Assembly (NCBI GenBank): GCA_949285905.1
Contig: CASDZV010000015.1
Coordinates: 1 to 64,000 of the forward strand
DNA from: an uncultured Spirochaetales bacterium
Lineage (GTDB): Bacteria; Spirochaetota; Spirochaetia; Sphaerochaetales; Sphaerochaetaceae
Direction of reading: 5' to 3'
DNA: 64,000 nt
Shown here: in pieces, positions 1 through 64,000 of the stretch
Layout: each line of letters starts with the position of its first letter
Position numbering within the stretch: position 1 is the stretch's first letter
Made by a program: the position numbers and the translations under genes
Notes under the pieces: generated by a model
Databases searched by the model: none
Seen by the model: the letters and a program-made list of their open reading frames with translations, nothing else
What the model was told of the DNA's origin: nothing

Positions 1-1015
1 CAGAGCAGATGACTTCTGTACATCCGAGAGTCTCCACTGCTGTGAGCTTGCGGATGATTGCCTTCTTGCGGCTCATCTTCGTGACACCGATTGAAAGCAC
101 GATGGTGACAACAGCAGCAAGACCTTCAGGAATTGCTGCAACTGCAAGCGATACAGCAATCATGAAAGTGTCGAGAACGCCGGCAAGGTGTATATCTCCC
201 TGTGAAGCCATCCTTATGAGATTGACTGCAAACATGAAGACACAGATTCCAAGTACAAGCCATGTCAGGACCTTCGAGAGCTGATTCAGCTTCCTCTGCA
301 GCGGTGTCTCGTTGTCTGCCGCATCAGAGAGAGCTGTCGCAATCTTCCCCATCTCTGTCTTCATACCTGTCGATACAACAACAGCCTCGCCGCGCCCATA
401 GACGATTGTCGAGCCCATGTACACCATGTTCTTCCTGTCACCGAGCGGGACTTCGTTTCCGGAGAGTGTGTCAGAGATTTTATCAACCGGTACAGATTCT
501 CCTGTAAGCGCTGCTTCCTCTGCCTTCATAGATGCAGAGAGAAGGATTCTCGCATCTGCCGGAACGCTGTCTCCAGCTTCCAGCTCTATGATATCGCCGG
601 GAACGAGCTCCTCGCTCTCGACTGTCACGATCTTCCCGCCACGCTTCACCTTCGACTTCGCTTTTGACATCGACTGCAGGGCTTCTATCGCTTTCTCTGC
701 TTTCGATTCCTGCACCACGCCAAGTACCGCGTTGATAAGGACGACAACGAGTATGATGATCGCATCTGACCATTCTGTCTCGCCCGCGGCTGCTGATGTG
801 ATGACAGAGAGCACTGCTGCTATCATAAGTATGATGAGCATAGGGTCTGAGAGCTCTTCGAAGAACTTCTTGATTACGCTGTCTTTCTTCTTCTCTTCAA
901 GCTTGTTAGGGCCATACTGGCCGAGACGTTTTCCAGCCTCTTCGGAGGTAAGGCCTTCGCGGGAAGATGTCAGTGATGAGATGACATCATCCTGGGACTG
1001 TAGATATTCCTTCAT
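1..1015 (-). CDS. Cation-transporting P-type ATPase (Ca2+-type), N-terminal part, cut by window edge
   Basis: Membrane pump that couples ATP hydrolysis to export of a divalent cation, most likely Ca2+. I translated the minus strand from the ATG at 1015, which has a GAGG ribosome site just upstream; 338 codons are present. The N-terminal cation-ATPase domain, two membrane hairpins, the actuator motif TGES in the context AALTGESVPVDK, and the IPEGL transmembrane-4 motif of type IIA/IIB Ca2+ pumps are visible. The sequence runs off the window at TLGCTEVICS, immediately before where the phosphorylated DKTGT motif should lie. It is transcribed divergently from the ispG/uvrA operon. Substrate is inferred from IPEGL and overall similarity only. 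Confidence 0.9.
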   Translation of the reverse strand, partial: MKEYLQSQDDVISSLTSSREGLTSEEAGKRLGQYGPNKLEEKKKDSVIKKFFEELSDPMLIILMIAAVLSVITSAAAGETEWSDAIIILVVVLINAVLGVVQESKAEKAIEALQSMSKAKSKVKRGGKIVTVESEELVPGDIIELEAGDSVPADARILLSASMKAEEAALTGESVPVDKISDTLSGNEVPLGDRKNMVYMGSTIVYGRGEAVVVSTGMKTEMGKIATALSDAADNETPLQRKLNQLSKVLTWLVLGICVFMFAVNLIRMASQGDIHLAGVLDTFMIAVSLAVAAIPEGLAAVVTIVLSIGVTKMSRKKAIIRKLTAVETLGCTEVICS

Positions 1016-1085
1016 GAACAAATCCTCTTTTTTAGTTTTATAGTGATACTAGCATTGTTGATGATAATTGGTTAAGTGTTACAGG

Positions 1086-1115
1086 GTGACTTATCAAGTC
1101 AAATTCAGCTATAAT
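1086..1115 (+). promoter_or_regulatory. Predicted promoter of the yhcH-ispG-uvrA operon
   Basis: GTGACT (1086-1091), an 18-bp spacer and a perfect TATAAT (1110-1115). The predicted transcription start falls at about the ATG at 1122, with no Shine-Dalgarno sequence between them, so the mRNA may be leaderless. Confidence 0.5.
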
Positions 1116-1121
1116 TCCCAT

Positions 1122-1463
1122 ATGGTCGTTGATGAGGGTAGGAATCTACATTTGTATTTCCCGCTGGACGAGGCACTGAAGAGCATCAGCAAAGCAGAAG
1201 TCCTTCCAATTCCTGAATTTCACAGCTTTCAGATCAATCGTTCGCATACTGTAATCTTCACTGTGGAGAAGGGGAGCGTCACTGCTGCGACATCCTGGAG
1301 GGAGAATCCTGACTCACGTGAAGTGACAGGTGCCGTCAGTCTTGAGAGCGGCATGTTTGCCATCTATCTTCCGGGAGAACCGTTTCTAGTCAAATGCGAT
1401 ACAGAGGATACAGAAGCTGTAATGAGAATCGTAGGAGGTAGTGATGAGCGCGAAAGTACGTGA
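1122..1463 (+). CDS. YhcH/YjgK/YiaL-like small protein (cupin-fold), short form
   Basis: The 113-residue product starts MVVDEGRNLHLYFPLDEAL, which resembles the N-terminus of the YhcH/YjgK/YiaL family, and carries the family-like strand SGMFAIYLPGEPF near its C-terminus. Family members are usually about 150 aa and are linked to sugar or sialic-acid metabolism; this one is shorter and lacks the central His-rich stretch I would expect, so the assignment is tentative and the activity is unknown. A TTG 54 nt upstream would extend the frame, but it lies before the predicted -10 box (1110-1115), so the ATG at 1122 is preferred. Its end overlaps ispG by 20 nt, suggesting coupling. Confidence 0.45.
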   Translation: MVVDEGRNLHLYFPLDEALKSISKAEVLPIPEFHSFQINRSHTVIFTVEKGSVTAATSWRENPDSREVTGAVSLESGMFAIYLPGEPFLVKCDTEDTEAVMRIVGGSDEREST

Positions 1464-2472
1464 CCTTATCATAGGAGATGGTGGGAAAGTCAGCGTACAG
1501 ACGATGTATGATTCGCCGATTGCGAACACAGACCCCGCTGCTGTTGTTTCAAGAATCTCTCATCTCCATGCTCTTGGATGCGATATGATCCGGTTCAGCT
1601 TTGTTTCCCCTGATGACCAGAGGCCATTTGAATACATTGCAAAACACAGCGTCATCCCTGTTGTCGCTGATATCCACTTCGATTACAGGCTTGCGCTCCT
1701 TGCAATTGAGTCGGGCGCAGATAAAGTCCGGATCAATCCTGGGAATATAGGGGCTAAGTGGAAGAGCGAGGAGATTGTAAAAGCTGCCCTAGATCATGGC
1801 ACAGCTATACGCATAGGACTCAATTCAGGATCTCTTCCTCAGCACAAGAGCGGAGAAAGTGTGCCATCTGTGATGGTCCGTACTGCTCTTGAGTATCTTG
1901 ACTGGTTCTCGTCATGGGGTTTCTCCAACAGTGTGGTATCGCTCAAATCCTCAAGTACAGAAGAGACAATGGAAGCGGCGCGTCTTTTCCACAATGTTTC
2001 AGATGTTCCTCAGCACATCGGGGTGACGGAAGCAGGTTCTTCTGTAATCTCTGCAGTCCGTTCGACCTGGGCTCTCGGGAATCTCCTGAGCGAAGGGATA
2101 GGCGATACTCTCCGTGTTTCAATGACAGGTGAGATGGAGGATGAGGTAATAGCCGGCACAGAACTTCTCCGTACACTCGGCCTCAGAAAGGGTGGTGTCA
2201 GAATCGTCTCCTGCCCCCGTTGTGGACGCCATGCATTCGATACGATTTCATTTGAAAAGCGCATAAGGGAAAAGCTTCTCTCTCTTGATAAGGATATCTC
2301 TGTTGCTATAATGGGGTGTCTCGTCAATGGACCGGGTGAAGCAAAAGGTGCTGACTTCGCAATTACCGGCATTAAAGACAAGGTCTATCTCTTCAGAAAA
2401 GGAGCGATGGTCCGGTGCGTTGACGCGGATGAAGCCGAAGAGGCGCTGTTAGAGGCAATCTGCTGTGAATGA
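1444..2472 (+). CDS. ispG: 4-hydroxy-3-methylbut-2-enyl diphosphate synthase (flavodoxin)
   Basis: Penultimate enzyme of the MEP isoprenoid pathway; converts MEcPP to HMBPP using a 4Fe-4S cluster. The 342-residue protein has the TIM-barrel part with [11 protein letters not shown] and [11 protein letters not shown], and the C-terminal cluster-binding part with CPRCGR and [12 protein letters not shown]. The ATG at 1444 is chosen because AGGAGG (1433-1438) sits 5 nt upstream; a GTG at 1441 is too close. The N-terminus reads TMYDSP where many homologues have QSMTNT, a mild divergence. It overlaps the YhcH-like gene upstream and uvrA downstream. An electron donor such as flavodoxin is required; a flavodoxin-like gene lies at 15697. 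Confidence 0.95.
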
Positions 2473-5266
2473 TAAGATAATCATACGCGGTGCACGCGAA
2501 CATAATCTGAGGAATATCGATCTCGAGCTTCCAAAGAACTCTCTGGTCGTCATCTCCGGTCTCTCTGGCTCGGGGAAGAGCTCCCTTGCTTTCGACACGA
2601 TATTCGCAGAGGGGCAGAGACGGTACATAGAATCACTTTCAAGCTATGCCAGAATGTTCCTGGGACGAATGGACAAACCCGATGTTGACTCAATTGAGGG
2701 GCTTTCACCGGCCATCGCAATCGAGCAGAAGTCAACAAACCGCAATCCCCGTTCAACTGTCGGGACTGTTACTGAGATTTATGATTATTACCGTCTTCTC
2801 TGGGCTCGTATCGGACACAAGCACTGTCCAAAGTGCGGCCGTGAGATAACAGAGATGTCAGTTGACCAGATTATTGATATCATCTTCTCACACCCTGAAG
2901 GTGAAAGGCTTATGATTCTCGCACCTGTCGCACGGGGAAAGAAAGGCGAGTTCAGGACAGTGCTGGAAGATGCTCTTAAACTCGGATACCTGCGTGCTGT
3001 TATTGATGGGCGCTTATATAATCTTGATGAATCCATTCCTCAGCTTGAGAAGAAGGTGAAGCATAATGTCTCAATACTCATTGACAGAGTGAAGAACCTG
3101 AAAGCTGACAGGACGAGGATTTCAGATGCTGTCGAACATGCTTTCGAGATAGCCAACGGACTTGTCGAAGTTGAATACTATGATGAGAAGAAGAGCGAGA
3201 TCTACAGCGAGAAGAACAGCTGTCCTGATTGTGGTATAACAATACCTGAAATAGAGCCGCGCTTCTTCTCCTTCAACTCACCATTCGGCGCATGCCCAGA
3301 GTGCAACGGAATTGGATTCAGGAAGGAATTCGATCCGAAGAAGATTATTCCAGACCGCTCGCTGAGCTATAATCAGGGGGCTATCCGCACACACCGTCCG
3401 GATGCCAATTACTACAGAGCAGGTATCGAGACTCTGTACAAGCATTATGGCTATTCAATGGATACGCCTATCGAGAAACTGCCTGAGGATTTCGTGAATA
3501 TCCTCTTGTACGGTGGAGGGGACCGTTTCTCCTATTCCTATCAGGGTGCAAGCGAGAAGCGTACCACTGAATTCAGAGGAATCATCACTGAACTCGAACG
3601 CCGTTACTATGAGACACAGTCGATGAACATCCGCATGTGGCTCGATTCGTTCAGGGAAGAGGTCACATGTCCCGCATGCCATGGTGACAGGCTGAGAAAG
3701 GAAGCCTTATCTGTCTACGTCGGCGGGCTGAACATCATAGAGGCGACAAAGCTTTCCGTTCTGAAGACAATTGATTTCTTCGATAATCTCCAGCTTACGG
3801 ATACAGAGCGTGAGATTGCCAGGGAAATACTGAAGGAAATCAATGCACGCCTCCATTTCTTGAAGGATGTGGGACTAGGGTACCTGACACTGTACAGGGC
3901 AGCTGCGACACTCTCGGGCGGTGAGGCACAGCGCATCAGGCTTGCCACTCAGATCGGTTCTGCACTTACCGGTGTCCTGTATGTTCTTGATGAACCTTCC
4001 ATCGGCCTTCATCAGAGAGATAACCAGAAGCTTATCGATACGCTCAAGAAACTCAGGGATCTTGGAAATACAGTCATTGTTGTCGAACATGATGAGGATA
4101 CAATCAGGGAAGCAGACTATGTCGTGGATCTCGGTCCTGGAGCAGGTGAGCGAGGTGGGTATATCACTGCAAAGGGAACGCCCGGGGAGATTGCGGCCAA
4201 TAAGGAGAGCATCACAGGGCAGTTCCTTTCAGGAGCGCTGACCATTCCAGTGCCTAAGAGGCGGAAAGGCAATGGCAGGCATATAAAGATAACCGGATGC
4301 TCGAAGAACAATCTGAAAGACATCGATGTGGATATTCCTCTTGGAGAGTTCGTTGTCATAACAGGCGTCTCCGGCTCAGGCAAGTCCACGTTCCTCAATG
4401 AGATACTTCTTCCTGCAGTCCAGCGTCGCCTTTCAAAGAAAAATGATTCATACGATGGTTACAAGACGCTCTCAGGTACAGAGTACATTGACAAGGTGAT
4501 TTCAATAGATCAGTCTCCAATCGGACGCACACCACGCTCGAATCCTGCGACATATGTCGATCTTTTCACTCCGATACGAGAGCTTTTCGCCCAGATGCCG
4601 GAGGCTAAAGCAAGAGGCTACAGCGCCGGCCGCTTCTCGTTCAATGTTCCTGGCGGACGATGCGAGAACTGCTCTGGAGATGGCCAGCTGAAGATAGAGA
4701 TGCACTTTCTTCCTGATGTCTATGTCAAATGCGATGTCTGTGATGGAAAACGCTACAACAAGGAGACTCTCTCTGTCACATATAAGGGGAAGAACATCTC
4801 CGATGTCCTGGATATGACAGTAAGCGAGGCTCATGCATTCTTCTCATCCCATCCGAAGATCATGCGCAAGCTTGATACGCTCATGGCTGTCGGTCTCGAT
4901 TATATACGCCTCGGACAGAGCGCCCTGACTCTCTCCGGAGGAGAGGCACAGCGTGTTAAGCTTGCACTAGAACTGTCGAAGGTCCAGACAGGGAAGACGC
5001 TCTATGTTCTTGATGAGCCTACTACAGGTCTTCATTTCGCAGATGTCAAAAAGCTTCTTGAAGTGCTAGAGAAGCTTGTGGAGAATGGTAATAGTGTCAT
5101 ACTCATCGAGCATAATCTTGATGTAATCAAAACCGCAGACTATGTCATTGACCTTGGTCCTGACGGAGGAGATGATGGCGGACGGGTTGTTGCAGCAGGG
5201 ACTCCGGAAGAGGTTGCCTCTGTATCCGGAAGCTTCACAGGAGAGTATCTGAGGAGATATCTGTAA
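2465..5266 (+). CDS. uvrA: Excinuclease ABC subunit A
   Basis: Damage-recognition ATPase of nucleotide excision repair. The 933-residue length is normal. The first ATP-binding module has Walker [10 protein letters not shown] and signature [12 protein letters not shown]; the second has GVSGSGKST and [12 protein letters not shown]. Zinc-binding pairs CPKCG, CPDCG with CPECNG, and C-terminal CENCSGDG with CDVCDG are all intact. Translation starts at a GTG (2465) that overlaps the end of ispG by 8 nt; no ATG in frame lies near. uvrB and uvrC are not in the window. Confidence 0.97.
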
Positions 5267-8200
5267 TTGAAGAAGATCTGTCTGCTCATCCTCATTCTTG
5301 CCATGCCATCCATGCTCTTTGCATTGACGGCACCTTCCATATACTTCGCCTCCGATGAAGCGCTGAGGAACATGGTCAGTCTCCGTGGTCTTGCTGCAGG
5401 GTCGAGGGAGGCAATGCAGAATGCGCTTTATGAGTATGAGGGACTGGAGGCATATGCTCTTGAGGAGACATCTCGTGATGAAGAGAGCCCTGACGGGAAT
5501 GAGAGCTTTCTGCTTACGATAAACGGCGCTGAGAATCTTTCAAGGGAGGATGGGCGTGTCGTCCTTACCGGAAACTCTTCCATTTCCATGGATGATGATG
5601 GCGTACACTCAGAGCTGTCTGCAGATACGATTATCATAGATACGGAAAACAGCCGTCTTACTGCGTTGGAAAATGTCATATACAAGACAGATGACGAGAG
5701 TGCCTCTATAAAGGATATTGAGGCAGATGTTGTCACTGTCAGCTGGGAAAAAGGCTCCCTGATGGTAACTAATGCCACGACATCCACTGAGAGCGGGAAA
5801 GAAGGCGATGATAACGCTATAACTATATATACCTCGGGTGAGACGCTCTCGTATAACCCTGAAGGAGGAATGCTTTACGATGACGGCTTCATAACATCAG
5901 ATCCGGAAGAAGCGTATGTCTCCATCACAGCAAAGGAGATTGCGATGCTCTCAGGTGCTGACATGTTCGTGTCGAATGCATATCTCTCAATCGGACGCGT
6001 GCCGCTTCTGTGGCTTCCTTTCTTCTTCTTCCCCGGTTCCCAGATAACAGGTAATCCGAGCATGGGTTTCTCATCAGAGCGCGGCGCGTTCCTCAACACT
6101 ACATTCGAACTCCTTGGACAGGCCGAGAGCGTCCATGGGGAAGGGGATGATGATGAAGAGGAATCATTCATGTCAATCCTTGCAGCCAGCGGGGACAGCG
6201 AGAACAGCCACCCCACAGGTGCATACTATTCATCGAAAGGAGAGCTTTCCGAAGCTGAGAGATGGGCAAGAGAGAGCGGGTCTTATATCGCTCTGATGGG
6301 AGACGCTTATGTTGAGAATGGTCTTCATATGGGTATTGAAAGCCATATCTCGCTCTTTGATGACTCCTTGTCTTTCTCGGTTCTTGATGGTATTGCAGTC
6401 TCTCCTGAATCTACATATTACGACGGCCATTTGCGATACTACGGAGTGAATGAATTTGAATACAAGGACTATGGCCTTGATCTTTCACTTTCTGTTCCAT
6501 TCTATTCAGACAGCCGCGTCATGATGGATTTCGGGGACAGACTGACAGGCTTCTCTCTCTTTTCACTGATACAGGAGCCTGAGTTCCCGACTGAATATGA
6601 CTCAACAATAACATCCTACAGAAACGAACTCGAGATTGATTACACGCTGCCTTCCGCATACAGAGGAGATCTTGTCTCATCATTCTCCATTTCCGATCTC
6701 AATGTCGGCACCAGACATCGATGGGATTCAAGGGAACACAGATATTATCTTAGCGAGACAACGCTTCCATCGTTCTCGACATCAATCTCAGGCACGCTTT
6801 TCAGCTTTGCGACAACGGTGGCGACTCCTGTGGCAAAAGCCGAGAAGGAGGAGACGGATGTTACTGAAATCCACATCCTCTCCGATCCTCTTCTTTACCG
6901 CATCTATGAGGCTGAGGAGCAGAGGAGAGAGACAACCGGCAATGAGACATACTCGATTTCACTGGGGTACTCGCTCTCAGAGAACTTCAGCAATGAGTAC
7001 AGCTTCGAACGCGATGGATCATATGATGACGGAGAGCTGTCAAGCTCTACATCCATGCGTCTCACACTCGATGCTGTCGCTTCCGAGTACGCATCGCTTA
7101 GGGCGATTTTCACGCCGTCATACTCTTATCTCTGGGAAGATGACAAGACAGTTACAGGTTATACTCACCGTGGTGCCATCACGTCAGATATCACATTCTC
7201 AGTTCCGTATATCGGCATTGAGTACCATATTGCTTCCAGACTCCTGAATTTCAAGAGCGAAGTGGAGAATGATGTGGAAATTGATTCAGATTTCCTTACT
7301 CCTGGATGGAATAAGGATACGATAACAAGCCACTCAATCGCTCTCACAAAGTCTTTCCAGACAGATTACGGAACATTCACACCATCTGTCGAGTATGTCC
7401 TTCCGCCTCTCGCATCCGAGCTCATTCCACGCCTTTCATACAGCTATGGGCCATTTGCTGCATCCGTTGGATGGCAGTTCCTGCAGGAGGAGACTGATGC
7501 GCCTTTCAGAAGCGATCTTATCGAGTTATCTCTTGGTTATAATGGTACTTATATAACATCCAACATGTCTCTGAGGTATCAGAGCGCTGACTACGACAGG
7601 GATGCATTCTGGAATCCATTCTATGGCAATGCATCTCTATCGCTGAGGACAGAGGATAAGCGCTGGTCCATCACACAGTATTTCGACTACTACGCATATG
7701 AAAATGGGATGAATAACTATTTCGATTCCATAAAGACAACGCTTACGATTCCGTATTTCGATATCTCTGTAAACTGGCAGGGCGCAGCCGGTGATGTTTC
7801 TTTCAAGGGAATTGACGCTCATCTCGATATCAATTCAGCTACATTCCAGCTCTGGAAGGGCAGGCTCTACTTCTCGCTAGGACTTGAATCCGAGTTCGAG
7901 TTCGACATGGACAACCCTTATGCGTCAATGTTCACATTCGAGCCTTCGATAACGTTCTCCATCGCGGAGTTCCTTGACTTCACGTTCTCCTTCAAGTCAT
8001 CGAACAATGCGTTCTATGATTATTATCAGAGCGGTAATTTCTTCGGGGAGTTCTTCAGCGATCTCTTCCGTTCTTTCGATTTCTTCGGAGATGGCCGCAA
8101 CCGAACGAATTTCGTCATGAGCGAGGCGCAGCTTGATGTCGTGCATTATATGAATGACTGGGACCTTCACTGTTCATATTCTGCGCATATCGAACTGCAC

Positions 8201-8320
8201 GATGATGTTTATCAGTTTGTTCCTGAATTCAGTGTCTATCTGAGCTGGAAGATCATGCCGGATCTGAAGATCGATCAGGAATGGGAATATAATGCAACAA
8301 GCGAGAAATGGGAGCGATGA
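5267..8320 (+). CDS. lptD: LptD/OstA-like outer-membrane protein
   Basis: Probable outer-membrane beta-barrel translocon for lipopolysaccharide or a related glycolipid. The 1017-residue protein starts at a TTG directly after the uvrA stop, with GAGGAGAT upstream. It has a signal peptide (MKKICLLILILAMPSMLFA, cleavage near residue 19), then an OstA/LptA-like beta-jellyroll region at roughly residues 80-230, then the PLLWLPFFFFPGSQ segment typical of LptD at the jellyroll/barrel junction, followed by a long region rich in alternating aromatic/polar strands. Sequence divergence from proteobacterial LptD is large and the conserved disulfide cysteines are not seen. lptF and lptG lie at 53456-55812. 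No LptE was seen. Confidence 0.8.
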   Translation: MKKICLLILILAMPSMLFALTAPSIYFASDEALRNMVSLRGLAAGSREAMQNALYEYEGLEAYALEETSRDEESPDGNESFLLTINGAENLSREDGRVVLTGNSSISMDDDGVHSELSADTIIIDTENSRLTALENVIYKTDDESASIKDIEADVVTVSWEKGSLMVTNATTSTESGKEGDDNAITIYTSGETLSYNPEGGMLYDDGFITSDPEEAYVSITAKEIAMLSGADMFVSNAYLSIGRVPLLWLPFFFFPGSQITGNPSMGFSSERGAFLNTTFELLGQAESVHGEGDDDEEESFMSILAASGDSENSHPTGAYYSSKGELSEAERWARESGSYIALMGDAYVENGLHMGIESHISLFDDSLSFSVLDGIAVSPESTYYDGHLRYYGVNEFEYKDYGLDLSLSVPFYSDSRVMMDFGDRLTGFSLFSLIQEPEFPTEYDSTITSYRNELEIDYTLPSAYRGDLVSSFSISDLNVGTRHRWDSREHRYYLSETTLPSFSTSISGTLFSFATTVATPVAKAEKEETDVTEIHILSDPLLYRIYEAEEQRRETTGNETYSISLGYSLSENFSNEYSFERDGSYDDGELSSSTSMRLTLDAVASEYASLRAIFTPSYSYLWEDDKTVTGYTHRGAITSDITFSVPYIGIEYHIASRLLNFKSEVENDVEIDSDFLTPGWNKDTITSHSIALTKSFQTDYGTFTPSVEYVLPPLASELIPRLSYSYGPFAASVGWQFLQEETDAPFRSDLIELSLGYNGTYITSNMSLRYQSADYDRDAFWNPFYGNASLSLRTEDKRWSITQYFDYYAYENGMNNYFDSIKTTLTIPYFDISVNWQGAAGDVSFKGIDAHLDINSATFQLWKGRLYFSLGLESEFEFDMDNPYASMFTFEPSITFSIAEFLDFTFSFKSSNNAFYDYYQSGNFFGEFFSDLFRSFDFFGDGRNRTNFVMSEAQLDVVHYMNDWDLHCSYSAHIELHDDVYQFVPEFSVYLSWKIMPDLKIDQEWEYNATSEKWER

Positions 8321-9255
8321 TGTCTCAGAGCTATGTTTTCAAAAGCGAGAATGCCTGTCTGGTGCTGGGTGCTAATGATGCGAACCTTCCATACCTTGAG
8401 ATGCTGCTTGCAACAGATCTCGCAGTCAGAGGGACGAGTGTCTCCTCCAGCGATGATGTTCCTCTCTTCATACCATTCATGAAGCGGCTGGAGAAGGCTG
8501 CCCAGGAGCGCGGTATGCTGAAAGAGGCTGAGATATTCATGGAATTCCAGCTGCTTTCAGAACCAGCTGTTATGGCAGAGAAGGATGACAGCCCTGTCAT
8601 TGTAGCAGCTGGCAAGGCTATCTATCCACGGAGCAGGGCAGAGAAAGAGCTCTTCTCCATCCTCCCAACCTCCGATGTCGTCTTCTCTGTCGGGCCTGCA
8701 GGGACTGGAAAGACCTTTGTCGCTGTTATCTGGGCGCTTTCAGAGGTTCTGTCAGGCAGGAAGGGCAAGCTTTTATTGACACGTCCTGTCGTTGAAGCTG
8801 GAGAATCCCTGGGTTTTCTGCCGGGAGATCTCAAGCAGAAGCTCAGTCCATACCTCAACCCATTGTACGATGCGGCAGAATATGTTCTCTCTCCTAATCA
8901 GATCAAGCGGATGGAAGAGAATGGAAGCCTTGAAATCGCTCCGCTTGCATATATGCGTGGCCGTTCTGTCAACAATGCGGTGATGATTCTCGATGAAGCA
9001 CAGAATGCAACGCGTTCCCAGATCAAGATGTTCCTCACGCGCCTTGGTGAGAACTGCCAGGCAATAGTGACAGGAGACCCGTCTCAGACTGATCTTCCAT
9101 TCCATAGCGAATCCGGCCTTGAGGAGGCACTGCAGATACTCAGTGGAATCAAAGGGGTTTCAGTGGTAAGATTCACTCATAACGATACTGTTCGTTCCAG
9201 AATTGTAAGAGAAATCGTCCGCGCATATTCTGAGAGGGAGAGAGATGAAGAATAG
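8320..9255 (+). CDS. ybeZ: PhoH-like ATPase (YbeZ family)
   Basis: RNA-associated P-loop ATPase of the PhoH/YbeZ family, usually partnered with the RNase YbeY. The 311-residue product has Walker A GPAGTGKTF, the PhoH signature around LTRPVVEAGESLGFLPGDL, Walker B MILDEAQN and the downstream TGDPSQTDLP motif. Three in-frame ATGs (8308, 8317, 8320) are possible; 8320 is preferred because GGAG at 8311-8314 is 5 nt upstream. It overlaps the lptD-like stop codon by one base. The phoH, HD-phosphohydrolase, ybeY order is common in bacteria and supports a role in rRNA/ribosome maturation. Confidence 0.95.
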   Translation: MSQSYVFKSENACLVLGANDANLPYLEMLLATDLAVRGTSVSSSDDVPLFIPFMKRLEKAAQERGMLKEAEIFMEFQLLSEPAVMAEKDDSPVIVAAGKAIYPRSRAEKELFSILPTSDVVFSVGPAGTGKTFVAVIWALSEVLSGRKGKLLLTRPVVEAGESLGFLPGDLKQKLSPYLNPLYDAAEYVLSPNQIKRMEENGSLEIAPLAYMRGRSVNNAVMILDEAQNATRSQIKMFLTRLGENCQAIVTGDPSQTDLPFHSESGLEEALQILSGIKGVSVVRFTHNDTVRSRIVREIVRAYSERERDEE

Positions 9256-11437
9256 ACTGGTTTCAGAAGCTCTGAAAGCATTTACGAAGAGGCAGCGCCG
9301 CGCGCTTTATGCGCTGATGGTGCTTACTGTTCTTCTGGGACTTGCCGGGCCGCTCCTCCTTTCCTCTGATCCGCGCACAGTGCTTACGCTGCAGCGTCAG
9401 TACCGTCCGGGGGAGCTTTCAGACGAAGATGTCATCGCGCCTTCAGACTTCTCTTACATTGATGATGAAGCGACTGCAGAAGAGACTGCAATCGCTGCAA
9501 GAAGCGTACTGCCACAGTTTTATTATTCAATTTCTGAATCGATGAGCATACGCTCTCTTGCAGAAGATTTTGCGACAGCTGTGCAGACAGGAGAGGCTGA
9601 GAAGTTCGTCTCGCAGAATGGTATCCGTGACACAGAAAATGTAGCTTCCAGACTCAGTGAGATTCCTGGTTCTGACCGCCCGCTCATAGCTTCTCTCATC
9701 AATGAAAGTGTCATATACCTGCTGAACGAAGGAGTTTTTTCCGAAGAGGATCTGAGAGAAGCACAGGATAGCGGATACAGGACAATCATGATGGAAGATT
9801 CCCATCTTCCGTTCAGATACTCAGGCCGTCTGAGAGTCATTGATTCCGTCATTGTCAGCGGAAGCGAATATGAGACAGTCTCTCTCCTCTCATCTGAAAG
9901 GTATCCTGATATTCCATCCTCATATGCAAGCCTTGTTGCAGACGCTGTCTCAATTCTCGTTACTCCGAACGTCTTCTATGACCCGCTTCTGACAACGAGT
10001 CTCAGGGAGAGCAGGGCTTCATCCGTTCCTCCAGTGCTTGTAGAGATCAGCCGCGGTGATTACATCATCCAGAAGGATACAGTGGTGACAGAGCAGCAGC
10101 TCAGGACAATCGCAAGAATTTATGATTCCTCCATTGTCTCCGTTTCCCCATTGAAGGCATTGGGATACCTTGTGTTCCTCTCATTCATGGTGCTTATTCT
10201 TGTCTATCTGCTTTTTTTCTTCATCAAGTACCGATATCGTCTTGCTGTATATTCAATGATGTTCCTCGTAGGGATTGATCTCACACTCGTTGCCTCGTTC
10301 TTTCTTTCGCGCCTCCTGCCAGAAGAAGGAGTTGTGTACATCGATCCGTTCCTTCCTTTTGTCCTGATGCCGGCTCTTGCAACATCAATCACAGGGCGAC
10401 GCAGGGTTGGTTTTTCTGTAGCTCTTGTCCTCTCGGCTTTCGCATCAATCTATCCCGGAAGCAGGTCCTTCTCGTTCTTCTACTTCATCGCACTCATAGA
10501 ATGCTGTCTTATGTTCATCCGCTTTGGATCTGAAAGACTGGATATCATCTATCAGACACTATTCTCGTCAATTGCAGCTTCGGGCATTACTGTTCTTGTA
10601 TCATTCATATATGATCTGGAGTTCCAGGTTGTCTTCACAAGCGCTATCGCGGCAGCCCTGAATGTAGTCATGTCATTCATACTTCTTTCAATCCTGCTCC
10701 CGATTATCGAGAAGATGTTCAACATACCGACAGCTTACAGACTGCATGAGCTCTCATTTACAGACACACCCACACTCAACAGGCTCTCACAGGTCGCGCC
10801 AGGTACTTTCAACCACTCGAAGAATGTCTCCGAGATGGCATATGATGCTTGCAAGGCCATCAACGCGAATGCCGACCTCGCGCGTGTCGGAGGGCTTTAT
10901 CATGATATAGGAAAGGCAGAGCATCCTGAGTACTTCATCGAGAATCAGGCAGGGAAGAATGCTCATGATGAGATCAACAAGACGCTTTCCGCTGCTATCA
11001 TCAAGTCACATGTGAAGCTTGGCGTTGAGAAGGCGAAGGAAATCGGGCTTCCACAGGAGGTTATAGATATCATCTCCGAGCACCATGGCAATGATCTCAT
11101 CAAGTATTTCTACAATGAAGCTGTCCGAGAGGCAAAGGAATCGAGAAGCTCCATGGTCAGCGAGGAGGATTTCCGCTACAACGGTCATATACCATCAACA
11201 GTTGAGAGTGCAGTTGTCATGCTAGCAGACTGCACAGAGGCTGCTACAAGAACGCTCAAGAATCCTAACCACCAGAAATATGATAAATTCATCACGAACA
11301 TCTTTATTGATAAAATGAATTACAAGCAGCTCAATAATTCCCAGCTGACGATCAATGACCTTGACAAGATAAGGGAATCATTCATCCATTATCTGCTGGG
11401 ACGCGACCATCAGCGCATTGAGTATGGTAAGGACTGA
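9245..11437 (+). CDS. pgpH: 7TM-HD family phosphohydrolase (PgpH-type)
   Basis: Membrane protein of the 7TMR-HDED/7TMR-HD family; characterised members (Listeria PgpH) hydrolyse c-di-AMP. The 730 residues show an N-terminal membrane helix (residues 20-40), a large extracytoplasmic region, a cluster of about seven hydrophobic helices in the middle, and a C-terminal HD domain with GLYHDIGKAEHPEYF, SEHHGNDL and MLADCTEAATRTL supplying metal ligands. The start ATG overlaps the phoH-like gene by 11 nt. It is followed after 1 nt by ybeY, the standard context. Substrate is inferred from the family. Confidence 0.9.
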   Translation: MKNRLVSEALKAFTKRQRRALYALMVLTVLLGLAGPLLLSSDPRTVLTLQRQYRPGELSDEDVIAPSDFSYIDDEATAEETAIAARSVLPQFYYSISESMSIRSLAEDFATAVQTGEAEKFVSQNGIRDTENVASRLSEIPGSDRPLIASLINESVIYLLNEGVFSEEDLREAQDSGYRTIMMEDSHLPFRYSGRLRVIDSVIVSGSEYETVSLLSSERYPDIPSSYASLVADAVSILVTPNVFYDPLLTTSLRESRASSVPPVLVEISRGDYIIQKDTVVTEQQLRTIARIYDSSIVSVSPLKALGYLVFLSFMVLILVYLLFFFIKYRYRLAVYSMMFLVGIDLTLVASFFLSRLLPEEGVVYIDPFLPFVLMPALATSITGRRRVGFSVALVLSAFASIYPGSRSFSFFYFIALIECCLMFIRFGSERLDIIYQTLFSSIAASGITVLVSFIYDLEFQVVFTSAIAAALNVVMSFILLSILLPIIEKMFNIPTAYRLHELSFTDTPTLNRLSQVAPGTFNHSKNVSEMAYDACKAINANADLARVGGLYHDIGKAEHPEYFIENQAGKNAHDEINKTLSAAIIKSHVKLGVEKAKEIGLPQEVIDIISEHHGNDLIKYFYNEAVREAKESRSSMVSEEDFRYNGHIPSTVESAVVMLADCTEAATRTLKNPNHQKYDKFITNIFIDKMNYKQLNNSQLTINDLDKIRESFIHYLLGRDHQRIEYGKD

Positions 11438-11438
11438 T

Positions 11439-11882
11439 ATGCACTACATAGAAGATGAGACAGAAAGCATTAATATAGAGGAGGTGGATGCACTTCTCGG
11501 GAAAATACTCCGCTATCTCGGTGAGACTGGGGATTTTTCCCTGCATTTCATCTCTGATGAGAAAATGAGGGCGCTCAACTCTGAGTACCGCGGAATTGAT
11601 GATCCGACAGATATTCTCACATTCGCTATCAATGACGGGGTGGTTTTTCCGTCGGTAGAGGGAGAGGAGAAGGAGCTTGGTGATATCTTTATTTCCATTG
11701 ACTCGATGACGCGTAATGCTACTGCTCTCTCTGTTGACCGAGCCGAGGAGCTGAGGAGACTTCTTGTTCATGGTGTTCTTCATCTCCGTGGAATGGATCA
11801 CAAGACAAATGATTTTTCCACTGAGCCGATGCTCCGGGAGCAGGAAAGGATTCTTGAAGCGCTGGATTTCCTCAAAAAGTGA
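11439..11882 (+). CDS. ybeY: Endoribonuclease YbeY (rRNA maturation factor)
   Basis: Zinc-dependent single-strand endoribonuclease for 16S rRNA 3' end maturation and ribosome quality control. The 147-residue product has the family metal-binding motif HGVLHLRGMDH and the upstream DPTDILTF segment. The ATG at 11439 is chosen because AAGGA (11429-11433) lies 5 nt upstream; an upstream TTG (11418) would give seven poorly conserved residues. It is the last gene of the operon beginning at 1122; a weak hairpin (11911-11934) follows. Confidence 0.95.
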   Translation: MHYIEDETESINIEEVDALLGKILRYLGETGDFSLHFISDEKMRALNSEYRGIDDPTDILTFAINDGVVFPSVEGEEKELGDIFISIDSMTRNATALSVDRAEELRRLLVHGVLHLRGMDHKTNDFSTEPMLREQERILEALDFLKK

Positions 11883-11910
11883 GCATAATGTTCACGATTT
11901 CATCGAGTAG

Positions 11911-11937
11911 CTATTATATTAAACCTGATAATAGGCT
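11911..11937 (+). terminator. Weak terminator-like hairpin after ybeY
   Basis: CTATTAT (11911-11917) and ATAATAG (11928-11934) form a 7-bp AT-rich stem with a 10-nt loop, followed by GCTTTT. The stem is weak, so termination is uncertain. Confidence 0.3.
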
Positions 11938-11942
11938 TTTCA

Positions 11943-13032
<1,090 letters not shown>

Positions 13033-13040
13033 TTGACTGA

Positions 13041-13091
13041 CCCGGCGTTCTGCCCGGGACTACGGGCCTGCCTCTGCAGGCCCATTCTTTT
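13041..13091 (+). terminator. Hairpins between gapA and pgk (partial terminator or processing site)
   Basis: CCCGG (13041-13045) can pair with CCGGG (13054-13058). A stronger stem, GGGCCTG (13064-13070) with CAGGCCC (13077-13083), has a 6-nt loop and is followed by ATTCTTTT. This looks like an intrinsic terminator, but pgk starts 17 nt later with no obvious promoter, so partial read-through or mRNA processing is more likely than a full stop. Confidence 0.65.
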
Positions 13092-13107
13092 AAATTAGGA
13101 GATCTCT

Positions 13108-14286
13108 ATGGTACTCAATACTATTAACGAAGCGGATCTTAAGGGAAAGAAAGTCCTTATCCGTGTAGATTTCAATGTTCCTCTCAAGGATGGCAAGGTT
13201 ACAGATAATACACGTATCAAGGCTGCGCTTCCTACAATCAAGTATATTCTCGACAATGGTGCTTCTGTTGTTGTGATGACACATCTCGGAAGACCAAAGG
13301 GACAGAAGAATCCTCAGTTCTCCCTCGCTCCTGTTGCTGCAGAGTTTGAGCGCCTTCTCGGAAAGAAGGTGACACTTGCTCCGGATGTGATCGGAGAGGA
13401 AGTGGAGAAGGAAGTAAAGGCTCTTCAGCCTGGCGATGTTCTTCTTCTCGAGAATGTCAGATTCTATGCTGAAGAAGAGAAGAATGATGAGACATTCGCA
13501 AAGACTCTCGCATCCTATGGCGATATCTATTGCAATGACGCATTCGGAACAGCACACCGTGCTCACGCTTCCACAGAAGGTGTATCTCATTATCTTCCAT
13601 CATATGCAGGATTCCTCATTGAGAAAGAAGTCAAGTTCATGGCACCTGTGCTGGAGAATCCGGAGAAGCCGCTTGTGGCTATCATCGGAGGCAGCAAGGT
13701 TTCTTCCAAGATCACTGTTCTCGAGTCGCTTGTACGCACATGCGATACAATCGTAATCGGTGGTGGCATGGCTTATACATTCCTCCGCGTACAGGGATAT
13801 ACAATCGGCAAGTCACTTTTTGAGGAGGATTACCTTGAGACAGCAAAGAGCTTCCTTGAGAAGGCTGCTGCAAAGAATGTGAATGTCATTCTCCCTGTCG
13901 ATCATGTATGCGCTGCAGAGTTCAAGGAAGATGCAGCTCCAGTCTATGTTGATGGCAAGAACATCCCAGATGACCTGATGGGCATGGATGTAGGATCCAA
14001 GACAGTTGAGCTTATCAAGGACGCTATCAAGAGCGCAAAGACTGTCGTATGGAATGGACCGATGGGTGTATTCGAGTTCGCAGCATTCTCCAAGGGAACA
14101 GAAGAGGTTGCAAAGGCTCTTGCCGCATCGGATGCTACATCAATCGTCGGTGGCGGTGACAGCGTGGCTGCTATCAACAAGTTCGGTCTTGCAGATCGCA
14201 TCAGCCATGTTTCCACAGGCGGTGGTGCTTCTCTTGAATTCCTCGAAGGCAAGGTGCTTCCGGGCATCAAGGCACTGGAGAAGTAA
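13108..14286 (+). CDS. pgk: Phosphoglycerate kinase
   Basis: Makes ATP from 1,3-bisphosphoglycerate in glycolysis. The 392-residue protein begins with the family region [16 protein letters not shown], has the substrate-binding THLGRPKG segment, and the nucleotide-binding WNGPMGVFE and GGGDSVAAI motifs near the C-terminus. Length is normal. Ribosome site TAGGAGAT precedes the ATG. Codon use matches gapA. tpiA follows after 2 nt. Confidence 0.98.
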
Positions 14287-14288
14287 TC

Positions 14289-15047
14289 ATGAGAAAGCCA
14301 TATATCGCAGGAAACTGGAAGATGAACCTCACGCCAGCTGAAGGAGCCGCATATGCTCAGAAGCTTGGTGAGGCTGTCAAGAATGCAGGAGTCGATTGCC
14401 GCGTGATGATTGCTCCGTCCTTTGTGTCTCTTCCTGGTGTTGTCGAAGCTGTGAAAGGTACAGGTATTACCGTAGCTGCTCAGAATATGGCTAACCATCT
14501 CTCCGGTGCTTATACCGGAGAGGTCTCTCCTGAGATGCTGAAGGATATCGGAGTGAATACTGTAATCCTCGGACACAGCGAGAGAAGGCAGTATTATGGT
14601 GAGACTGATGAGATTATAAACTCAAAGGTCCTCCTTGCTCTTTCCCTGAAGATGGAGGTTGTCCTCTGTGTAGGGGAGACCCTGGAGGAGAGGGAAGAGG
14701 GTAAGCTCGAAGAAGTTCTTGAACGCCAGCTCAGAGTTGGTCTCAAGGATGTCCTTCCCGCAGAGATGAGCGCGGTTACAATCGCTTATGAACCAGTGTG
14801 GGCAATCGGTACTGGGAAGACTGCAACACCTGAGGATGCAGATGGCGCACACAGCTTTATTCGCAAGACTGTTGCTGCTCTCTATAGCGAGGATATTGCA
14901 AATAATCTCATAATACAGTATGGTGGTTCCGTTAAGCCCAGCAACATCAGGGCTTTGATGGAAAAGGAGAATATCGACGGCGCACTGGTAGGCGGAGCCT
15001 CCCTCAAGCTTGATGATTTCCTGCCCATCATAACATTTAGCAAATAA
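14289..15047 (+). CDS. tpiA: Triosephosphate isomerase
   Basis: Interconverts dihydroxyacetone phosphate and glyceraldehyde 3-phosphate. The 252-residue TIM barrel has the N-terminal AGNWKMN with the catalytic Lys, VILGHSERR with the catalytic His, AYEPVWAIGTGKTAT with the catalytic Glu and the flexible loop 6, and the phosphate-binding YGGSVKP and LVGGASL motifs. It sits 2 nt after pgk and 17 nt before secG, an arrangement seen in many bacteria. Confidence 0.98.
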   Translation: MRKPYIAGNWKMNLTPAEGAAYAQKLGEAVKNAGVDCRVMIAPSFVSLPGVVEAVKGTGITVAAQNMANHLSGAYTGEVSPEMLKDIGVNTVILGHSERRQYYGETDEIINSKVLLALSLKMEVVLCVGETLEEREEGKLEEVLERQLRVGLKDVLPAEMSAVTIAYEPVWAIGTGKTATPEDADGAHSFIRKTVAALYSEDIANNLIIQYGGSVKPSNIRALMEKENIDGALVGGASLKLDDFLPIITFSK

Positions 15048-15064
15048 GATCGGAGTTAGTGGAA

Positions 15065-15451
15065 ATGTCTATTCTGGGTATCATCCTTCTTGTGATTTTC
15101 TGTATCATCTCTCTTCTGCTCATTTTCCTCGTAGCAATCCAGGGAGAGAACAGTGTTGGTCTTGGTGGAATTTTCGGTGGAAGTTCTGATTCAGCCTTCG
15201 GCTCGAATACTTCTACATTCCTTACGAAGATAATAACGATATTGACTGTTGTTTTCATGGTCCTTTCTCTTGTAGTAGCTGTTGTATATAAATCCAGCGA
15301 TACAGAGATTCAGGCCGCGATAGCTGCAGAGGCAGAAGCAGAAGCCGCTGCTGCAAACTGGGCAGCAGAATCAGAGGAAACGAACTGGGCTGATGAGGCT
15401 GCTGTTACAGAAACAACAGAGGCCAGTGCAGAGACAGTTTCTGCTCAGTGA
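15065..15451 (+). CDS. secG: Protein translocase subunit SecG
   Basis: Small membrane subunit of the SecYEG export channel. The product (128 aa) has two transmembrane helices at about residues 1-24 and 56-78, separated by the family loop GENSVGLGGIFGG. The C-terminal 45 residues are an unusual Ala/Glu-rich tail with repeats such as AEAEAEAAAANWAAE; many SecGs lack or vary this part. Start choice is ambiguous: the ATG at 15065 is 9 nt from GGAG (15052-15055), while a GTG at 15059 is only 3 nt away. A strong terminator follows, ending the gapA-pgk-tpiA-secG cluster. Confidence 0.92.
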   Translation: MSILGIILLVIFCIISLLLIFLVAIQGENSVGLGGIFGGSSDSAFGSNTSTFLTKIITILTVVFMVLSLVVAVVYKSSDTEIQAAIAAEAEAEAAAANWAAESEETNWADEAAVTETTEASAETVSAQ

Positions 15452-15467
15452 TTCATTTATCCTACAT

Positions 15468-15505
15468 GCCGGCTTGTCTTCTGACCAGCCGGCTTATTTT
15501 TTTTA
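15468..15505 (+). terminator. Intrinsic terminator after secG
   Basis: GCCGGCT (15468-15474) and AGCCGGC (15487-15493) form a perfect 7-bp stem with a 12-nt loop, followed by TTATTTTTTTT. It is the clearest intrinsic terminator in the window. Confidence 0.88.
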
Positions 15506-15549
15506 TAACGTGAAAACTTCATGCCTCTATAGGCTGGAAATGAATCGTA

Positions 15550-15558
15550 TGCTATAAT
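15550..15558 (+). promoter_or_regulatory. Extended -10 promoter upstream of structured leader
   Basis: TGCTATAAT (TGn plus perfect TATAAT). No good -35 hexamer is seen, as is usual for extended -10 promoters. The predicted start is near 15565, just before the first leader hairpin. Confidence 0.6.
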
Positions 15559-15564
15559 CTTGAT

Positions 15565-15696
15565 AATTCTTGCGGGGAAAACCCTGCACACATGTTGAAC
15601 GCATGTGCACTCCGGTGAAGCCTTTGCAGTACAGCTTCGCTCCTGCCTCTGCAGGTGCCGAACCGGAAGCCCTGAGGGCAGTTCATGGAGTTGAAA
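15565..15696 (+). promoter_or_regulatory. Highly structured 5' leader RNA, class not recognised (candidate cis-regulatory RNA)
   Basis: About 130 nt between the extended -10 promoter and the flavodoxin-like start. Helices that can be drawn by eye: 15572-15577 with 15582-15587 (AAAA loop); 15589-15594 with 15602-15607; 15611-15616 with 15662-15667, closing a junction that holds 15617-15621 with 15634-15638 and 15642-15646 with 15651-15655; and 15669-15672 with 15676-15679. A competing pairing, 15643-15648 with 15676-15681, would break the last two and could switch access to the ribosome site GGAG at 15687-15690. I could not match it to FMN, cobalamin, TPP, SAM, glycine, c-di-GMP, SRP, 6S or RNase P signatures. 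Confidence 0.55.
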
Positions 15697-16116
15697 ATGC
15701 AAGTTTGTATCGTATATGCGGCTAAAAGCCGAGAATCCGGTGATAAGCTGAAGGCAATATGCCAGTCACTTGCAAAAGGATTGGAAATGCAAGGCCATCA
15801 GGCTGATGTCGTAAATGCTCATGATGATACCAGACTCACTCTCTATGACTATGTGGTCATCGGCTCTGAGTCTGTTTCCTTTTTCTCAGCCTCTGTTCCG
15901 GAGATCCTGACAAAGTTCCTCGCCGAGGCAGGAACTGTTTCCGGAAAGCGCTGCATGGCATTCATCACACCATGCCTGAGAAAAGGGAAGACACTGCAGA
16001 ATCTCATGAAGACAATGGAAAGGGAGGGCATGATGCTCAAGATTTCCGAAGTGATAAAGAAGCCGGAAGAGGCGCTGGCTATTGGTAAACGCCTTAATGT
16101 TGAGAGGAACAACTGA
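15697..16116 (+). CDS. Flavodoxin-like fold protein
   Basis: The 139-residue product begins MQVCIVYAAKSRESGDKLKAI, matching the first strand and phosphate-binding loop of flavodoxin-like proteins, and DYVVIGSESVSFF and KRCMAFITPC fit later strands. The canonical T/SxTGNT loop is degenerate (AAKSRESGD), so FMN binding is uncertain. The ATG at 15697 is preferred over one at 15685 because GGAG (15687-15690) lies 6 nt upstream. It is preceded by a structured leader and overlaps the SurA-like gene by one base. Role could be electron transfer or a flavoprotein-derived regulatory function; not determined. Confidence 0.6.
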   Translation: MQVCIVYAAKSRESGDKLKAICQSLAKGLEMQGHQADVVNAHDDTRLTLYDYVVIGSESVSFFSASVPEILTKFLAEAGTVSGKRCMAFITPCLRKGKTLQNLMKTMEREGMMLKISEVIKKPEEALAIGKRLNVERNN

Positions 16117-17156
16117 TGAGGAAGACAAGATTCATTGCGTTTATTTTAGTAATGGCAGCTTCAGCTACTGCACTCTTTGCTGCAAGCTCCATGATTTCCA
16201 GTCCTGCTGCGACTGTCAATCTTATCCGCAATCATATGATATCTACAGCTGAACTTGATAGCGAGTATCAGAGCTATATCGACAGAGGGGTGCAGAGCAT
16301 TACCAAAATGGATGTGCTAGAGACGCTCATCAATGATGAAGTTTTTCTGCAGGGTGCAGAGCGTGATGGAGTGACTATCTCTGACAGACAGCTTGACCAG
16401 CTATATGCTCAGGCAAAATCAAATGCAGCCGCCCAGGCTGGACGTGCTGTCACAGACGAGGAGTTTGCCGCAGAGGCTACAAGACAGTTCGGTTCTGTTG
16501 ATGCATATAGAGAAGCTCTGAGAGAGCAGTATATTGTCAACCAGTACGTGATGCTCGAAAAAGGCGAGGAGCTTCAGAATGTTGCTCTTCCGACAGACAG
16601 TGAGATCGCATCATTCTATAGACAGAACCAGCAGGCTTTCTTCCAGGCAGAGAACGTCAAGCTTGCTCATATTTACATTCCAAAGACAGGGAATGCTTCT
16701 GATGATGAGGCAAACAGAGCGAAACTTGAAGCTGTGGCTGCAGATATCCACAGCGGTAAGATCACATTCGAGCAGGCAGTGCTTGAATACAGCCAGGACA
16801 GCTCATCAAAGAATCTTGCAGGCGATATAGGCTGGCTTACTGCAGATAATACAGTTGCTCGCCAGGGCTGGGGAGATGCATTCTGTGATGCTGTTCTCTC
16901 AATGCAGCCTGGGGAGATTTCTGATGTGCTTGAATCGAATACGGGTTATCACATTGTAAAAGTATCAGTGCACAATACAGGACGCATCCTTGGTCTCAGT
17001 GATCCTGTCTCACCTGAGGATACAGCAACTGTCCGTGACTATATCACACAGGTTCTCTATATGAGAAACCAGCAGATTGCTATCAACACAGCAATTCAGG
17101 AAATTCTTGAGGATCTTAGAAGTCAGGCCCAGATCCGCATTCTTTATGAGGAATGA
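16116..17156 (+). CDS. SurA/PrsA-type peptidylprolyl isomerase, exported
   Basis: Probable periplasmic chaperone and PPIase for outer-membrane or exported proteins. The 346-residue protein has a signal peptide (residues 1 to about 22, cleavage near ALFA-ASS), a SurA_N-like helical region (about 30-165) and one parvulin (PPIC) domain (about 180-285) with VKLAHIYIP, GDIGWLTAD, VLSMQPGEISDVLES and GYHIVKV. SurA of proteobacteria has two parvulin domains; only one is visible here. It ends directly before nusB. It may serve lptD, bamA and other barrel proteins in this window; that is inference. Confidence 0.88.
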   Translation: MRKTRFIAFILVMAASATALFAASSMISSPAATVNLIRNHMISTAELDSEYQSYIDRGVQSITKMDVLETLINDEVFLQGAERDGVTISDRQLDQLYAQAKSNAAAQAGRAVTDEEFAAEATRQFGSVDAYREALREQYIVNQYVMLEKGEELQNVALPTDSEIASFYRQNQQAFFQAENVKLAHIYIPKTGNASDDEANRAKLEAVAADIHSGKITFEQAVLEYSQDSSSKNLAGDIGWLTADNTVARQGWGDAFCDAVLSMQPGEISDVLESNTGYHIVKVSVHNTGRILGLSDPVSPEDTATVRDYITQVLYMRNQQIAINTAIQEILEDLRSQAQIRILYEE

Positions 17157-17157
17157 G

Positions 17158-17613
17158 ATGCAGAACAAAGCACGTCACCATGACAGAAGCATAGCGGTAG
17201 CTACGCTTTATTCACTTGATTTCCGCGGCCTTCTCGATACGCCCAGTGAGAATATCGATCCTTTTCAGGGTATGAATGAAGAGGAGGTTGCTGCTCTGGA
17301 TGAAGAGGACAGGATCTTCATCCGTTTTCTTGTCTTTGGAACTCTGGAAAACAGGGAGAAGATTGATGAGCTTATCTCGCGTTATTCACTGAACAGACCT
17401 CTTGATAAAATTGATGCTGTTGACAGGAACATCCTTCGTGTCGCTTTCTATCAGATGGCTTTCTCCAAAGACGTTCATCCGGCAATCGTTATCGATGAGG
17501 CAGTGAAGCTCTCGCAGGAGCTTTCCAATGACGTATCTTTCAAGTTTATCAATGGTATACTGGATGCGGCCAGAAAGGATATGGAAGGAAATGATTCAGC
17601 TGAAGAGCGATAA
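17158..17613 (+). CDS. nusB: Transcription antitermination factor NusB
   Basis: RNA-binding all-helical protein acting with NusE in rRNA antitermination. The 151-residue product has the N-terminal ARHHDRSIAVATLYSLDF, the central RPLDKIDAVDRNILRVAFYQM and the C-terminal VIDEAVKLSQELS and FINGILDA motifs. The ATG at 17158 is preferred because GAGGA (17148-17152) lies 5 nt upstream; longer forms would run into the preceding gene. It overlaps map by 23 nt. Confidence 0.93.
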   Translation: MQNKARHHDRSIAVATLYSLDFRGLLDTPSENIDPFQGMNEEEVAALDEEDRIFIRFLVFGTLENREKIDELISRYSLNRPLDKIDAVDRNILRVAFYQMAFSKDVHPAIVIDEAVKLSQELSNDVSFKFINGILDAARKDMEGNDSAEER

Positions 17614-18346
17614 GGATATTGATGGAATAAGGACAAGCTGCAAGCTGCTTGCCCAGCTCTTTGAGGAAGTCGGTCCACAGATCCAGGAAGGAATGAGCAC
17701 TTATGATGTCGATGCACTATGCCATGATTTCATGAAACGCCATCATGCTACAGGCCCTTGCAAGGGTTATATGGGATACCCTAACGTGACATGTGTTTCC
17801 GTCAATGACATGGTTATCCATGGTATTCCTGATAAGCGCGTCATTCTCCGTGATGGTGATATCGTAAGTGTAGATATCTGCCTTGAAAAGAATGGCTATG
17901 TCAGTGATTCAACACATACATATGAAATAGGGAAGGTTTCACCCGAGGTCCATCAGCTCAATGAGGTCACTAATAAGTGCCTCTATCTTGGCATAGAAGC
18001 GGCTTCTCAGCCTCATGCACGCATACAGGATATAGGGGCAGCTGTCTCTGGCTATGCTCGCAAGTTCGGTTACGGTGTCGTTCGCGATTACTGCGGACAT
18101 GGAGTTGGTTTCTCGATTCACGAGGATCCTGAAGTCCCTAATTATGTGTCACTTGCCAATCCTAATCCGAGACTGAGGCCTGGGATGGTCATCGCAATTG
18201 AGCCGATGATCAATATGGGAACGTACCGCGTCAAGACGGAACCCGATGGTTGGGGCGTGAAGACTATGGATGGAAAGCCCGCATGCCACTGGGAGCATAC
18301 AGTTGCCATCACATCCGATGGTCTTGAAATACTCACACAGCTCTAA
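17591..18346 (+). CDS. map: Methionine aminopeptidase, type I
   Basis: Removes the N-terminal methionine from nascent proteins. The 251-residue protein keeps the catalytic and metal ligands: VIHGIPD (His), VSVDICL (Asp), YVSDSTHTY (Asp), CGHGVGFSIHEDP (His), IAIEPMIN (Glu) and WEHTVAIT (Glu). The N-terminal SH3-binding zinc segment seen in eukaryotic type I enzymes is absent. The ATG at 17591 is chosen because of the GAAGGA ribosome site; it lies inside the end of nusB. Confidence 0.95.
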   Translation: MIQLKSDKDIDGIRTSCKLLAQLFEEVGPQIQEGMSTYDVDALCHDFMKRHHATGPCKGYMGYPNVTCVSVNDMVIHGIPDKRVILRDGDIVSVDICLEKNGYVSDSTHTYEIGKVSPEVHQLNEVTNKCLYLGIEAASQPHARIQDIGAAVSGYARKFGYGVVRDYCGHGVGFSIHEDPEVPNYVSLANPNPRLRPGMVIAIEPMINMGTYRVKTEPDGWGVKTMDGKPACHWEHTVAITSDGLEILTQL

Positions 18347-18355
18347 GGAGGTTAT

Positions 18356-18970
18356 ATGAGCAAGGAATTCATCACATGCGACATGATCAGGGATGCTGCC
18401 CTCAAGCTTGTCTACAAGATGCACACAGAGGATAAGTTCGTACCTGATGTCATCTACGACTCCCTTCGCGGAGGTGCTTACATGGCAAATGTGATGAGTG
18501 AGTACTATAAGCTCATAGCCATGAAGGAGGGAAAGACTCCTGTTTTCTATGCTGCAGTTGTTGCGCGTTCCTATGGGGATGTCAAGGAGCATTCATCCCA
18601 TGTGGATATTGATGGATGGACATGGTCTCCCAAGAATCTTAAAAAGGGGCAGAAGATTCTTATTGTTGATGATATTTTTGATACAGGCATGACAGTGAAT
18701 GCACTTGTCAAGACTGTGATGAATGCAGGAATTCCAAGAGAGGATATAAAAGTCGCAGTCTATGATTATAAAGTGCCTCTCTATAAGAATGAGGAGCCTC
18801 TACCGATACAGCCTGATTACTGGTGCCGCAAGCATGTTCTCAACCGCCCGGAGGACTCCAGATGGATTCACTACACTTGCCATGAGTTCATCGGTCTCAA
18901 ACATGATGAGATTGATGAAGTCTACAAGGACGAGGAAGTCAGGAAGATACTTCATACAATCCTGGAATAG
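18356..18970 (+). CDS. Phosphoribosyltransferase (purine PRT type)
   Basis: PRTase type I fold protein of 204 aa. The PRPP-binding motif ILIVDDIFDTGMT is intact at about residue 103, and DSLRGGAYMAN provides the PPi loop. Hypoxanthine/xanthine/guanine phosphoribosyltransferases are the nearest families by motif, but the exact base is not readable from the sequence; the C-terminal region rich in His/Trp/Tyr (PDYWCRKHV, SRWIHYTCHEF) is distinctive. An AAGGAGG ribosome site is present 5 nt before the ATG. It follows map after 9 nt. A large inverted repeat lies just downstream. Confidence 0.85.
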   Translation: MSKEFITCDMIRDAALKLVYKMHTEDKFVPDVIYDSLRGGAYMANVMSEYYKLIAMKEGKTPVFYAAVVARSYGDVKEHSSHVDIDGWTWSPKNLKKGQKILIVDDIFDTGMTVNALVKTVMNAGIPREDIKVAVYDYKVPLYKNEEPLPIQPDYWCRKHVLNRPEDSRWIHYTCHEFIGLKHDEIDEVYKDEEVRKILHTILE

Positions 18971-18979
18971 CGAATAATC

Positions 18980-19017
18980 TCCGGAACAATGCCAGCGCTT
19001 TTTGATATTGTTCCGGA
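18980..19017. repeat. 11-bp inverted repeat after the phosphoribosyltransferase gene
   Basis: TCCGGAACAAT (18980-18990) and ATTGTTCCGGA (19007-19017) form a perfect 11-bp stem with a 16-nt loop. No T-run follows on either strand, so it may act as an RNA stabiliser, a weak terminator, or an operator for the decayed gene downstream. Confidence 0.6.
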
Positions 19018-19041
19018 AATATAAAAACATTCCTTATCGTA

Positions 19042-19047
19042 TATAAT
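19042..19047 (+). promoter_or_regulatory. -10 element in front of the decayed HTH gene
   Basis: Perfect TATAAT whose end is 6 nt from the ATG at 19054, with no Shine-Dalgarno sequence. The same spacing is seen at 1110-1122 and 61656-61668. No clear -35 hexamer was found. Confidence 0.4.
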
Positions 19048-19053
19048 TGATTC

Positions 19054-19395
19054 ATGACCATTCAGGAAGCTTCCAGAAATTGGGGAATAAGTGAACGTCG
19101 CGTTGCGAGGCTCTGTGCTGATGGAAAATGCTACCAAAGAGGGCAGGTGCTGGATTATTCCAGATGAAGCGGAGAAGCCTGCAGACAGTAGAATCAGGAA
19201 TGGCAGATATTCACAATATCAAACTATGTGAGGCTTGTTACAACAAGCTATTATGTTGATAAGACGCTTCTCATTAAAGATGTCATTGATAATAACGCTC
19301 TGGTCTCCTTATTTGGAAGGACGCTGGCGATGGATATGCTGAGGACTTTCTTTGAGAAAACGAAAGCTTCGGTCAAGAGTCTTGTGGAAAATTAA
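19054..19395 (+). pseudogene. Remnant of an excisionase-like HTH gene plus PF09820-type AAA-ATPase gene
   Basis: The first 26 codons read MTIQEASRNWGISERRVARL, a typical excisionase/MerR-like HTH start; the frame then shifts, and the expected continuation WIIPDEAEKPADSR appears in another frame from about 19150. After that, a third stretch encodes TTSYYVDKTLLIKD and AMDMLRTFFEK, matching the N-terminus of the predicted AAA-ATPase/nuclease family PF09820 (usually about 500 aa). The Walker-A RPRRFGKT region is mostly deleted, leaving LFGRTLAM, and the frame stops at 19393-19395. The pair of genes commonly occurs together in gut bacteria; here both are broken. Confidence 0.75.
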
Positions 19396-19412
19396 GGGAT
19401 TCATAAGCAAAA

Positions 19413-19448
19413 ACCCTTCAAGTCATTTTTGAAATAAACCTGAAGGGT
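19413..19448 (-). terminator. Terminator of the lipoprotein operon
   Basis: On the minus strand, ACCCTTCA and TGAAGGGT form an 8-bp stem with a 20-nt loop, followed by TTTTGCTT. It lies 22 nt after the lipoprotein stop codon. Confidence 0.65.
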
Positions 19449-19469
19449 AAAACTCAGTCATAAGAATTT

Positions 19470-20684
19470 TCACTTGATGAAATCAGTAAACGGAGTATCT
19501 GTCTTTGGATCGTACTGATGTATTGATCCTGTGTAACGTCCATTCTCATTCAGTTTTACTGTAACAATCCAGAAGCCGCTCTCCTTTGAAGCCATGAGAT
19601 AATCATCACCATTCGATCCAAGCCATGCAGATGCATATAAGTCATTATCCTCAGAGATATTGAGTACATCAGGTTTTGTGTCTGCACCATCTGGATTGAT
19701 GTAAATGCCGCTTTCGTAAAGATAGCCGACCTTGAGGTTTGTATCAGGATTTACAAATACAGGCATCAAGTCATCCTGTCTGTAGAGATTATCACTGACG
19801 AAATCGTTGTCCTCCATTTTCTCTGTCTCGATGCTGTAAAGGTCTCCTTCAAGAGTAATAAAATATTCTCTGTCAGAACCCATAGCAAGATTGTCATAGT
19901 CACCTTCGCCCAATTTAATTCGCTTCTCAACAGTTGTGCCATCATCACTGATGAAATAGAAGTAGTTGAAATTACTGTAGCCTTTATCTGAGCCGTCAGT
20001 GTATACACGTGCAACACCATCTCCGATTATTCTTCCTGCTTCATGAATTTCAGCACCTCCGGAGATTGTGATACCTTCTATGCCTGCGGTTTCCCTGTCG
20101 ATGAAACCATAATGTTTTGTTCTCTCATCAGGAGTTTTCCCATCGTTCTCACCCGCAAGGCTGAAAGTGACATATGTTCCTGATAAATCGAAGTTATCAG
20201 GTGTGTCCCAGCGGACAATCTGCTCATTCTCAGTTTCAAAGCCGAATGTGATAGGAACACTATGAGTTTGGATGAATTCGCTGTTTATCTTTGTTTCTCC
20301 ATTCAGATCATCGACTGTGGCATAGAAGACAGTGTAATAGTCATTATCTGCAGTGTCATTGAGAGCTGAGAAGAAAATATAATCATCCTTTGCGAAAATT
20401 GGCGCAATTCTGGCATCTGCAAGATTGAACCTGTTTGCGTTGACTACACGCTCGTGTGTGTTCGCACTCATGTCAGCTCTATAGATATTGCCGCCATCAG
20501 ATAGGAAGATGAGATTATTTTCACTGTCAATGCCAAGTACATTCTGTATATTCTTATAGTTCTTAGCAGAGTCTGCGAATTTCTTCTGGAAGACACCACG
20601 GCTTGAATCCAGGTTGCATGCTGTAAGAGCAATAAGAGCAATAAGCGTAATGATTATGTTTTTTTTGTTTATCAGTTTTTTCAT
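19470..20684 (-). CDS. Hypothetical lipoprotein, probable beta-propeller type
   Basis: 404 aa, no family recognised. The N-terminus has a lipoprotein signal, with lipobox LTAC ending at Cys23, so the protein is probably lipid-anchored in a membrane. The mature part is rich in repeated short blocks such as DSENNLIFLSDGGNIYRAD, GDYDNLAMGSDREYFITLEGDLYSI and SAWLGSNGDDYLMAS, a pattern typical of beta-propeller or solute-recognition folds. A ribosome site (AGGTGA) precedes the ATG. It lies 8 nt after the small beta-barrel gene (20693-21301), so the two are co-transcribed and may act together at the cell surface; that is inference. Confidence 0.75.
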   Translation of the reverse strand: MKKLINKKNIIITLIALIALTACNLDSSRGVFQKKFADSAKNYKNIQNVLGIDSENNLIFLSDGGNIYRADMSANTHERVVNANRFNLADARIAPIFAKDDYIFFSALNDTADNDYYTVFYATVDDLNGETKINSEFIQTHSVPITFGFETENEQIVRWDTPDNFDLSGTYVTFSLAGENDGKTPDERTKHYGFIDRETAGIEGITISGGAEIHEAGRIIGDGVARVYTDGSDKGYSNFNYFYFISDDGTTVEKRIKLGEGDYDNLAMGSDREYFITLEGDLYSIETEKMEDNDFVSDNLYRQDDLMPVFVNPDTNLKVGYLYESGIYINPDGADTKPDVLNISEDNDLYASAWLGSNGDDYLMASKESGFWIVTVKLNENGRYTGSIHQYDPKTDTPFTDFIK

Positions 20685-20692
20685 AATTCACC

Positions 20693-21301
20693 TCAGTGCC
20701 TGTAAGAGACAGTCAGCGTTGCAGGAATATATGAGAGTGTCGATATCTTTGCTGTATTGCTTGTGTAGAGTTCCGGAATAAAGAGGAATCCGACGTTAAT
20801 GCCAAGACCCCATTCATCTGTGATGAAATACCTTACACCAGCTTCGACGCTGCACCCGAATGTGAGTTTTGAAGAACCACGGTAGCTTGAATAGACAAGT
20901 CCTGCCCCAAGAGAGATTGGTACTTCAAACCTGCCTTGTACCGGTACTGTCGTCAATTTGGCAAAAATCGGGACATTCGTCGCAACAGTCTTTGATTTCG
21001 CCTGGAAATCGAACTGGAAGCCAAGTTCTCCGCCGATTGCAAGATACGGATTTACGAATACCTGGTATGAAATGGCTCCGACACCTCCGACAGTACTGTT
21101 CGTGTGGCCATCATCTGACGATCCTGGTCCGAATGTCCAGTAAATGTCATCCTCATTATTCGGATCATTGTAGAAGAACGGTACAGTCACGCCTGCTGTG
21201 ATGTTGAATATCTGGGAACCGGAATCATAGTACGGCTCTGCAGCGAACAGAAGACCAGGCAACAAGAGAAGAGCTGCCAGGAATCTAAGCTTTTTCTTCA
21301 T
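20693..21301 (-). CDS. Small outer-membrane beta-barrel protein, function unknown
   Basis: 202 aa. It starts with a signal peptide (MKKKLRFLAALLLLPGLLFA, cleavage near residue 20). The mature protein has alternating strands with Gly/aromatic ends (YLAIGGELGFQFDFQ, VPISLGAGLVYSSYRG, FGCSVEAGVRYFITDEWGLGINVGF) and ends in VSYRH, fitting an eight-stranded OmpA/OmpW-like barrel. Spirochete genomes carry many such small barrel proteins. An AGGAG ribosome site and a strong promoter precede it. It is the first gene of a two-gene operon with the lipoprotein at 19470. Confidence 0.7.
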   Translation of the reverse strand: MKKKLRFLAALLLLPGLLFAAEPYYDSGSQIFNITAGVTVPFFYNDPNNEDDIYWTFGPGSSDDGHTNSTVGGVGAISYQVFVNPYLAIGGELGFQFDFQAKSKTVATNVPIFAKLTTVPVQGRFEVPISLGAGLVYSSYRGSSKLTFGCSVEAGVRYFITDEWGLGINVGFLFIPELYTSNTAKISTLSYIPATLTVSYRH

Positions 21302-21318
21302 TGAAAACTCCTGTGAGG

Positions 21319-21347
21319 ATTATACAGGAACACCGGAGTATAGGCAA
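21319..21347 (-). promoter_or_regulatory. Promoter of the barrel/lipoprotein operon
   Basis: Minus strand: TTGCCT (21347-21342), a 17-bp spacer, and perfect TATAAT (21324-21319), 18 nt before the ATG at 21301, with AGGAG between. This gives a normal leadered mRNA. Confidence 0.7.
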
Positions 21348-21356
21348 AGGGCCTTC

Positions 21357-21385
21357 TTGCAGACAAAGAGTATTTTATCTATGCT
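21357..21385 (+). promoter_or_regulatory. Candidate promoter of folD
   Basis: TTGCAG (21357-21362), a 17-bp spacer and TATGCT (21380-21385), ending 7 nt before the ATG at 21393. No Shine-Dalgarno sequence is present. Hexamers are only moderately conserved. Confidence 0.4.
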
Positions 21386-21392
21386 CTCAATC

Positions 21393-22265
21393 ATGATACG
21401 ACTAGGCTGCAAAGAAGTTGCTGAAAGCGTGCTTTCAGAACTTAAAAGACGTACTGAAGAGTTTATAAACAAAGGAAATAGCGCACCATCTCTTGCTGTT
21501 GTGCTTGTTGGTCATGACGCAGCAAGTGAGACATATGTGAGAAAAAAAGCCGAGGCATGCAAGAGTCTGGGTTTTCTGCATTTTCAGTATAGTTTTGATG
21601 AAGATGTTACAGAGGATGAGATTCTTTCCCTCATCGATGATCTGAACCAGCGCTCAGATGTGGATGGAATTCTTGTACAGTTGCCGCTTCCACCGCATGT
21701 TTCAGAGCAGAGAGTTATTGAGAGAATCAGCGCTGAAAAGGATGTCGATGGTTTTTCTCCAGTGAATGCCGGACGTCTTCTCATCGGGGAAGAATGTTTC
21801 GTTCCATGCACGCCGAAAGGAATCATAAAGACTCTTGAATACTATGGTATCGAGACTGCTGGAAAGAGAGCTGTTGTCATAGGCCGCAGCAATATTGTCG
21901 GGAAGCCAATGGCGGCTCTCCTTATGCAGCGTGGGCTTGATGCAACAGTGACAGTATGCAACACAAAGACACCTGATCTCAGGGAGTACACGCAGAATGC
22001 AGATATCATCATAGTAGCGACAGGAAAGCCCGGGACAATAGATTCCTCTTATGTGAAGGACGGTTCTGTTGTCATAGATGTCGGAGTCAACAGAATCCCG
22101 GATCCATCGAAGAAAAACGGTTTCCATCTCGAGGGAGATGCAGATTATGCTTCTTTTTCAGAGCGGAATGTGTCAATTACTCCAGTACCTGGGGGAGTCG
22201 GGCTGATGACTGTTTCCATGCTTATGTCCAACACACTTGAAGCTGCTGAGAGGAGGAGAGGTTGA
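21393..22265 (+). CDS. folD: Bifunctional methylenetetrahydrofolate dehydrogenase/cyclohydrolase
   Basis: Converts 5,10-methylene-THF to 10-formyl-THF in one-carbon metabolism. The 290-residue protein has SETYVRKKAEACKSLGF with the catalytic Lys, DGILVQLPLPPH, DVDGFSPVNAGRL, the NADP-binding VVIGRSNIVGKPMA, and the C-terminal PVPGGVGLMTV. The start ATG at 21393 is chosen since MIRLGCKEVAESV aligns with family N-termini; upstream starts (21357 TTG, 21381 ATG) lie within or before the candidate -10 box. It overlaps miaB by 4 nt. Confidence 0.95.
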   Translation: MIRLGCKEVAESVLSELKRRTEEFINKGNSAPSLAVVLVGHDAASETYVRKKAEACKSLGFLHFQYSFDEDVTEDEILSLIDDLNQRSDVDGILVQLPLPPHVSEQRVIERISAEKDVDGFSPVNAGRLLIGEECFVPCTPKGIIKTLEYYGIETAGKRAVVIGRSNIVGKPMAALLMQRGLDATVTVCNTKTPDLREYTQNADIIIVATGKPGTIDSSYVKDGSVVIDVGVNRIPDPSKKNGFHLEGDADYASFSERNVSITPVPGGVGLMTVSMLMSNTLEAAERRRG

Positions 22266-23551
22266 AGTTCCTGATTGAATCATATGGCTGCCAGCTTAAT
22301 ATGGCAGAAAGCGCTGCACTGGAGACAATGCTCAAGGGCAGGGGACTGGAGAAGACAGAGGATCCTGACAAAGCTGATGCAGTCATCCTCAATACCTGTT
22401 CTGTGAGGAAAACTGCAGAGAACAGGATCTGGGGGAGGCTTGGATTTTACAGTGCCGAGAAAAAGAAGCACGAGCTTTTGCTGATAATCACAGGATGCAT
22501 GGCAGAGCGCATGAAGGATGAGCTCAGGAAAGAGGCTCCTTATGTCGATGCTGTCATTGGAACGAATGAGAAATCTGAGATACCAGACTTCATCCTGGGC
22601 TCTCCTCTTGAAATGGCTGATGGCTATCATTTCCTCTCCTCATATTATTCCGAAGGAGAATTCTCAAGCTATGTGCCTATCATGAACGGCTGCAATAACT
22701 TCTGTTCATACTGCATTGTCCCATATGTGCGCGGCAGAGAGGTATCAAGGCCTGTTGAGGCAATTATTGATGAAATTAAATTCCTGGAATCGAAAGGTGT
22801 GAAGGAGATCACGCTCCTCGGGCAGAATGTCAATTCATATTCTGCAGAGTACAATGGACGCCATGTTGATTTCCCGACTCTTCTTGAGATTATCACACCA
22901 TATATGTCCTCAATCATCTTTGTGCGCTTTGAGTCCCCGCATCCGAAGGATTTCTCCGATCACCTCATTTCCGTTATCGCAGCAAATGACAAAGTTGCCA
23001 AACATATTCATCTTCCAATGCAGTCTGGTTCTACACGGATTCTGCAGCTGATGAACAGGAAGACGACAAGGGAAAAGTTCATTGATCTTGTCCGCAAGAT
23101 GAAACGTGAGATTCCTGGGCTTACACTATCTACAGATGTGATGACAGGTTTCCCATCAGAGACAGAAAGTGAGTATGAGGAGACACTTTCGATGATGGAG
23201 GAGATGGGCTGTACTGAGGCTTTCATGTATTACTTCAACCCGAGAGAGGGCACGAGAGCTGCAGGGATGGATGGTCAGATAGAGGAGAGCGTGAAGATAA
23301 AACGCCTGGAGCGTCTTATTGATGAGCAGATCCAGCGTCAGGCACGTATCAAGAGCGCGATGCTTCCTTTTACTGCAAAGTGCATCGTGACAGGTATAAG
23401 CCGTGACGATAAGGATCGGTATCTTGCCAGAGGCGAGCATAATGACTACTTCTCATTCTCATCATCTTCTGAGCATAGGAACGGAGATGTTGTCATAATC
23501 GATGCAACAGAGCTTAAAGGAAACACATTCAGAGGTACAGAACATGTCTGA
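22262..23551 (+). CDS. miaB: tRNA-2-methylthio-N6-dimethylallyladenosine synthase
   Basis: Radical SAM methylthiotransferase acting on A37 of tRNAs reading UNN codons. The 429-residue protein has the N-terminal UPF0004 domain with Cys ligands (SYGCQLN, NTCSVR, ITGCMAE), the radical SAM motif CNNFCSYCIVPYVRG, and a C-terminal TRAM-like domain. Translation starts at a TTG overlapping the folD stop (TTGA), with GAGGAGGAGAGG upstream. The enzyme needs i6A made by MiaA, which is not in the window. Confidence 0.95.
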   Translation: MKFLIESYGCQLNMAESAALETMLKGRGLEKTEDPDKADAVILNTCSVRKTAENRIWGRLGFYSAEKKKHELLLIITGCMAERMKDELRKEAPYVDAVIGTNEKSEIPDFILGSPLEMADGYHFLSSYYSEGEFSSYVPIMNGCNNFCSYCIVPYVRGREVSRPVEAIIDEIKFLESKGVKEITLLGQNVNSYSAEYNGRHVDFPTLLEIITPYMSSIIFVRFESPHPKDFSDHLISVIAANDKVAKHIHLPMQSGSTRILQLMNRKTTREKFIDLVRKMKREIPGLTLSTDVMTGFPSETESEYEETLSMMEEMGCTEAFMYYFNPREGTRAAGMDGQIEESVKIKRLERLIDEQIQRQARIKSAMLPFTAKCIVTGISRDDKDRYLARGEHNDYFSFSSSSEHRNGDVVIIDATELKGNTFRGTEHV

Positions 23552-24296
23552 TTTCCAATCGTTTGTAAAGCTTTATGAGAAGAGCAGGAGGATTGCTGTC
23601 CTGACTGGAGCTGGGGTATCAACACTATCCGGTATCCCTGATTTCCGCTCATCCGACGGTCTTTATAGCAAGGAATTCGGCAAGATGAGAGTTGAGTCCA
23701 TACTCGATATAGATTTCTTCACAGAGCATCCTGATGTCTTCTATTCATGGGCAAAGGATTACTGGTATCAGATGGATTCCTTTGAGCCGAATATTATTCA
23801 TACAACTCTTGCAGAGATGGAGAGGAGGGGGAAGCTTTCGGAAGGTATTTTCACGCAGAATATCGACGCACTGCATCAGAGAGCAGGATCCAGGAAAGTC
23901 TATGAACTTCATGGCTCTGTTAAAGAAGGATACTGCATGAAGTGCCACAGCCATTACAGCTACAAGTACATGGCAGATATTGTAAACAGTGGCGCTGTAC
24001 CGGTGTGCGGACAATGCGGAGGACTTGTCAAACCAGATATTGTTTTCTATGGAGAGCCATTGAATACATCTGTGCTGATGAGAGCTGAGAATGCATTTGC
24101 TGCATGCGATTTGTGCATTGTGCTCGGCTCCTCGCTGGTCGTCAATCCGGCGGCAACATTGCCATATATCACGGCAAGAAGCGGTAATGATATCGTAATT
24201 GTAAACAGAGACAAGACATATATCGATGAATATGCTTCACTTCGTTTTACTGACCTGAAAGCATTCTTCGACGAATTCAGAGAATATCTTGCTTGA
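23544..24296 (+). CDS. NAD-dependent protein deacylase, sirtuin (Sir2) family
   Basis: Removes acyl groups from lysines using NAD. The 250-residue product has GAGVSTLSGIPDFRS, TQNIDALHQRAG, the catalytic His in LHGS, and NPAATLP. The Cys4 zinc site is present (CMKC and CGQCGG, with slightly unusual spacing of the second pair). The residues between GIPDFRS and LHGS include YYQ-type differences, so desuccinylase versus deacetylase preference cannot be told. The ATG at 23544 overlaps the miaB end by 8 nt; the ribosome site is weak, suggesting coupling. Confidence 0.92.
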   Translation: MSDFQSFVKLYEKSRRIAVLTGAGVSTLSGIPDFRSSDGLYSKEFGKMRVESILDIDFFTEHPDVFYSWAKDYWYQMDSFEPNIIHTTLAEMERRGKLSEGIFTQNIDALHQRAGSRKVYELHGSVKEGYCMKCHSHYSYKYMADIVNSGAVPVCGQCGGLVKPDIVFYGEPLNTSVLMRAENAFAACDLCIVLGSSLVVNPAATLPYITARSGNDIVIVNRDKTYIDEYASLRFTDLKAFFDEFREYLA

Positions 24297-24319
24297 TCTG
24301 GCTCTTTTCCGTTCCCGTC

Positions 24320-24348
24320 TTGATGATACGTATTCTTTTTGCTATTTT
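24320..24348 (+). promoter_or_regulatory. Promoter of ssrA
   Basis: TTGATG (24320-24325), 17-bp spacer, TATTTT (24343-24348). The predicted start is near 24355, about 11 nt before the mature 5' end, in line with RNase P processing of a short leader. Confidence 0.6.
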
Positions 24349-24365
24349 TATCACAGGACACTTTT

Positions 24366-24732
24366 GGGGGTGTTCTGGTTTCGACTGGCTTTGCCATGCC
24401 GTAGACTGCGGATCAAGAGCTGACTTGTAAAACCGGCAAAAAAAAATTAAATGCAAAGAAAGAAGACGAATACGTCTCTGACGAAGCACTCGCTCTTGCT
24501 GCTTAATCAGCACTGAGCATGGACTGGATGGATTAAGTCCCTGATTCATCCTCTCCATTACGACAGGGGACTTGCCTTTCTCTGTTTTGCCGCGGAGGAA
24601 GGGACGCTAAGGCAATGCCTCACCTGAACGCCTGTTCCGCTGCCGAATGGTGAGTAAGACAGAAGAGGAACTATATCCGTAGACGTTTATGGGTGGACTG
24701 TTAGGACGGGAGTTCGAGTCTCCCCACCTCCA
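24366..24732 (+). ncRNA. ssrA: tmRNA (transfer-messenger RNA), ssrA
   Basis: Rescues stalled ribosomes and tags incomplete proteins for proteolysis with SmpB. The 5' end GGGGGTG (24366-24372) pairs with CACCTCC at the 3' end to form the acceptor stem, followed by a discriminator A at 24732; CCA is not encoded. The tRNA-like T arm (GGGAG TTCGAGT CTCCC) is visible, as is the typical 5' block TTCTGGTTTCGACTGG. The tag frame starts at GCA (24453) and encodes AKKEDEYVSDEALALAA, stopping at TAA 24504-24506. The tag is 17 residues, longer than the usual 8-12. smpB lies 570 nt downstream on the other strand. Confidence 0.97.
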
Positions 24733-24743
24733 TTGAGGAATTT

Positions 24744-25307
24744 ATGGCACCAAAGGTTGACATAAGAGTACAGAAGACAAAGGAGAGGCTGAAAGGCGCT
24801 CTCCTTTCTCTGATGCAGGAGAAGAATATCGACAGAATCAACATCAGTGAGATCTGCCGTCTCTCCGGCATCAACCGCAATACCTTCTATCAGCACTACA
24901 GCGACATAAAAGATATTCTCTCTGAAATAGAAGGGGAGTTCATGGAGGAACTCTTCTCATCAGTGAAGATATCTGAAGAGTCTATCAGCTCTGTGCGCGA
25001 TATCATGGGACTGCTGCTTGAGACGATACAGAATAATCAGGATATCTGTATGCTGCTGTTCTCTGACAACGGTGATAAGAACTTTCTCAGGAACATACTC
25101 ATGTTTGCCCTTCCTTCTGCTGTAGAGAACTGGGTGAATGAGCTTGGAATGGATGAACACAGAGCCACGATGCTCTATTACTATGTGATGGGAGGCGCTG
25201 TGAATGTCATCGAAGCCTGGATAAAGAAGAGCTTTGAGGCTTCGCTTGACGATGTGGCAGAAGAGCTCAATGCACTGATTCTGAAATCGCAGTCAGCATT
25301 CTGTTAG
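24744..25307 (+). CDS. TetR/AcrR family transcriptional regulator
   Basis: 187 aa. An N-terminal HTH (residues 12-55) contains NISEICRLSGINRNTFYQHYSD, a clear TetR DNA-binding motif; the C-terminal part is helical and probably binds a ligand. The ATG is only 11 nt after the tmRNA 3' end and no separate promoter is apparent, so it may be expressed by read-through from ssrA. It converges on smpB with a 4-nt overlap. The target is unknown; no efflux pump gene lies beside it. Confidence 0.9.
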   Translation: MAPKVDIRVQKTKERLKGALLSLMQEKNIDRINISEICRLSGINRNTFYQHYSDIKDILSEIEGEFMEELFSSVKISEESISSVRDIMGLLLETIQNNQDICMLLFSDNGDKNFLRNILMFALPSAVENWVNELGMDEHRATMLYYYVMGGAVNVIEAWIKKSFEASLDDVAEELNALILKSQSAFC

Positions 25308-25762
25308 TAGCTGTTGATTTCCCTCAGCTGACGGCGTGTATCCCTGTTCATGTCGCGTTCCTTGATAGCTTCTTTCTTGTCGCGCACATTCTTGCCTCGT
25401 GCAAGCGCTATCTTCATCTTCACAAGATTTCCTTTGAGATAGATTTCAAGTGGCACAATCGTCAAGCCGCGTTCGTTCACTTTTCTCGTGAATTTCCTGA
25501 TTTCCTGCCTATGTGCAAGAAGCACTCTTTTCCTATCGCTCTGATGATTGAATATGTTCCCATGGGAGTAGGGCTGGATGATGAAGCCTATGAGTATCAA
25601 GGAGCCGTTCTTTGGTACGATATAGCTGTCTGAGAAAGAGCATTTGCCTTCGCGGACAGATTTCACTTCCGTTCCAACGAGTGACATTCCGACCTCAAGC
25701 TCTTCGAGGATCTCATAGTTGAAATAGGCTTTTTTATTCTTCTGTATAACCTTTACGTTCAT
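25304..25762 (-). CDS. smpB: SsrA-binding protein SmpB
   Basis: Binds tmRNA and delivers it to stalled ribosomes. The 152-residue product has the OB-fold with NKKAYFNYEILEELEVGM, GTEVKSVREGK, and the basic C-terminal tail GKNVRDKKEAIKERDMNRD. Its ATG overlaps the stop of the SUMF1-like gene by 4 nt, so the two form an operon. Finding ssrA and smpB within 1 kb is useful confirmation of both. Confidence 0.96.
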   Translation of the reverse strand: MNVKVIQKNKKAYFNYEILEELEVGMSLVGTEVKSVREGKCSFSDSYIVPKNGSLILIGFIIQPYSHGNIFNHQSDRKRVLLAHRQEIRKFTRKVNERGLTIVPLEIYLKGNLVKMKIALARGKNVRDKKEAIKERDMNRDTRRQLREINSY

Positions 25763-27186
25763 TTCCTGCAGACACGGAAGCCTACGAAAGGACTTGTTGA
25801 ATCCTTATCGACTACGCCCACGCTCTCCTTTGTGATGCCATCATCTGAATTGATGAAACTGCCACCCTTGACGATTATGCCATCATACGGATAATTCTCG
25901 CCAAGCTCAAGGGCTTTGTCGTAATCAAAGCGCATCAGAGGGATGAACGGGGTTGATGTCATCTCCCACAGTCCACCCATCATTGCATGTGGCGAAGTGT
26001 CTTTCCAGTCATCATGCGTGAGGGTCGTCACATATTCCTTGTCGTTTGCAGAAAGCGCGGCAACATACCATTCACCCTCTGTCGGGAGGGTGTAAGTCCT
26101 GCCGCTTGTCTCGCTTCTCCATCTGCAATAGGCTTCTGCCGCATAGTATGAGATGTTCCTGACTGGTTTTGAGGACATGATGGATGAGGAGAGCACTATG
26201 CCGCTAAGATAGCCGCTGTCCACCATTCCATCAGCTATGAGATTCTCAAGATTCGAGCGCTTCCAGTACGGGTTGCTGTCAACAAACAGCGCGTACTCAT
26301 ACTCAGTGACCATATGCTCGGCAATTGAGAAAGATGGAACAGTGATTGTTACTGGATTCTCAACGCATTCAGGGTAATCTGCAGCGCTCTCATCTCCCAT
26401 TTCCACTGTCATTTCCGGGAAACTGTAGAAGCCACGTTCATAATCGCCCTGTGTCGTGACTTGCTCCGAATCTCTCAGAACGTTGCACCCTTCTCCGCTG
26501 TATATAGCTTCAAGCTTCCCGTTCAGCGCTTTGATTTCAGGTGTGAGATATGATGTATTCCCGTCTGAGAGGATTGAGAGCGCGTTAAGATAATCGCTGT
26601 ACATAACAGATGAGGTGATGTGCATTGCCCCATAGAGAAGTTCATTTCCTATGTTCTCAAAGCCAAGGGCGAGAGCATTGTGAGCAAAATCTGAAAAGAG
26701 GGGAGGATAGTGATAGCTCCCATCATAGTCAATGACTGCGGACCAGGATGCGACAGAGGAGAGGAAATGCTCTCTGACTTCCCTCTCAAGCTCTGGAGAG
26801 TTTTCAGCGTTGAACTCGATCACATCTGTCTTGTGAGTGAAGATCGTGAAGAATATACGATGCGGGACATGTGCTTCTGTCCTTCCTGCTTCAATGCCAT
26901 CTACAAGGAACGTGAATGTGTAATCACCGGAAGGAAGACGGTACATGGAACCCTCTGATGATCCGATGTATTTGCCATCCCCTGTGTAAATCGCAGTATT
27001 TACAGTATTTGTCTCGAACCGGACATATCCGCTTCCAGATAACAAGCCTGGCATGACGCAGACCAGGAAGAAGAGGATGACTACAGTCGCGGCTATTCCT
27101 GCAAGTATGAATATCCCTGGCCTGATTCCATGTATGCTCTTCAGATGTACCGGCTCAACCTCTGGAAGAGCTTTCTTTTTTCCCAT
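25759..27186 (-). CDS. Membrane protein with PEGA-like and SUMF1/FGE-sulfatase-like domains
   Basis: 475 aa. A transmembrane helix (about residues 27-50) is followed by a PEGA-like beta domain (about 55-125; SGDYTFTFLVDG), a middle region of unknown fold, and a C-terminal SUMF1/formylglycine-generating-enzyme-like domain (about 280-475) with MVTEYEYALFVDSNP, TLPTEGEWYVAAL, GGLWEMTSTPF and KGGSF...VGFRVCRK. Such proteins in spirochetes are usually surface/periplasmic and not true sulfatase activators; activity is unknown. The ATG at 27186 is preferred over one at 27225, which would lie before the predicted promoter. No ribosome site is present, hinting at a leaderless mRNA. Confidence 0.75.
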   Translation of the reverse strand: MGKKKALPEVEPVHLKSIHGIRPGIFILAGIAATVVILFFLVCVMPGLLSGSGYVRFETNTVNTAIYTGDGKYIGSSEGSMYRLPSGDYTFTFLVDGIEAGRTEAHVPHRIFFTIFTHKTDVIEFNAENSPELEREVREHFLSSVASWSAVIDYDGSYHYPPLFSDFAHNALALGFENIGNELLYGAMHITSSVMYSDYLNALSILSDGNTSYLTPEIKALNGKLEAIYSGEGCNVLRDSEQVTTQGDYERGFYSFPEMTVEMGDESAADYPECVENPVTITVPSFSIAEHMVTEYEYALFVDSNPYWKRSNLENLIADGMVDSGYLSGIVLSSSIMSSKPVRNISYYAAEAYCRWRSETSGRTYTLPTEGEWYVAALSANDKEYVTTLTHDDWKDTSPHAMMGGLWEMTSTPFIPLMRFDYDKALELGENYPYDGIIVKGGSFINSDDGITKESVGVVDKDSTSPFVGFRVCRK

Positions 27187-27193
27187 GAAAAGA

Positions 27194-27246
27194 ATAGTCA
27201 GACTTTTGCCATATCTTGTCAACAAACTGGAGAGGGTGTACCCTCT
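27194..27246. promoter_or_regulatory. Divergent overlapping promoters (SUMF1-like gene and lepB) with inverted repeat
   Basis: Minus strand: TTGACA (27222-27217), 17 bp, GACTAT (27199-27194), ending 7 nt before the ATG at 27186. Plus strand: TTGTCA (27216-27221), 17 bp, TACCCT (27239-27244), ending 7 nt before the ATG at 27252. The two -35 boxes overlap. AGAGGGT (27231-27237) and ACCCTCT (27240-27246) form a 7-bp inverted repeat across the lepB -10 region, a possible operator. Confidence 0.45.
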
Positions 27247-27251
27247 TGAAC

Positions 27252-28259
27252 ATGGACCGATTCCTCACGTTTCTGGAATGCACGGCTGAAAAGCGCCTTA
27301 CAAGGCGAAAGCAGCTCAAAGCGTATCAGAAAGAACAGAAGCATTCTATCTTAAGGGAAATCTGGAGCTGGGTTGATGCACTTATCTTCGCAATATTCTG
27401 GGTAATCCTGATTAATCAGTATCTCTTCCAGCTCTTTGTCATCCCATCTCCTTCGATGGTTTCGACGCTGAATGTAGGGGACAGGGTCATTGTGAATAAG
27501 GACAGCTATGGAATAGAGCTTTATCCTGCTGGAAAGAAGGTCCTGACTGACACACGCAGCGTTCAGCGCGATGAGATCATCACATTCTATAATCCAGAAT
27601 ATGATTCAAAAGGACCTGTCTTCGATGTCCTGTCGCAGATTGTCTATATGGGTACACTGACACTTGTCAATATCGACAAGACTGATGATGGACAGCCAGC
27701 TGAAAGACTTTATGTAAAACGCGCTGTAGGCATGCCTGGCGATATCATCCGTTTTGACAACGGCAATGTTCTGATTGCCCCATCTGGCGAGACAGAATTC
27801 ATGACGGAAGAAGAGTTCAGAGAGCATAATGGTCTTGCCCAAGGTCCTCACAGATCAGTTGATCAGAGCTATTACCCTGCGCTCGAAGCTGCTGCTGCAC
27901 TGACTGCGTATCAGGAAGCCGGTATTGGCAGAGAAGCGCCGGTTTCCCTTTACAAAGAGTATTCATCGCTGGAAAACAGCGGTTATAACTATGTCTTTGA
28001 CCGCTATGAGTATGAGAAGGCCCGCACAGGTACGCTTTCTTCGTTCAATCCATCCGATCTCTCCCTCCGATCCACCCACAAGCGATATGAGAACGGAATT
28101 TATGTTCCTTCAGGCTATGTCCTTCCGCTTGGAGACAACAGGGACAACTCTCGTGATGGGCGTTACTTCGGCGCAGTACCGGAGACCGATGTGAACGGAC
28201 GTGTCGTAGGCCGGTTCTGGCCTCTGAACAGGATTTCAAGCCTCACTGATAACCAATGA
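27252..28259 (+). CDS. lepB: Signal peptidase I, long form
   Basis: Cleaves signal peptides of exported proteins in the cytoplasmic membrane. The 335-residue product has a cytoplasmic N-terminus, a membrane helix (about residues 41-62), the catalytic Ser in IPSPSM (about Ser68), the catalytic Lys in YVKRAVGMPGD (about Lys156) and the C-terminal GDNRDNSRDGRYFG box. A stretch of about 90 residues between the KRAVGMPGD and GDNRDNS boxes makes it longer than E. coli-like enzymes. The ATG at 27252 lies 7 nt beyond a candidate -10 and has no ribosome site. hemW overlaps by 4 nt. Confidence 0.93.
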   Translation: MDRFLTFLECTAEKRLTRRKQLKAYQKEQKHSILREIWSWVDALIFAIFWVILINQYLFQLFVIPSPSMVSTLNVGDRVIVNKDSYGIELYPAGKKVLTDTRSVQRDEIITFYNPEYDSKGPVFDVLSQIVYMGTLTLVNIDKTDDGQPAERLYVKRAVGMPGDIIRFDNGNVLIAPSGETEFMTEEEFREHNGLAQGPHRSVDQSYYPALEAAAALTAYQEAGIGREAPVSLYKEYSSLENSGYNYVFDRYEYEKARTGTLSSFNPSDLSLRSTHKRYENGIYVPSGYVLPLGDNRDNSRDGRYFGAVPETDVNGRVVGRFWPLNRISSLTDNQ

Positions 28260-29377
28260 AAGGACTGGATACCTCAAGACCGCTTTCTCTCTATATACAT
28301 GTGCCGTTCTGCACAAGGAAGTGCGATTATTGTGCGTTCTACTCACTGCCGCTTTCGTCTGTGGATAATGCCTGGATTGATCGCTATACATCGATAATCC
28401 TTTCCGAGCTTGATGCGCTGAACCGCGACTATGGCAGATGCTACCGCTCTATCTTCATAGGAGGTGGAAACCCCGGAGTCCTCGGCATTGAGCGCCTGAG
28501 AGCGATTCTTGCCAAAGCTGAGGAGAATGGAAAGCCTCAAGAAGTCACCATAGAGATCAATCCTGAAAACATCACAGAGGATCTCTCTTCTCTCTCCTCC
28601 CTGCTGACAAGGGTATCAGTCGGTATCCAGAGCATGAGCGATGAAGTTCTTTCCAGACTTGGACGCAATGCTCGGAGGGAAGATAACCTCAATGCTCTCA
28701 GAATCCTATCGCAATCTCCATACATATGGAATGCAGATATAATCACTGCAGTTCCGGGAGAAAGTGTTGAGCGGACACTTCAGGATATTGATGAAATCAG
28801 CAGTTTCTCTCCAGATCATATTTCTTTCTATTGCCTTACATTCGAGGAGAATACACCTCTTATTGCAAGAGAGAAGCCATTGGGGGAGGATAAGGAATCT
28901 GAATTTCTTCTCAGAGGATGGGAGAAGCTCCGGTCACTTGGCTATGAGCACTATGAGATCTCCAATTTCGCAAGACCCGGGAGAAGGTGCATACACAACT
29001 CTGTTTACTGGAACCTTGGTCAGTATGTAGGATTCGGTCCTGGAGCAGAGAGCTCTGTCGGGTATGAGAGCGTTGTCTCGATGAGGGACTCGGAGACACT
29101 TGAGGAGTTTCTCCAAAATCCTCAGATGACATGCACTCCGCTGACAAGAGAGGAAACGATTGAGGAATACCTTCTCACAGCGCTCAGGACAAGCGATGGA
29201 ATAGACAAAGCAGAGTACTCAGCGCGATTCTCTTCCTCTTTCGATGAGATAGCGCACTGTGTCACAGAGCGCTATGAGAGTGATATGTATATCAATGATT
29301 CAGAGCATTTTGCACTTACGGAGAAAGGCTTCATGATGCTGGACAGGATAATTCTGTCTCTGGCGATGGGACTGTGA
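28256..29377 (+). CDS. hemW: Radical SAM heme chaperone HemW / coproporphyrinogen-dehydrogenase-like
   Basis: 373 aa. The radical SAM motif CTRKCDYCAF, a GGNPGV substrate/SAM region, NPENITEDL and the HemW signature HNxxYW (CIHNSVYWNLGQYVGFGPGA) are visible. HemW binds heme and is often misnamed HemN; the HemN-specific N-terminal features are missing. The start ATG overlaps lepB by 4 nt. The iron-sulfur signature is complete, so the enzyme is probably active. Confidence 0.9.
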   Translation: MKGLDTSRPLSLYIHVPFCTRKCDYCAFYSLPLSSVDNAWIDRYTSIILSELDALNRDYGRCYRSIFIGGGNPGVLGIERLRAILAKAEENGKPQEVTIEINPENITEDLSSLSSLLTRVSVGIQSMSDEVLSRLGRNARREDNLNALRILSQSPYIWNADIITAVPGESVERTLQDIDEISSFSPDHISFYCLTFEENTPLIAREKPLGEDKESEFLLRGWEKLRSLGYEHYEISNFARPGRRCIHNSVYWNLGQYVGFGPGAESSVGYESVVSMRDSETLEEFLQNPQMTCTPLTREETIEEYLLTALRTSDGIDKAEYSARFSSSFDEIAHCVTERYESDMYINDSEHFALTEKGFMMLDRIILSLAMGL

Positions 29378-29389
29378 GAAATGGTGCTG

Positions 29390-29417
29390 TTGACACCGCG
29401 GATGCCATTGTGATAGT
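29390..29417 (+). promoter_or_regulatory. Promoter of the yebC-ruvCAB-queA operon
   Basis: Perfect TTGACA (29390-29395), 16-bp spacer, GATAGT (29412-29417). yebC has a good ribosome site (GAAGAGG), so this mRNA has a conventional 5' leader of about 40 nt. Confidence 0.55.
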
Positions 29418-29464
29418 TTTAATCGGTACTCAAAAGATATAGCTTAATAAAAGAAGAGGTAATT

Positions 29465-30202
29465 ATGTCTGGCCATAGCAAATGGGCAACTATAAAGCAC
29501 AAGAAAGGAATTGCTGACGCAAAGCGCGGACAGAAGTTCACAAAGCTTATCAAGGAAATCACAGTCGCAGCAAAGGACGGCGCTGATCCGGAGGGAAATG
29601 CAAGACTCAGGACAGCTATCCTCAAGGCTAAAGCAGAGAACATGCCTAAGGACAACATCGACCGTGCGATCAAGAAGGGAAGCGGAGAGCTTGCCAATGC
29701 AACGTATTATGAGCTTACATACGAAGGCTATGCACCCGGTGGAGTCGCTATCATCATTGATACACTTACAGACAATAAGAACAGAACAGCAGCTGATGTC
29801 CGTTCGACGCTGACCAAACTCGGCGGTTCCCTCGGAGCTACAGGCTGTGTCAGCTATATGTTCCAGACAAAGGGCATCATCACATATGACGCTGAGAAAT
29901 ATACTGAAGAGCAGATTTTCGAGGCCGCGCTTGAAAATGGTGCAGAGGATGTTTCCACAGAAGATGGTGTCATTGAAGTGACAACAAGCCAGGGAGACTT
30001 CTCGCAGGTGCTTGAAGCAATGCAGGCTGCAGGATTCGAGCAGGAGAGCGCTGATGTCACACGTGTTGCAGACCAGATGGTCCAGCTTGACAATGAGAAA
30101 GCTCAGAAGGTTATGAACATTGTGAACAGACTTGAAGATCTCGATGATGTTCAGCAGGTTTCAACGAACCTTGAGCTTCCAGAGGATTATCAGGAAGAGT
30201 AG
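29465..30202 (+). CDS. yebC: YebC/PmpR family DNA-binding/translation factor
   Basis: 245-residue protein of the YebC family; family members are described as transcriptional regulators, and recent work links some to polyproline translation. It begins with the conserved MSGHSKWATIKHKKGIADAKRGQKFTKL, and keeps GYAPGGVAIIIDTLTDNKNRTAADVR and GCVSYMFQTKG. It is directly followed by ruvC with a one-base overlap, the classical yebC-ruvC-ruvA-ruvB order. Confidence 0.95.
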   Translation: MSGHSKWATIKHKKGIADAKRGQKFTKLIKEITVAAKDGADPEGNARLRTAILKAKAENMPKDNIDRAIKKGSGELANATYYELTYEGYAPGGVAIIIDTLTDNKNRTAADVRSTLTKLGGSLGATGCVSYMFQTKGIITYDAEKYTEEQIFEAALENGAEDVSTEDGVIEVTTSQGDFSQVLEAMQAAGFEQESADVTRVADQMVQLDNEKAQKVMNIVNRLEDLDDVQQVSTNLELPEDYQEE

Positions 30203-30693
30203 TGATTGTCCTCGGAATCGATCCGGGACTGGCGGATACAGGCTGGGGTGTTGTCGAGTTCGATGGACAGCATTACCGGCCTGTTTCTTTTGGTGTGATC
30301 AAAACCGAAGCCAGCGAGGATCTGCAGAAAAGAGTATATACAATAGCGATGGAGCTTGGTGAGGTTGCGGTGAAATACAACGCATCCGTTGTCTCGATGG
30401 AGGATATATTCTTTACAAAGAATATAACATCAGCAATACCGGTCGCGAAGGTAATCGGAGCCGTGCTGTTCCGTTTTTCAGAGATGTCAATTCCAGTGCA
30501 CCTTTTTTCGCCGCTTCAGATCAAGACTGCGGTCACTGGCATGGGAAGGGCAGAGAAGATACAGGTTCAGGAGATGGTCAAAGTCATACTCCGTCTCAGA
30601 ACTATCCCTAAACCCGACCATGCAGCAGACGCGCTTGCTGACTGCATATGCTATTGCTCGACACTGTCTCTCAAGAGTAAACTCAAGCCATGA
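30202..30693 (+). CDS. ruvC: Holliday junction resolvase RuvC
   Basis: Endonuclease resolving Holliday junctions. The 163-residue protein starts at a GTG and has VLGIDPGLADTGWG with the catalytic Asp7, SMEDIFF with a catalytic Glu, and HAADALADC with the C-terminal acidic pair. The start overlaps the yebC stop by one base. Its stop overlaps ruvA by 4 nt. Confidence 0.94.
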   Translation: MIVLGIDPGLADTGWGVVEFDGQHYRPVSFGVIKTEASEDLQKRVYTIAMELGEVAVKYNASVVSMEDIFFTKNITSAIPVAKVIGAVLFRFSEMSIPVHLFSPLQIKTAVTGMGRAEKIQVQEMVKVILRLRTIPKPDHAADALADCICYCSTLSLKSKLKP

Positions 30694-31322
30694 TCAATGC
30701 ACTACATGGCTCTGTAAGGGAGATTCATCCGGATTATATAACTGTACTTACACCTGGCGGTGTAGAGTATCGCCTGGAAGTCTCCAGAAATACTTCAGAT
30801 AAGATTGCTTCAATGCCACAGGACGAGAGAGGCCGTATCAGGCTGCTTGCATATCTCCAGCACAGAGAGGATGCCATGACCCTCTTCGGCTTTCTTTCTG
30901 AAGAGGAGCGTTTCTGCTTCGAGCAGCTTCAGACCGTTCCGGGCATCGGAGCCAGACAGGCTATAAAGATCCTTTCCGGCATTACTGTCCAGAATCTTGT
31001 CAGAGCACTCGACTCGCAGGATGTGAAGACTCTTGCAAAAGTATCTGGGATAGGACCAAAAACAGCCCAGAAACTTGTGCTGCAGCTGAGAAATGTCCTT
31101 GTACTTGAGGAAGAAGGTGAGGAATCTTCACCATCCGGGCCACTTGAAGCGCATGAATATAGAGATATGGTTGATTCGTTTGTATCGATGGGACATGACA
31201 GACGTCTTGTCGTTAGAACGCTGTCAGAGGTATTGAAGGAAAATGAGGAGAAGCTGAAAGCGGGCGATTACCGCACGCTTGAGCCGATGATCTTCTCAGT
31301 TATGCTTAAGAGGCTGTCATGA
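30690..31322 (+). CDS. ruvA: Holliday junction branch-migration protein RuvA
   Basis: Tetrameric DNA-binding partner of RuvB. The 210-residue product has an N-terminal OB-fold (ALHGSVREIHPDYITV), two helix-hairpin-helix motifs (TVPGIGARQAIKIL and KVSGIGPKTAQKLV) and the C-terminal RuvB-contact domain (YRDMVDSFVSMGHDRRLV). It overlaps ruvC and ruvB by 4 nt each. Confidence 0.94.
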   Translation: MINALHGSVREIHPDYITVLTPGGVEYRLEVSRNTSDKIASMPQDERGRIRLLAYLQHREDAMTLFGFLSEEERFCFEQLQTVPGIGARQAIKILSGITVQNLVRALDSQDVKTLAKVSGIGPKTAQKLVLQLRNVLVLEEEGEESSPSGPLEAHEYRDMVDSFVSMGHDRRLVVRTLSEVLKENEEKLKAGDYRTLEPMIFSVMLKRLS

Positions 31323-32386
31323 TTTACGACAAAAGCGACGAAATGGAATTTGATGACTCTCCTGCAGTGACACGGCCAGTTGATGCCGCATTTCAGGAGG
31401 AGGACAAGCAGGAGAATATCCTGCGCCCTAAGTATCTCAGCGATTTCCAGGGCCAGCAGTCCATCAAGGACAATCTCTCCGTTTTCATACAGGCGGCACG
31501 CTCCCGAGGCGATGCGCTGGATCACACTTTCATTGTCGGTCCGCCGGGACTGGGAAAGACGACGCTTGCCTCGATTATCGCATCAGAGATGCACAGCGAG
31601 ATACGCATGACCTCAGCTCCTGCACTGGAAAAACCAAAAGATCTTGCAGGAATACTTACAAATGTGGCAGAGAACTCTGTCTTCTTCATAGATGAGATCC
31701 ACCGTCTCAAGCCAGCTCTTGAGGAGATGCTTTATATTGCGATGGAAGATTTCGAGATTGACTGGGTCATCGGACAGGGACCAGCGGCAAGGACAATGAG
31801 GGTTCCGCTTCCTCATTTCACGCTGATCGGTGCGACCACAAAAGCAGGCAGTGTCTCCTCTCCACTTGCTTCGCGCTTCGGTATCAATATCCACATCGAT
31901 TTCTACACACCAGAGGAGCTTGAGACAATCATCGCGCGCTCTGCACGTATTCTTGAGACGAAAATCACACCCGATGCTGTCATGGCGCTTGCCAGATGCT
32001 CAAGAGGCACGCCGAGAATTGCCAACAGGCTTCTGCGCCGTCTCCGGGATTTTGCGTCAATTCTTGGAGATGGGACAATTACTGAGGAGATTGTCTTCGA
32101 AGGCCTGGGAAGACTGGGGATTGATGAAAACGGCCTTGAGAAGATGGACAGGACAATACTGAAGACAATCATTGATTACTATGACGGTGGTCCTGTCGGC
32201 GCAGACACGCTTTCTATAAGCGTCGGGGAGGCTGTTGAGAGCCTTGAGGATTTCTATGAGCCTTATCTGATACAGCAGGGCTATCTGAAGAGAACACAGC
32301 GCGGCCGCTGTGTGACGGAGAAAGCTTACGAGCTTCTTGGTATTTCAGGAAGGAGGGGAAATGCTGACCAGGGATTACTATTTTGA
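31319..32386 (+). CDS. ruvB: Holliday junction ATP-dependent DNA helicase RuvB
   Basis: AAA+ motor for branch migration. The 355-residue product has RPKYLSDFQGQ, Walker A GPPGLGKTT, Walker B FIDEIHRL, sensor 1 IGATTKAGS, the arginine finger region SRFGI, and the C-terminal winged helix with YLKRTQRGR. About 28 extra N-terminal acidic residues precede the conserved domain. Its end overlaps queA by 26 nt. Confidence 0.95.
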   Translation: MIYDKSDEMEFDDSPAVTRPVDAAFQEEDKQENILRPKYLSDFQGQQSIKDNLSVFIQAARSRGDALDHTFIVGPPGLGKTTLASIIASEMHSEIRMTSAPALEKPKDLAGILTNVAENSVFFIDEIHRLKPALEEMLYIAMEDFEIDWVIGQGPAARTMRVPLPHFTLIGATTKAGSVSSPLASRFGINIHIDFYTPEELETIIARSARILETKITPDAVMALARCSRGTPRIANRLLRRLRDFASILGDGTITEEIVFEGLGRLGIDENGLEKMDRTILKTIIDYYDGGPVGADTLSISVGEAVESLEDFYEPYLIQQGYLKRTQRGRCVTEKAYELLGISGRRGNADQGLLF

Positions 32387-33404
32387 TCTTCCATCCGAGC
32401 TTATAGCCCAGGAACCTTCAGAGAAGAGGGGAGAGGACCGTCTTCTGCTGATAGACCGGAAGATGAGGACTTTCAGCGACCTTATGATGCATGATTTCCC
32501 GTCTCTCCTCTATAAAGACAGTGTCATTGTAGTCAACAACTCAAAGGTGCGGAAAGCGCGCGTCTATGGTGTTTCTGAAACAGGTGGTACCGTAGAATTC
32601 CTTTTCCTCGGACGAGAAGCGGATGGTGCGTGGAAGTGCATGGTCACAAAGACAAAGCGGCAGAAAACGGGAAAGATGTACCGCTTCCTCCAGCACGACG
32701 GAAATGATGATGCGACAACAGGCAGAATAGTCCGTGAAAACAGCGATGGCACACGCTCTGTGCTCCTTTCTGATGATGAGGGAGAAGCGTTCTTCACGCG
32801 TTGCGGGCATGTTCCTCTTCCGCCTTATATCAAAAGAGAAGACAGCTGGAGCGATGAGACAAGGTACCAGACTGTATACGCAAGCAAGATGGGCTCTGTC
32901 GCGTCACCTACAGCAGGACTTCACTTCACAAAACCGCTGATGGATGAAGTCAAGGCAATGGGAATACCTATTTACGAAGTGACGCTGCATGTCGGGGCTG
33001 GTACATTCCTTCCTGTGCGTACAGAGAACATCGAAGATCATCATATGCATACTGAGCACTATGAAATCGACGGACAGACAGCTGAAAGCCTGAATAAGGC
33101 GAAAGCGGAAGGAAAGCGTATCGTCGCTATAGGTACGACATCTGTGCGTACTCTCGAGAGCGCATCAAGCTATAACCATCGCCTTGAGAAGCTCACCGGA
33201 GACACAAGTATCTTTATACACCCCGGATATACGTTCCGCTTTGTGGATGACCTCCTGACGAATTTCCATACTCCGGAATCAACACTTCTGATGCTGGTCT
33301 CTGCTCTGGCAGGCAAGGATCTCATCTTCTCAGCATACAAGCATGCAATAGAGGAACGCTACCGCTTCTTCAGCTATGGGGATGCGACATTCATCAGAGG
33401 CTGA
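32361..33404 (+). CDS. queA: S-adenosylmethionine:tRNA ribosyltransferase-isomerase
   Basis: Adds the epoxycyclopentane ring to preQ1-modified tRNA in queuosine synthesis. The 347-residue protein has DYYFDLPSELIAQEP, VNNSKVRKARVYG, the PLPPYIKR box, SVASPTAGLHF, VTLHVGAGTFLPV and TNFHTPESTLLMLVSA. The ATG at 32361 is preferred because AGGAGG (32351-32356) lies 4 nt upstream, inside the end of ruvB. tgt, the preceding queuosine enzyme, is at 55809. It converges on tmk, overlapping 11 nt. Confidence 0.95.
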   Translation: MLTRDYYFDLPSELIAQEPSEKRGEDRLLLIDRKMRTFSDLMMHDFPSLLYKDSVIVVNNSKVRKARVYGVSETGGTVEFLFLGREADGAWKCMVTKTKRQKTGKMYRFLQHDGNDDATTGRIVRENSDGTRSVLLSDDEGEAFFTRCGHVPLPPYIKREDSWSDETRYQTVYASKMGSVASPTAGLHFTKPLMDEVKAMGIPIYEVTLHVGAGTFLPVRTENIEDHHMHTEHYEIDGQTAESLNKAKAEGKRIVAIGTTSVRTLESASSYNHRLEKLTGDTSIFIHPGYTFRFVDDLLTNFHTPESTLLMLVSALAGKDLIFSAYKHAIEERYRFFSYGDATFIRG

Positions 33405-34008
33405 AAGAAGAGAGGTATTTCCTTATCTCAGCTTCCGTCTCTTCAATTGATGCTCTGCCGTCGAGAACGAGAAGATTGACACCCGAGGGAAGTCTCTCAA
33501 GCTCTTCCAGATAGTTTTTCCTCACTTCTGTGAGGAATTCCTCTCTGTCGAAAAGCTCTTTTTCCTCTCCACGCTTCTCAATGCGTTTCATACAGTCCTC
33601 GACAGGAGTATCGATGAAGATCAGGAATTCCGGTGACGGGAAGTTGTTGATTGTCCTGACAAGCGACTTGTCGCACTCAACGCTCTGATAAGCGATAGAG
33701 GAGTAGAAGTAACGGTCAGACATCACAATCCGTCCCTCGTCAAGCAGCCTAACGATCCCATACGAAGGGTTATATAAGTGGTCACTGCGGTCTGCCGCGT
33801 AGAGAAGGGCAAGCGCATCGGGAGTGGTCACGACCTTTTTCTGGAGAACCTGCCTTACAAGCCGGCCAATCGGGCCACCGGTAGGTTCATTGGTGATGAA
33901 GTATTCCCTTTTGTTGAACTCATAGTAGCGTGCGAGATTTCTGATCTGTGTTGTCGTCCCGGCTCCATCGAGCCCTTCGAATACAATAAAAGACTTGAGT
34001 ATGCTCAT
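33394..34008 (-). CDS. tmk: Thymidylate kinase
   Basis: Phosphorylates dTMP to dTDP. The 204-residue product has the P-loop FEGLDGAGTTTQ (a GAGTT variant of GAGKST/TQ), the DR motif SDRYFYSS and the LID region. The P-loop lacks the usual Lys (GAGTTTQ instead of GSGKSTQ); several bacterial Tmks carry such a change, so reduced but real activity is possible. The ATG at 34008 is chosen for GGAG 6 nt upstream; an ATG at 34020 is also in frame. It converges on queA. Confidence 0.85.
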   Translation of the reverse strand: MSILKSFIVFEGLDGAGTTTQIRNLARYYEFNKREYFITNEPTGGPIGRLVRQVLQKKVVTTPDALALLYAADRSDHLYNPSYGIVRLLDEGRIVMSDRYFYSSIAYQSVECDKSLVRTINNFPSPEFLIFIDTPVEDCMKRIEKRGEEKELFDREEFLTEVRKNYLEELERLPSGVNLLVLDGRASIEETEAEIRKYLSSFSL

Positions 34009-34083
34009 TTGATTCTCCATTCTCCCGAAGGCGTTATTATGCTATTCTGTACTGAGGAGTATATTAAGCCCAAATTTCGACAG

Positions 34084-37000
34084 ATGAAATACCATTCGCC
34101 ACTTTCGATTATCATCATCTCCATCATTGTACTGCTGCTTTTTGTGTCAGTGGCCTATTTCGCTGTATTCTCACTCGGGATGACATCTCCGACATTGATA
34201 GTTGCTGAGAAGCTGATGGATGACCTGAGAGCTTCTGATTCACCGCTCTCGTTCTCATTTGATTCAATCGACAGGAATTTCAAAGGCGGCTTCACTGTCA
34301 ACAATATTGAAGTGGGGTACAATGGCGAGAATGTTGCCAAAATTGAGACACTGCGTGTACACATGGGGATTCCGGCTCTCGTCAGATACCTTATAACCGG
34401 AAGCGGGCATCTTGAAGTGGAGGGAATGAATGGTTCTATTGCAATCCCCGCCATCGCAGGAGGCGGTGCTGCCGGATCCGGCATAGCTTGGGGTAATCAC
34501 ACAGCCAGTCTCCATCTGCACGATATTGATATATCAGGATATGGCGTGAACGCAGAGAACACAGAGCTTTCGTTCTATCTTGAGGATGATGGTATCAGAA
34601 GCGAGATGGTACTGCCTCATACGGAAGCTGTGTACGAAGGCTATAATCTTGCATCAGATGATATAGCGATGACAATCGTGATACGCTCGGATATTTCTGT
34701 CTCACTTTCAGCATCTCTCATCACGCTTGATTCTGATTCTCTCAAAGCTGCTGCTGAGCGCCCTATACTCCGTTACAGTGTTTCTTCGCTTGATGACCTC
34801 GACTCATCATCGCTTGCACTCTCCGTTGCTTCTTTCAGAGCCACAGGCGGTGACTATTCCATTTCTATGGGACACTCATCACTTTTCGGAGACAGGCAGG
34901 ATGCAGAGGCTGTTCTTACAGATCTCAAAGCATCGTTCAGTGAATATTCATTTGCCACAGAGGAAGCCGATCTGAGAATCAGGGACAAGGTTGTGTCCTT
35001 GTCGCTGAACGATAGCAATGCATCAAAAGATGGTATATCGCTCTACCGGGCAGAGAGGACAGAGCTGGAGTACAGCATACCTATGTCTTCATTCTCGCTC
35101 ACTGTTCCTCTCTTCTCTTCCGATGTGCTCAGGTTCGCTGATTCCGATCTGGTTATCGAAGGCAGCGATATATCTTTCAAAGGAAGGAAAGGTGATACAT
35201 CAGTACTCTCTGCTTCTGGGAAACTAAGTGCAGTCAGGACTGGTTCAGTACTTGATGGGACAGCAGGTGATTTCTCGCTCTATCTGCGGGAGCAAGATGG
35301 GAAAATAGTGAATGGAGAGTTCTCGATCTCGGATTTCATTCTCCCAGGCATTGATGATGAAGGAAGATTCTATCTCCGGCTCGACAATGGGCATGCGCTG
35401 ATCCAGGGTTCTTTTGGAAGCCACTTCAGCCTTTCAGGCAGTGCCGGTGATGGGCTGAGGTTGAACGCATATTACAGCGCTCTTCCTCTACGCCCGTTTG
35501 CACCGTTTGTAAAAGAATATGTTCCTGTGATTTACAACTATATCGGAGAGGATACAGCTGCGACAGGAAGTCTCTCTGTCAATTTTGACAGCGATATGAC
35601 AGGACCTGTTGATTTCGTCATCGCGCTCTCAGAGATCGCTTTCAATGATTTCTCATTCTCTCTTGCGGCAGCCGGCAGTGGCACACTCAGCAAAAACGGG
35701 GCGGAGATATCCCAGCTGTCGCTTACTTCTGATTTCGTCCGCGCATCGTTTGATGGGAATATCGATTTCAGGACGAAGCTGCCAGAAGGAAGGTTTGTCC
35801 TCTCGATGACTGACTCCGGTTATGAGCTTCTCACAGCCTCCCTTACACTTGAAAGTGACGAGGAGTATTATTTCAACGCAGAGATACCATACTTCTCATC
35901 GAGTTATCTCAGAGGGAATGTAAACTGGTCCGATGAGAGTGTCATTGATTCAATCGCTACGCTGAAAAGCGGCAATTACTACTATCCTTTCCATATCAGC
36001 ATTGACTTTGAAGATAATCTGATCAGCATCGAGAACGACCATCTCCACAGCGCGATAACATTCGGTGACATGATTTCAGGCAGTGTCAATTTCGACCGCT
36101 TCGAGCTTCCTGTTATCTCCTCGAGGGAAGTAAGCCAGACATATCTTGATGGAGTCATCTCAGCTTCATTCAGTTTCTCAGAGCAGCAGTTCATACTCTC
36201 CTCTGACGACTTCAGGATAGGGAACATAGGGTTGCTTCCTGATCAGCCGGATCTCTTCTTCTCCATCAGAGGCGACAACTCATCGCTTGCATTCACTGAC
36301 ATTCTCTTCACTTCTCCATCCGACACAGACATGAGAGGAAACATATTCATTTCGTTTATGGAGCCGTCAATCGCAGCCAGCCTTGAATCTGATGATGATG
36401 AGCGTCTTCTCCTTTCAATAGTGAGAAACACTGATGGCATGTTCTCAGGACTATTGCGTGCTGATGGCTTCTATCTTGATCGTCTCGGTATCGACGGCAT
36501 GGTAGGTGACCTGAACCTGACAGCACGTGCAGGGACCTGGGACTCTCTCATGTTCTCAGGTTCTCTCAGAAGTTATAGCCGCGATATGATAAATGATCCC
36601 CAGACAGTAGAGGGAGATCTTTATATCAACAGAAATGAGATTGTCATCAGAGACATTTCATATACAGCAGGTTCTCTTTCCCTCCATTCGGATTCTATAT
36701 CATTCTCTTCTGAAACAGGCCTGTTCGATGCTGATGTCAAGCTCACGACATCCCTTGCAAGAGCAGATGGACCTCAGCCTGTGACATCCTCCGTGACAAT
36801 GAGCGGAAAGCTGAGACAAGGCTCAAACCTCGCAGATTCATTCTTCTCGATGTATCAGGAAAAATTTGACAATGCAGCTATTGACATCACTGTGGAAGAT
36901 ACAAATATAGGGAATAAATTCCTCGTTGATGAGCGCTCAATCCACCTTGTCAATGATGACGGGAAAATCAGTATTACAGGATCCCTTGCCTCAGGATACT

Positions 37001-38610
37001 ACGACGGAGCGAACAGATTGCTTTCACTCCGCGTCGATCTCAATCCTGTAGCCGAGTTCAGCGTTGAGGGAATACTTGGCACCGAGCGCCATGACAGTGA
37101 GCTGAGAATTCTGATTGACAGCTTTGAAATCAGTGTCGCGAATCTTTTCATAACACCTTCCATCAGCTTCATAACGCCAGCGCCGGCGACGGGTGAGATC
37201 ATTGCTGTAAAGGATGGATCCACATGGGATTTATCAGGGTATCTCACGGCAGAGGAAGTCAGCTTCGACCTCTTCTGGATGCCCGATGAGCGTGTCATCC
37301 TCCACAATCCTTACTTCGCAGTCTGGGATAACTCATTTGTCTCTCTTATCGATGATTGCACAGTATTCAACAAAGAGACATATGAACGCACACCGGGAAG
37401 AGTAGCTCTTACAATAGAGCTTTCCGATACTCTTTCTTTTGATGGATGGAAGGTTGATGTCTATGCAGATGAAGGGAACTGGATCGGCATAAGGCTTCCT
37501 ATATTGTCATCGAATATCGATATATGGGGTGATGTGACAGGCTATCTTCAGGTCGGGTCAGAGATGGATGATATCATCTATCTCAATGGTGACCTTAATG
37601 CTTCAAACCTTACAATGTCCATTGGCATGGAACCAATGCCTGAGTGGATGGGAAAATCAAAGAAGAGAGTGACCTCCGATCTGAAGCTGCTGCTGACAGA
37701 GAATGTGAAATTCCTCTTCCCTCTGACAGGCGATCCTGTTCTGAGGGCGGATCTTGCAGAGTATCAGAACCTGAGAGTGCAAGTGGACGGCATGGGAGGC
37801 ATGGAAGTCTCAGGATCACTGGATATCCGTTCAGGTGAGATTTTCTATTTCCAGAAGAACTTCTATATCACAGAAGGAAATATAAGCTTCATGCAGAACA
37901 TGTTTGAAAGCACAGGTTTCAATCCGATTATCAATCTGCGGGCAAGGCTGAGGGATTTCGACAGTGATGGAAACCCTGTCGATATCTATCTCATTCTCAG
38001 GAATGCGACAATGGACAATCTCAGCCCGTCATTTGAAAGCTCTCCGGCGAAACCGCTAAGTGAGATCATGCAGATACTTGGTCAGTCAATCCTTCCTAAT
38101 TCTGTCTATGGAGATATCACAGTCTCATCAATGGTCTCTCTTGTCTCCGCTTCTTTTGACATCCTCTCCAGGTTCGGAATCATCAGAGCTGAGAACGAGA
38201 ACACGCTCGAGCAATCGATACGCACATCGCTGTCGCTCGATACATTCTCGCTTCATACGAATATCATAGAGAATCTCATCTTCGATACCGTGTCATATGC
38301 AGCATCCAATATCGATAGCGTTGCTCTCTCGCCAATGGCGCGATATCTTGACGGTACGACACTTTATCTCGGCAAATACCTCTCGCCGCAGCTTTATCTG
38401 GAGGGAATGATACATCTTGATGCTGAAAGCAATGCGATAGACAGGAGCCACACGTTCCTTGCAGATGATCTCAATCTCGATATTGAGATATCACTAGAAT
38501 GGGATAATCCTCTTGCAGTGTTCACTATATTCACACAGCCGGAGAATATCACATTCTATGATATAATAGATACATTCGGCTTCGGGATTTCAAAGAGGAT
38601 TGTATGGTAA
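34084..38610 (+). CDS. tamB: Translocation/assembly module TamB-like protein (DUF490)
   Basis: Large AsmA/TamB-type beta-rich protein that bridges inner and outer membranes; members help lipid transport or outer-membrane protein insertion. The ATG at 34084 gives 1508 aa; one at 34039 would add 15 residues but lies before a TATTCT box. A single N-terminal membrane helix (about residues 5-30) anchors it. The middle consists of repeated amphipathic beta-strands. The C-terminal third (about 1150 onward) has the TamB signature around DVTGYLQVGS, EIFYFQKNFYITEGNISF and FNPIINLRARLRD, ending in SKRIVW. bamA lies 92 nt downstream, as in treponemes. Confidence 0.85.
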   Translation: MKYHSPLSIIIISIIVLLLFVSVAYFAVFSLGMTSPTLIVAEKLMDDLRASDSPLSFSFDSIDRNFKGGFTVNNIEVGYNGENVAKIETLRVHMGIPALVRYLITGSGHLEVEGMNGSIAIPAIAGGGAAGSGIAWGNHTASLHLHDIDISGYGVNAENTELSFYLEDDGIRSEMVLPHTEAVYEGYNLASDDIAMTIVIRSDISVSLSASLITLDSDSLKAAAERPILRYSVSSLDDLDSSSLALSVASFRATGGDYSISMGHSSLFGDRQDAEAVLTDLKASFSEYSFATEEADLRIRDKVVSLSLNDSNASKDGISLYRAERTELEYSIPMSSFSLTVPLFSSDVLRFADSDLVIEGSDISFKGRKGDTSVLSASGKLSAVRTGSVLDGTAGDFSLYLREQDGKIVNGEFSISDFILPGIDDEGRFYLRLDNGHALIQGSFGSHFSLSGSAGDGLRLNAYYSALPLRPFAPFVKEYVPVIYNYIGEDTAATGSLSVNFDSDMTGPVDFVIALSEIAFNDFSFSLAAAGSGTLSKNGAEISQLSLTSDFVRASFDGNIDFRTKLPEGRFVLSMTDSGYELLTASLTLESDEEYYFNAEIPYFSSSYLRGNVNWSDESVIDSIATLKSGNYYYPFHISIDFEDNLISIENDHLHSAITFGDMISGSVNFDRFELPVISSREVSQTYLDGVISASFSFSEQQFILSSDDFRIGNIGLLPDQPDLFFSIRGDNSSLAFTDILFTSPSDTDMRGNIFISFMEPSIAASLESDDDERLLLSIVRNTDGMFSGLLRADGFYLDRLGIDGMVGDLNLTARAGTWDSLMFSGSLRSYSRDMINDPQTVEGDLYINRNEIVIRDISYTAGSLSLHSDSISFSSETGLFDADVKLTTSLARADGPQPVTSSVTMSGKLRQGSNLADSFFSMYQEKFDNAAIDITVEDTNIGNKFLVDERSIHLVNDDGKISITGSLASGYYDGANRLLSLRVDLNPVAEFSVEGILGTERHDSELRILIDSFEISVANLFITPSISFITPAPATGEIIAVKDGSTWDLSGYLTAEEVSFDLFWMPDERVILHNPYFAVWDNSFVSLIDDCTVFNKETYERTPGRVALTIELSDTLSFDGWKVDVYADEGNWIGIRLPILSSNIDIWGDVTGYLQVGSEMDDIIYLNGDLNASNLTMSIGMEPMPEWMGKSKKRVTSDLKLLLTENVKFLFPLTGDPVLRADLAEYQNLRVQVDGMGGMEVSGSLDIRSGEIFYFQKNFYITEGNISFMQNMFESTGFNPIINLRARLRDFDSDGNPVDIYLILRNATMDNLSPSFESSPAKPLSEIMQILGQSILPNSVYGDITVSSMVSLVSASFDILSRFGIIRAENENTLEQSIRTSLSLDTFSLHTNIIENLIFDTVSYAASNIDSVALSPMARYLDGTTLYLGKYLSPQLYLEGMIHLDAESNAIDRSHTFLADDLNLDIEISLEWDNPLAVFTIFTQPENITFYDIIDTFGFGISKRIVW

Positions 38611-38702
38611 CTGTGTGTAGCTTATGTGTATCTTCGCATATTAAGGCAAAGCATATGGAAGCAATGAGGCAAATCCTGTAGTATGCACGAAGGAGAATTT
38701 CA

Positions 38703-41240
38703 ATGAAGAACAGAGCAAGGATTATCATTCTCGTCTCAGTGATGCTCATACTGTCGCTTTCCGCTCTTTTTGCAAGTGACGACAGCGGTGTCTGGTGGGA
38801 TGGAATGCCAATGACTGCTTTCAGATATTCCGGTCTGCAGAATGTCAAGGAAAAGACGGTGGACAGACTTCTGTCAGATTATCTGGGCCAGCCTTTTTCA
38901 GATGCTGTCTTTTCAGAGATGAACAGCGTGCTTTATGCCGAACCATGGCTCAGTTATGTGAGTGCAGAAGCGCTGAGGGAAGGGGATGATGGTCATCTTG
39001 TGATTCTGTTTACATTTGCAGAGAATCCGATGGTTGAATCTGTATCTGTGACCGGTGAGAACAGAATAGGCAGAAACCCTCTTCTCCGTTCGCAGTCTAT
39101 CGACGAAGGTGATTTTTTCACACCTGGCATGCTGGATATCAATGCAGACGCTGTCCTCTCATATTATCTTGCAAGGGGATACAAGGACGCTACAGTCACT
39201 CCGTCCTATACCTTCGATGAGGATGCAAATACTGTTTCAGTGCTTTATACAGTCAGCGAAGGCAAGCAGTACAAAGTCCGCGATATCCTCTTTAATGGAA
39301 TCAGCGGGCTCTCTGCGAGCGACTTAACTGATGTGATGACGCAGAAGAAGAAATCATTCTTCAGCTCAGGCAATCTCGTTATGAGCAATATCGAGACTGA
39401 CAAGACCGCCATTACTCTCCTCTATGGAACTGAGGGATATCCAGATGCACGCGTCATCAATGTTGATATCGAACCGACAGGGGAGGAGGATGAGCGCGTT
39501 GTTTTCGTAAATCTCGTCTACACAATCGAAGAAGGCGAGCGATGGACAATCGGGGATATCGAATTCTCCGGTAACAATGTGTTTTCCGATGAGACGATTG
39601 AGAATCTCATAACAATGCGTCCAGGCGATGCCTATGATGCTGCCTATATCGCAAGACAGCAGGAGGCTCTCAATTCGCTCTACTATGACAACGGCTACAT
39701 CAGAGCGCTTATTGTCTTTACCCCGGAACGCGATGAGATCGAGCATACCATCAGCTATGATATCTCAATCACAGAAGGATCTCAGTCAGTTGTAGAGGCA
39801 ATTGTCATCAATGGACTGACAAAGACAAAGCCTTATGTTCTTGAGCGGGAGATAACACTGCATGTCGGTGATGTCTTCTCTCGTTCTGCTCTTATCAGAA
39901 GCCAGCAGAACATGATGAATACAGGTCTCCTGTCAACTGTGCGTGCAGATCTTCTGTATGGCAGCACTCCGGATGGGGTCATCATCGAGTTCACAGTTGA
40001 GGAAGGCAATCAGATGGAGCTTCAGTTCGGAGCAACATTCGGAGGAACCGTTGATGGCTTTCCGATTGCCGGCTTTCTCCAGTGGGCTGACAGAAATCTG
40101 GCAGGAACTGGCCGTGATCTCGCCATCTCCACAACATTATCTCCCGATACACAGTCTGTTTCTGTATCACTCTCTGATGATTGGGTGGGGGACAGACGCT
40201 GGTCGAACTCAATCTCCCTCTCCTTAGAGCGCAGCAGCCGTGACAATACACTGCAGAAAAACCCGAACTCTGCGATGTTCGACGGCCGCGACAAGAATAA
40301 AGTGACATTCCCCCTCGGCTATAATTCCGCAGAGGAGTGGTATGCGACAGATAATCCTCTTTATCCGTCAGATGCATATCTCATGTCATATGATTACTAT
40401 CGCATCGCACTCGGCTATACTACAGGATATACCTTCGTATTTGACCCTGGCTCACTTACACTTTCCGCTGGAATCTCACTCGGTCTCAACCACGCTGTAT
40501 ACAATGATTCGCTCTACACGCCGTATGAAGAGCTCATATATAAATATCATCAGGGATGGCAGTGGTCGAACAGGCTTACGCTTTCAGTGACATGGGACGG
40601 CAGGGACCTGAGGCAGAATACGACAAGAGGTTACGTTCTCTCCGCTTCATACACCTATGCTGGCGGTATTCTCGGAGGACTTTCGAATTACAACAGGATT
40701 TCCCTTTCCGGTGCTGTCTACCATTCAATCTTCTCATTCACGGATGAAGAAGACCGCCGCATGAGTCTTGTGCTTTCTTATTCGACGAATGTTTCCTTCA
40801 TGTTTGATCAGTTCTGGCCCAATGATGGCAAGTGGGACTGGTACAACGCAAAGGAAGGCGCAACACGCTATGAGATGCTCTACATAGACGGCATGAATAT
40901 CGGACGCGGTTTCGACGTCATCTATGACAAGGCATTCCTGTGGCATAACCAGGTAGACCTGACATATCCGCTTGTCTATCAGATGCTTGCAGCAGAAGCA
41001 TTTGTATCTGCTACCGGTGTCACAGATGAGATTACAGAGCTCTCATCGTTCAGGAATATCGACTGGTATATCGCAGCAGGTGCCGGCATCAAGATGATGA
41101 TCCCAGGGTTCCCGCTTGGCCTTTATCTTGTCGAGAACTGGACATGGAACCAGACAGATAACCATATCCGATGGGATTCCTCTGGTATCGGCAATACAGG
41201 CCTGAAGCTTGTCCTTGCCATTACAACGTCTTATTATTGA
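38703..41240 (+). CDS. bamA: Outer-membrane protein assembly factor BamA (Omp85)
   Basis: Inserts beta-barrel proteins into the outer membrane. The 845-residue protein has a signal peptide (cleavage near ALFA-SDDS, residue 24), about five POTRA domains (residues 30-430; for example VSVTGENRIGRN, FSGNNVFSDETI, VINGLTKTKPYVLEREI), and a C-terminal Omp85 barrel with LVENW and GAGIKMMIPGFPLGLYLV. It ends SYY, not the usual aromatic F/W signal. A GAAGGAG ribosome site precedes the ATG. It is the only Omp85 protein in the window. Confidence 0.93.
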   Translation: MKNRARIIILVSVMLILSLSALFASDDSGVWWDGMPMTAFRYSGLQNVKEKTVDRLLSDYLGQPFSDAVFSEMNSVLYAEPWLSYVSAEALREGDDGHLVILFTFAENPMVESVSVTGENRIGRNPLLRSQSIDEGDFFTPGMLDINADAVLSYYLARGYKDATVTPSYTFDEDANTVSVLYTVSEGKQYKVRDILFNGISGLSASDLTDVMTQKKKSFFSSGNLVMSNIETDKTAITLLYGTEGYPDARVINVDIEPTGEEDERVVFVNLVYTIEEGERWTIGDIEFSGNNVFSDETIENLITMRPGDAYDAAYIARQQEALNSLYYDNGYIRALIVFTPERDEIEHTISYDISITEGSQSVVEAIVINGLTKTKPYVLEREITLHVGDVFSRSALIRSQQNMMNTGLLSTVRADLLYGSTPDGVIIEFTVEEGNQMELQFGATFGGTVDGFPIAGFLQWADRNLAGTGRDLAISTTLSPDTQSVSVSLSDDWVGDRRWSNSISLSLERSSRDNTLQKNPNSAMFDGRDKNKVTFPLGYNSAEEWYATDNPLYPSDAYLMSYDYYRIALGYTTGYTFVFDPGSLTLSAGISLGLNHAVYNDSLYTPYEELIYKYHQGWQWSNRLTLSVTWDGRDLRQNTTRGYVLSASYTYAGGILGGLSNYNRISLSGAVYHSIFSFTDEEDRRMSLVLSYSTNVSFMFDQFWPNDGKWDWYNAKEGATRYEMLYIDGMNIGRGFDVIYDKAFLWHNQVDLTYPLVYQMLAAEAFVSATGVTDEITELSSFRNIDWYIAAGAGIKMMIPGFPLGLYLVENWTWNQTDNHIRWDSSGIGNTGLKLVLAITTSYY

Positions 41241-41244
41241 TAGA

Positions 41245-43812
41245 ATGGAAAACAAGGACGGCCTGACGCCGATGATGCGTCAGTACATGGAAATTAAGGA
41301 AAAGCATCAGGACATGGTGCTTTTCTTCCGTCTTGGAGACTTCTATGAAATGTTCGGCACAGATGCCGAGGAAGTCTCCAGACTATTGAATCTCACACTC
41401 ACACACAGGGCAAAGATGCCCATGTGCGGCATTCCATATCATGCAGCAAAGAACTATCTCAAGCGCCTATTGGATGCAGGAAAGAAAGTAGCGATCTGTG
41501 AACAGCTCTCCCTCTCTGATAATCCACGCGAACTTGCAAAACGCAGCGTAACGGAAATTTACACGCCGGCAACAGTTGTCGATGAAGAGTATCTCGATTC
41601 GCTTTCCTCCTCATTTGTCTTGTCAATAGACTGTTCCGGTAAGGGTGTTTATACAGCCTGGGCAGATATCTCAACAGGTGAGTTCCGCGTGCGTGCACTG
41701 CCTCTTGAGAAAAACTATCTGAATCTGGAATCCCTTCTTGCCTCTGTAGAACCGAAGGAGATTGTCATCTCCGACGATCTCTATTTCACTGAAAAACAGC
41801 TGAGAGAGGTTCTGGACCGCACTTCAGCGATTATCACAAAACTGCCTGCATGGTATTTCACTATACGCGAGGGGAGGAAGGAGGCGCAGAAGCAGTTTCC
41901 TGAGTCAGCACTCCGGTTATTCGGTATAGGCGAAAAGGACCCTCTTCTCTCTCCTATCGGAGCACTTCTCCATTATATTGCAGACAATACGAAATCTGAA
42001 CTCCCGCAGCTCAGGGCAATTGAGAAGATAGAAGACGAGTCCTATCTTCTCCTTGACAGTGCTGCCGTAAGGAATCTCGAGCTGATCACATCCCTCTCTG
42101 ATGGCAGGGCACAGGGATCGCTTTTCTATGCAATGAACCGCACAAAGACGCATTCAGGGGCACGCTTTCTCAAAGATGCGATTCTCCATCCCCTCTGTTC
42201 CAGAAAAGCAATCGAGGAACGGCAGGAATGGGTCAGCCGTTTTCTTTCTGATAAGGCAGAACTTGAAAGGGTCAGGAAGCTTCTCTCTTCCTCGTCTGAT
42301 ATGGAAAGGCTCTCAGCAAAAGCCTCGCTGAGAAAACTCACACCGCGTGATATCATCGCAATTGCAGATACAGCTGCTTCCTTCTTCTCTCTTGTAAGCG
42401 AAAACAGTGATTATCTTTCCCTGACAGAGGATTTCTCAGATGAATTCACCATCATCATCGATTTCTCCTCAGATGCCATCAAGGCTGTCAACAGGGAATG
42501 CACAAACGTACAGAATGAGGGGACTGTGATACTCTCCGGGTACGACAGAGAACTCGATGAGGCCCGCTCATACCTGTCAAATGGCGAATCAATGCTCTCT
42601 GATTATATGACACGCATCAAGGATGAGACTGGGATATCCAACATGAAGCTGGGTGAGAACAGGATAATCGGAGCATACTTCGAAGTTTCCAGATCCAACC
42701 TCGACAAAGTCCCTGAGAGTTTTATCCGCAGACAGACACTTGTAGGTGGAGAGCGATACACAACAGCGGAACTGGAGGAGATGAAAGGCCGGATTGAAAG
42801 TTCCAGAGGCGATGCCGCACAGCGGGAGAAGAGTGTGTTCTCATCATTTCTTGAGAGAGCACGTGCTCTTTCCAGAGCCTTGGAGAACATGGGAAGGATC
42901 ATTTCGCTTCTCGATTACTACTCCTCTCTTGCATTTCTCGCATCTGAGTGCGGTTATGTCAGACCTGAAATCATTGATACCGGTACATTGGATATAGTGA
43001 ACGGGCGGCACCCTGTAGTAGAGTCATATACAGGAAGAGAACACTATACAGCTAATTCATTCTCATCCTCATCATCGTCTTTCGCTCTCATAACAGGACC
43101 TAACATGGCAGGTAAAAGCACATATCTGAGAGAAGTCGCTATTATCTCACTGATGGCTCATATGGGATCCTTTGTTCCAGCTGAGAGTGCTGCAATCCCT
43201 GTCATGGACCGTATTTACTGCCGTGTTGGCGCCAGCGACAACCTTGCGCGAGGAGAGTCTACATTCCTCGTGGAGATGACAGAGACTGCGGCAATTCTGC
43301 GTGGTGCGACAAAACGCTCACTCATCATAATGGATGAGATAGGACGGGGAACAAGCACACAGGATGGCATGTCAATTGCATATGCTGTCATGGAATACCT
43401 CAAGAAACTGGGAGCTGTTACTCTCTTCGCGACACATTACCATGAACTTACAATGCTCGACACATCGGACATCCAGCTGCTGCACATGGCAGTAAGAGAA
43501 GAACGGAATTCAATCACTTTCCTGAGGAAAGCGGAGCCAGGGGCAGCGCAGTCTTCATATGGTATCCATGTTGCTAAACTTGCAGGACTTCCAAAAGAAG
43601 TGGTCAGAGAGGCAACACTATTCCAGAAGCGCCATTTCGCTGATTATGCTTTCGATTCGGCACAAGGAGATCTTTTTATCGGATCCGGTGATGACAGAGA
43701 GAAATCCGTGAGCAGCGAAATTCTTGAAGAGCTTGAGATTTTCGACACAGATTCTTCCACTCCGCTTGAAGCGCTGATGTTCATAACAGAGCTGAAAAAG
43801 AAGATGAAGTAG
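41245..43812 (+). CDS. mutS: DNA mismatch repair protein MutS
   Basis: Recognises mismatches in replication-associated repair. The 855-residue protein has the mismatch-binding FYEMFGTDAEE segment with the Phe-X-Glu motif, the clamp/lever core, Walker A GPNMAGKST, and the MDEIGRGTSTQDG motif. The ATG at 41245 is 4 nt after bamA; no ribosome site is seen, suggesting coupling. In T. pallidum, as I recall, a Skp-like gene lies between bamA and mutS; here none fits in the gap. Confidence 0.96.
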   Translation: MENKDGLTPMMRQYMEIKEKHQDMVLFFRLGDFYEMFGTDAEEVSRLLNLTLTHRAKMPMCGIPYHAAKNYLKRLLDAGKKVAICEQLSLSDNPRELAKRSVTEIYTPATVVDEEYLDSLSSSFVLSIDCSGKGVYTAWADISTGEFRVRALPLEKNYLNLESLLASVEPKEIVISDDLYFTEKQLREVLDRTSAIITKLPAWYFTIREGRKEAQKQFPESALRLFGIGEKDPLLSPIGALLHYIADNTKSELPQLRAIEKIEDESYLLLDSAAVRNLELITSLSDGRAQGSLFYAMNRTKTHSGARFLKDAILHPLCSRKAIEERQEWVSRFLSDKAELERVRKLLSSSSDMERLSAKASLRKLTPRDIIAIADTAASFFSLVSENSDYLSLTEDFSDEFTIIIDFSSDAIKAVNRECTNVQNEGTVILSGYDRELDEARSYLSNGESMLSDYMTRIKDETGISNMKLGENRIIGAYFEVSRSNLDKVPESFIRRQTLVGGERYTTAELEEMKGRIESSRGDAAQREKSVFSSFLERARALSRALENMGRIISLLDYYSSLAFLASECGYVRPEIIDTGTLDIVNGRHPVVESYTGREHYTANSFSSSSSSFALITGPNMAGKSTYLREVAIISLMAHMGSFVPAESAAIPVMDRIYCRVGASDNLARGESTFLVEMTETAAILRGATKRSLIIMDEIGRGTSTQDGMSIAYAVMEYLKKLGAVTLFATHYHELTMLDTSDIQLLHMAVREERNSITFLRKAEPGAAQSSYGIHVAKLAGLPKEVVREATLFQKRHFADYAFDSAQGDLFIGSGDDREKSVSSEILEELEIFDTDSSTPLEALMFITELKKKMK

Positions 43813-43815
43813 GTG

Positions 43816-43845
43816 TTGACAATATTCTCTTGCTTCTGCTATATA
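43816..43845 (+). promoter_or_regulatory. Promoter of the rimP-nusA-infB operon
   Basis: Perfect TTGACA (43816-43821), 18-bp spacer, TATATA (43840-43845). It begins 3 nt after the mutS stop codon and is the likely main promoter for the translation operon. Confidence 0.75.
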
Positions 43846-43870
43846 TATTTCAGTTTCATTAAAGCAATTT

Positions 43871-43895
43871 AAGGGACCGTCAGGGTCCCTTTATT
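43871..43895 (+). terminator. Attenuator-like hairpin between promoter and rimP
   Basis: AAGGGACC (43871-43878) and GGTCCCTT (43884-43891) form a perfect 8-bp stem with a 5-nt loop, followed by TATTC. It lies downstream of the predicted promoter and 20 nt before the rimP start, so it may be an attenuator for the operon as well as, or instead of, a terminator for mutS. Confidence 0.6.
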
Positions 43896-43910
43896 CGTGA
43901 ATGGAGGAAT

Positions 43911-44396
43911 ATGCTGGCTGAAGACGCAAAAGATTCAAAGCTTTTCAGAGAAGTAGGTGAGCTGTTGTCAACGCTCTCCCTTTCTCTTGTTGAAGCAACT
44001 GACTCAGTTCATCAGGGAGCTCATCATATGCGTGTTGTCGTGTACAAAAAAGATGGGGAAGTGAACACTGATGATCTCGCAACAGTCTATAACCTTATCT
44101 ATCCACGTTATAGCGTGATTTTCGCAGATAGGGATATGGAGCTGGAAGTATCTTCCCCGGGTCTCCAGCGATCTTTTAAGGATACAATTGAGTTCAGCAT
44201 ATTCTCCGGAAAGCTCGTGAGAGTTTACAGTGTTTCCGCTTCCGCATACATTGTCGGAAAGATAGCAAGTGCGGATGAAAGCTCTGTGACACTCGCTGAA
44301 GCTGAGGTTGAAAACAGTGGTGAGAAGCGTGAGATGATGACGCTTCCATTCAGCGATATTGCAAAAGCAAAGCTCGAATACAGATGGGAGGCTTAG
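43911..44396 (+). CDS. rimP: Ribosome maturation factor RimP
   Basis: Needed for 30S subunit maturation. The 161-residue product has the N-terminal domain with SPGLQRSFK (typically SPGLxRPL) and the VYKKDGEVNTDDLATV segment, and a C-terminal SH3-like part with the IAKAKLEYRWE ending. The first region is more divergent than usual, but position ahead of nusA-infB makes the identity secure. Ribosome site TGGAGG precedes the ATG. Confidence 0.92.
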   Translation: MLAEDAKDSKLFREVGELLSTLSLSLVEATDSVHQGAHHMRVVVYKKDGEVNTDDLATVYNLIYPRYSVIFADRDMELEVSSPGLQRSFKDTIEFSIFSGKLVRVYSVSASAYIVGKIASADESSVTLAEAEVENSGEKREMMTLPFSDIAKAKLEYRWEA

Positions 44397-44399
44397 ACA

Positions 44400-45887
44400 A
44401 TGCTTGACTTGACTGATGAAATCAATTCAATGATCACCGAGAGACATATGGATGAAGAGAAAGTCCTCACTCTTATCCGCGATATGCTTGTCAGTGCATA
44501 TAAGCGAAAATTCGGCACTGATGAAAACGCTGTCGTACGCTTCTTCCCAGGCAAGACCGGTGAAGAGAACAGAGCAGTGGAGATTTACTCTGTAAAAGAC
44601 GTTGTAGAGGAAGAGAACTGGTATGATAAGGTCAGACAGATCCCTGTTGATGAGGCTCAGGAGCTTGTAGAAGGGGTAGAAGCAGGAGACTCGCTTGAGA
44701 TTCCTCTTGATCCCAAGAGTTTTGAGTACTCTGCAGTACAGTCCGCAAAGCAGCGTTCACAGCAGGTCGTCAAGGAATATAATACAGACCGTGTCTATGT
44801 TGATGCCAAAGCGATGGAAGGAAAACTTGTCATCGGAGAGATCAAGAAGACAACAAAGAACGGCGACTTCCTCGTGAACCTCAATCTCGAGGATACAGAT
44901 GCAATCTTCCCTGTACGTGGTCAGTCCCCCAGAGAGACATACGAGATCCAGGAGAAGCTCAAGTTCTTCGTCGAGAAAGTAGATAAAGGCGATGAAGGGC
45001 GTGGCCGCGATGGACGCGACAGACGCAAGAAAGGCGGAGTGAGAATTCTTCTGACACGTTCGTCAAAAGAGTTCGTCAAGGCTCTCATAGAGAACGAAGT
45101 TCCTGAAATCTCAACAGGTGATGTCGAAATAAAATCCATTGCAAGACATGCAGGTGTCAGGACAAAGATCGCTGTAGATACACACAAGACAGATATTGAT
45201 CCAGTCGGCTCGACTGTAGGAAAAGCCGGCACACGCATCCAGACTGTAATGACAGAGTGCGAAGGTGAGAAGATTGATGTTGTGCGCTACTCCGATGATC
45301 CGCTCGTCTTCATCGCAAATGCGCTGATCCCTGCACAGGTAAAGCGTGTTGTCACAATAGATCCTTCGACAAAGCATGTCGTTGCTATTGTTGATGACAA
45401 CCAGCTTGGCATCGCAATCGGACAGGGTGGCGTGAATGTCAAGCTTGCCAAGATGCTCTGCGACTGGAATATTGAAGTCAAGACACAGGATCAGTTCAAT
45501 GAGATGGAAGAGACGATGGAGATTTACAGGAATGTAGACAATCTCTTCAAATCGGACGAGGAAATCGAAAGCGAGAAGGTTCTTTCCAATGATGAGATCG
45601 GAATTGACCCTGATGACACACCTCTGACAGATATCAATCTGCCGGAAAGCCTTGTCAATAAGCTTCATAATATCGACATCTGGTCTATACAGGAATTCTT
45701 CGATTACAATGATGACGAGCTGAAGGAAGCGGGGCTGACAGATGAGGAGATCATGACTGTCAGGAACAGTGTAGAGATAACCGAGGAAGAAGAGGGTGGA
45801 AGCTTTGAATGCCCGATCTGCCATACAGAACTTCCTGCCGGCACAGAAGTCTGTCCGAACTGCGGAGCTGAATTCGAGTTCGAGTGA
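44400..45887 (+). CDS. nusA: Transcription termination/antitermination factor NusA with C-terminal zinc ribbon
   Basis: RNA polymerase-associated factor in pausing, termination and antitermination. The 495-residue product has an N-terminal RNAP-binding domain (1-130), an S1 domain (about 130-205), two KH domains (about 225-370; GKAGTRIQTV, GQGGVNVKLA), then a helix-hairpin-helix region (about 400-455). Unusually, the last 25 residues form a zinc ribbon (CPICHTELPAGTEVCPNCG). I have not seen this on a standard NusA. The ribosome site GGAGG lies in the end of rimP. Confidence 0.95.
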   Translation: MLDLTDEINSMITERHMDEEKVLTLIRDMLVSAYKRKFGTDENAVVRFFPGKTGEENRAVEIYSVKDVVEEENWYDKVRQIPVDEAQELVEGVEAGDSLEIPLDPKSFEYSAVQSAKQRSQQVVKEYNTDRVYVDAKAMEGKLVIGEIKKTTKNGDFLVNLNLEDTDAIFPVRGQSPRETYEIQEKLKFFVEKVDKGDEGRGRDGRDRRKKGGVRILLTRSSKEFVKALIENEVPEISTGDVEIKSIARHAGVRTKIAVDTHKTDIDPVGSTVGKAGTRIQTVMTECEGEKIDVVRYSDDPLVFIANALIPAQVKRVVTIDPSTKHVVAIVDDNQLGIAIGQGGVNVKLAKMLCDWNIEVKTQDQFNEMEETMEIYRNVDNLFKSDEEIESEKVLSNDEIGIDPDDTPLTDINLPESLVNKLHNIDIWSIQEFFDYNDDELKEAGLTDEEIMTVRNSVEITEEEEGGSFECPICHTELPAGTEVCPNCGAEFEFE

Positions 45888-45899
45888 TAAAGGATGAAA

Positions 45900-48563
45900 A
45901 TGGCTGAAGATAGAAAAGACGACGAGAAAATCAAGGTGAACGTAATCAAGAGGAGTGTGCAGCCATCAGCACAGCCTCAGAAGAGCACTGAGGCTCCTGA
46001 GGAAGTCGAGAAGAAGCACATCATCCTCAAAAAAAAGCCTACGATTGTTGTGAAAGTCAAGGAGAAAGAAGAGGAGAAGAAGAGTGACGACCGTCCTCTT
46101 TCAGAAAGCGAGACAAGGACACCCAAGGTCATTCCATATGACAAGAGCAAGCTTCCTCCAATCAATCCTGAACCGAGAAAGACACTGCATGAGCAGAACT
46201 CTTCCGAGAAGAAGGACGTTCCACAAAAGGAGAATGTCATACTCACAGGCAAGAGCTATATGACTAATACAGCAGTTCATCATCAGAACTCACGTATTCA
46301 GTCACCGCTTCATAACGGTCCTGTAATCATCAAGAGCGCTGATCTTCCACCTGTTCCAGGACAGAAAGTCGAAGGTGCTCAGGGATCTGATGGCCCTCAC
46401 AAGCCCAGAGTCGCAGGCGTTGTAGGTGGACGTCCTGCTGCAGGGTATGGCAGCAAGCAGGGTGGACAGAAGAGATTCTCAAACCGCCCGCAGTCCGGTT
46501 TTCAGCGTCAGGGACAGGGGCAGGGGCCACGCATGCCACGTGCCGGGCAGAGCTATACTCCTTCAGGAGACAGGACTGCATTCCATCAGGGGCAGAGACC
46601 TGGATTCAACCGCCCGTCTTTCCAGCGCCCGATGGGAGGGCAGGGTGCGCCTGAGATCAATCAGAAAGGACCGGGGAAGAAGCCACAGGCAGCCTCCAGA
46701 AGAAAAGATTACTCTGATCGATACCAGAAAGATGAAGAGCTTGACTTCCAGTTCCAGAAGAAGAAGAGAGAAGAGCAGAAACTTGCTTCAGTGCCTAAAT
46801 CCATTGATATCATGGAGTCCATCACTGTTGCCGATCTGGCAAAGAAGATGAACCTGAAGGCTTCTGACATTATCTCCAAGCTCTTCAATATGGGATTGAT
46901 GGTGACTATCAATCAGCAGATAGACCACGAGACAGCAGAGATCATCGCATCTGAATATGGTTGTGAGGTGCATCTTGTATCACTGTACGATGAAACCATC
47001 ATCCAGCAGGAAGAGGACAGACCTGAGGATATGGAGCCGCGTGCGCCAATCGTCACAATCATGGGACACGTTGACCATGGTAAGACAAAGCTTCTCGATG
47101 CTATCCGCTCGTCCCATGTCGCAGAAGGCGAGTTCGGTGGCATCACACAGCATATCGGTGCATATAAAGTATCTGTTCCGGGAAAAGGTGATGTCGTATT
47201 CCTCGATACTCCGGGCCATGCTGCATTCTCTATGATGCGTGCCCGCGGTGCTCAGGTTACAGATATCGTAGTACTTGTCGTTGCTGCAAATGATGGTGTC
47301 ATGCCACAGACAAAGGAAGCAATCGACCATGCAAAAGCTGCTAAGGTACCTATCATCGTGGCTATAAACAAAGTAGATCTTCCAGATGCCAACCCCGACA
47401 GAGTCATGCAGCAGCTTTCAGAGCTTGGTCTTGTCCCTGAAGAATGGGGTGGACAGACTCTTTACTGCCGCATTTCCGCTCTGAAGAAAGAAGGTATTGA
47501 CGATCTTCTTGATACTATCCTCCTTCAGGCTGAGATGCTTGAGCTTCAGGCAAATCCTAATTGCCGTGCAGTCGGCAAGATCCTTGAATCAAGAATCGAT
47601 CAGGGAAGAGGTATCGTTGCGACTGTAATCATCGAGAAAGGCACACTCCACCAGGGCGACTACTATGTAGCTGGCATTTATCCTGGCCGCGTAAGAGCTA
47701 TGTTCGATGATAAAGGCAAGAAGATCAAAGCCGCAGGTCCCTCTGATCCTGTTGAGATCATCGGACTGTCTGACATTCCTTCCGCAGGTGATCCGTTCCA
47801 GGTCACAGAGGATGAGAAACAGGCGAGAATGGTCGGTGCCAAGAGGCAGGAGCTTGAGAGAATCGGAGAAAGCGGGAAGAACAACAAGATCACACTTGAG
47901 AACATCAACCAGAAGATCATGGAAGGCCAGATCACTGATTTCAATGTCATCATCAAGGGCGATGTCCAGGGTTCTGTCGAGGCGCTTCAGGGAGTTCTTG
48001 AGAAACTTTCGAATTCCGAGATCAGGCTTAATGTTCTCAGGGCTTCAGCTGGTGCTATCATTGAATCAGATATCACACTCGCAGCGGCCTCTAACGCAAT
48101 TGTCATCGGCTTCAATGTCCGTCCGACACCACGTGCACAGGCCCTTGCAGAGCAGGAGAAAGTCGAGATCAAGAAGTACAACATCATCTACGATGTTGTC
48201 GACGACATCCGCGATGCAATGGAAGGCAAGCTCTCTCCTGAAATCAAAGAGGTCGATATCGGTAAGGTTGAAGTACGCGACACATTCAAGGTTCCGAAGG
48301 TCGGGCTCATTGCAGGATGCTATGTCACTGAAGGCAAAGTCAAACGTTCTGCTCTTGTGCGCGTGATCCGTGATTCTATCCAGATCAACAAAGCTATGAT
48401 CAAGATCTCATCTCTCAAGAGGTTCAAGGACGATGCCAAGGAAGTCAATGAAGGCTATGAATGCGGTATCGGTCTTGAAAACTGGCAGGATCTGCAGGTG
48501 GGAGATATCCTTGAGATTGTAGAGACTGAGGAAGTCAGAAGGAAGCTTGAAGTAAATGAGTGA
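45900..48563 (+). CDS. infB: Translation initiation factor IF-2
   Basis: GTPase that delivers initiator tRNA to the 30S subunit. The 887-residue protein has a long N-terminal disordered region (about 1-270), rich in Lys/Glu then Gly/Gln/Arg, an IF2_N domain (about 300-350), the G domain with [17 protein letters not shown] and NKVD, and domains II-IV. The ATG at 45900 is 6 nt from AAAGG; one at 45894 is closer than usual. It overlaps rbfA by 8 nt. Confidence 0.96.
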
Positions 48564-48912
48564 GTTTTCACAGCAGCGTTTAGAGCATCGCATTGCTGAG
48601 GCGGTAGGTCAGCTTATCGTCTCAGGTGCGATCAAGAATCCGCATCTCTCCACGTTCACTTCGGTGACACGTGTTGCCCTTTCCCCTGACAATGCCCAGG
48701 CTACAGTTTATGTCACTGCAATTCCTGATAACCGCATTGATGCATCTGTGAGAGCGCTTGAGAGTGCTAAGGGTTTTATCCAGGGGCGTATCGGACAGCT
48801 TCTTAAGACAAAGAATACCCCAGTCCTCACATTCAGAAGAGATGACAGCTACAGAGAGGCTGAGGCTGTGAACAGACTGATTGATGAGGCAATGAAGGAG
48901 ATCAATGGCTGA
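48556..48912 (+). CDS. rbfA: 30S ribosome-binding factor RbfA
   Basis: KH-fold cold-shock and 16S maturation factor. The 118-residue product has RLEHRIAEAVGQLI, FTSVTRVALSPDNAQATVYV and LRTKNTPVLTFRRDDS-like KH features. It overlaps infB (8 nt) and truB (8 nt), as in many bacterial nusA-infB operons. Confidence 0.93.
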   Translation: MSEFSQQRLEHRIAEAVGQLIVSGAIKNPHLSTFTSVTRVALSPDNAQATVYVTAIPDNRIDASVRALESAKGFIQGRIGQLLKTKNTPVLTFRRDDSYREAEAVNRLIDEAMKEING

Positions 48913-49741
48913 TTCATTCTCCATTATGCTGATGGACAAGGAGAAGGGCATAACATCTTTCGAGTCGCTCTATCCAGTGAAACGGGAGTACAGAGGCATG
49001 AAGATCGGTCATGCCGGAACTCTCGATAAATTCGCATCAGGCCTGATGGTTGTTCTCTTAGGTGGTGCCACAAAGCTGACACCGCTTTTCTCTTCATTTG
49101 ACAAGGAATATATTGCAAGAATCCGTTTTGGAGAGGAAACAGATACGCTGGACCCTGAAGGGATTGTCATAAAAAAAGCGGAGGCTCCGACACTTGAGAC
49201 ACTCCGCTTAGTCATCCCTGCATTCAAAGGACGGCAGATGCAGCGTCCACCTCAGTACTCAGCAATACATGTTGACGGCAAAAGAGCTTACAGGGAAGCG
49301 AGAAAAGGCAATGTGCTTGAAATGCCTGAACGCGAGATAGAGATAGAGAACATCGAACTCCTCTCATATGATGGGCAGGACTGTGTTATCAGGACAAGTG
49401 TCTCAAAAGGTACGTATATAAGGGCGCTTGCCCGGGATATTGCCATAAAAGCAGGATCGAGTGCGCATCTGGAAGATCTCAGAAGACTCAGAGTAGGTCC
49501 ATGGACACTGGAAGACAGAGGGCTTTCTGCAAAGGAACTTCTCTCCAAGACTGGTCTTCTTTCCTCGGTTTTTCTCTGCCCATCCGAAAAGAAAACAATA
49601 GACAACGGCATGATCCGCAAAAATGCAATCATCTCTGACAGTGACAGTACAAAGACCTATTCCTTCCTCTATTTCGGATCTGAGCTGTATGGAATAGGAG
49701 AGAAGAAGGATGGCAGGCTCACCATCCTTGCGAGGTTCTGA
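48905..49741 (+). CDS. truB: tRNA pseudouridine-55 synthase
   Basis: Makes the universal pseudouridine 55 in tRNA. The 278-residue product has KEKGITSFESL, the catalytic Asp in HAGTLDKFASGLMVVLLGGATK, the PPQYSAIHVDGKRAYREAR block, and SKGTYIRALARDIA. It overlaps rbfA by 8 nt and ribF by 1 nt. Confidence 0.95.
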   Translation: MADSFSIMLMDKEKGITSFESLYPVKREYRGMKIGHAGTLDKFASGLMVVLLGGATKLTPLFSSFDKEYIARIRFGEETDTLDPEGIVIKKAEAPTLETLRLVIPAFKGRQMQRPPQYSAIHVDGKRAYREARKGNVLEMPEREIEIENIELLSYDGQDCVIRTSVSKGTYIRALARDIAIKAGSSAHLEDLRRLRVGPWTLEDRGLSAKELLSKTGLLSSVFLCPSEKKTIDNGMIRKNAIISDSDSTKTYSFLYFGSELYGIGEKKDGRLTILARF

Positions 49742-50556
49742 TGCGTTCATATTCATTCCAGAGCCTTGCAGATTCAGGGCTTTACAGAGATGTAAGAACT
49801 GTTATCTCAATCGGTGTGTTCGATGGTGTGCATAACGGACACAAAGCAATACTCTCCAGCCTTATGGAAATGAAGAAGAAACGCAGAGCAGAGCTCAGTG
49901 CTGTCATCACATTCTCAACAAATCCCAAAGGGGAGCGAACACAGCTGGATACACTCAGGCTGAGAGAGGAATATATCGCATCTTTCGGAACGGATTTACT
50001 TGCAGTGATTGACTTTTCTCCTGTATTCAGTAAGATAACAGCTTGTGAGTTCACATCACTCCTTGCATCGGCCTTCTGTGTTGTCGGTTCAGTTGTCGGG
50101 GAAGACTTCCGTTTCGGAGCACCTTCTTCTTCCGGTGATGGCATGACACTTGAGAGAATGCTCAGGGAAAGGGGAATGGACTCAGAAACTGAAATTGCTG
50201 ATTCCGTCAAAGACAGTGATGGTGTAAGAATATCCTCAACGCGTCTGAGACAGATGATAGAAAAAGGAGACCTCGGGTGTATCCCGGAGCTCTCCGGTCA
50301 ATTCTACAGGGTGGATCTTGTGCCGTTACCTTACAGATCCGGCTCTGGGGAACTGATTTTCAGCAGAGCATCGATTCATCAGCTCCTGCCGCCACCAGGG
50401 GTTTATGATGCCGAGCTTGCTTTCAGTGATAAATCTGGTGCTAAATGCATTGCATTGATTGACGAAGAGTATCTACGTCTGCATCCAGATACTGGAAGAA
50501 CGTTCGGGAAAGATGGGCTGCTCCTGGATTCTTTATATCTGGAGAAGAGAAGATGA
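49741..50556 (+). CDS. ribF: RibF-like FAD synthetase with degenerate riboflavin-kinase domain
   Basis: The N-terminal FMN adenylyltransferase domain is intact (residues 1-165: ISIGVFDGVHNGHKAIL, VVGEDFRFG, ISSTRLR). The C-terminal riboflavin-kinase domain is shortened to about 95 residues: the normal GFPTANL signature is replaced by GELIFSRASIHQL, and the NIGxRPTF region is also lost, leaving IDEEYLRLHPDTG; only PPPGVYDAEL remains similar. Total length is 271 aa versus about 305 in bifunctional enzymes. It is likely to make FAD from FMN, with FMN from a separate kinase or uptake; that is inference. It overlaps truB and rpsO. Confidence 0.85.
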   Translation: MRSYSFQSLADSGLYRDVRTVISIGVFDGVHNGHKAILSSLMEMKKKRRAELSAVITFSTNPKGERTQLDTLRLREEYIASFGTDLLAVIDFSPVFSKITACEFTSLLASAFCVVGSVVGEDFRFGAPSSSGDGMTLERMLRERGMDSETEIADSVKDSDGVRISSTRLRQMIEKGDLGCIPELSGQFYRVDLVPLPYRSGSGELIFSRASIHQLLPPPGVYDAELAFSDKSGAKCIALIDEEYLRLHPDTGRTFGKDGLLLDSLYLEKRR

Positions 50557-50819
50557 TCACAAAGGAACAGAAGAAGGAAATCGTGGTCAAGTATGGCAAT
50601 GATGCCAGGAACACAGGTGACGAGAAGGTGCAGGTAGCACTTCTTACTGCAAGGATCAATGACTTGCAGAATCATTTCAAGGACAATCCGAAAGATCACG
50701 CATCAAGGCGTGGACTTCTGAAGCTTGTCGGTCAGAGAAGACGCATCCTGAAGTATATCAGGAACCGCGATATCAACGAGTACCGCCAGCTTATTGCAGA
50801 TCTCGGACTGAGAAAATAA
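50553..50819 (+). CDS. rpsO: 30S ribosomal protein S15
   Basis: 88-residue ribosomal protein binding the central domain of 16S rRNA. Typical motifs include VKYGNDARNTGDEKVQVALLTARI, HFKDNPKDHASRRGL and LVGQRRRILKYI. It overlaps ribF by 4 nt and is followed by a hairpin and pnp, the same order as in Enterobacteria. Confidence 0.97.
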   Translation: MITKEQKKEIVVKYGNDARNTGDEKVQVALLTARINDLQNHFKDNPKDHASRRGLLKLVGQRRRILKYIRNRDINEYRQLIADLGLRK

Positions 50820-50824
50820 CAGAG

Positions 50825-50851
50825 GAAAGCCAGCACTGTCTGGCTTTCTCT
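50825..50851 (+). terminator. Hairpin between rpsO and pnp
   Basis: GAAAGCCAG (50825-50833) and CTGGCTTTC (50840-50848) form a perfect 9-bp stem with a 6-nt loop, followed by TCTTGTG. In E. coli the same intergenic position holds a terminator and an RNase III site that controls pnp. Function here is inferred. Confidence 0.65.
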
Positions 50852-50896
50852 TGTGAAAGAACATAAAGAACAAAGAAAGAACAAAGAAGGATTATT

Positions 50897-53035
50897 ATGG
50901 CAGATGTACATTCAGTATCGGTTAAGATAGGGGACATCGACCTCGTATTCGAAACCGGAAAAATTGCCAAGCAGGCAAATGGTGCTGTCTATGCTCACTA
51001 TGCAGGAAGCGCTGTTATCGCAACAGTATGCTGCGGAGACGCACCATCAGAACCAATCGACTACGTTCCTGTATCGGTTGAATACAATGAGAAATATTAT
51101 GCAGCTGGAAAGATTCCAGGAGGTTTTCTGAAGAGGGAGTCCAGGCCAAAGGACAAGGAGATTCTCGTCTCCCGTCTCATCGACCGTCCTATGAGACCTC
51201 TTTTTGACAAGGCATTCGGACGTGAGATCCAGATTGTCCCGACAGTCGTCTCCTCCGATATGTGCCATACACCTGACATTGTTGCTATCAATGCTGCATC
51301 CTGTGCGGTAACTATTTCTGATATCCCGTTCTACGGTCCGATTGCTGCTGTACGCGTTGCCAAAATCGGGGACGAATATGTCATCAACCCGACATTCCAG
51401 CAGATACCGAATGCTTCTCTCGATATCGTTGTTGCCGGTACACATGACGGCATTACAATGGTCGAGGGCGGTGCAAAGGAAGTATCCGAAGACGATATGC
51501 TCGGAGCAATCGCTGCTGCACAGCCTGTCATCTCACGCATCTGTGAGGCGCAGGATGAGCTGAGGAAAATCTGCGGCAAGGAAAAACTTCCGCTGATGGA
51601 GATTGCAGAAAAGGATCTCTCCTGGCTTGAGCCTATCAAGGAATATGCATACCCGCTGGAGAAGGAAGCCTCCTTCGTGAAGGGCAAGATGAACCGCTAT
51701 GCAGCACTTGAGCACGTCCACAGCGAAGTGAAAGCAAAGTTCGCAGATCTTATTGCAGAGGACGAGAAGAGAAGCGGTGAGGTCGATAAGATGTTTGAGG
51801 ATATGGAATACAACATCCTCCGCTCCTCAATTCTCAATGACGGTGTGAGAACAGATGGCAGAAAGGTCACTGAGATCCGCCCGATTACATGCGAAGTCGG
51901 TGTGCTTCCATGCACTCATGGTTCTGCACTCTTCACACGCGGTGAGACACAGTCTCTTGCAGTGACGACACTGGGAACAGTTCAGGATGAACAGCTTTTT
52001 GATACAATCGATGGAGAGAAGACATATTCGAACTTCATGCTCCATTACAACTTCCCTCCGTACTCAGTAGGCGAGGTCGGAAGACTCACCACAGGCAGAA
52101 GAGAAATCGGGCATGGACACCTTGCCCAGCGTGCTCTTGAGGCAGTGATCCCCAAGAAGGATGTCTTCCCTTATACAATCCGTGTTGTCTCTGAGATCAT
52201 GGAATCCAACGGTTCCTCATCAATGGCCTCAGTCTGCGGTGGCTGCCTTTCACTCATGGATGCTGGTGTTCCTATCAGGAAGCCTGTTGCTGGTATTGCT
52301 ATGGGTCTCATCACAGAAGGTGCGGATTACTCACGCTATGTCATCCTCTCTGATATCCTCGGCGAGGAAGATCACCTTGGTGATATGGACTTCAAGGTAG
52401 CTGGTACAAAGGACGGAATCACTGCATTCCAGATGGACATCAAGATTGCTGGTGTAACACCTGAGATCATGAGGAAAGCCCTCAATCAGGCTAAGGAGGG
52501 AAGGCTCCACATCCTTTCCATCATGCTTGAGACACTTCCGGCACCTAGAGCTGATATCTCCGAACTTGCTCCGAAGATTCTTACTCTCAAGGTACCTGAG
52601 GATAAGATCGGTGCTGTCATCGGTACAGGCGGAAAGACTATCAAGACAATCGCAGCGCAGTCTGGTGCAGAGATCAATATCGATGATGACGGAACTGTGA
52701 TGATCTACGGCAGGAACAATGCTTCTGCTCAGGAGGCAAAGAATCTTGTGCTTTCCATCATCGAGGAGCCAGAAGTCGGCAAGATTTATCACGGAACAGT
52801 GAAGAGAATTGTGGACTTCGGTGCGTTCATCGAGATTCTTCCTGGAAAGGAGGGCCTCTGCCACATTTCAAAGCTTGCACACACAAGAGTGAAGAATGTC
52901 TCAGATGTTCTCTCTGTCGGACAGCAGGTTGATGTGAAGCTCATCGAGATTGACAGGATGGGACGTCTCAATCTCTCATACATTGACGCTCAGCCTGATG
53001 CTCAGAAGGATGAGAAGAAGGAAAACAAGAACTGA
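50897..53035 (+). CDS. pnp: Polyribonucleotide nucleotidyltransferase (PNPase)
   Basis: 3'-5' phosphorolytic exoribonuclease of mRNA turnover. The 712-residue product has two RNase PH domains (about 10-220 and 310-550; [41 protein letters not shown]), a KH domain ([12 protein letters not shown]) and an S1 domain ([13 protein letters not shown]). Ribosome site GAAGGA. The gene overlaps dut by one base. Confidence 0.97.
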
Positions 53036-53463
53036 TGATCCGGATCAAGGCGGAGAAAGGGGCAGTGCTGCCTCAATATCAGACAAAGGGAGCTGCAGGG
53101 GCCGATATATCGGCTTTCCTTACCCGCTCTGAAACACTCCGCCCCGGTGAATACAAAGCCATCCCTACTGGTCTTTATATGGAGATCCCAGAGGGATATG
53201 AAGTACAGGTCCGACCGCGTTCGGGCCTTGCTTTTAAGCATGGTGTCACGGTTCTCAATGCACCTGGCACCATCGATTCCGACTATCGAGGGGAAGTGAA
53301 AGTGATACTGATCAATCATTCAGATGAGCCATTTGTGATTAATAATGGTGACCGCATTGCCCAGATAGTTGTCGCACCAGTTTCCCGTCTCCCTTTTGAG
53401 GAAGTCCGGGATCTCTCCGAGACTGAGCGAGGAGAGGGAGGATTCGGCTCCACCGGTGTCTGA
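53035..53463 (+). CDS. dut: dUTP diphosphatase
   Basis: Hydrolyses dUTP to dUMP to keep uracil out of DNA. The 142-residue product has the five trimeric dUTPase motifs: [48 protein letters not shown] and the C-terminal GEGGFGSTG loop. Overlaps lptF by 8 nt. Length is standard. Confidence 0.97.
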
Positions 53464-54736
53464 GAAACCTACACGGGGAAGTTATTCCCTCCTATACAGA
53501 TTCATACTCCGTGAATTCCTGCAGAATTTCGCTGTGGCATTCTCATTTTTCTTCTGCATCTTCTTCATTAACTCAATACTGCTTCTTGTGCAGCGTATTC
53601 TCCTGAAGAATATAGACATGCTGACGATGCTTGAGATGGTATCTCTGTCGATGCCGCAGTTTCTTATATATACTTTCCCGTTTGCATCCCTTGCATCTTC
53701 ATCAATGGTACTTGGAGACCTCGGATCGTCTAATGAGCTTCTGGCTATCAGAAGTTCCGGCATAGCTTCCGCACGTGTCTACAGACCATTGATCATTTCA
53801 TCCATTTTCCTCTCATTCGTCACATTCTTCTTTGCTGATGTTGTCCTTCCCTGGTCCTCCGTTGTCTATGAAGAGAGACTTGCGGTCCTGATGCAGGAAA
53901 TGCCGACATTTGAGATTGAATCCAATAGCGTCAACACTGTCGGAAATATTGTGCTCTCAAACGGTGAGACTGACGGGAATATAATACATGACATAGTCCT
54001 TTTATCGGAGGATGAGGATACAGGGGAAAGCAGGACTGTGCTCTCTGAGAGAGGAACGCTGGAGCTGATTGACAGCTGGAATTACATCTACTCACTTGAG
54101 CTGGAGAGTCCGAAAATTCTTATTTCAGACTCCGATGATATAGATTCATATGGCCTCTCAGATGCAGCTTCAGCTGTATTCTTCCTCGATTTCTCAGAGC
54201 AGATACCATCCCTTACAAGCTCTGCTCCTGTCAACTTGTCGTCAAGGGATCTTTTGGCAGGAATCAGGGCGCGTACAGAAGAGGAGAGGGAAGATATTAA
54301 GCTATGGCATGAGCGACGCGAGGATGCACGTCTCACGCTTTCTGACGCATTGAAGAGCAATTCCTCTCTTTCCGTGCTGCAGGCAGCTGCAGTGGAGGCT
54401 GAGAGCTCAATCAGCGCAAGAGGCGATAAAATCCCTCGCAACTTCTACTCTCAGTATTATAAGGCAGAACTTGCAAAGAAGTTCGTTCTCTCTGCCGCAT
54501 GCTTCTGTCTCACGCTCATAACACTTCCCTTGTCGATGTTCCGGGTCAAACATGGAAAGCTCACCGGCTTTGCTATATCGCTGCTTATCGCGGTCGCATA
54601 CTGGTATATGCTTTTCGGAGTGCAGCTTGAGATATTCAATATCTCATCTTCACCGTACCTGTTAATAGCACTTCCCGATCTTGCTATACTCTTTATTGCC
54701 GTGATGCTGATCATGCGCTTCAGGAAGGCAAGATGA
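53456..54736 (+). CDS. lptF: LptF/LptG family permease (YjgP/YjgQ), copy 1
   Basis: Inner-membrane part of the ABC system that extracts lipid and passes it towards the outer membrane. The GTG at 53456 gives 426 aa; longer forms would run into dut. About six membrane helices are seen: three near residues 15-120 and three at the C-terminus, with a periplasmic beta-jellyroll between. [21 protein letters not shown] is a typical first helix. The LptB-contact segment resembles the family. The paired gene lptG follows with a 4-nt overlap. An lptB gene is not in the window. Confidence 0.88.
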
Positions 54737-55812
54737 AAATACTTACGCGCTACACAATTTCATCCATACTCCGTGTCGCCATTGTGACGCTTCTCATCTT
54801 CGCGATGATACTTGCAGCTGTCGAGCTCTTTTCCAAGATGGATCAGATCATGCACAGCTCCGTTCCCGTCCCAAGTCTTCTCGAATATATTCTTCTGGGG
54901 CTTCCTGAGTATACAATGATGGTCGCATCTATCGCGTTCCTGTTTTCTGTCACTTATTTTCTGTCAACGCTGACAGCAAACAATGAGATGATACCGATTC
55001 TGAATGCAGGTGTATCTCCTCTGCGTCTCCGTATTCCAATCATCGTTCTGGCTGTCGTCCTCACCATACTTGGCTCGCTGTTTCAGGAGCATACAGTCAT
55101 TGCAGCCATAAACAGGCATGATGAGCTGGAGACAGAGCTTTTCGGAGCCTCATCCACAAGAGACAGTCGCAATATCGTGCTGACAGATGAGGATGGTTAT
55201 CTTATATATACCCAGCGTTTCAGTGAATCGTCAGGGGAGATATATAACCCGGTGCTTGTCAAAAGCGGTGATGGCATTATTGAAACACGTGTAGAAGCTG
55301 ACAGAGCGCGCTATGATGAGGAAAAAGGCTGGTGGATTTTCGAGAATGCACGGGTATATTCCGTAAAAGGCCGCGATGTCGAGACAGAGTATGTAGCTGA
55401 ATATGAAGAGCCGCTGTTCGATCCTGAGCCAAGGCTTTTCAGAAGCCAGAATACATCCATTGAGACCATGGACAGAGAAACTGCAGAGGATTATCTTTCA
55501 AGGCTCTGGACATCAGACAGGACAACCTGGCAGGAGAAGGCAACAGATTATTACAGAAGGCAGGGTGCACCGCTTGCCATTCTTGTTCTCATATTCATTT
55601 CTGTGACTATGAATTACAATTTCAAAAAGAACGTGCTGCTTTTTTCTGTCATACAGTCTCTCTCAATCGCTGTGATTTATTATGTTGCGGATATGGTATT
55701 CTCAATCATGGGGCATCAGGGAGCTGTGACACCGCTGATGACTGTAATAGCACCACTTGTGCTTACAGTGCTTCTCTCCCTCGTGATTTCGCTTCTTGGA
55801 AGGAAGATATGA
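54733..55812 (+). CDS. lptG: LptF/LptG family permease (YjgP/YjgQ), copy 2
   Basis: Second membrane permease subunit of the lipid-export ABC system. The 359-residue product has the same topology as the preceding gene: helices at about 10-35, 45-70 and 85-110, a periplasmic region (about 115-265) and three C-terminal helices. Assignment of F versus G is by gene order only. It overlaps lptF and tgt by 4 nt each. Confidence 0.88.
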   Translation: MKILTRYTISSILRVAIVTLLIFAMILAAVELFSKMDQIMHSSVPVPSLLEYILLGLPEYTMMVASIAFLFSVTYFLSTLTANNEMIPILNAGVSPLRLRIPIIVLAVVLTILGSLFQEHTVIAAINRHDELETELFGASSTRDSRNIVLTDEDGYLIYTQRFSESSGEIYNPVLVKSGDGIIETRVEADRARYDEEKGWWIFENARVYSVKGRDVETEYVAEYEEPLFDPEPRLFRSQNTSIETMDRETAEDYLSRLWTSDRTTWQEKATDYYRRQGAPLAILVLIFISVTMNYNFKKNVLLFSVIQSLSIAVIYYVADMVFSIMGHQGAVTPLMTVIAPLVLTVLLSLVISLLGRKI

Positions 55813-56948
55813 GTATTATAAGAATCATCAAGAAAGATAAGGACACGGAAGCAAGACTGGGAATTCTCTCGCTCCCTCACGGAGATGTAGAGACACCTGC
55901 ATTCATGCCTGTAGGAACCAATGGAACTGTAAAAGGCATTTACCATGACACTGTCAGGGATATCGGGTACAAGATCATTCTCGGAAATACTTATCATCTG
56001 TACCTCAGGCCCGGTACCGAGGTTCTTAAAGATTATGGTGGACTTCACAATTTCTCGCATTGGGACAGGAATATTCTCACAGACTCCGGCGGTTTCCAGG
56101 TTTTCTCGCTTTCAGGGCTGCGGAAGATAAAGGAAAATGGTGTGACATTCCAGAGCCACATTGATGGCTCCAGACATGTCTTCACACCTGAAAAAGTTGT
56201 AGACATACAGTCTGTCATCGGTTCTGATATCGCGATGATGCTTGATGTATGCACACCTCCGGGAATAGATCACAGAGCAGCTGCAGAGGCCTGGAATATT
56301 ACACGGATGTGGGCAGAGCGTGCGCTGAAGGAGAAGGAGAGGCTGGGGGAGAGCTTTCCTGGCAACCTCTTCGGTATCGTACAGGGCAATTTCTATGAGG
56401 ATCTGAGGAAAGACTCAGCAGAAGTCATTTCCGGCATGGACTTTCCAGGTGTTGCTATCGGAGGATTGTCTGTCGGGGAAGAGAAGAATCAGTTCTGCGA
56501 CTTCCTTGCATACACTGCATCTTTCATAACAAAAGAAAAACCCCGGTATGTGATGGGTATCGGAAGCCCTGACTATATTCTGGAAGCTGTAGAGAATGGT
56601 ATTGATCTCTTTGACTGTGTTCTCGCAACACGCATGGCGCGCAACGGAGGACTCTTCACTGATGATGGTGTTATTGCGCTGAAGAAAGCTCAGTACAGGT
56701 TCGATCACGGACCGATTCAGGAAGGCTGCCAGTGTACTTGCTGCCGCGAGTATTCCAGAGGATATATGCATCACCTGATCAAATGCAACGAGATGCTGGG
56801 AGGCATGCTGGCAACTGAGCATAATCTTCAGTATCTCTATGACCTAATGATAAGAATCCGGAAAGCAATTGCCGAAGACCGTTTCAAAGAGTTCAAAGCG
56901 AGTTATCTTGACAGATTCTACAGGAGCAAACGTGAAAGACAGGGATGA
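55809..56948 (+). CDS. tgt: Queuine/preQ1 tRNA-guanine transglycosylase
   Basis: Exchanges G34 for preQ1 in GUN tRNAs. The 379-residue TIM-barrel protein has TPAFMPVGTNGTVKG, ILTDSGGFQVFSL, the active-site region DLFDCVLATRMARNG, and the zinc-binding CQCTCC plus a downstream His. Its start overlaps lptG by 4 nt. queA (32361) supplies a later queuosine step. Confidence 0.96.
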   Translation: MSIIRIIKKDKDTEARLGILSLPHGDVETPAFMPVGTNGTVKGIYHDTVRDIGYKIILGNTYHLYLRPGTEVLKDYGGLHNFSHWDRNILTDSGGFQVFSLSGLRKIKENGVTFQSHIDGSRHVFTPEKVVDIQSVIGSDIAMMLDVCTPPGIDHRAAAEAWNITRMWAERALKEKERLGESFPGNLFGIVQGNFYEDLRKDSAEVISGMDFPGVAIGGLSVGEEKNQFCDFLAYTASFITKEKPRYVMGIGSPDYILEAVENGIDLFDCVLATRMARNGGLFTDDGVIALKKAQYRFDHGPIQEGCQCTCCREYSRGYMHHLIKCNEMLGGMLATEHNLQYLYDLMIRIRKAIAEDRFKEFKASYLDRFYRSKRERQG

Positions 56949-57420
56949 TATCATCGCGCTTCTCAATGAGAAAGGCATAGGATTCTTTTCTGAGAAGCAT
57001 ATAGCAGTATATTCAATCAAGGAGATGGAAGAAGCAGGAGTCGCACATGCTGAACGCATTGCCAAGAACCTCTTTCTCCGCGACGACAAGAAGCGTTCAT
57101 ATTATCTTGTATCCATCCGGAACGACAGGACCGCTGATCTGAAAAGACTCAGAGCGATGCTCTCATCACGTCCTCTGTCCTTCGCATCGGAGAGCGACCT
57201 TGAGTCCATTCTATCACTGGGTAAGGGAGAGGTTACTCCTTTCGCGCTTCTCAATGATGACGAGCACAAGACAGTCTTTGTTCTGGATTCATTCTTTATT
57301 GATGGAACAATAGGCATTCATCCAAATGATAACCGGGAGACTGTTTTTCTCCCGGCCCGCGAGCTTCTCTCAATACTTGAAGAGAATGGCATATCAGTAA
57401 CTGTCCTTGATTTCGGCTGA
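56932..57420 (+). CDS. YbaK/ProX-type prolyl-tRNA editing protein
   Basis: Trans-editing deacylase fold (YbaK/EbsC superfamily). The 162-residue product includes IAVYSIKEMEEAG, RIAKNLFLRDDKKRSYYLVSI, and LGKGEVTPFALLNDDEHKTVFVLD. In ProX (PrdX) family members the equivalent region hydrolyses Ala-tRNAPro. The GTG at 56932 is chosen because AGGAG (56922-56926) is 5 nt upstream; it lies inside the end of tgt. It converges on the ferredoxin-like gene with a 1-nt gap and no visible terminator. Confidence 0.85.
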   Translation: MKDRDDIIALLNEKGIGFFSEKHIAVYSIKEMEEAGVAHAERIAKNLFLRDDKKRSYYLVSIRNDRTADLKRLRAMLSSRPLSFASESDLESILSLGKGEVTPFALLNDDEHKTVFVLDSFFIDGTIGIHPNDNRETVFLPARELLSILEENGISVTVLDFG

Positions 57421-57421
57421 T

Positions 57422-58039
57422 TCAGATTCTCTCAAGCTTGTCACCCTCTGCATGGCACATCGGGCAGCGCTCCTCATCGTCTTTTCCTAGATCAAACTCT
57501 GAAAAGCATACAGAGCAGCGATAGTGTCCCTCTTCTGTCACTTTGTCATTCGGTTTAATCCGGTAAAGGATTTCCTCAGCTTCCTTTACAGGGAATGCAG
57601 CTGTAGGCCTCTCATTTATAAATTCCCTGACAAGGGAGAGCGAGTTACTGCTCTGAGGCAGCATGTAGCCACATTCTCTCATCAGATCCTCTGCAACAAG
57701 ACGTGATGAACGGGCAAGCGCCTTCATAATCTTTTTAAGCGTTGCAGATTCTGTCTTTCCTGCTATTTCAAGAGCTTCTCTCTCTTCGTCAGCCTTGTTC
57801 TTTGCAAGACGCTCAATTGCAGCAGTGACACGCTCAGCCTTCTTCTGCTGCGGAGGATACTCAAACGGCACCATGCTGATAGCACCGGAGGGACAAGCTT
57901 CACTGCATGTCCCACAGCCAATGCATTTATCTGTATCGATGATGCTGTTCTCTGTATCAGTTGCACCAGTAGGGCAGACATAGAGGCAGAGACAATCCTT
58001 TGTACATAATCTGAGATTTCTTACAGCGTACTTCTTCAT
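57422..58039 (-). CDS. Ferredoxin with C-terminal rubredoxin-like zinc/iron ribbon
   Basis: 205 aa. The N-terminal part (about residues 12-55) binds two 4Fe-4S clusters: an unusual first set CTKDCLCLYVCP (C-x3-C-x-C-x3-C) and a normal CIGCGTCSEACP. A helical linker (about 60-165) follows; then a CSVC...CPMC rubredoxin-like ribbon ends LERI. It lies 1 nt after the two-rubredoxin gene and probably functions with it as an electron relay, perhaps in oxygen or peroxide defence. Exact role is unknown. Confidence 0.8.
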   Translation of the reverse strand: MKKYAVRNLRLCTKDCLCLYVCPTGATDTENSIIDTDKCIGCGTCSEACPSGAISMVPFEYPPQQKKAERVTAAIERLAKNKADEEREALEIAGKTESATLKKIMKALARSSRLVAEDLMRECGYMLPQSSNSLSLVREFINERPTAAFPVKEAEEILYRIKPNDKVTEEGHYRCSVCFSEFDLGKDDEERCPMCHAEGDKLERI

Positions 58040-58040
58040 A

Positions 58041-58670
58041 TCAGCCTCCTATTCTCTCGAACTTCCAGTCAGGTACTTTGCATACAGGGCAGATGGATGG
58101 GGGATTGTCTCCGATATAAATGAAACCGCAGACAGAACATACCCAGATATCTGTATTCTCAAGAAGTCTGTCACCTTCCTTTGCATAACGGTCAAGGATT
58201 GCAGCAGCCATCTTCGTGACCTTCTCGCCCCAGACAGTAACTCTCAGAGTACCTCTGTCAGAGACTGCTTCCGCCCGCTCTCTCACAAAAGGATATAAAT
58301 CTGATAGATCTGAAGAGAGCAGAGAAGAAAGAGATTCTGCACAAGCCTCCACAACAGGAGGTGAGATTCTGGAGAAATACTCTGCAAGAATTGTAAAGAG
58401 TTCCCGCTCACGCTCCTTGTACTGCTTTTCAGCACCTCTGGCGAGATTTGAGAAAATAGCGGAGACAACACCATATGGCAGTTTCTCCATATTCTCCTCA
58501 GCATATTCAATCCCAGCTTTTCTTTCAGGTTCCTCTCTGTCTTCTTCAGCAAAGAGCGATTTCGGTGCTTTGCACATCGGACATGTCCAATCTTCTGGAA
58601 GACTGTCAAACGGAATGCCTTCTGTTTCTTCGTCGTAGACATAGCCACAAACTGAGCAGATGTACTTCAT
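58041..58670 (-). CDS. Protein with N- and C-terminal rubredoxin domains and helical middle (rubrerythrin-like, no diiron site seen)
   Basis: 209 aa. The first rubredoxin (residues 1-45) has [14 protein letters not shown] and [13 protein letters not shown]; the second (about 170-207) has [10 protein letters not shown] and [13 protein letters not shown]. The helical middle resembles the rubrerythrin context but no E-x2-H diiron pairs are visible, so it is probably not a working peroxidase. Its C-terminal ribbon resembles that of the neighbouring ferredoxin. AGGGAGG ribosome site. Start of a two-gene operon. Confidence 0.8.
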
Positions 58671-58740
58671 TGCATCCTCCCTTAGTTTTTCTTAAAGTCT
58701 ATCACAGGAAATATAAGCTGGGGAAAATAGTCATAATAAT

Positions 58741-58764
58741 GCCCCTCCAGATTGCTGAAGGGGC
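58741..58764 (-). terminator. Terminator of greA
   Basis: On the minus strand, GCCCCTTCAG and CTGGAGGGGC form a 10-bp stem with one mismatch and a 4-nt loop, then ATTATTATG. It lies 9 nt after the greA stop. The stem is strong but the T-tract is poor. Confidence 0.65.
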
Positions 58765-58772
58765 GTATTCTG

Positions 58773-61505
58773 TCAGAACTCTACAGGTTCGACTGAGATG
58801 ATACTGAAGTCATATTCACGTTCATTGATAACGAACTTCACATCATCTCCGGCTTTATGGTTGACAAGATGCTGTCCAAGAGGCGCATTGAAATCAATAA
58901 TGCCTTTTTCCGGTTCAGATTCCCATCTGCCCATGAATGTATAGACGATATCGCTTTCTGCGATATTGTCATGAAGGGTGACTCTTGTTCCGAACCCAAT
59001 AAGACCAGGAAGCACATCCTGAGGAGACATCACGCGCACAGTCGCAAGATCATTATTGAGCTCGCCGATACGGCGTTCAAGCTCCCTCTTGTGTTCCTTA
59101 GCATACTGGTATTCACTGTTCTCCCTGAGGTCCCCAAGTTCGCGTGCGAAGTTGATTTCCTTGAGAATCTCCGGCATCTGAACAGTGTTGATATCCTTGA
59201 GCTCTTCCTTCTTCCTGTCATAGCTTCTCTGCGTGCAAAGAAATCCTGATACAACTTTAGGAGCCGCTGGCTTAGGTGCTTCTTTCTTTGCTTCGTTGAA
59301 ATCAAAATCAGGGAAACGATTGAGTATCTCATTCCTGTATTTTGTCTTCTCCTCAGTCTCCAGACCTTCATTGAAGAGAATAAGCGGTCTCATCTCATCA
59401 ATAAGTTCTCTTGAAGCTTTGCTGATGAATTTGTCGATTGCCCTGTCATCAACAAGATTCTTTCTCAGAACTTTCACATTCTTCTTCGTCTCAGCTGTGC
59501 TCTGGGCTTTTGTCACATGGGAAAGAGCAAGGAGTTTTGTGCGGAAGATCTGATCCTCAGTGACTTCAGCCTTCTTCATATCCTGCTCAGAAAGATTCGC
59601 TTCACATGAGAAGAATATAAATGATGGGATACAGTCTCTGAATGACTCGACAGAGCGTTTGATAAGTGCATAGTAATCTGCGCCCTTATTGAGTCTTCTG
59701 AGCTTGTTCGGAATGTATGAGCTGATATAAATCGGGAAGATTGATACAAGCGTTGCAGGCGCTGTGGGTTTATCGGCATCGATGAGATGATCGACGAATT
59801 CCTTTTTCAGCGTGGTGTTATCAAGAGAGGCGAACACATCCTTCTTCTCGCTTTCATCAAGCTCATGATAGAGGCTCTCAAATGAGACATCAAAAGTTAC
59901 TGGCACCTCTTTCTCAGAAAGATAATCGAGAATGAGGACAGATGCTATGCGCTCAGAAACTGCAGTCTTCTCAGAGGCAAGCTGATCCTGGAAATATGAA
60001 ACCATCTCCATGAATGCATCCGAAGTCTTCTCAATACGCGGATTCTGCAATGCGTTGAGTACGGCCTCTGCCTTTCCGTAGAAAGATATCTCGTTACGGA
60101 AGACATAGAGCTGCTTCTCTTCCGGAGTGGAAGGATAAGCTGTCAGCTGATACGTATCGGTTGCGCCAGGGATGATACGGATGTAGCTGTTCTCCTTCAG
60201 TTCAGCTTTGATTCTCTCGACAATATCCTTCCATTCGGAATCTGTAAGTACAGACGGAACCACATCGTTCTTCATCTCTTTCAGTGTTTCCTTATTGTCC
60301 TGTGCAGAGTAAAGGAGTGTGTGAACAAGCCACTCGACACCACCTTCCCCGAGAATCTTCGCTTTGATCTTAGGCGCAGGAACACCTTTCTTTATTACTC
60401 TGATATTCTGCTTCGACAGCGGTGTGAGTGCGTCGAACGCGCTTTCAAGCTTGATTTCCTGTGTGTCTGATGCGCTGTAGCGTACAGTGACAACACGCTT
60501 TGCAACAGCAATGATGAGGCCGACACGCCTGGTTGCCTTCTGCAGGACATATGTACTGACAGAGAAGGCTATGTCGCGCTCAAATTCATCAAGTACCTTT
60601 ACAGGATCTTTCGCCTGCAGAATATTGTGGTGCTTGAGACATTCGTCCAGGCGCTGTGAAGTCTTGTACTTCAGAGAGAGTGCAGTGACAAGCGCATTCC
60701 TTGTCTCTGCATCTTCCGGAGCAATCAAAAGCATGCGGCGGCCGATTTCAATTGTATTCTCAATATTCCTTCTATACTCACTTGATGTTTCAGCATAAAG
60801 TTTTCTCTCTTCAAGAAGCGCACTGAGAAGCATTCTGTAAAGCTCAAGGCCGAGCTGGGGATTTCTCTCAGTCTCCTTCTCGACAAATGATGAGTAGAAC
60901 GGATAAGCGCTGCGGCCATTTCTGAGGAGTTTCTGGAAAATCTCCTTGATGTGCTGCTCATCATCTGTCTTCTGCAGGCGGAGAATAGCCCGCTGATAAT
61001 AATTCATTGCTTTCTGCTTGTCGCCGAGAGCCTCAAAATGATCGGCTACAATTATGATTATCTCGCGGTCAGTACTGTCTGCCTTGACAAGGCGTTCATA
61101 ATAATCCCATTTCTTCTCTTCTTCTCCCTGAGTGTCAGCAACATCACCAAGAACACGAAGCGCCTTTGAAGACTCCCCGGAGGAGAGGATGAGGGCTCCG
61201 ATGTATTTGACGACATCCCAGTTGCCTGCCTCATAGAAGGAAAGAAGGAGATTGTTCATTCTCATGCTGTACTCGTGCGGACGGAGAAGCATTCCAATGC
61301 GAGCAGCGACATAGCTTATTACAAGCGAATCCTCCGCGCTCTCAAGTTCTTTCTTCGCTTCATCCCTTACATCCATCAGCTTCTCTTCATCACCAACCTG
61401 AGAGAGTTTCTTATCTATATTCTCAAAAGCAGATACCTTATAAGCAGCTGCAGGGTTCTTCCCGAGATTCTTCTCATCGCTGAGCAGTTCTTTGAAGTCT
61501 ATCAT
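58773..61505 (-). CDS. greA: Giant GreA-type transcript cleavage factor (spirochete form)
   Basis: 910 aa. The C-terminal 158 residues (753-910) are a full GreA: coiled-coil with the acidic tip GDLRENSEY, then the C-terminal FKBP-like domain with PLGQHLVNHKAGDDV. The first 750 residues are helical and TPR-like (early part: ADHFEALGDKQKAMNYYQRAI) and have no domain I can name. Large GreA fusions of about 900 aa are known in Borrelia and other spirochetes. It has its own promoter and a hairpin leader (61550-61574), and AAGGAG before the ATG. Confidence 0.93.
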   Translation of the reverse strand: MIDFKELLSDEKNLGKNPAAAYKVSAFENIDKKLSQVGDEEKLMDVRDEAKKELESAEDSLVISYVAARIGMLLRPHEYSMRMNNLLLSFYEAGNWDVVKYIGALILSSGESSKALRVLGDVADTQGEEEKKWDYYERLVKADSTDREIIIIVADHFEALGDKQKAMNYYQRAILRLQKTDDEQHIKEIFQKLLRNGRSAYPFYSSFVEKETERNPQLGLELYRMLLSALLEERKLYAETSSEYRRNIENTIEIGRRMLLIAPEDAETRNALVTALSLKYKTSQRLDECLKHHNILQAKDPVKVLDEFERDIAFSVSTYVLQKATRRVGLIIAVAKRVVTVRYSASDTQEIKLESAFDALTPLSKQNIRVIKKGVPAPKIKAKILGEGGVEWLVHTLLYSAQDNKETLKEMKNDVVPSVLTDSEWKDIVERIKAELKENSYIRIIPGATDTYQLTAYPSTPEEKQLYVFRNEISFYGKAEAVLNALQNPRIEKTSDAFMEMVSYFQDQLASEKTAVSERIASVLILDYLSEKEVPVTFDVSFESLYHELDESEKKDVFASLDNTTLKKEFVDHLIDADKPTAPATLVSIFPIYISSYIPNKLRRLNKGADYYALIKRSVESFRDCIPSFIFFSCEANLSEQDMKKAEVTEDQIFRTKLLALSHVTKAQSTAETKKNVKVLRKNLVDDRAIDKFISKASRELIDEMRPLILFNEGLETEEKTKYRNEILNRFPDFDFNEAKKEAPKPAAPKVVSGFLCTQRSYDRKKEELKDINTVQMPEILKEINFARELGDLRENSEYQYAKEHKRELERRIGELNNDLATVRVMSPQDVLPGLIGFGTRVTLHDNIAESDIVYTFMGRWESEPEKGIIDFNAPLGQHLVNHKAGDDVKFVINEREYDFSIISVEPVEF

Positions 61506-61540
61506 TCTCTTTCTCCTTCGGAATCAGCGTCCAGAGTATA

Positions 61541-61574
61541 AAATAAAAGCCGGGCAGGCATAATCCCTGCTCGG
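61541..61574 (-). terminator. Terminator-like attenuator in the greA leader
   Basis: On the minus strand, CCGAGCAGG and CCTGCCCGG form a 9-bp stem (one G-U pair) with a 7-nt loop, then GCTTTTATTTTAT. It lies about 4 nt downstream of the predicted transcription start and about 45 nt before the greA ATG, so the gene must be transcribed through it. Confidence 0.7.
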
Positions 61575-61584
61575 AAACAATTGA

Positions 61585-61613
61585 AATATACCACATAGCG
61601 ATGCGTTTTGCAA
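61585..61613 (-). promoter_or_regulatory. Promoter of greA
   Basis: Minus strand: TTGCAA (61613-61608), 17-bp spacer, TATATT (61590-61585). The predicted start is near 61578, immediately upstream of the attenuator hairpin. Confidence 0.65.
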
Positions 61614-61633
61614 ATTATTTTCCCTACCGCATT

Positions 61634-61661
61634 TTGCTGATACTCCTTAATATGCTATACT
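61634..61661 (+). promoter_or_regulatory. Promoter of rpe
   Basis: TTGCTG (61634-61639), 16-bp spacer, extended -10 TGCTATACT (hexamer 61656-61661), ending 6 nt before the ATG at 61668. No ribosome site is present, so the mRNA is probably leaderless. Confidence 0.6.
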
Positions 61662-61667
61662 CTGTGC

Positions 61668-62333
61668 ATGAAACAGCGAAGCCTCATGTTCTCACCATCT
61701 ATTCTTGGAGGGGATTTCTCTGCAGCAGGAGAAGAACTCGGTATAATTGCTTCATCTGGTGCTGATTATGCTCATTTCGATGTCATGGATGGCTCGTTCG
61801 TCCCAGAGATAACATTCGGCGCGAAATTCATCGAGGATCTCAGGCCTCTTTCGGATCTTGTTTTCGATGTCCACCTGATGGTAAATCAGCCGGAGCGTCA
61901 TATAGAAAGATTCATAAAAGCCGGTGCTGATATGATCACAGTCCATGCCGAGGCCACGAATCATCTCTGGAGAACGCTCGCTCTCATCAAAGAGAACGGC
62001 AAGGATGCAGGTGTCGCTATTAACCCTGGAACCCCTGTTTCCTTCATAGAACCAGTACTTCCGATTGTTGACAGCGTACTTGTCATGACTGTCAATCCGG
62101 GATGGGGAGGACAGCGCTTCATCGCAAATATGATAGATAAGATATCAGAGCTCAATCAGAGGCGCCAGGACGAGGGATATCCATTCATCATAGGAGCAGA
62201 TGGAGGGGTGGGCAAGAAGAATATCAGGGAACTATATCTCAGCGGCCTTGATCTTGCAGTGATGGGCACATCGTTCTTCAGCGAAGATGACAAGGCAGAG
62301 TATCTGCACATACTTGAGGAGTGTGTGGAGTGA
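61668..62333 (+). CDS. rpe: Ribulose-phosphate 3-epimerase
   Basis: Interconverts ribulose 5-phosphate and xylulose 5-phosphate in the pentose phosphate pathway. The 221-residue TIM barrel has SPSILGGDF, HFDVMDGSFVPEITFG with the metal His/Asp residues, DVHLMV, VMTVNPGWGGQ and ADGGVGKKN. The ATG at 61668 fits the predicted leaderless start; an internal ATG at 61686 is also possible. dtd follows with a 4-nt overlap. Confidence 0.96.
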   Translation: MKQRSLMFSPSILGGDFSAAGEELGIIASSGADYAHFDVMDGSFVPEITFGAKFIEDLRPLSDLVFDVHLMVNQPERHIERFIKAGADMITVHAEATNHLWRTLALIKENGKDAGVAINPGTPVSFIEPVLPIVDSVLVMTVNPGWGGQRFIANMIDKISELNQRRQDEGYPFIIGADGGVGKKNIRELYLSGLDLAVMGTSFFSEDDKAEYLHILEECVE

Positions 62334-62788
62334 AAGCTGTCATCCAGAGAGTCAGAAAAGCATCATGCACAGTTGATGGAGCTGTAACAGGTGAAATCGA
62401 GGAAGGTCTTCTGATTTATTTCGGTGTGGACAGGAATGACGATGAATCCATTCTTCCGCGTTTTCTTGACAAGATAATAAAGCTCAGATGCTTTGAAGAC
62501 AGCAATGAGAAGATGAATCTTTCTGTGATGGACACATCGCGTGCTGTTCTTTTCATCAGCCAGTTCACGCTCTCTGCTGATGTCTATCATGGAAACAGAC
62601 CATCCTTTGATAGTGCAGAAGCTCCAGAGAGAGCAAAGAGATTATATGAGGAGGCCGCATCGTATCTGAAGGCCAAGGGACTGAACGTCCAATGCGGCAT
62701 CTTCGGCGCTCATATGGAAATCAGGTACATCAATGATGGTCCCGTGACTTTCACCCTTGATTCTTCGCTTTTCCCGCAGAAAAGCTGA
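62330..62788 (+). CDS. dtd: D-aminoacyl-tRNA deacylase
   Basis: Removes D-amino acids mischarged to tRNA. The 152-residue product has the start VKAVIQRVRKASCTVDG, the active-site SQFTLSADVYHGNRPSF and the NDGPVTF motif near the C-terminus. Translation starts at a GTG overlapping the rpe stop (GTGA), with GAGGAG 9 nt upstream. Confidence 0.95.
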   Translation: MKAVIQRVRKASCTVDGAVTGEIEEGLLIYFGVDRNDDESILPRFLDKIIKLRCFEDSNEKMNLSVMDTSRAVLFISQFTLSADVYHGNRPSFDSAEAPERAKRLYEEAASYLKAKGLNVQCGIFGAHMEIRYINDGPVTFTLDSSLFPQKS

Positions 62789-62832
62789 CCGGAAAAAGGG
62801 TTTAATGTGTATATATAGTGTGGAGGAATACA

Positions 62833-63885
62833 GTGGCGAAAATAACAGAGAATGAGAACGCTAAAGGAAAACGTGAAGCGCTGGAAGCCGCACGCCTGCA
62901 GATAGACAAGCAGTTCGGGAAAGGCTCACTCATGAAGCTCGGTGATAACAAGGAGACACTTGATGTCGAAGTTATCCCATCAGGTTCCATTCTTCTCGAT
63001 GAGGCACTCGGAGTCGGTGGCTACCCAAAAGGGAGGATTATCGAGATTTATGGTCCAGAGTCATCCGGAAAGACAACACTTGCACTGCATGCAATCGCAG
63101 AAAGCCAGAAGAAAGGAGGAATTGCAGCCTTTATCGATGCAGAGCACGCGCTCGATCCTGGGTATGCCAGAGCACTGGGAGTGAATATTGATGAGCTCTG
63201 GATCTCACAGCCAGACAATGGTGAGCAGGCACTGGAAATAACGGAGTCTCTTGTACGCTCAGGGGCTGTGGATATCATCGTCGTCGATTCAGTCGCAGCG
63301 CTCACGCCACAGGCAGAGATCGAAGGCGATATGGGAGACAGCCATGTAGGACTTCAGGCCCGTCTCATGAGCCAGGCTCTCAGGAAGCTGACAGGCATTC
63401 TTTCAAAGAGCAATACGACAATTATCTTCATCAACCAGATCAGAATGAAAATAGGAGTGATGTTCGGCAACCCTGAGACAACAACAGGTGGTAACGCACT
63501 GAAGTTCTATGCTTCTGTCCGTATGGATGTCAGGCGCATTGAATCAATCGGCAAGAATGCAGATGAAGTTACAGGTAACAGAGTCAGGGTGAAGATCGTG
63601 AAGAACAAGGTTGCTCCTCCTTTCCGCAAATGCGAGCTAGATCTTATGTTCGGCACGGGAATCTCCTATTACGGCTCGCTTCTGGATGCTGCGCTGAAAT
63701 ATAATCTCATTGAGAAATCCGGTGCATGGTATTCCTATAACGGTGAAAAAATCGGGCAGGGCAGGGATAAGACTCTTGAGTATCTCAGCCAGAACAGCGG
63801 ATTTGCCTCTGAGCTGGACACAAAACTTCGTGAAGTCATGTTCCCCAATAAGCACGCAGAGACAGAGCCTGTCCAGGCACAGTGA
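62833..63885 (+). CDS. recA: Recombinase RecA
   Basis: Strand-exchange ATPase for homologous recombination and SOS signalling. The 350-residue product has Walker [31 protein letters not shown], loop L2 [22 protein letters not shown] and the C-terminal domain. The GTG at 62833 is chosen because GGAGG (62822-62826) lies 6 nt upstream. A TATATA (62810-62815) may be its -10 box, but no -35 or LexA-type operator was recognised. Confidence 0.97.
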
Positions 63886-63914
63886 TTGTGCAATAACAAG
63901 AGGGCAGGTATAAT
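63886..63914 (+). promoter_or_regulatory. Promoter of scpA
   Basis: TTGTGC (63886-63891), 17-bp spacer, perfect TATAAT (63909-63914), ending 8 nt before the ATG at 63923. No ribosome site is visible, again pointing to a leaderless or near-leaderless mRNA. Confidence 0.55.
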
Positions 63915-63922
63915 CGCCACTT

Positions 63923-64000
63923 ATGAGCGAGGAACGCGATAGAATTCTCGATGAGGAGAATAAGCATGAGTATCATGTAGAGGGCTTTGATGGCCCTCTT
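63923..64000 (+). CDS. scpA: Segregation and condensation protein A, N-terminal fragment
   Basis: Only 26 codons are inside the window. They end EYHVEGFDGPL, matching the start of ScpA (the kleisin of the SMC condensin), where F-x-GPLDLLL follows. The rest lies beyond the edge. scpB is usually next. Confidence 0.8.
   Translation, partial: MSEERDRILDEENKHEYHVEGFDGPL

What the first reader, a model, noticed from the sequence alone, without database searches (positions are those of the whole stretch)
15550..15696. Structured 130-nt leader RNA ahead of a flavodoxin-like gene, no known class recognised
An extended -10 promoter is followed by an RNA that folds by eye into six helices, including a closed multi-branch junction (15611-15616 with 15662-15667 enclosing two hairpins). 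A competing pairing, 15643-15648 with 15676-15681, would dismantle the last two hairpins next to the ribosome site at 15687-15690, a typical switch design. It does not fit FMN, cobalamin, TPP, SAM, glycine, c-di-GMP, SRP, 6S or RNase P signatures as I know them. It could be an undescribed riboswitch or a small ncRNA.
Basis: partly seen in the sequence, partly recalled or inferred. Interest (0 to 1): 0.75.

Follow-up and report, generated by a model that had tools for sequence, protein, structure and literature searches.

The report
Mobile stand-alone TnpB guide-RNA element
The structured RNA in front of the flavodoxin-like gene is not a gene switch but a small jumping element that carries, with its own promoter, the guide RNA of a TnpB nuclease (an ancestor-type relative of Cas12) without the nuclease gene, which suggests that such guide RNAs can live and spread on their own.

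Summary
The RNA is real, but the context is misread. Window 15507-15686 is a 180-nt IS200/IS605-type insertion. Relatives with the same secG/flavodoxin neighbourhood lack it, and it sits directly 3' of TTTAT with no target duplication. Copies lie at unrelated sites in six other genomes of the genus. A covariance model built from stand-alone copies hits, in 33 of 48 genus genomes, mostly RNAs that overlap the 3' end of tnpB and end at the element's right end. That is the layout of a TnpB omegaRNA/reRNA. Four helices and a P2-loop/3'-end pseudoknot (GRAC with GUUC, matching the ISDra2 omegaRNA pseudoknot) are conserved with compensatory changes. Stand-alones share the left end and extended -10 type of the tnpB elements, so they look like core-deletion derivatives in which a tnpB-type promoter abuts the omegaRNA. 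The same genome has an intact 450-aa TnpB with this RNA. The riboswitch idea fails: the leader is not conserved ahead of flavodoxin genes, and the competing pairing is chance. It is a new variant of a known kind: PATE-like elements that are promoter-driven, solo TnpB guide RNAs. Action in trans is inferred, not shown.

The parts
15502..15506 (+). TTTAT target / putative transposon-associated motif (TAM), in the T-tract of the secG terminator
   Evidence: TTTAT(C) or TTTAC(C) precedes the left end of most copies, stand-alone and tnpB-linked; gapped alignment of the rejoined flanks to unoccupied relatives
15507..15686 (+). whole inserted element (180 nt), core-deleted IS200/IS605-type derivative
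   Evidence: absent from orthologous secG/flavodoxin intervals in relatives; homologous copies at other sites in 6 genomes
15518..15539 (+). left-end (LE) subterminal hairpin TTCATGCC-TCTATA-GGCTGGAA
   Evidence: same position and loop in other copies (CTCCAT..CTCTATAG..ATGGAG), shared with left ends of tnpB elements
15550..15558 (+). extended -10 promoter TGCTATAAT
   Evidence: TG(N)TATAAT or a one-base variant at the same place in most diverged stand-alones and just upstream of tnpB in complete elements
15566..15686 (+). omegaRNA/reRNA scaffold
   Evidence: cmsearch R1 match, 89.4 bits; R1 was built with this copy among its 8 sequences
15571..15588 (+). helix P1 (15571-15577 with 15582-15588)
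   Evidence: conserved, 99% of cells paired, 3 doubly changed pairs
15589..15607 (+). helix P2 (15589-15595 with 15601-15607)
   Evidence: 5 doubly changed pairs
15597..15600 (+). P2-loop GAAC, pseudoknot strand pairing with GUUC 15681-15684
   Evidence: 96.8% of cells paired; doubly compensated in L157, L130, L131
15611..15667 (+). helix P3 (15611-15616 with 15662-15667) closing a variable interior with two window-specific hairpins
   Evidence: outer helix conserved; interior diverged in this copy
15669..15679 (+). helix P4, right-end (RE) hairpin (15669-15672 with 15676-15679)
   Evidence: 5 doubly changed pairs
15681..15686 (+). right-end terminus GTTCAT (GUUCAY), second pseudoknot strand, end of scaffold
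   Evidence: junction to variable flank in the copies; end of 99.9%-identical tnpB elements L148/L153
15687..15702 (+). presumed guide (about 16 nt of flanking DNA), coincides with the ribosome site and start of the flavodoxin-like gene
   Evidence: inferred from the ISDra2 reRNA layout (PMC8612924); no other perfect copy in the genome
15697..16116 (+). flavodoxin-like gene downstream (host gene, not part of the element)
   Evidence: orthologues in 48 of 60 relatives, weak PF12724

Best explanation
The RNA is the omegaRNA (reRNA) scaffold of a family-specific TnpB system. It is carried by a non-autonomous IS200/IS605-type element that lost the tnpB core but kept the left-end hairpin, an extended -10 promoter of the kind found upstream of tnpB, the omegaRNA and the right end. 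Shown here: insertion 3' of TTTAT, multi-copy spread, shared ends with tnpB elements, conserved helices and pseudoknot, and a tnpB of the same family in the same genome. Inferred: transcription from 15550-15558 reads through the scaffold into the right flank, so the first ~16 nt of flank (15687-15702) become the guide; a TnpB made elsewhere in the cell binds the RNA; TnpB then recognises TTTAT plus that flank, i.e. the unoccupied site, which favours retention of the element, while a Y1 TnpA moves it in trans. As a side effect, the insertion gives the flavodoxin-like gene a new promoter and 5' leader. Rough probabilities: omegaRNA identity 0.93; family functional in trans 0.5; this diverged window copy still functional 0.3.
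For: Empty site in relatives. Copies at unrelated sites in 6 further genomes, several nearly identical within G067, G013 and G028. CM R1, built only from stand-alones, finds RNAs overlapping the 3' end of tnpB in most of the 33 hit genomes. Shared left ends; two 99.9%-identical tnpB elements bounded by TTTAT(C) and GTTCAC. Covariation 0/500 shuffles; pseudoknot GRAC/GUUC with three doubly compensated sequences, matching the ISDra2 omegaRNA -6G...-2A pseudoknot (PMC10097598). NCBIfam guided_TnpB above cut-off for L139. Intact 450-aa TnpB in the window genome. Y1 TnpA genes in the genome. Stems in nine stand-alones keep 248 pairs, against 225 (maximum 238 of 2000) when the same number of changes is placed at random.
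Against: No expression or cleavage data. The window copy is diverged inside P3 and taken alone does not beat the random-change model (P 0.18). One of seven genomes with stand-alones (G004) shows no related TnpB at the limit used, and G028 and G025 show only fragments; MAG gaps may explain this. The cognate TnpBs carry Gln where the canonical RuvC-II Glu is expected (QDEN/QDDN), so nuclease activity is uncertain. Single origin of the stand-alones is not rejected (AU p = 0.21) but not proven, so part of the stem conservation could be inherited from tnpB-linked ancestors.
Confidence: 0.8

Rival explanations
1. Inert deletion derivative (PATE/MITE): the element is mobilised by TnpA through its end hairpins; the omegaRNA is a passenger relic with no present function.
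For: PATEs that arise by core deletion of IS605-type elements are known (PMC3119063). Recent near-identical copies need no RNA function. Window copy diverged within P3; G067 copies have degraded -10 sequences (TAAGGAATACTT) and L150 a degraded right end; G004 lacks a visible related TnpB.
Against: P1, P2, P3 and the pseudoknot are not known to be needed for single-strand transposition, yet stay paired in diverged stand-alones (248 against 225 expected). The extended -10 is kept at a similar spacing in most diverged copies.
Confidence: 0.4
2. Cis-acting leader or riboswitch of the flavodoxin-like gene.
For: Position between an extended -10 and the ribosome site; stable fold.
Against: Not present ahead of orthologous genes; homologues beside unrelated genes and tnpB; competing pairing at chance level and not conserved.
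Confidence: 0.03
3. Domesticated element: a TnpB with a weakened active site uses stand-alone omegaRNAs as guides for DNA binding and repression (TldR-like) rather than cleavage.
For: Glu to Gln at the RuvC-II position in all intact cognate TnpBs where the motif was read; stand-alone RNAs at the same distance upstream of one CBS-domain gene in two species (L071 in G004, L073 in G025).
Against: RuvC-I and RuvC-III Asp are kept and a Glu or Asp lies two residues on (QDEN/QDDN). The tnpB elements are multi-copy and mobile, unlike the single-copy tnpB-derived repressors described (from memory). No second TTTAT-flanked guide match in the window genome.
Confidence: 0.1

Closest known systems
TnpB omegaRNA / reRNA of IS200/IS605 elements (ISDra2; PMC8612924, PMC10097598)
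   Same: Scaffold overlaps the 3' end of tnpB and the right end in the linked copies; ends GUUCA(N) at the flank; 3'-end pseudoknot; insertion 3' of a TTTAT-like motif without duplication
   Different: In stand-alones there is no tnpB; a promoter sits directly upstream of the scaffold; sequence matches no Rfam family
PATEs (palindrome-associated elements from core-deleted IS605-type transposons; PMC3119063)
   Same: Two subterminal hairpins, no ORF, multi-copy, derived from IS605-type elements by core deletion
   Different: This family keeps a promoter and the complete guide-RNA scaffold, with signs of selection on its structure
Stand-alone IscB omegaRNA loci (Altae-Tran 2021; from memory, not found in the library searched)
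   Same: Many omegaRNA copies without a nuclease gene beside them, thought to work in trans
   Different: IscB omegaRNA carries its guide at the 5' end; here the 3'-guide TnpB type with an internal promoter
TldR, RNA-guided repressors derived from TnpB (PMC13418256 and earlier; title/abstract and memory only)
   Same: TnpB relative with altered RuvC and a guide RNA
   Different: Here the nuclease genes are still mobile and multi-copy; repression not shown

Membership tests
TnpB omegaRNA/reRNA | Gene overlaps the 3' end of tnpB and the transposon right end | tested here: met
   Met for the linked members of the same CM family, including L139, L138 and L140 in the same genome; the window copy itself has no tnpB
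TnpB omegaRNA/reRNA | 3'-end pseudoknot between the terminal GUUCA and an upstream loop | tested here: met
   GRAC/GUUC, 96.8% of cells paired, three doubly compensated sequences; window 15597-15600/15681-15684
TnpB omegaRNA/reRNA | Guide of about 16 nt taken from flanking DNA 3' of the right end | tested here: inconclusive
   Scaffold ends exactly at the junction with variable flank; no RNA data
TnpB omegaRNA/reRNA | RNA binds TnpB and directs cleavage next to the TAM | not testable with these tools
   Needs biochemistry
IS200/IS605-type element (PATE) | Insertion 3' of a short motif without target duplication | tested here: met
   TTTAT kept at the left, none at the right; rejoined flanks align to empty sites in relatives, with small indels in the AT-rich spacer
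IS200/IS605-type element (PATE) | Subterminal hairpins at both ends | tested here: met
   LE hairpin 15518-15539 and RE hairpin 15669-15679, both seen in other copies
IS200/IS605-type element (PATE) | Mobilised by a Y1 TnpA | tested here: inconclusive
   Y1_Tnp genes present in the genome; pairing of a TnpA with these ends not tested
Cis-acting riboswitch of the flavodoxin-like gene | Conserved upstream of orthologous genes | tested here: not met
   Absent in relatives
Any Rfam family | Score at or above the family's gathering threshold | tested here: not met
TldR-type repressor system | Inactivated RuvC nuclease with a guide aimed at a host promoter | tested here: inconclusive
   RuvC-II Glu replaced by Gln, both Asp kept; no trans target found

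The most novel reading that the evidence does not exclude
Promoter-driven solo TnpB omegaRNAs form a self-perpetuating class of mobile guide RNAs. Each copy takes its guide from the site where it lands, and they share a TnpB and a TnpA in trans, so that one nuclease gene polices many miniature elements. With the Gln-substituted RuvC this may be by binding rather than cutting.
Probability: 0.35. Interest if true: 0.75.

Novelty: new variant of a known kind. Interest (0 to 1): 0.55.

Why it matters
TnpB guide RNAs are described as made in cis from the 3' end of tnpB. A lineage in which a promoter abuts the scaffold and the coding core is gone would be a TnpB counterpart of stand-alone IscB omegaRNAs. 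It would also resemble the step proposed for the birth of separate tracrRNA/crRNA genes (splitting of an omegaRNA ancestor; discussed in PMC10097598), and it would give a natural test of whether omegaRNAs work in trans. Such elements also reshape the promoters and leaders of host genes, which makes them easy to mistake for riboswitches.

Tried and rejected
Riboswitch/leader: rejected by comparative position and chance-level switch pairing. Known Rfam families, including permissive scans of the window and of the tnpB-linked L139: none. First guess that the partner was one of the TnpBs ending GGTACTGTCAC, CGTTGAC or GTAGGTCAC: not this family. A strict DNA pattern for the right end was too narrow. 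Shared secG neighbour for the G013 copy: wrong, it lies between rplI and dnaB. Guide matches in trans in the genome: one 1-mismatch site without TTTAT, no support. Viral contigs (one exact pattern) and plasmids (window element): none. Class-wide CM search of 198 genomes: only two genera of the same family. Literature searches found no report of promoter-bearing solo TnpB omegaRNAs, but the library is open-licence only.

Full report
Observation. 15550-15696 folds at -51.8 kcal/mol, z -2.2, 4 of 200 shuffles as good, and no Rfam family matches even with permissive thresholds. The gene downstream is a short flavodoxin-like protein (weak PF12724) in the order gap-pgk-tpi-secG-[element]-flavodoxin-PpiC/SurA-like, then nusB-like and map-like frames.

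It is an insertion. The flavodoxin gene has relatives in 48 of 60 genomes. Where secG precedes it, the gap holds only the secG terminator and a ribosome site, even in the closest relative (86% identical protein). Removing 15507-15686 and aligning the joined flanks to relatives gives ...GCCGGCTTATTTTTTTTAT|GGAGTTGAAAATGCAAG against, for example...GCCGGCTTATTCTTTCTAAATAG|GGAGTACTTATGCAGG. The alignment crosses the junction with only small indels in the AT-rich spacer. The element begins after TTTAT, ends with GTTCAT, and leaves no target duplication.

It is multi-copy. BLASTN in 48 genomes of the genus found copies of the promoter and first hairpins in six further genomes, several per genome, at unrelated sites. 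Pattern matches in named records show that three of these genomes are MAGs of uncultured Spirochaetaceae/Spirochaetales. Eight stand-alone copies gave a consensus structure with four helices and 7 doubly changed pairs.

It belongs with TnpB. A covariance model from those eight copies hit 33 of 48 genomes at E<=1. Most hits outside the stand-alones begin inside the C-terminal codons of a ~440-aa PF07282 protein (...CGYTEDRDVKAAKTL|LLAGKHE...) and end at GTTCAC followed by variable flank. L139 is recognised as guided_TnpB above the NCBIfam cut-off (108.6 against 100 bits), L148 just below it (99.2); both pass Pfam OrfB_IS605 and Cas12f1-like_TNB cut-offs. L139 also aligns to ISDra2 TnpB structures. 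Two tnpB elements of G067 are 99.9% identical from the left end to GTTCAC and differ outside, which fixes the element ends. Left ends are shared: TTTAT(C)...GAGAAGACTCCAT-loop-ATGGAGATGAATCG in tnpB elements and stand-alones alike. In tnpB elements a TATG(N)TACAAT/TATAAT box lies just before the tnpB start; in stand-alones the same kind of box lies about a dozen bases before P1. The simplest reading is deletion of the tnpB core that brought the promoter next to the omegaRNA. A tree of the RNA places most stand-alones together with the L139/L114 subtype of tnpB-linked RNAs; one clade is not rejected (AU p = 0.21).

Structure. On 55 distinct sequences the four helices are 94.5% paired, 15 of 26 pairs show changes on both sides, and no measure was reached by any of 500 shuffles; slid versions fall to 26-44% paired. 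The alignment was fitted to the model, but the pseudoknot was not part of the model. The P2 loop (GAAC/GGAC) can pair with GUUC of the terminal GUUCAY; 96.8% of cells pair, and three sequences change both sides together (L157 GAAG/CUUC, L130 GAAU/AUUC, L131 GGAC/GUCC). Most of the columns involved are near-invariant, so the shuffle test for the pseudoknot alone is modest (1-22 of 500 shuffles reach the covariation measures). In ISDra2 TnpB the terminal -6G..-2A forms the omegaRNA pseudoknot with an upstream strand at -106..-102 (PMC10097598); position and letters agree.

Is the solo RNA still selected? Nine representative stand-alones keep 248 of their pairs, where random placement of the same number of changes keeps 225 on average and 238 at most in 2000 trials; the effect is strongest in L067 (14 stem changes, all 30 pairs kept). 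The window copy shows 12% changes in stems against 56% elsewhere (partly alignment), but alone is not significant (P 0.18). If some stand-alones had separate tnpB-linked ancestors, part of this signal is older than the loss of tnpB.

Mechanism. By the established ISDra2 scheme (PMC8612924) the RNA would read through the right end, take about 16 nt of flank as guide (15687-15702 here, GGAGUUGAAAAUGCAA), and lead TnpB to TTTAT plus that flank, the empty site. A 450-aa TnpB of this family without internal stops is in the same genome (G000:C58), besides two copies with internal stops, and Y1 TnpA genes are present. The guide has no second TTTAT-flanked match in the genome. All steps after transcription are inference. 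A caution is the TnpB itself: all intact members where the motif was read have Gln where canonical TnpB has the RuvC-II Glu, with Glu/Asp two residues later, while the RuvC-I and RuvC-III Asp are kept; activity must be measured.

The switch. The pairing 15643-15648/15676-15681 exists but appears in 25% of shuffled interiors and in none of the 14 relatives checked. The insertion may still have changed expression of the flavodoxin-like gene, since it supplies an extended -10 and a new leader right up to the ribosome site.

Place among known things. Core-deleted IS605-type elements (PATEs) are known (PMC3119063), as are TnpB omegaRNAs; stand-alone IscB omegaRNAs are known to me from memory only. 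The open-licence library held no report of promoter-bearing solo TnpB omegaRNAs, which is weak evidence of novelty. The family is narrow: in a 198-genome class sample only two genera of one family had it.

Noticed in passing
L139 1298-2647 and other intact cognate TnpBs: Canonical RuvC-II glutamate replaced by glutamine (QDEN/QDDN) in every intact member where the motif was read, while both RuvC aspartates are kept; activity of this TnpB group is an open question.
   Followed up: partly
L134 1501-1662 (G066:C227): An apparently separate omegaRNA derivative: half of the left-end hairpin fused directly to the scaffold, without the promoter box; right end GTTAAC damaged.
   Followed up: no
L071 (G004) and L073 (G025): Stand-alone RNAs lie 24-25 nt upstream of the same CBS-domain gene in two species although the genes further upstream differ.
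   Followed up: partly
L063 2091-2340 (G013:C13): Stand-alone copy with an internal partial duplication of the P1/P2 region.
   Followed up: no
L074-L103: Other TnpB groups in the genus have different omegaRNA ends (GGTACTGTCAC, GGTCGTTGAC, GTAGGTCAC), so several TnpB systems coexist in one genus.
   Followed up: no
window 24366-24735 +: tmRNA gene (Rfam RF00023, 157 bits).
   Followed up: no
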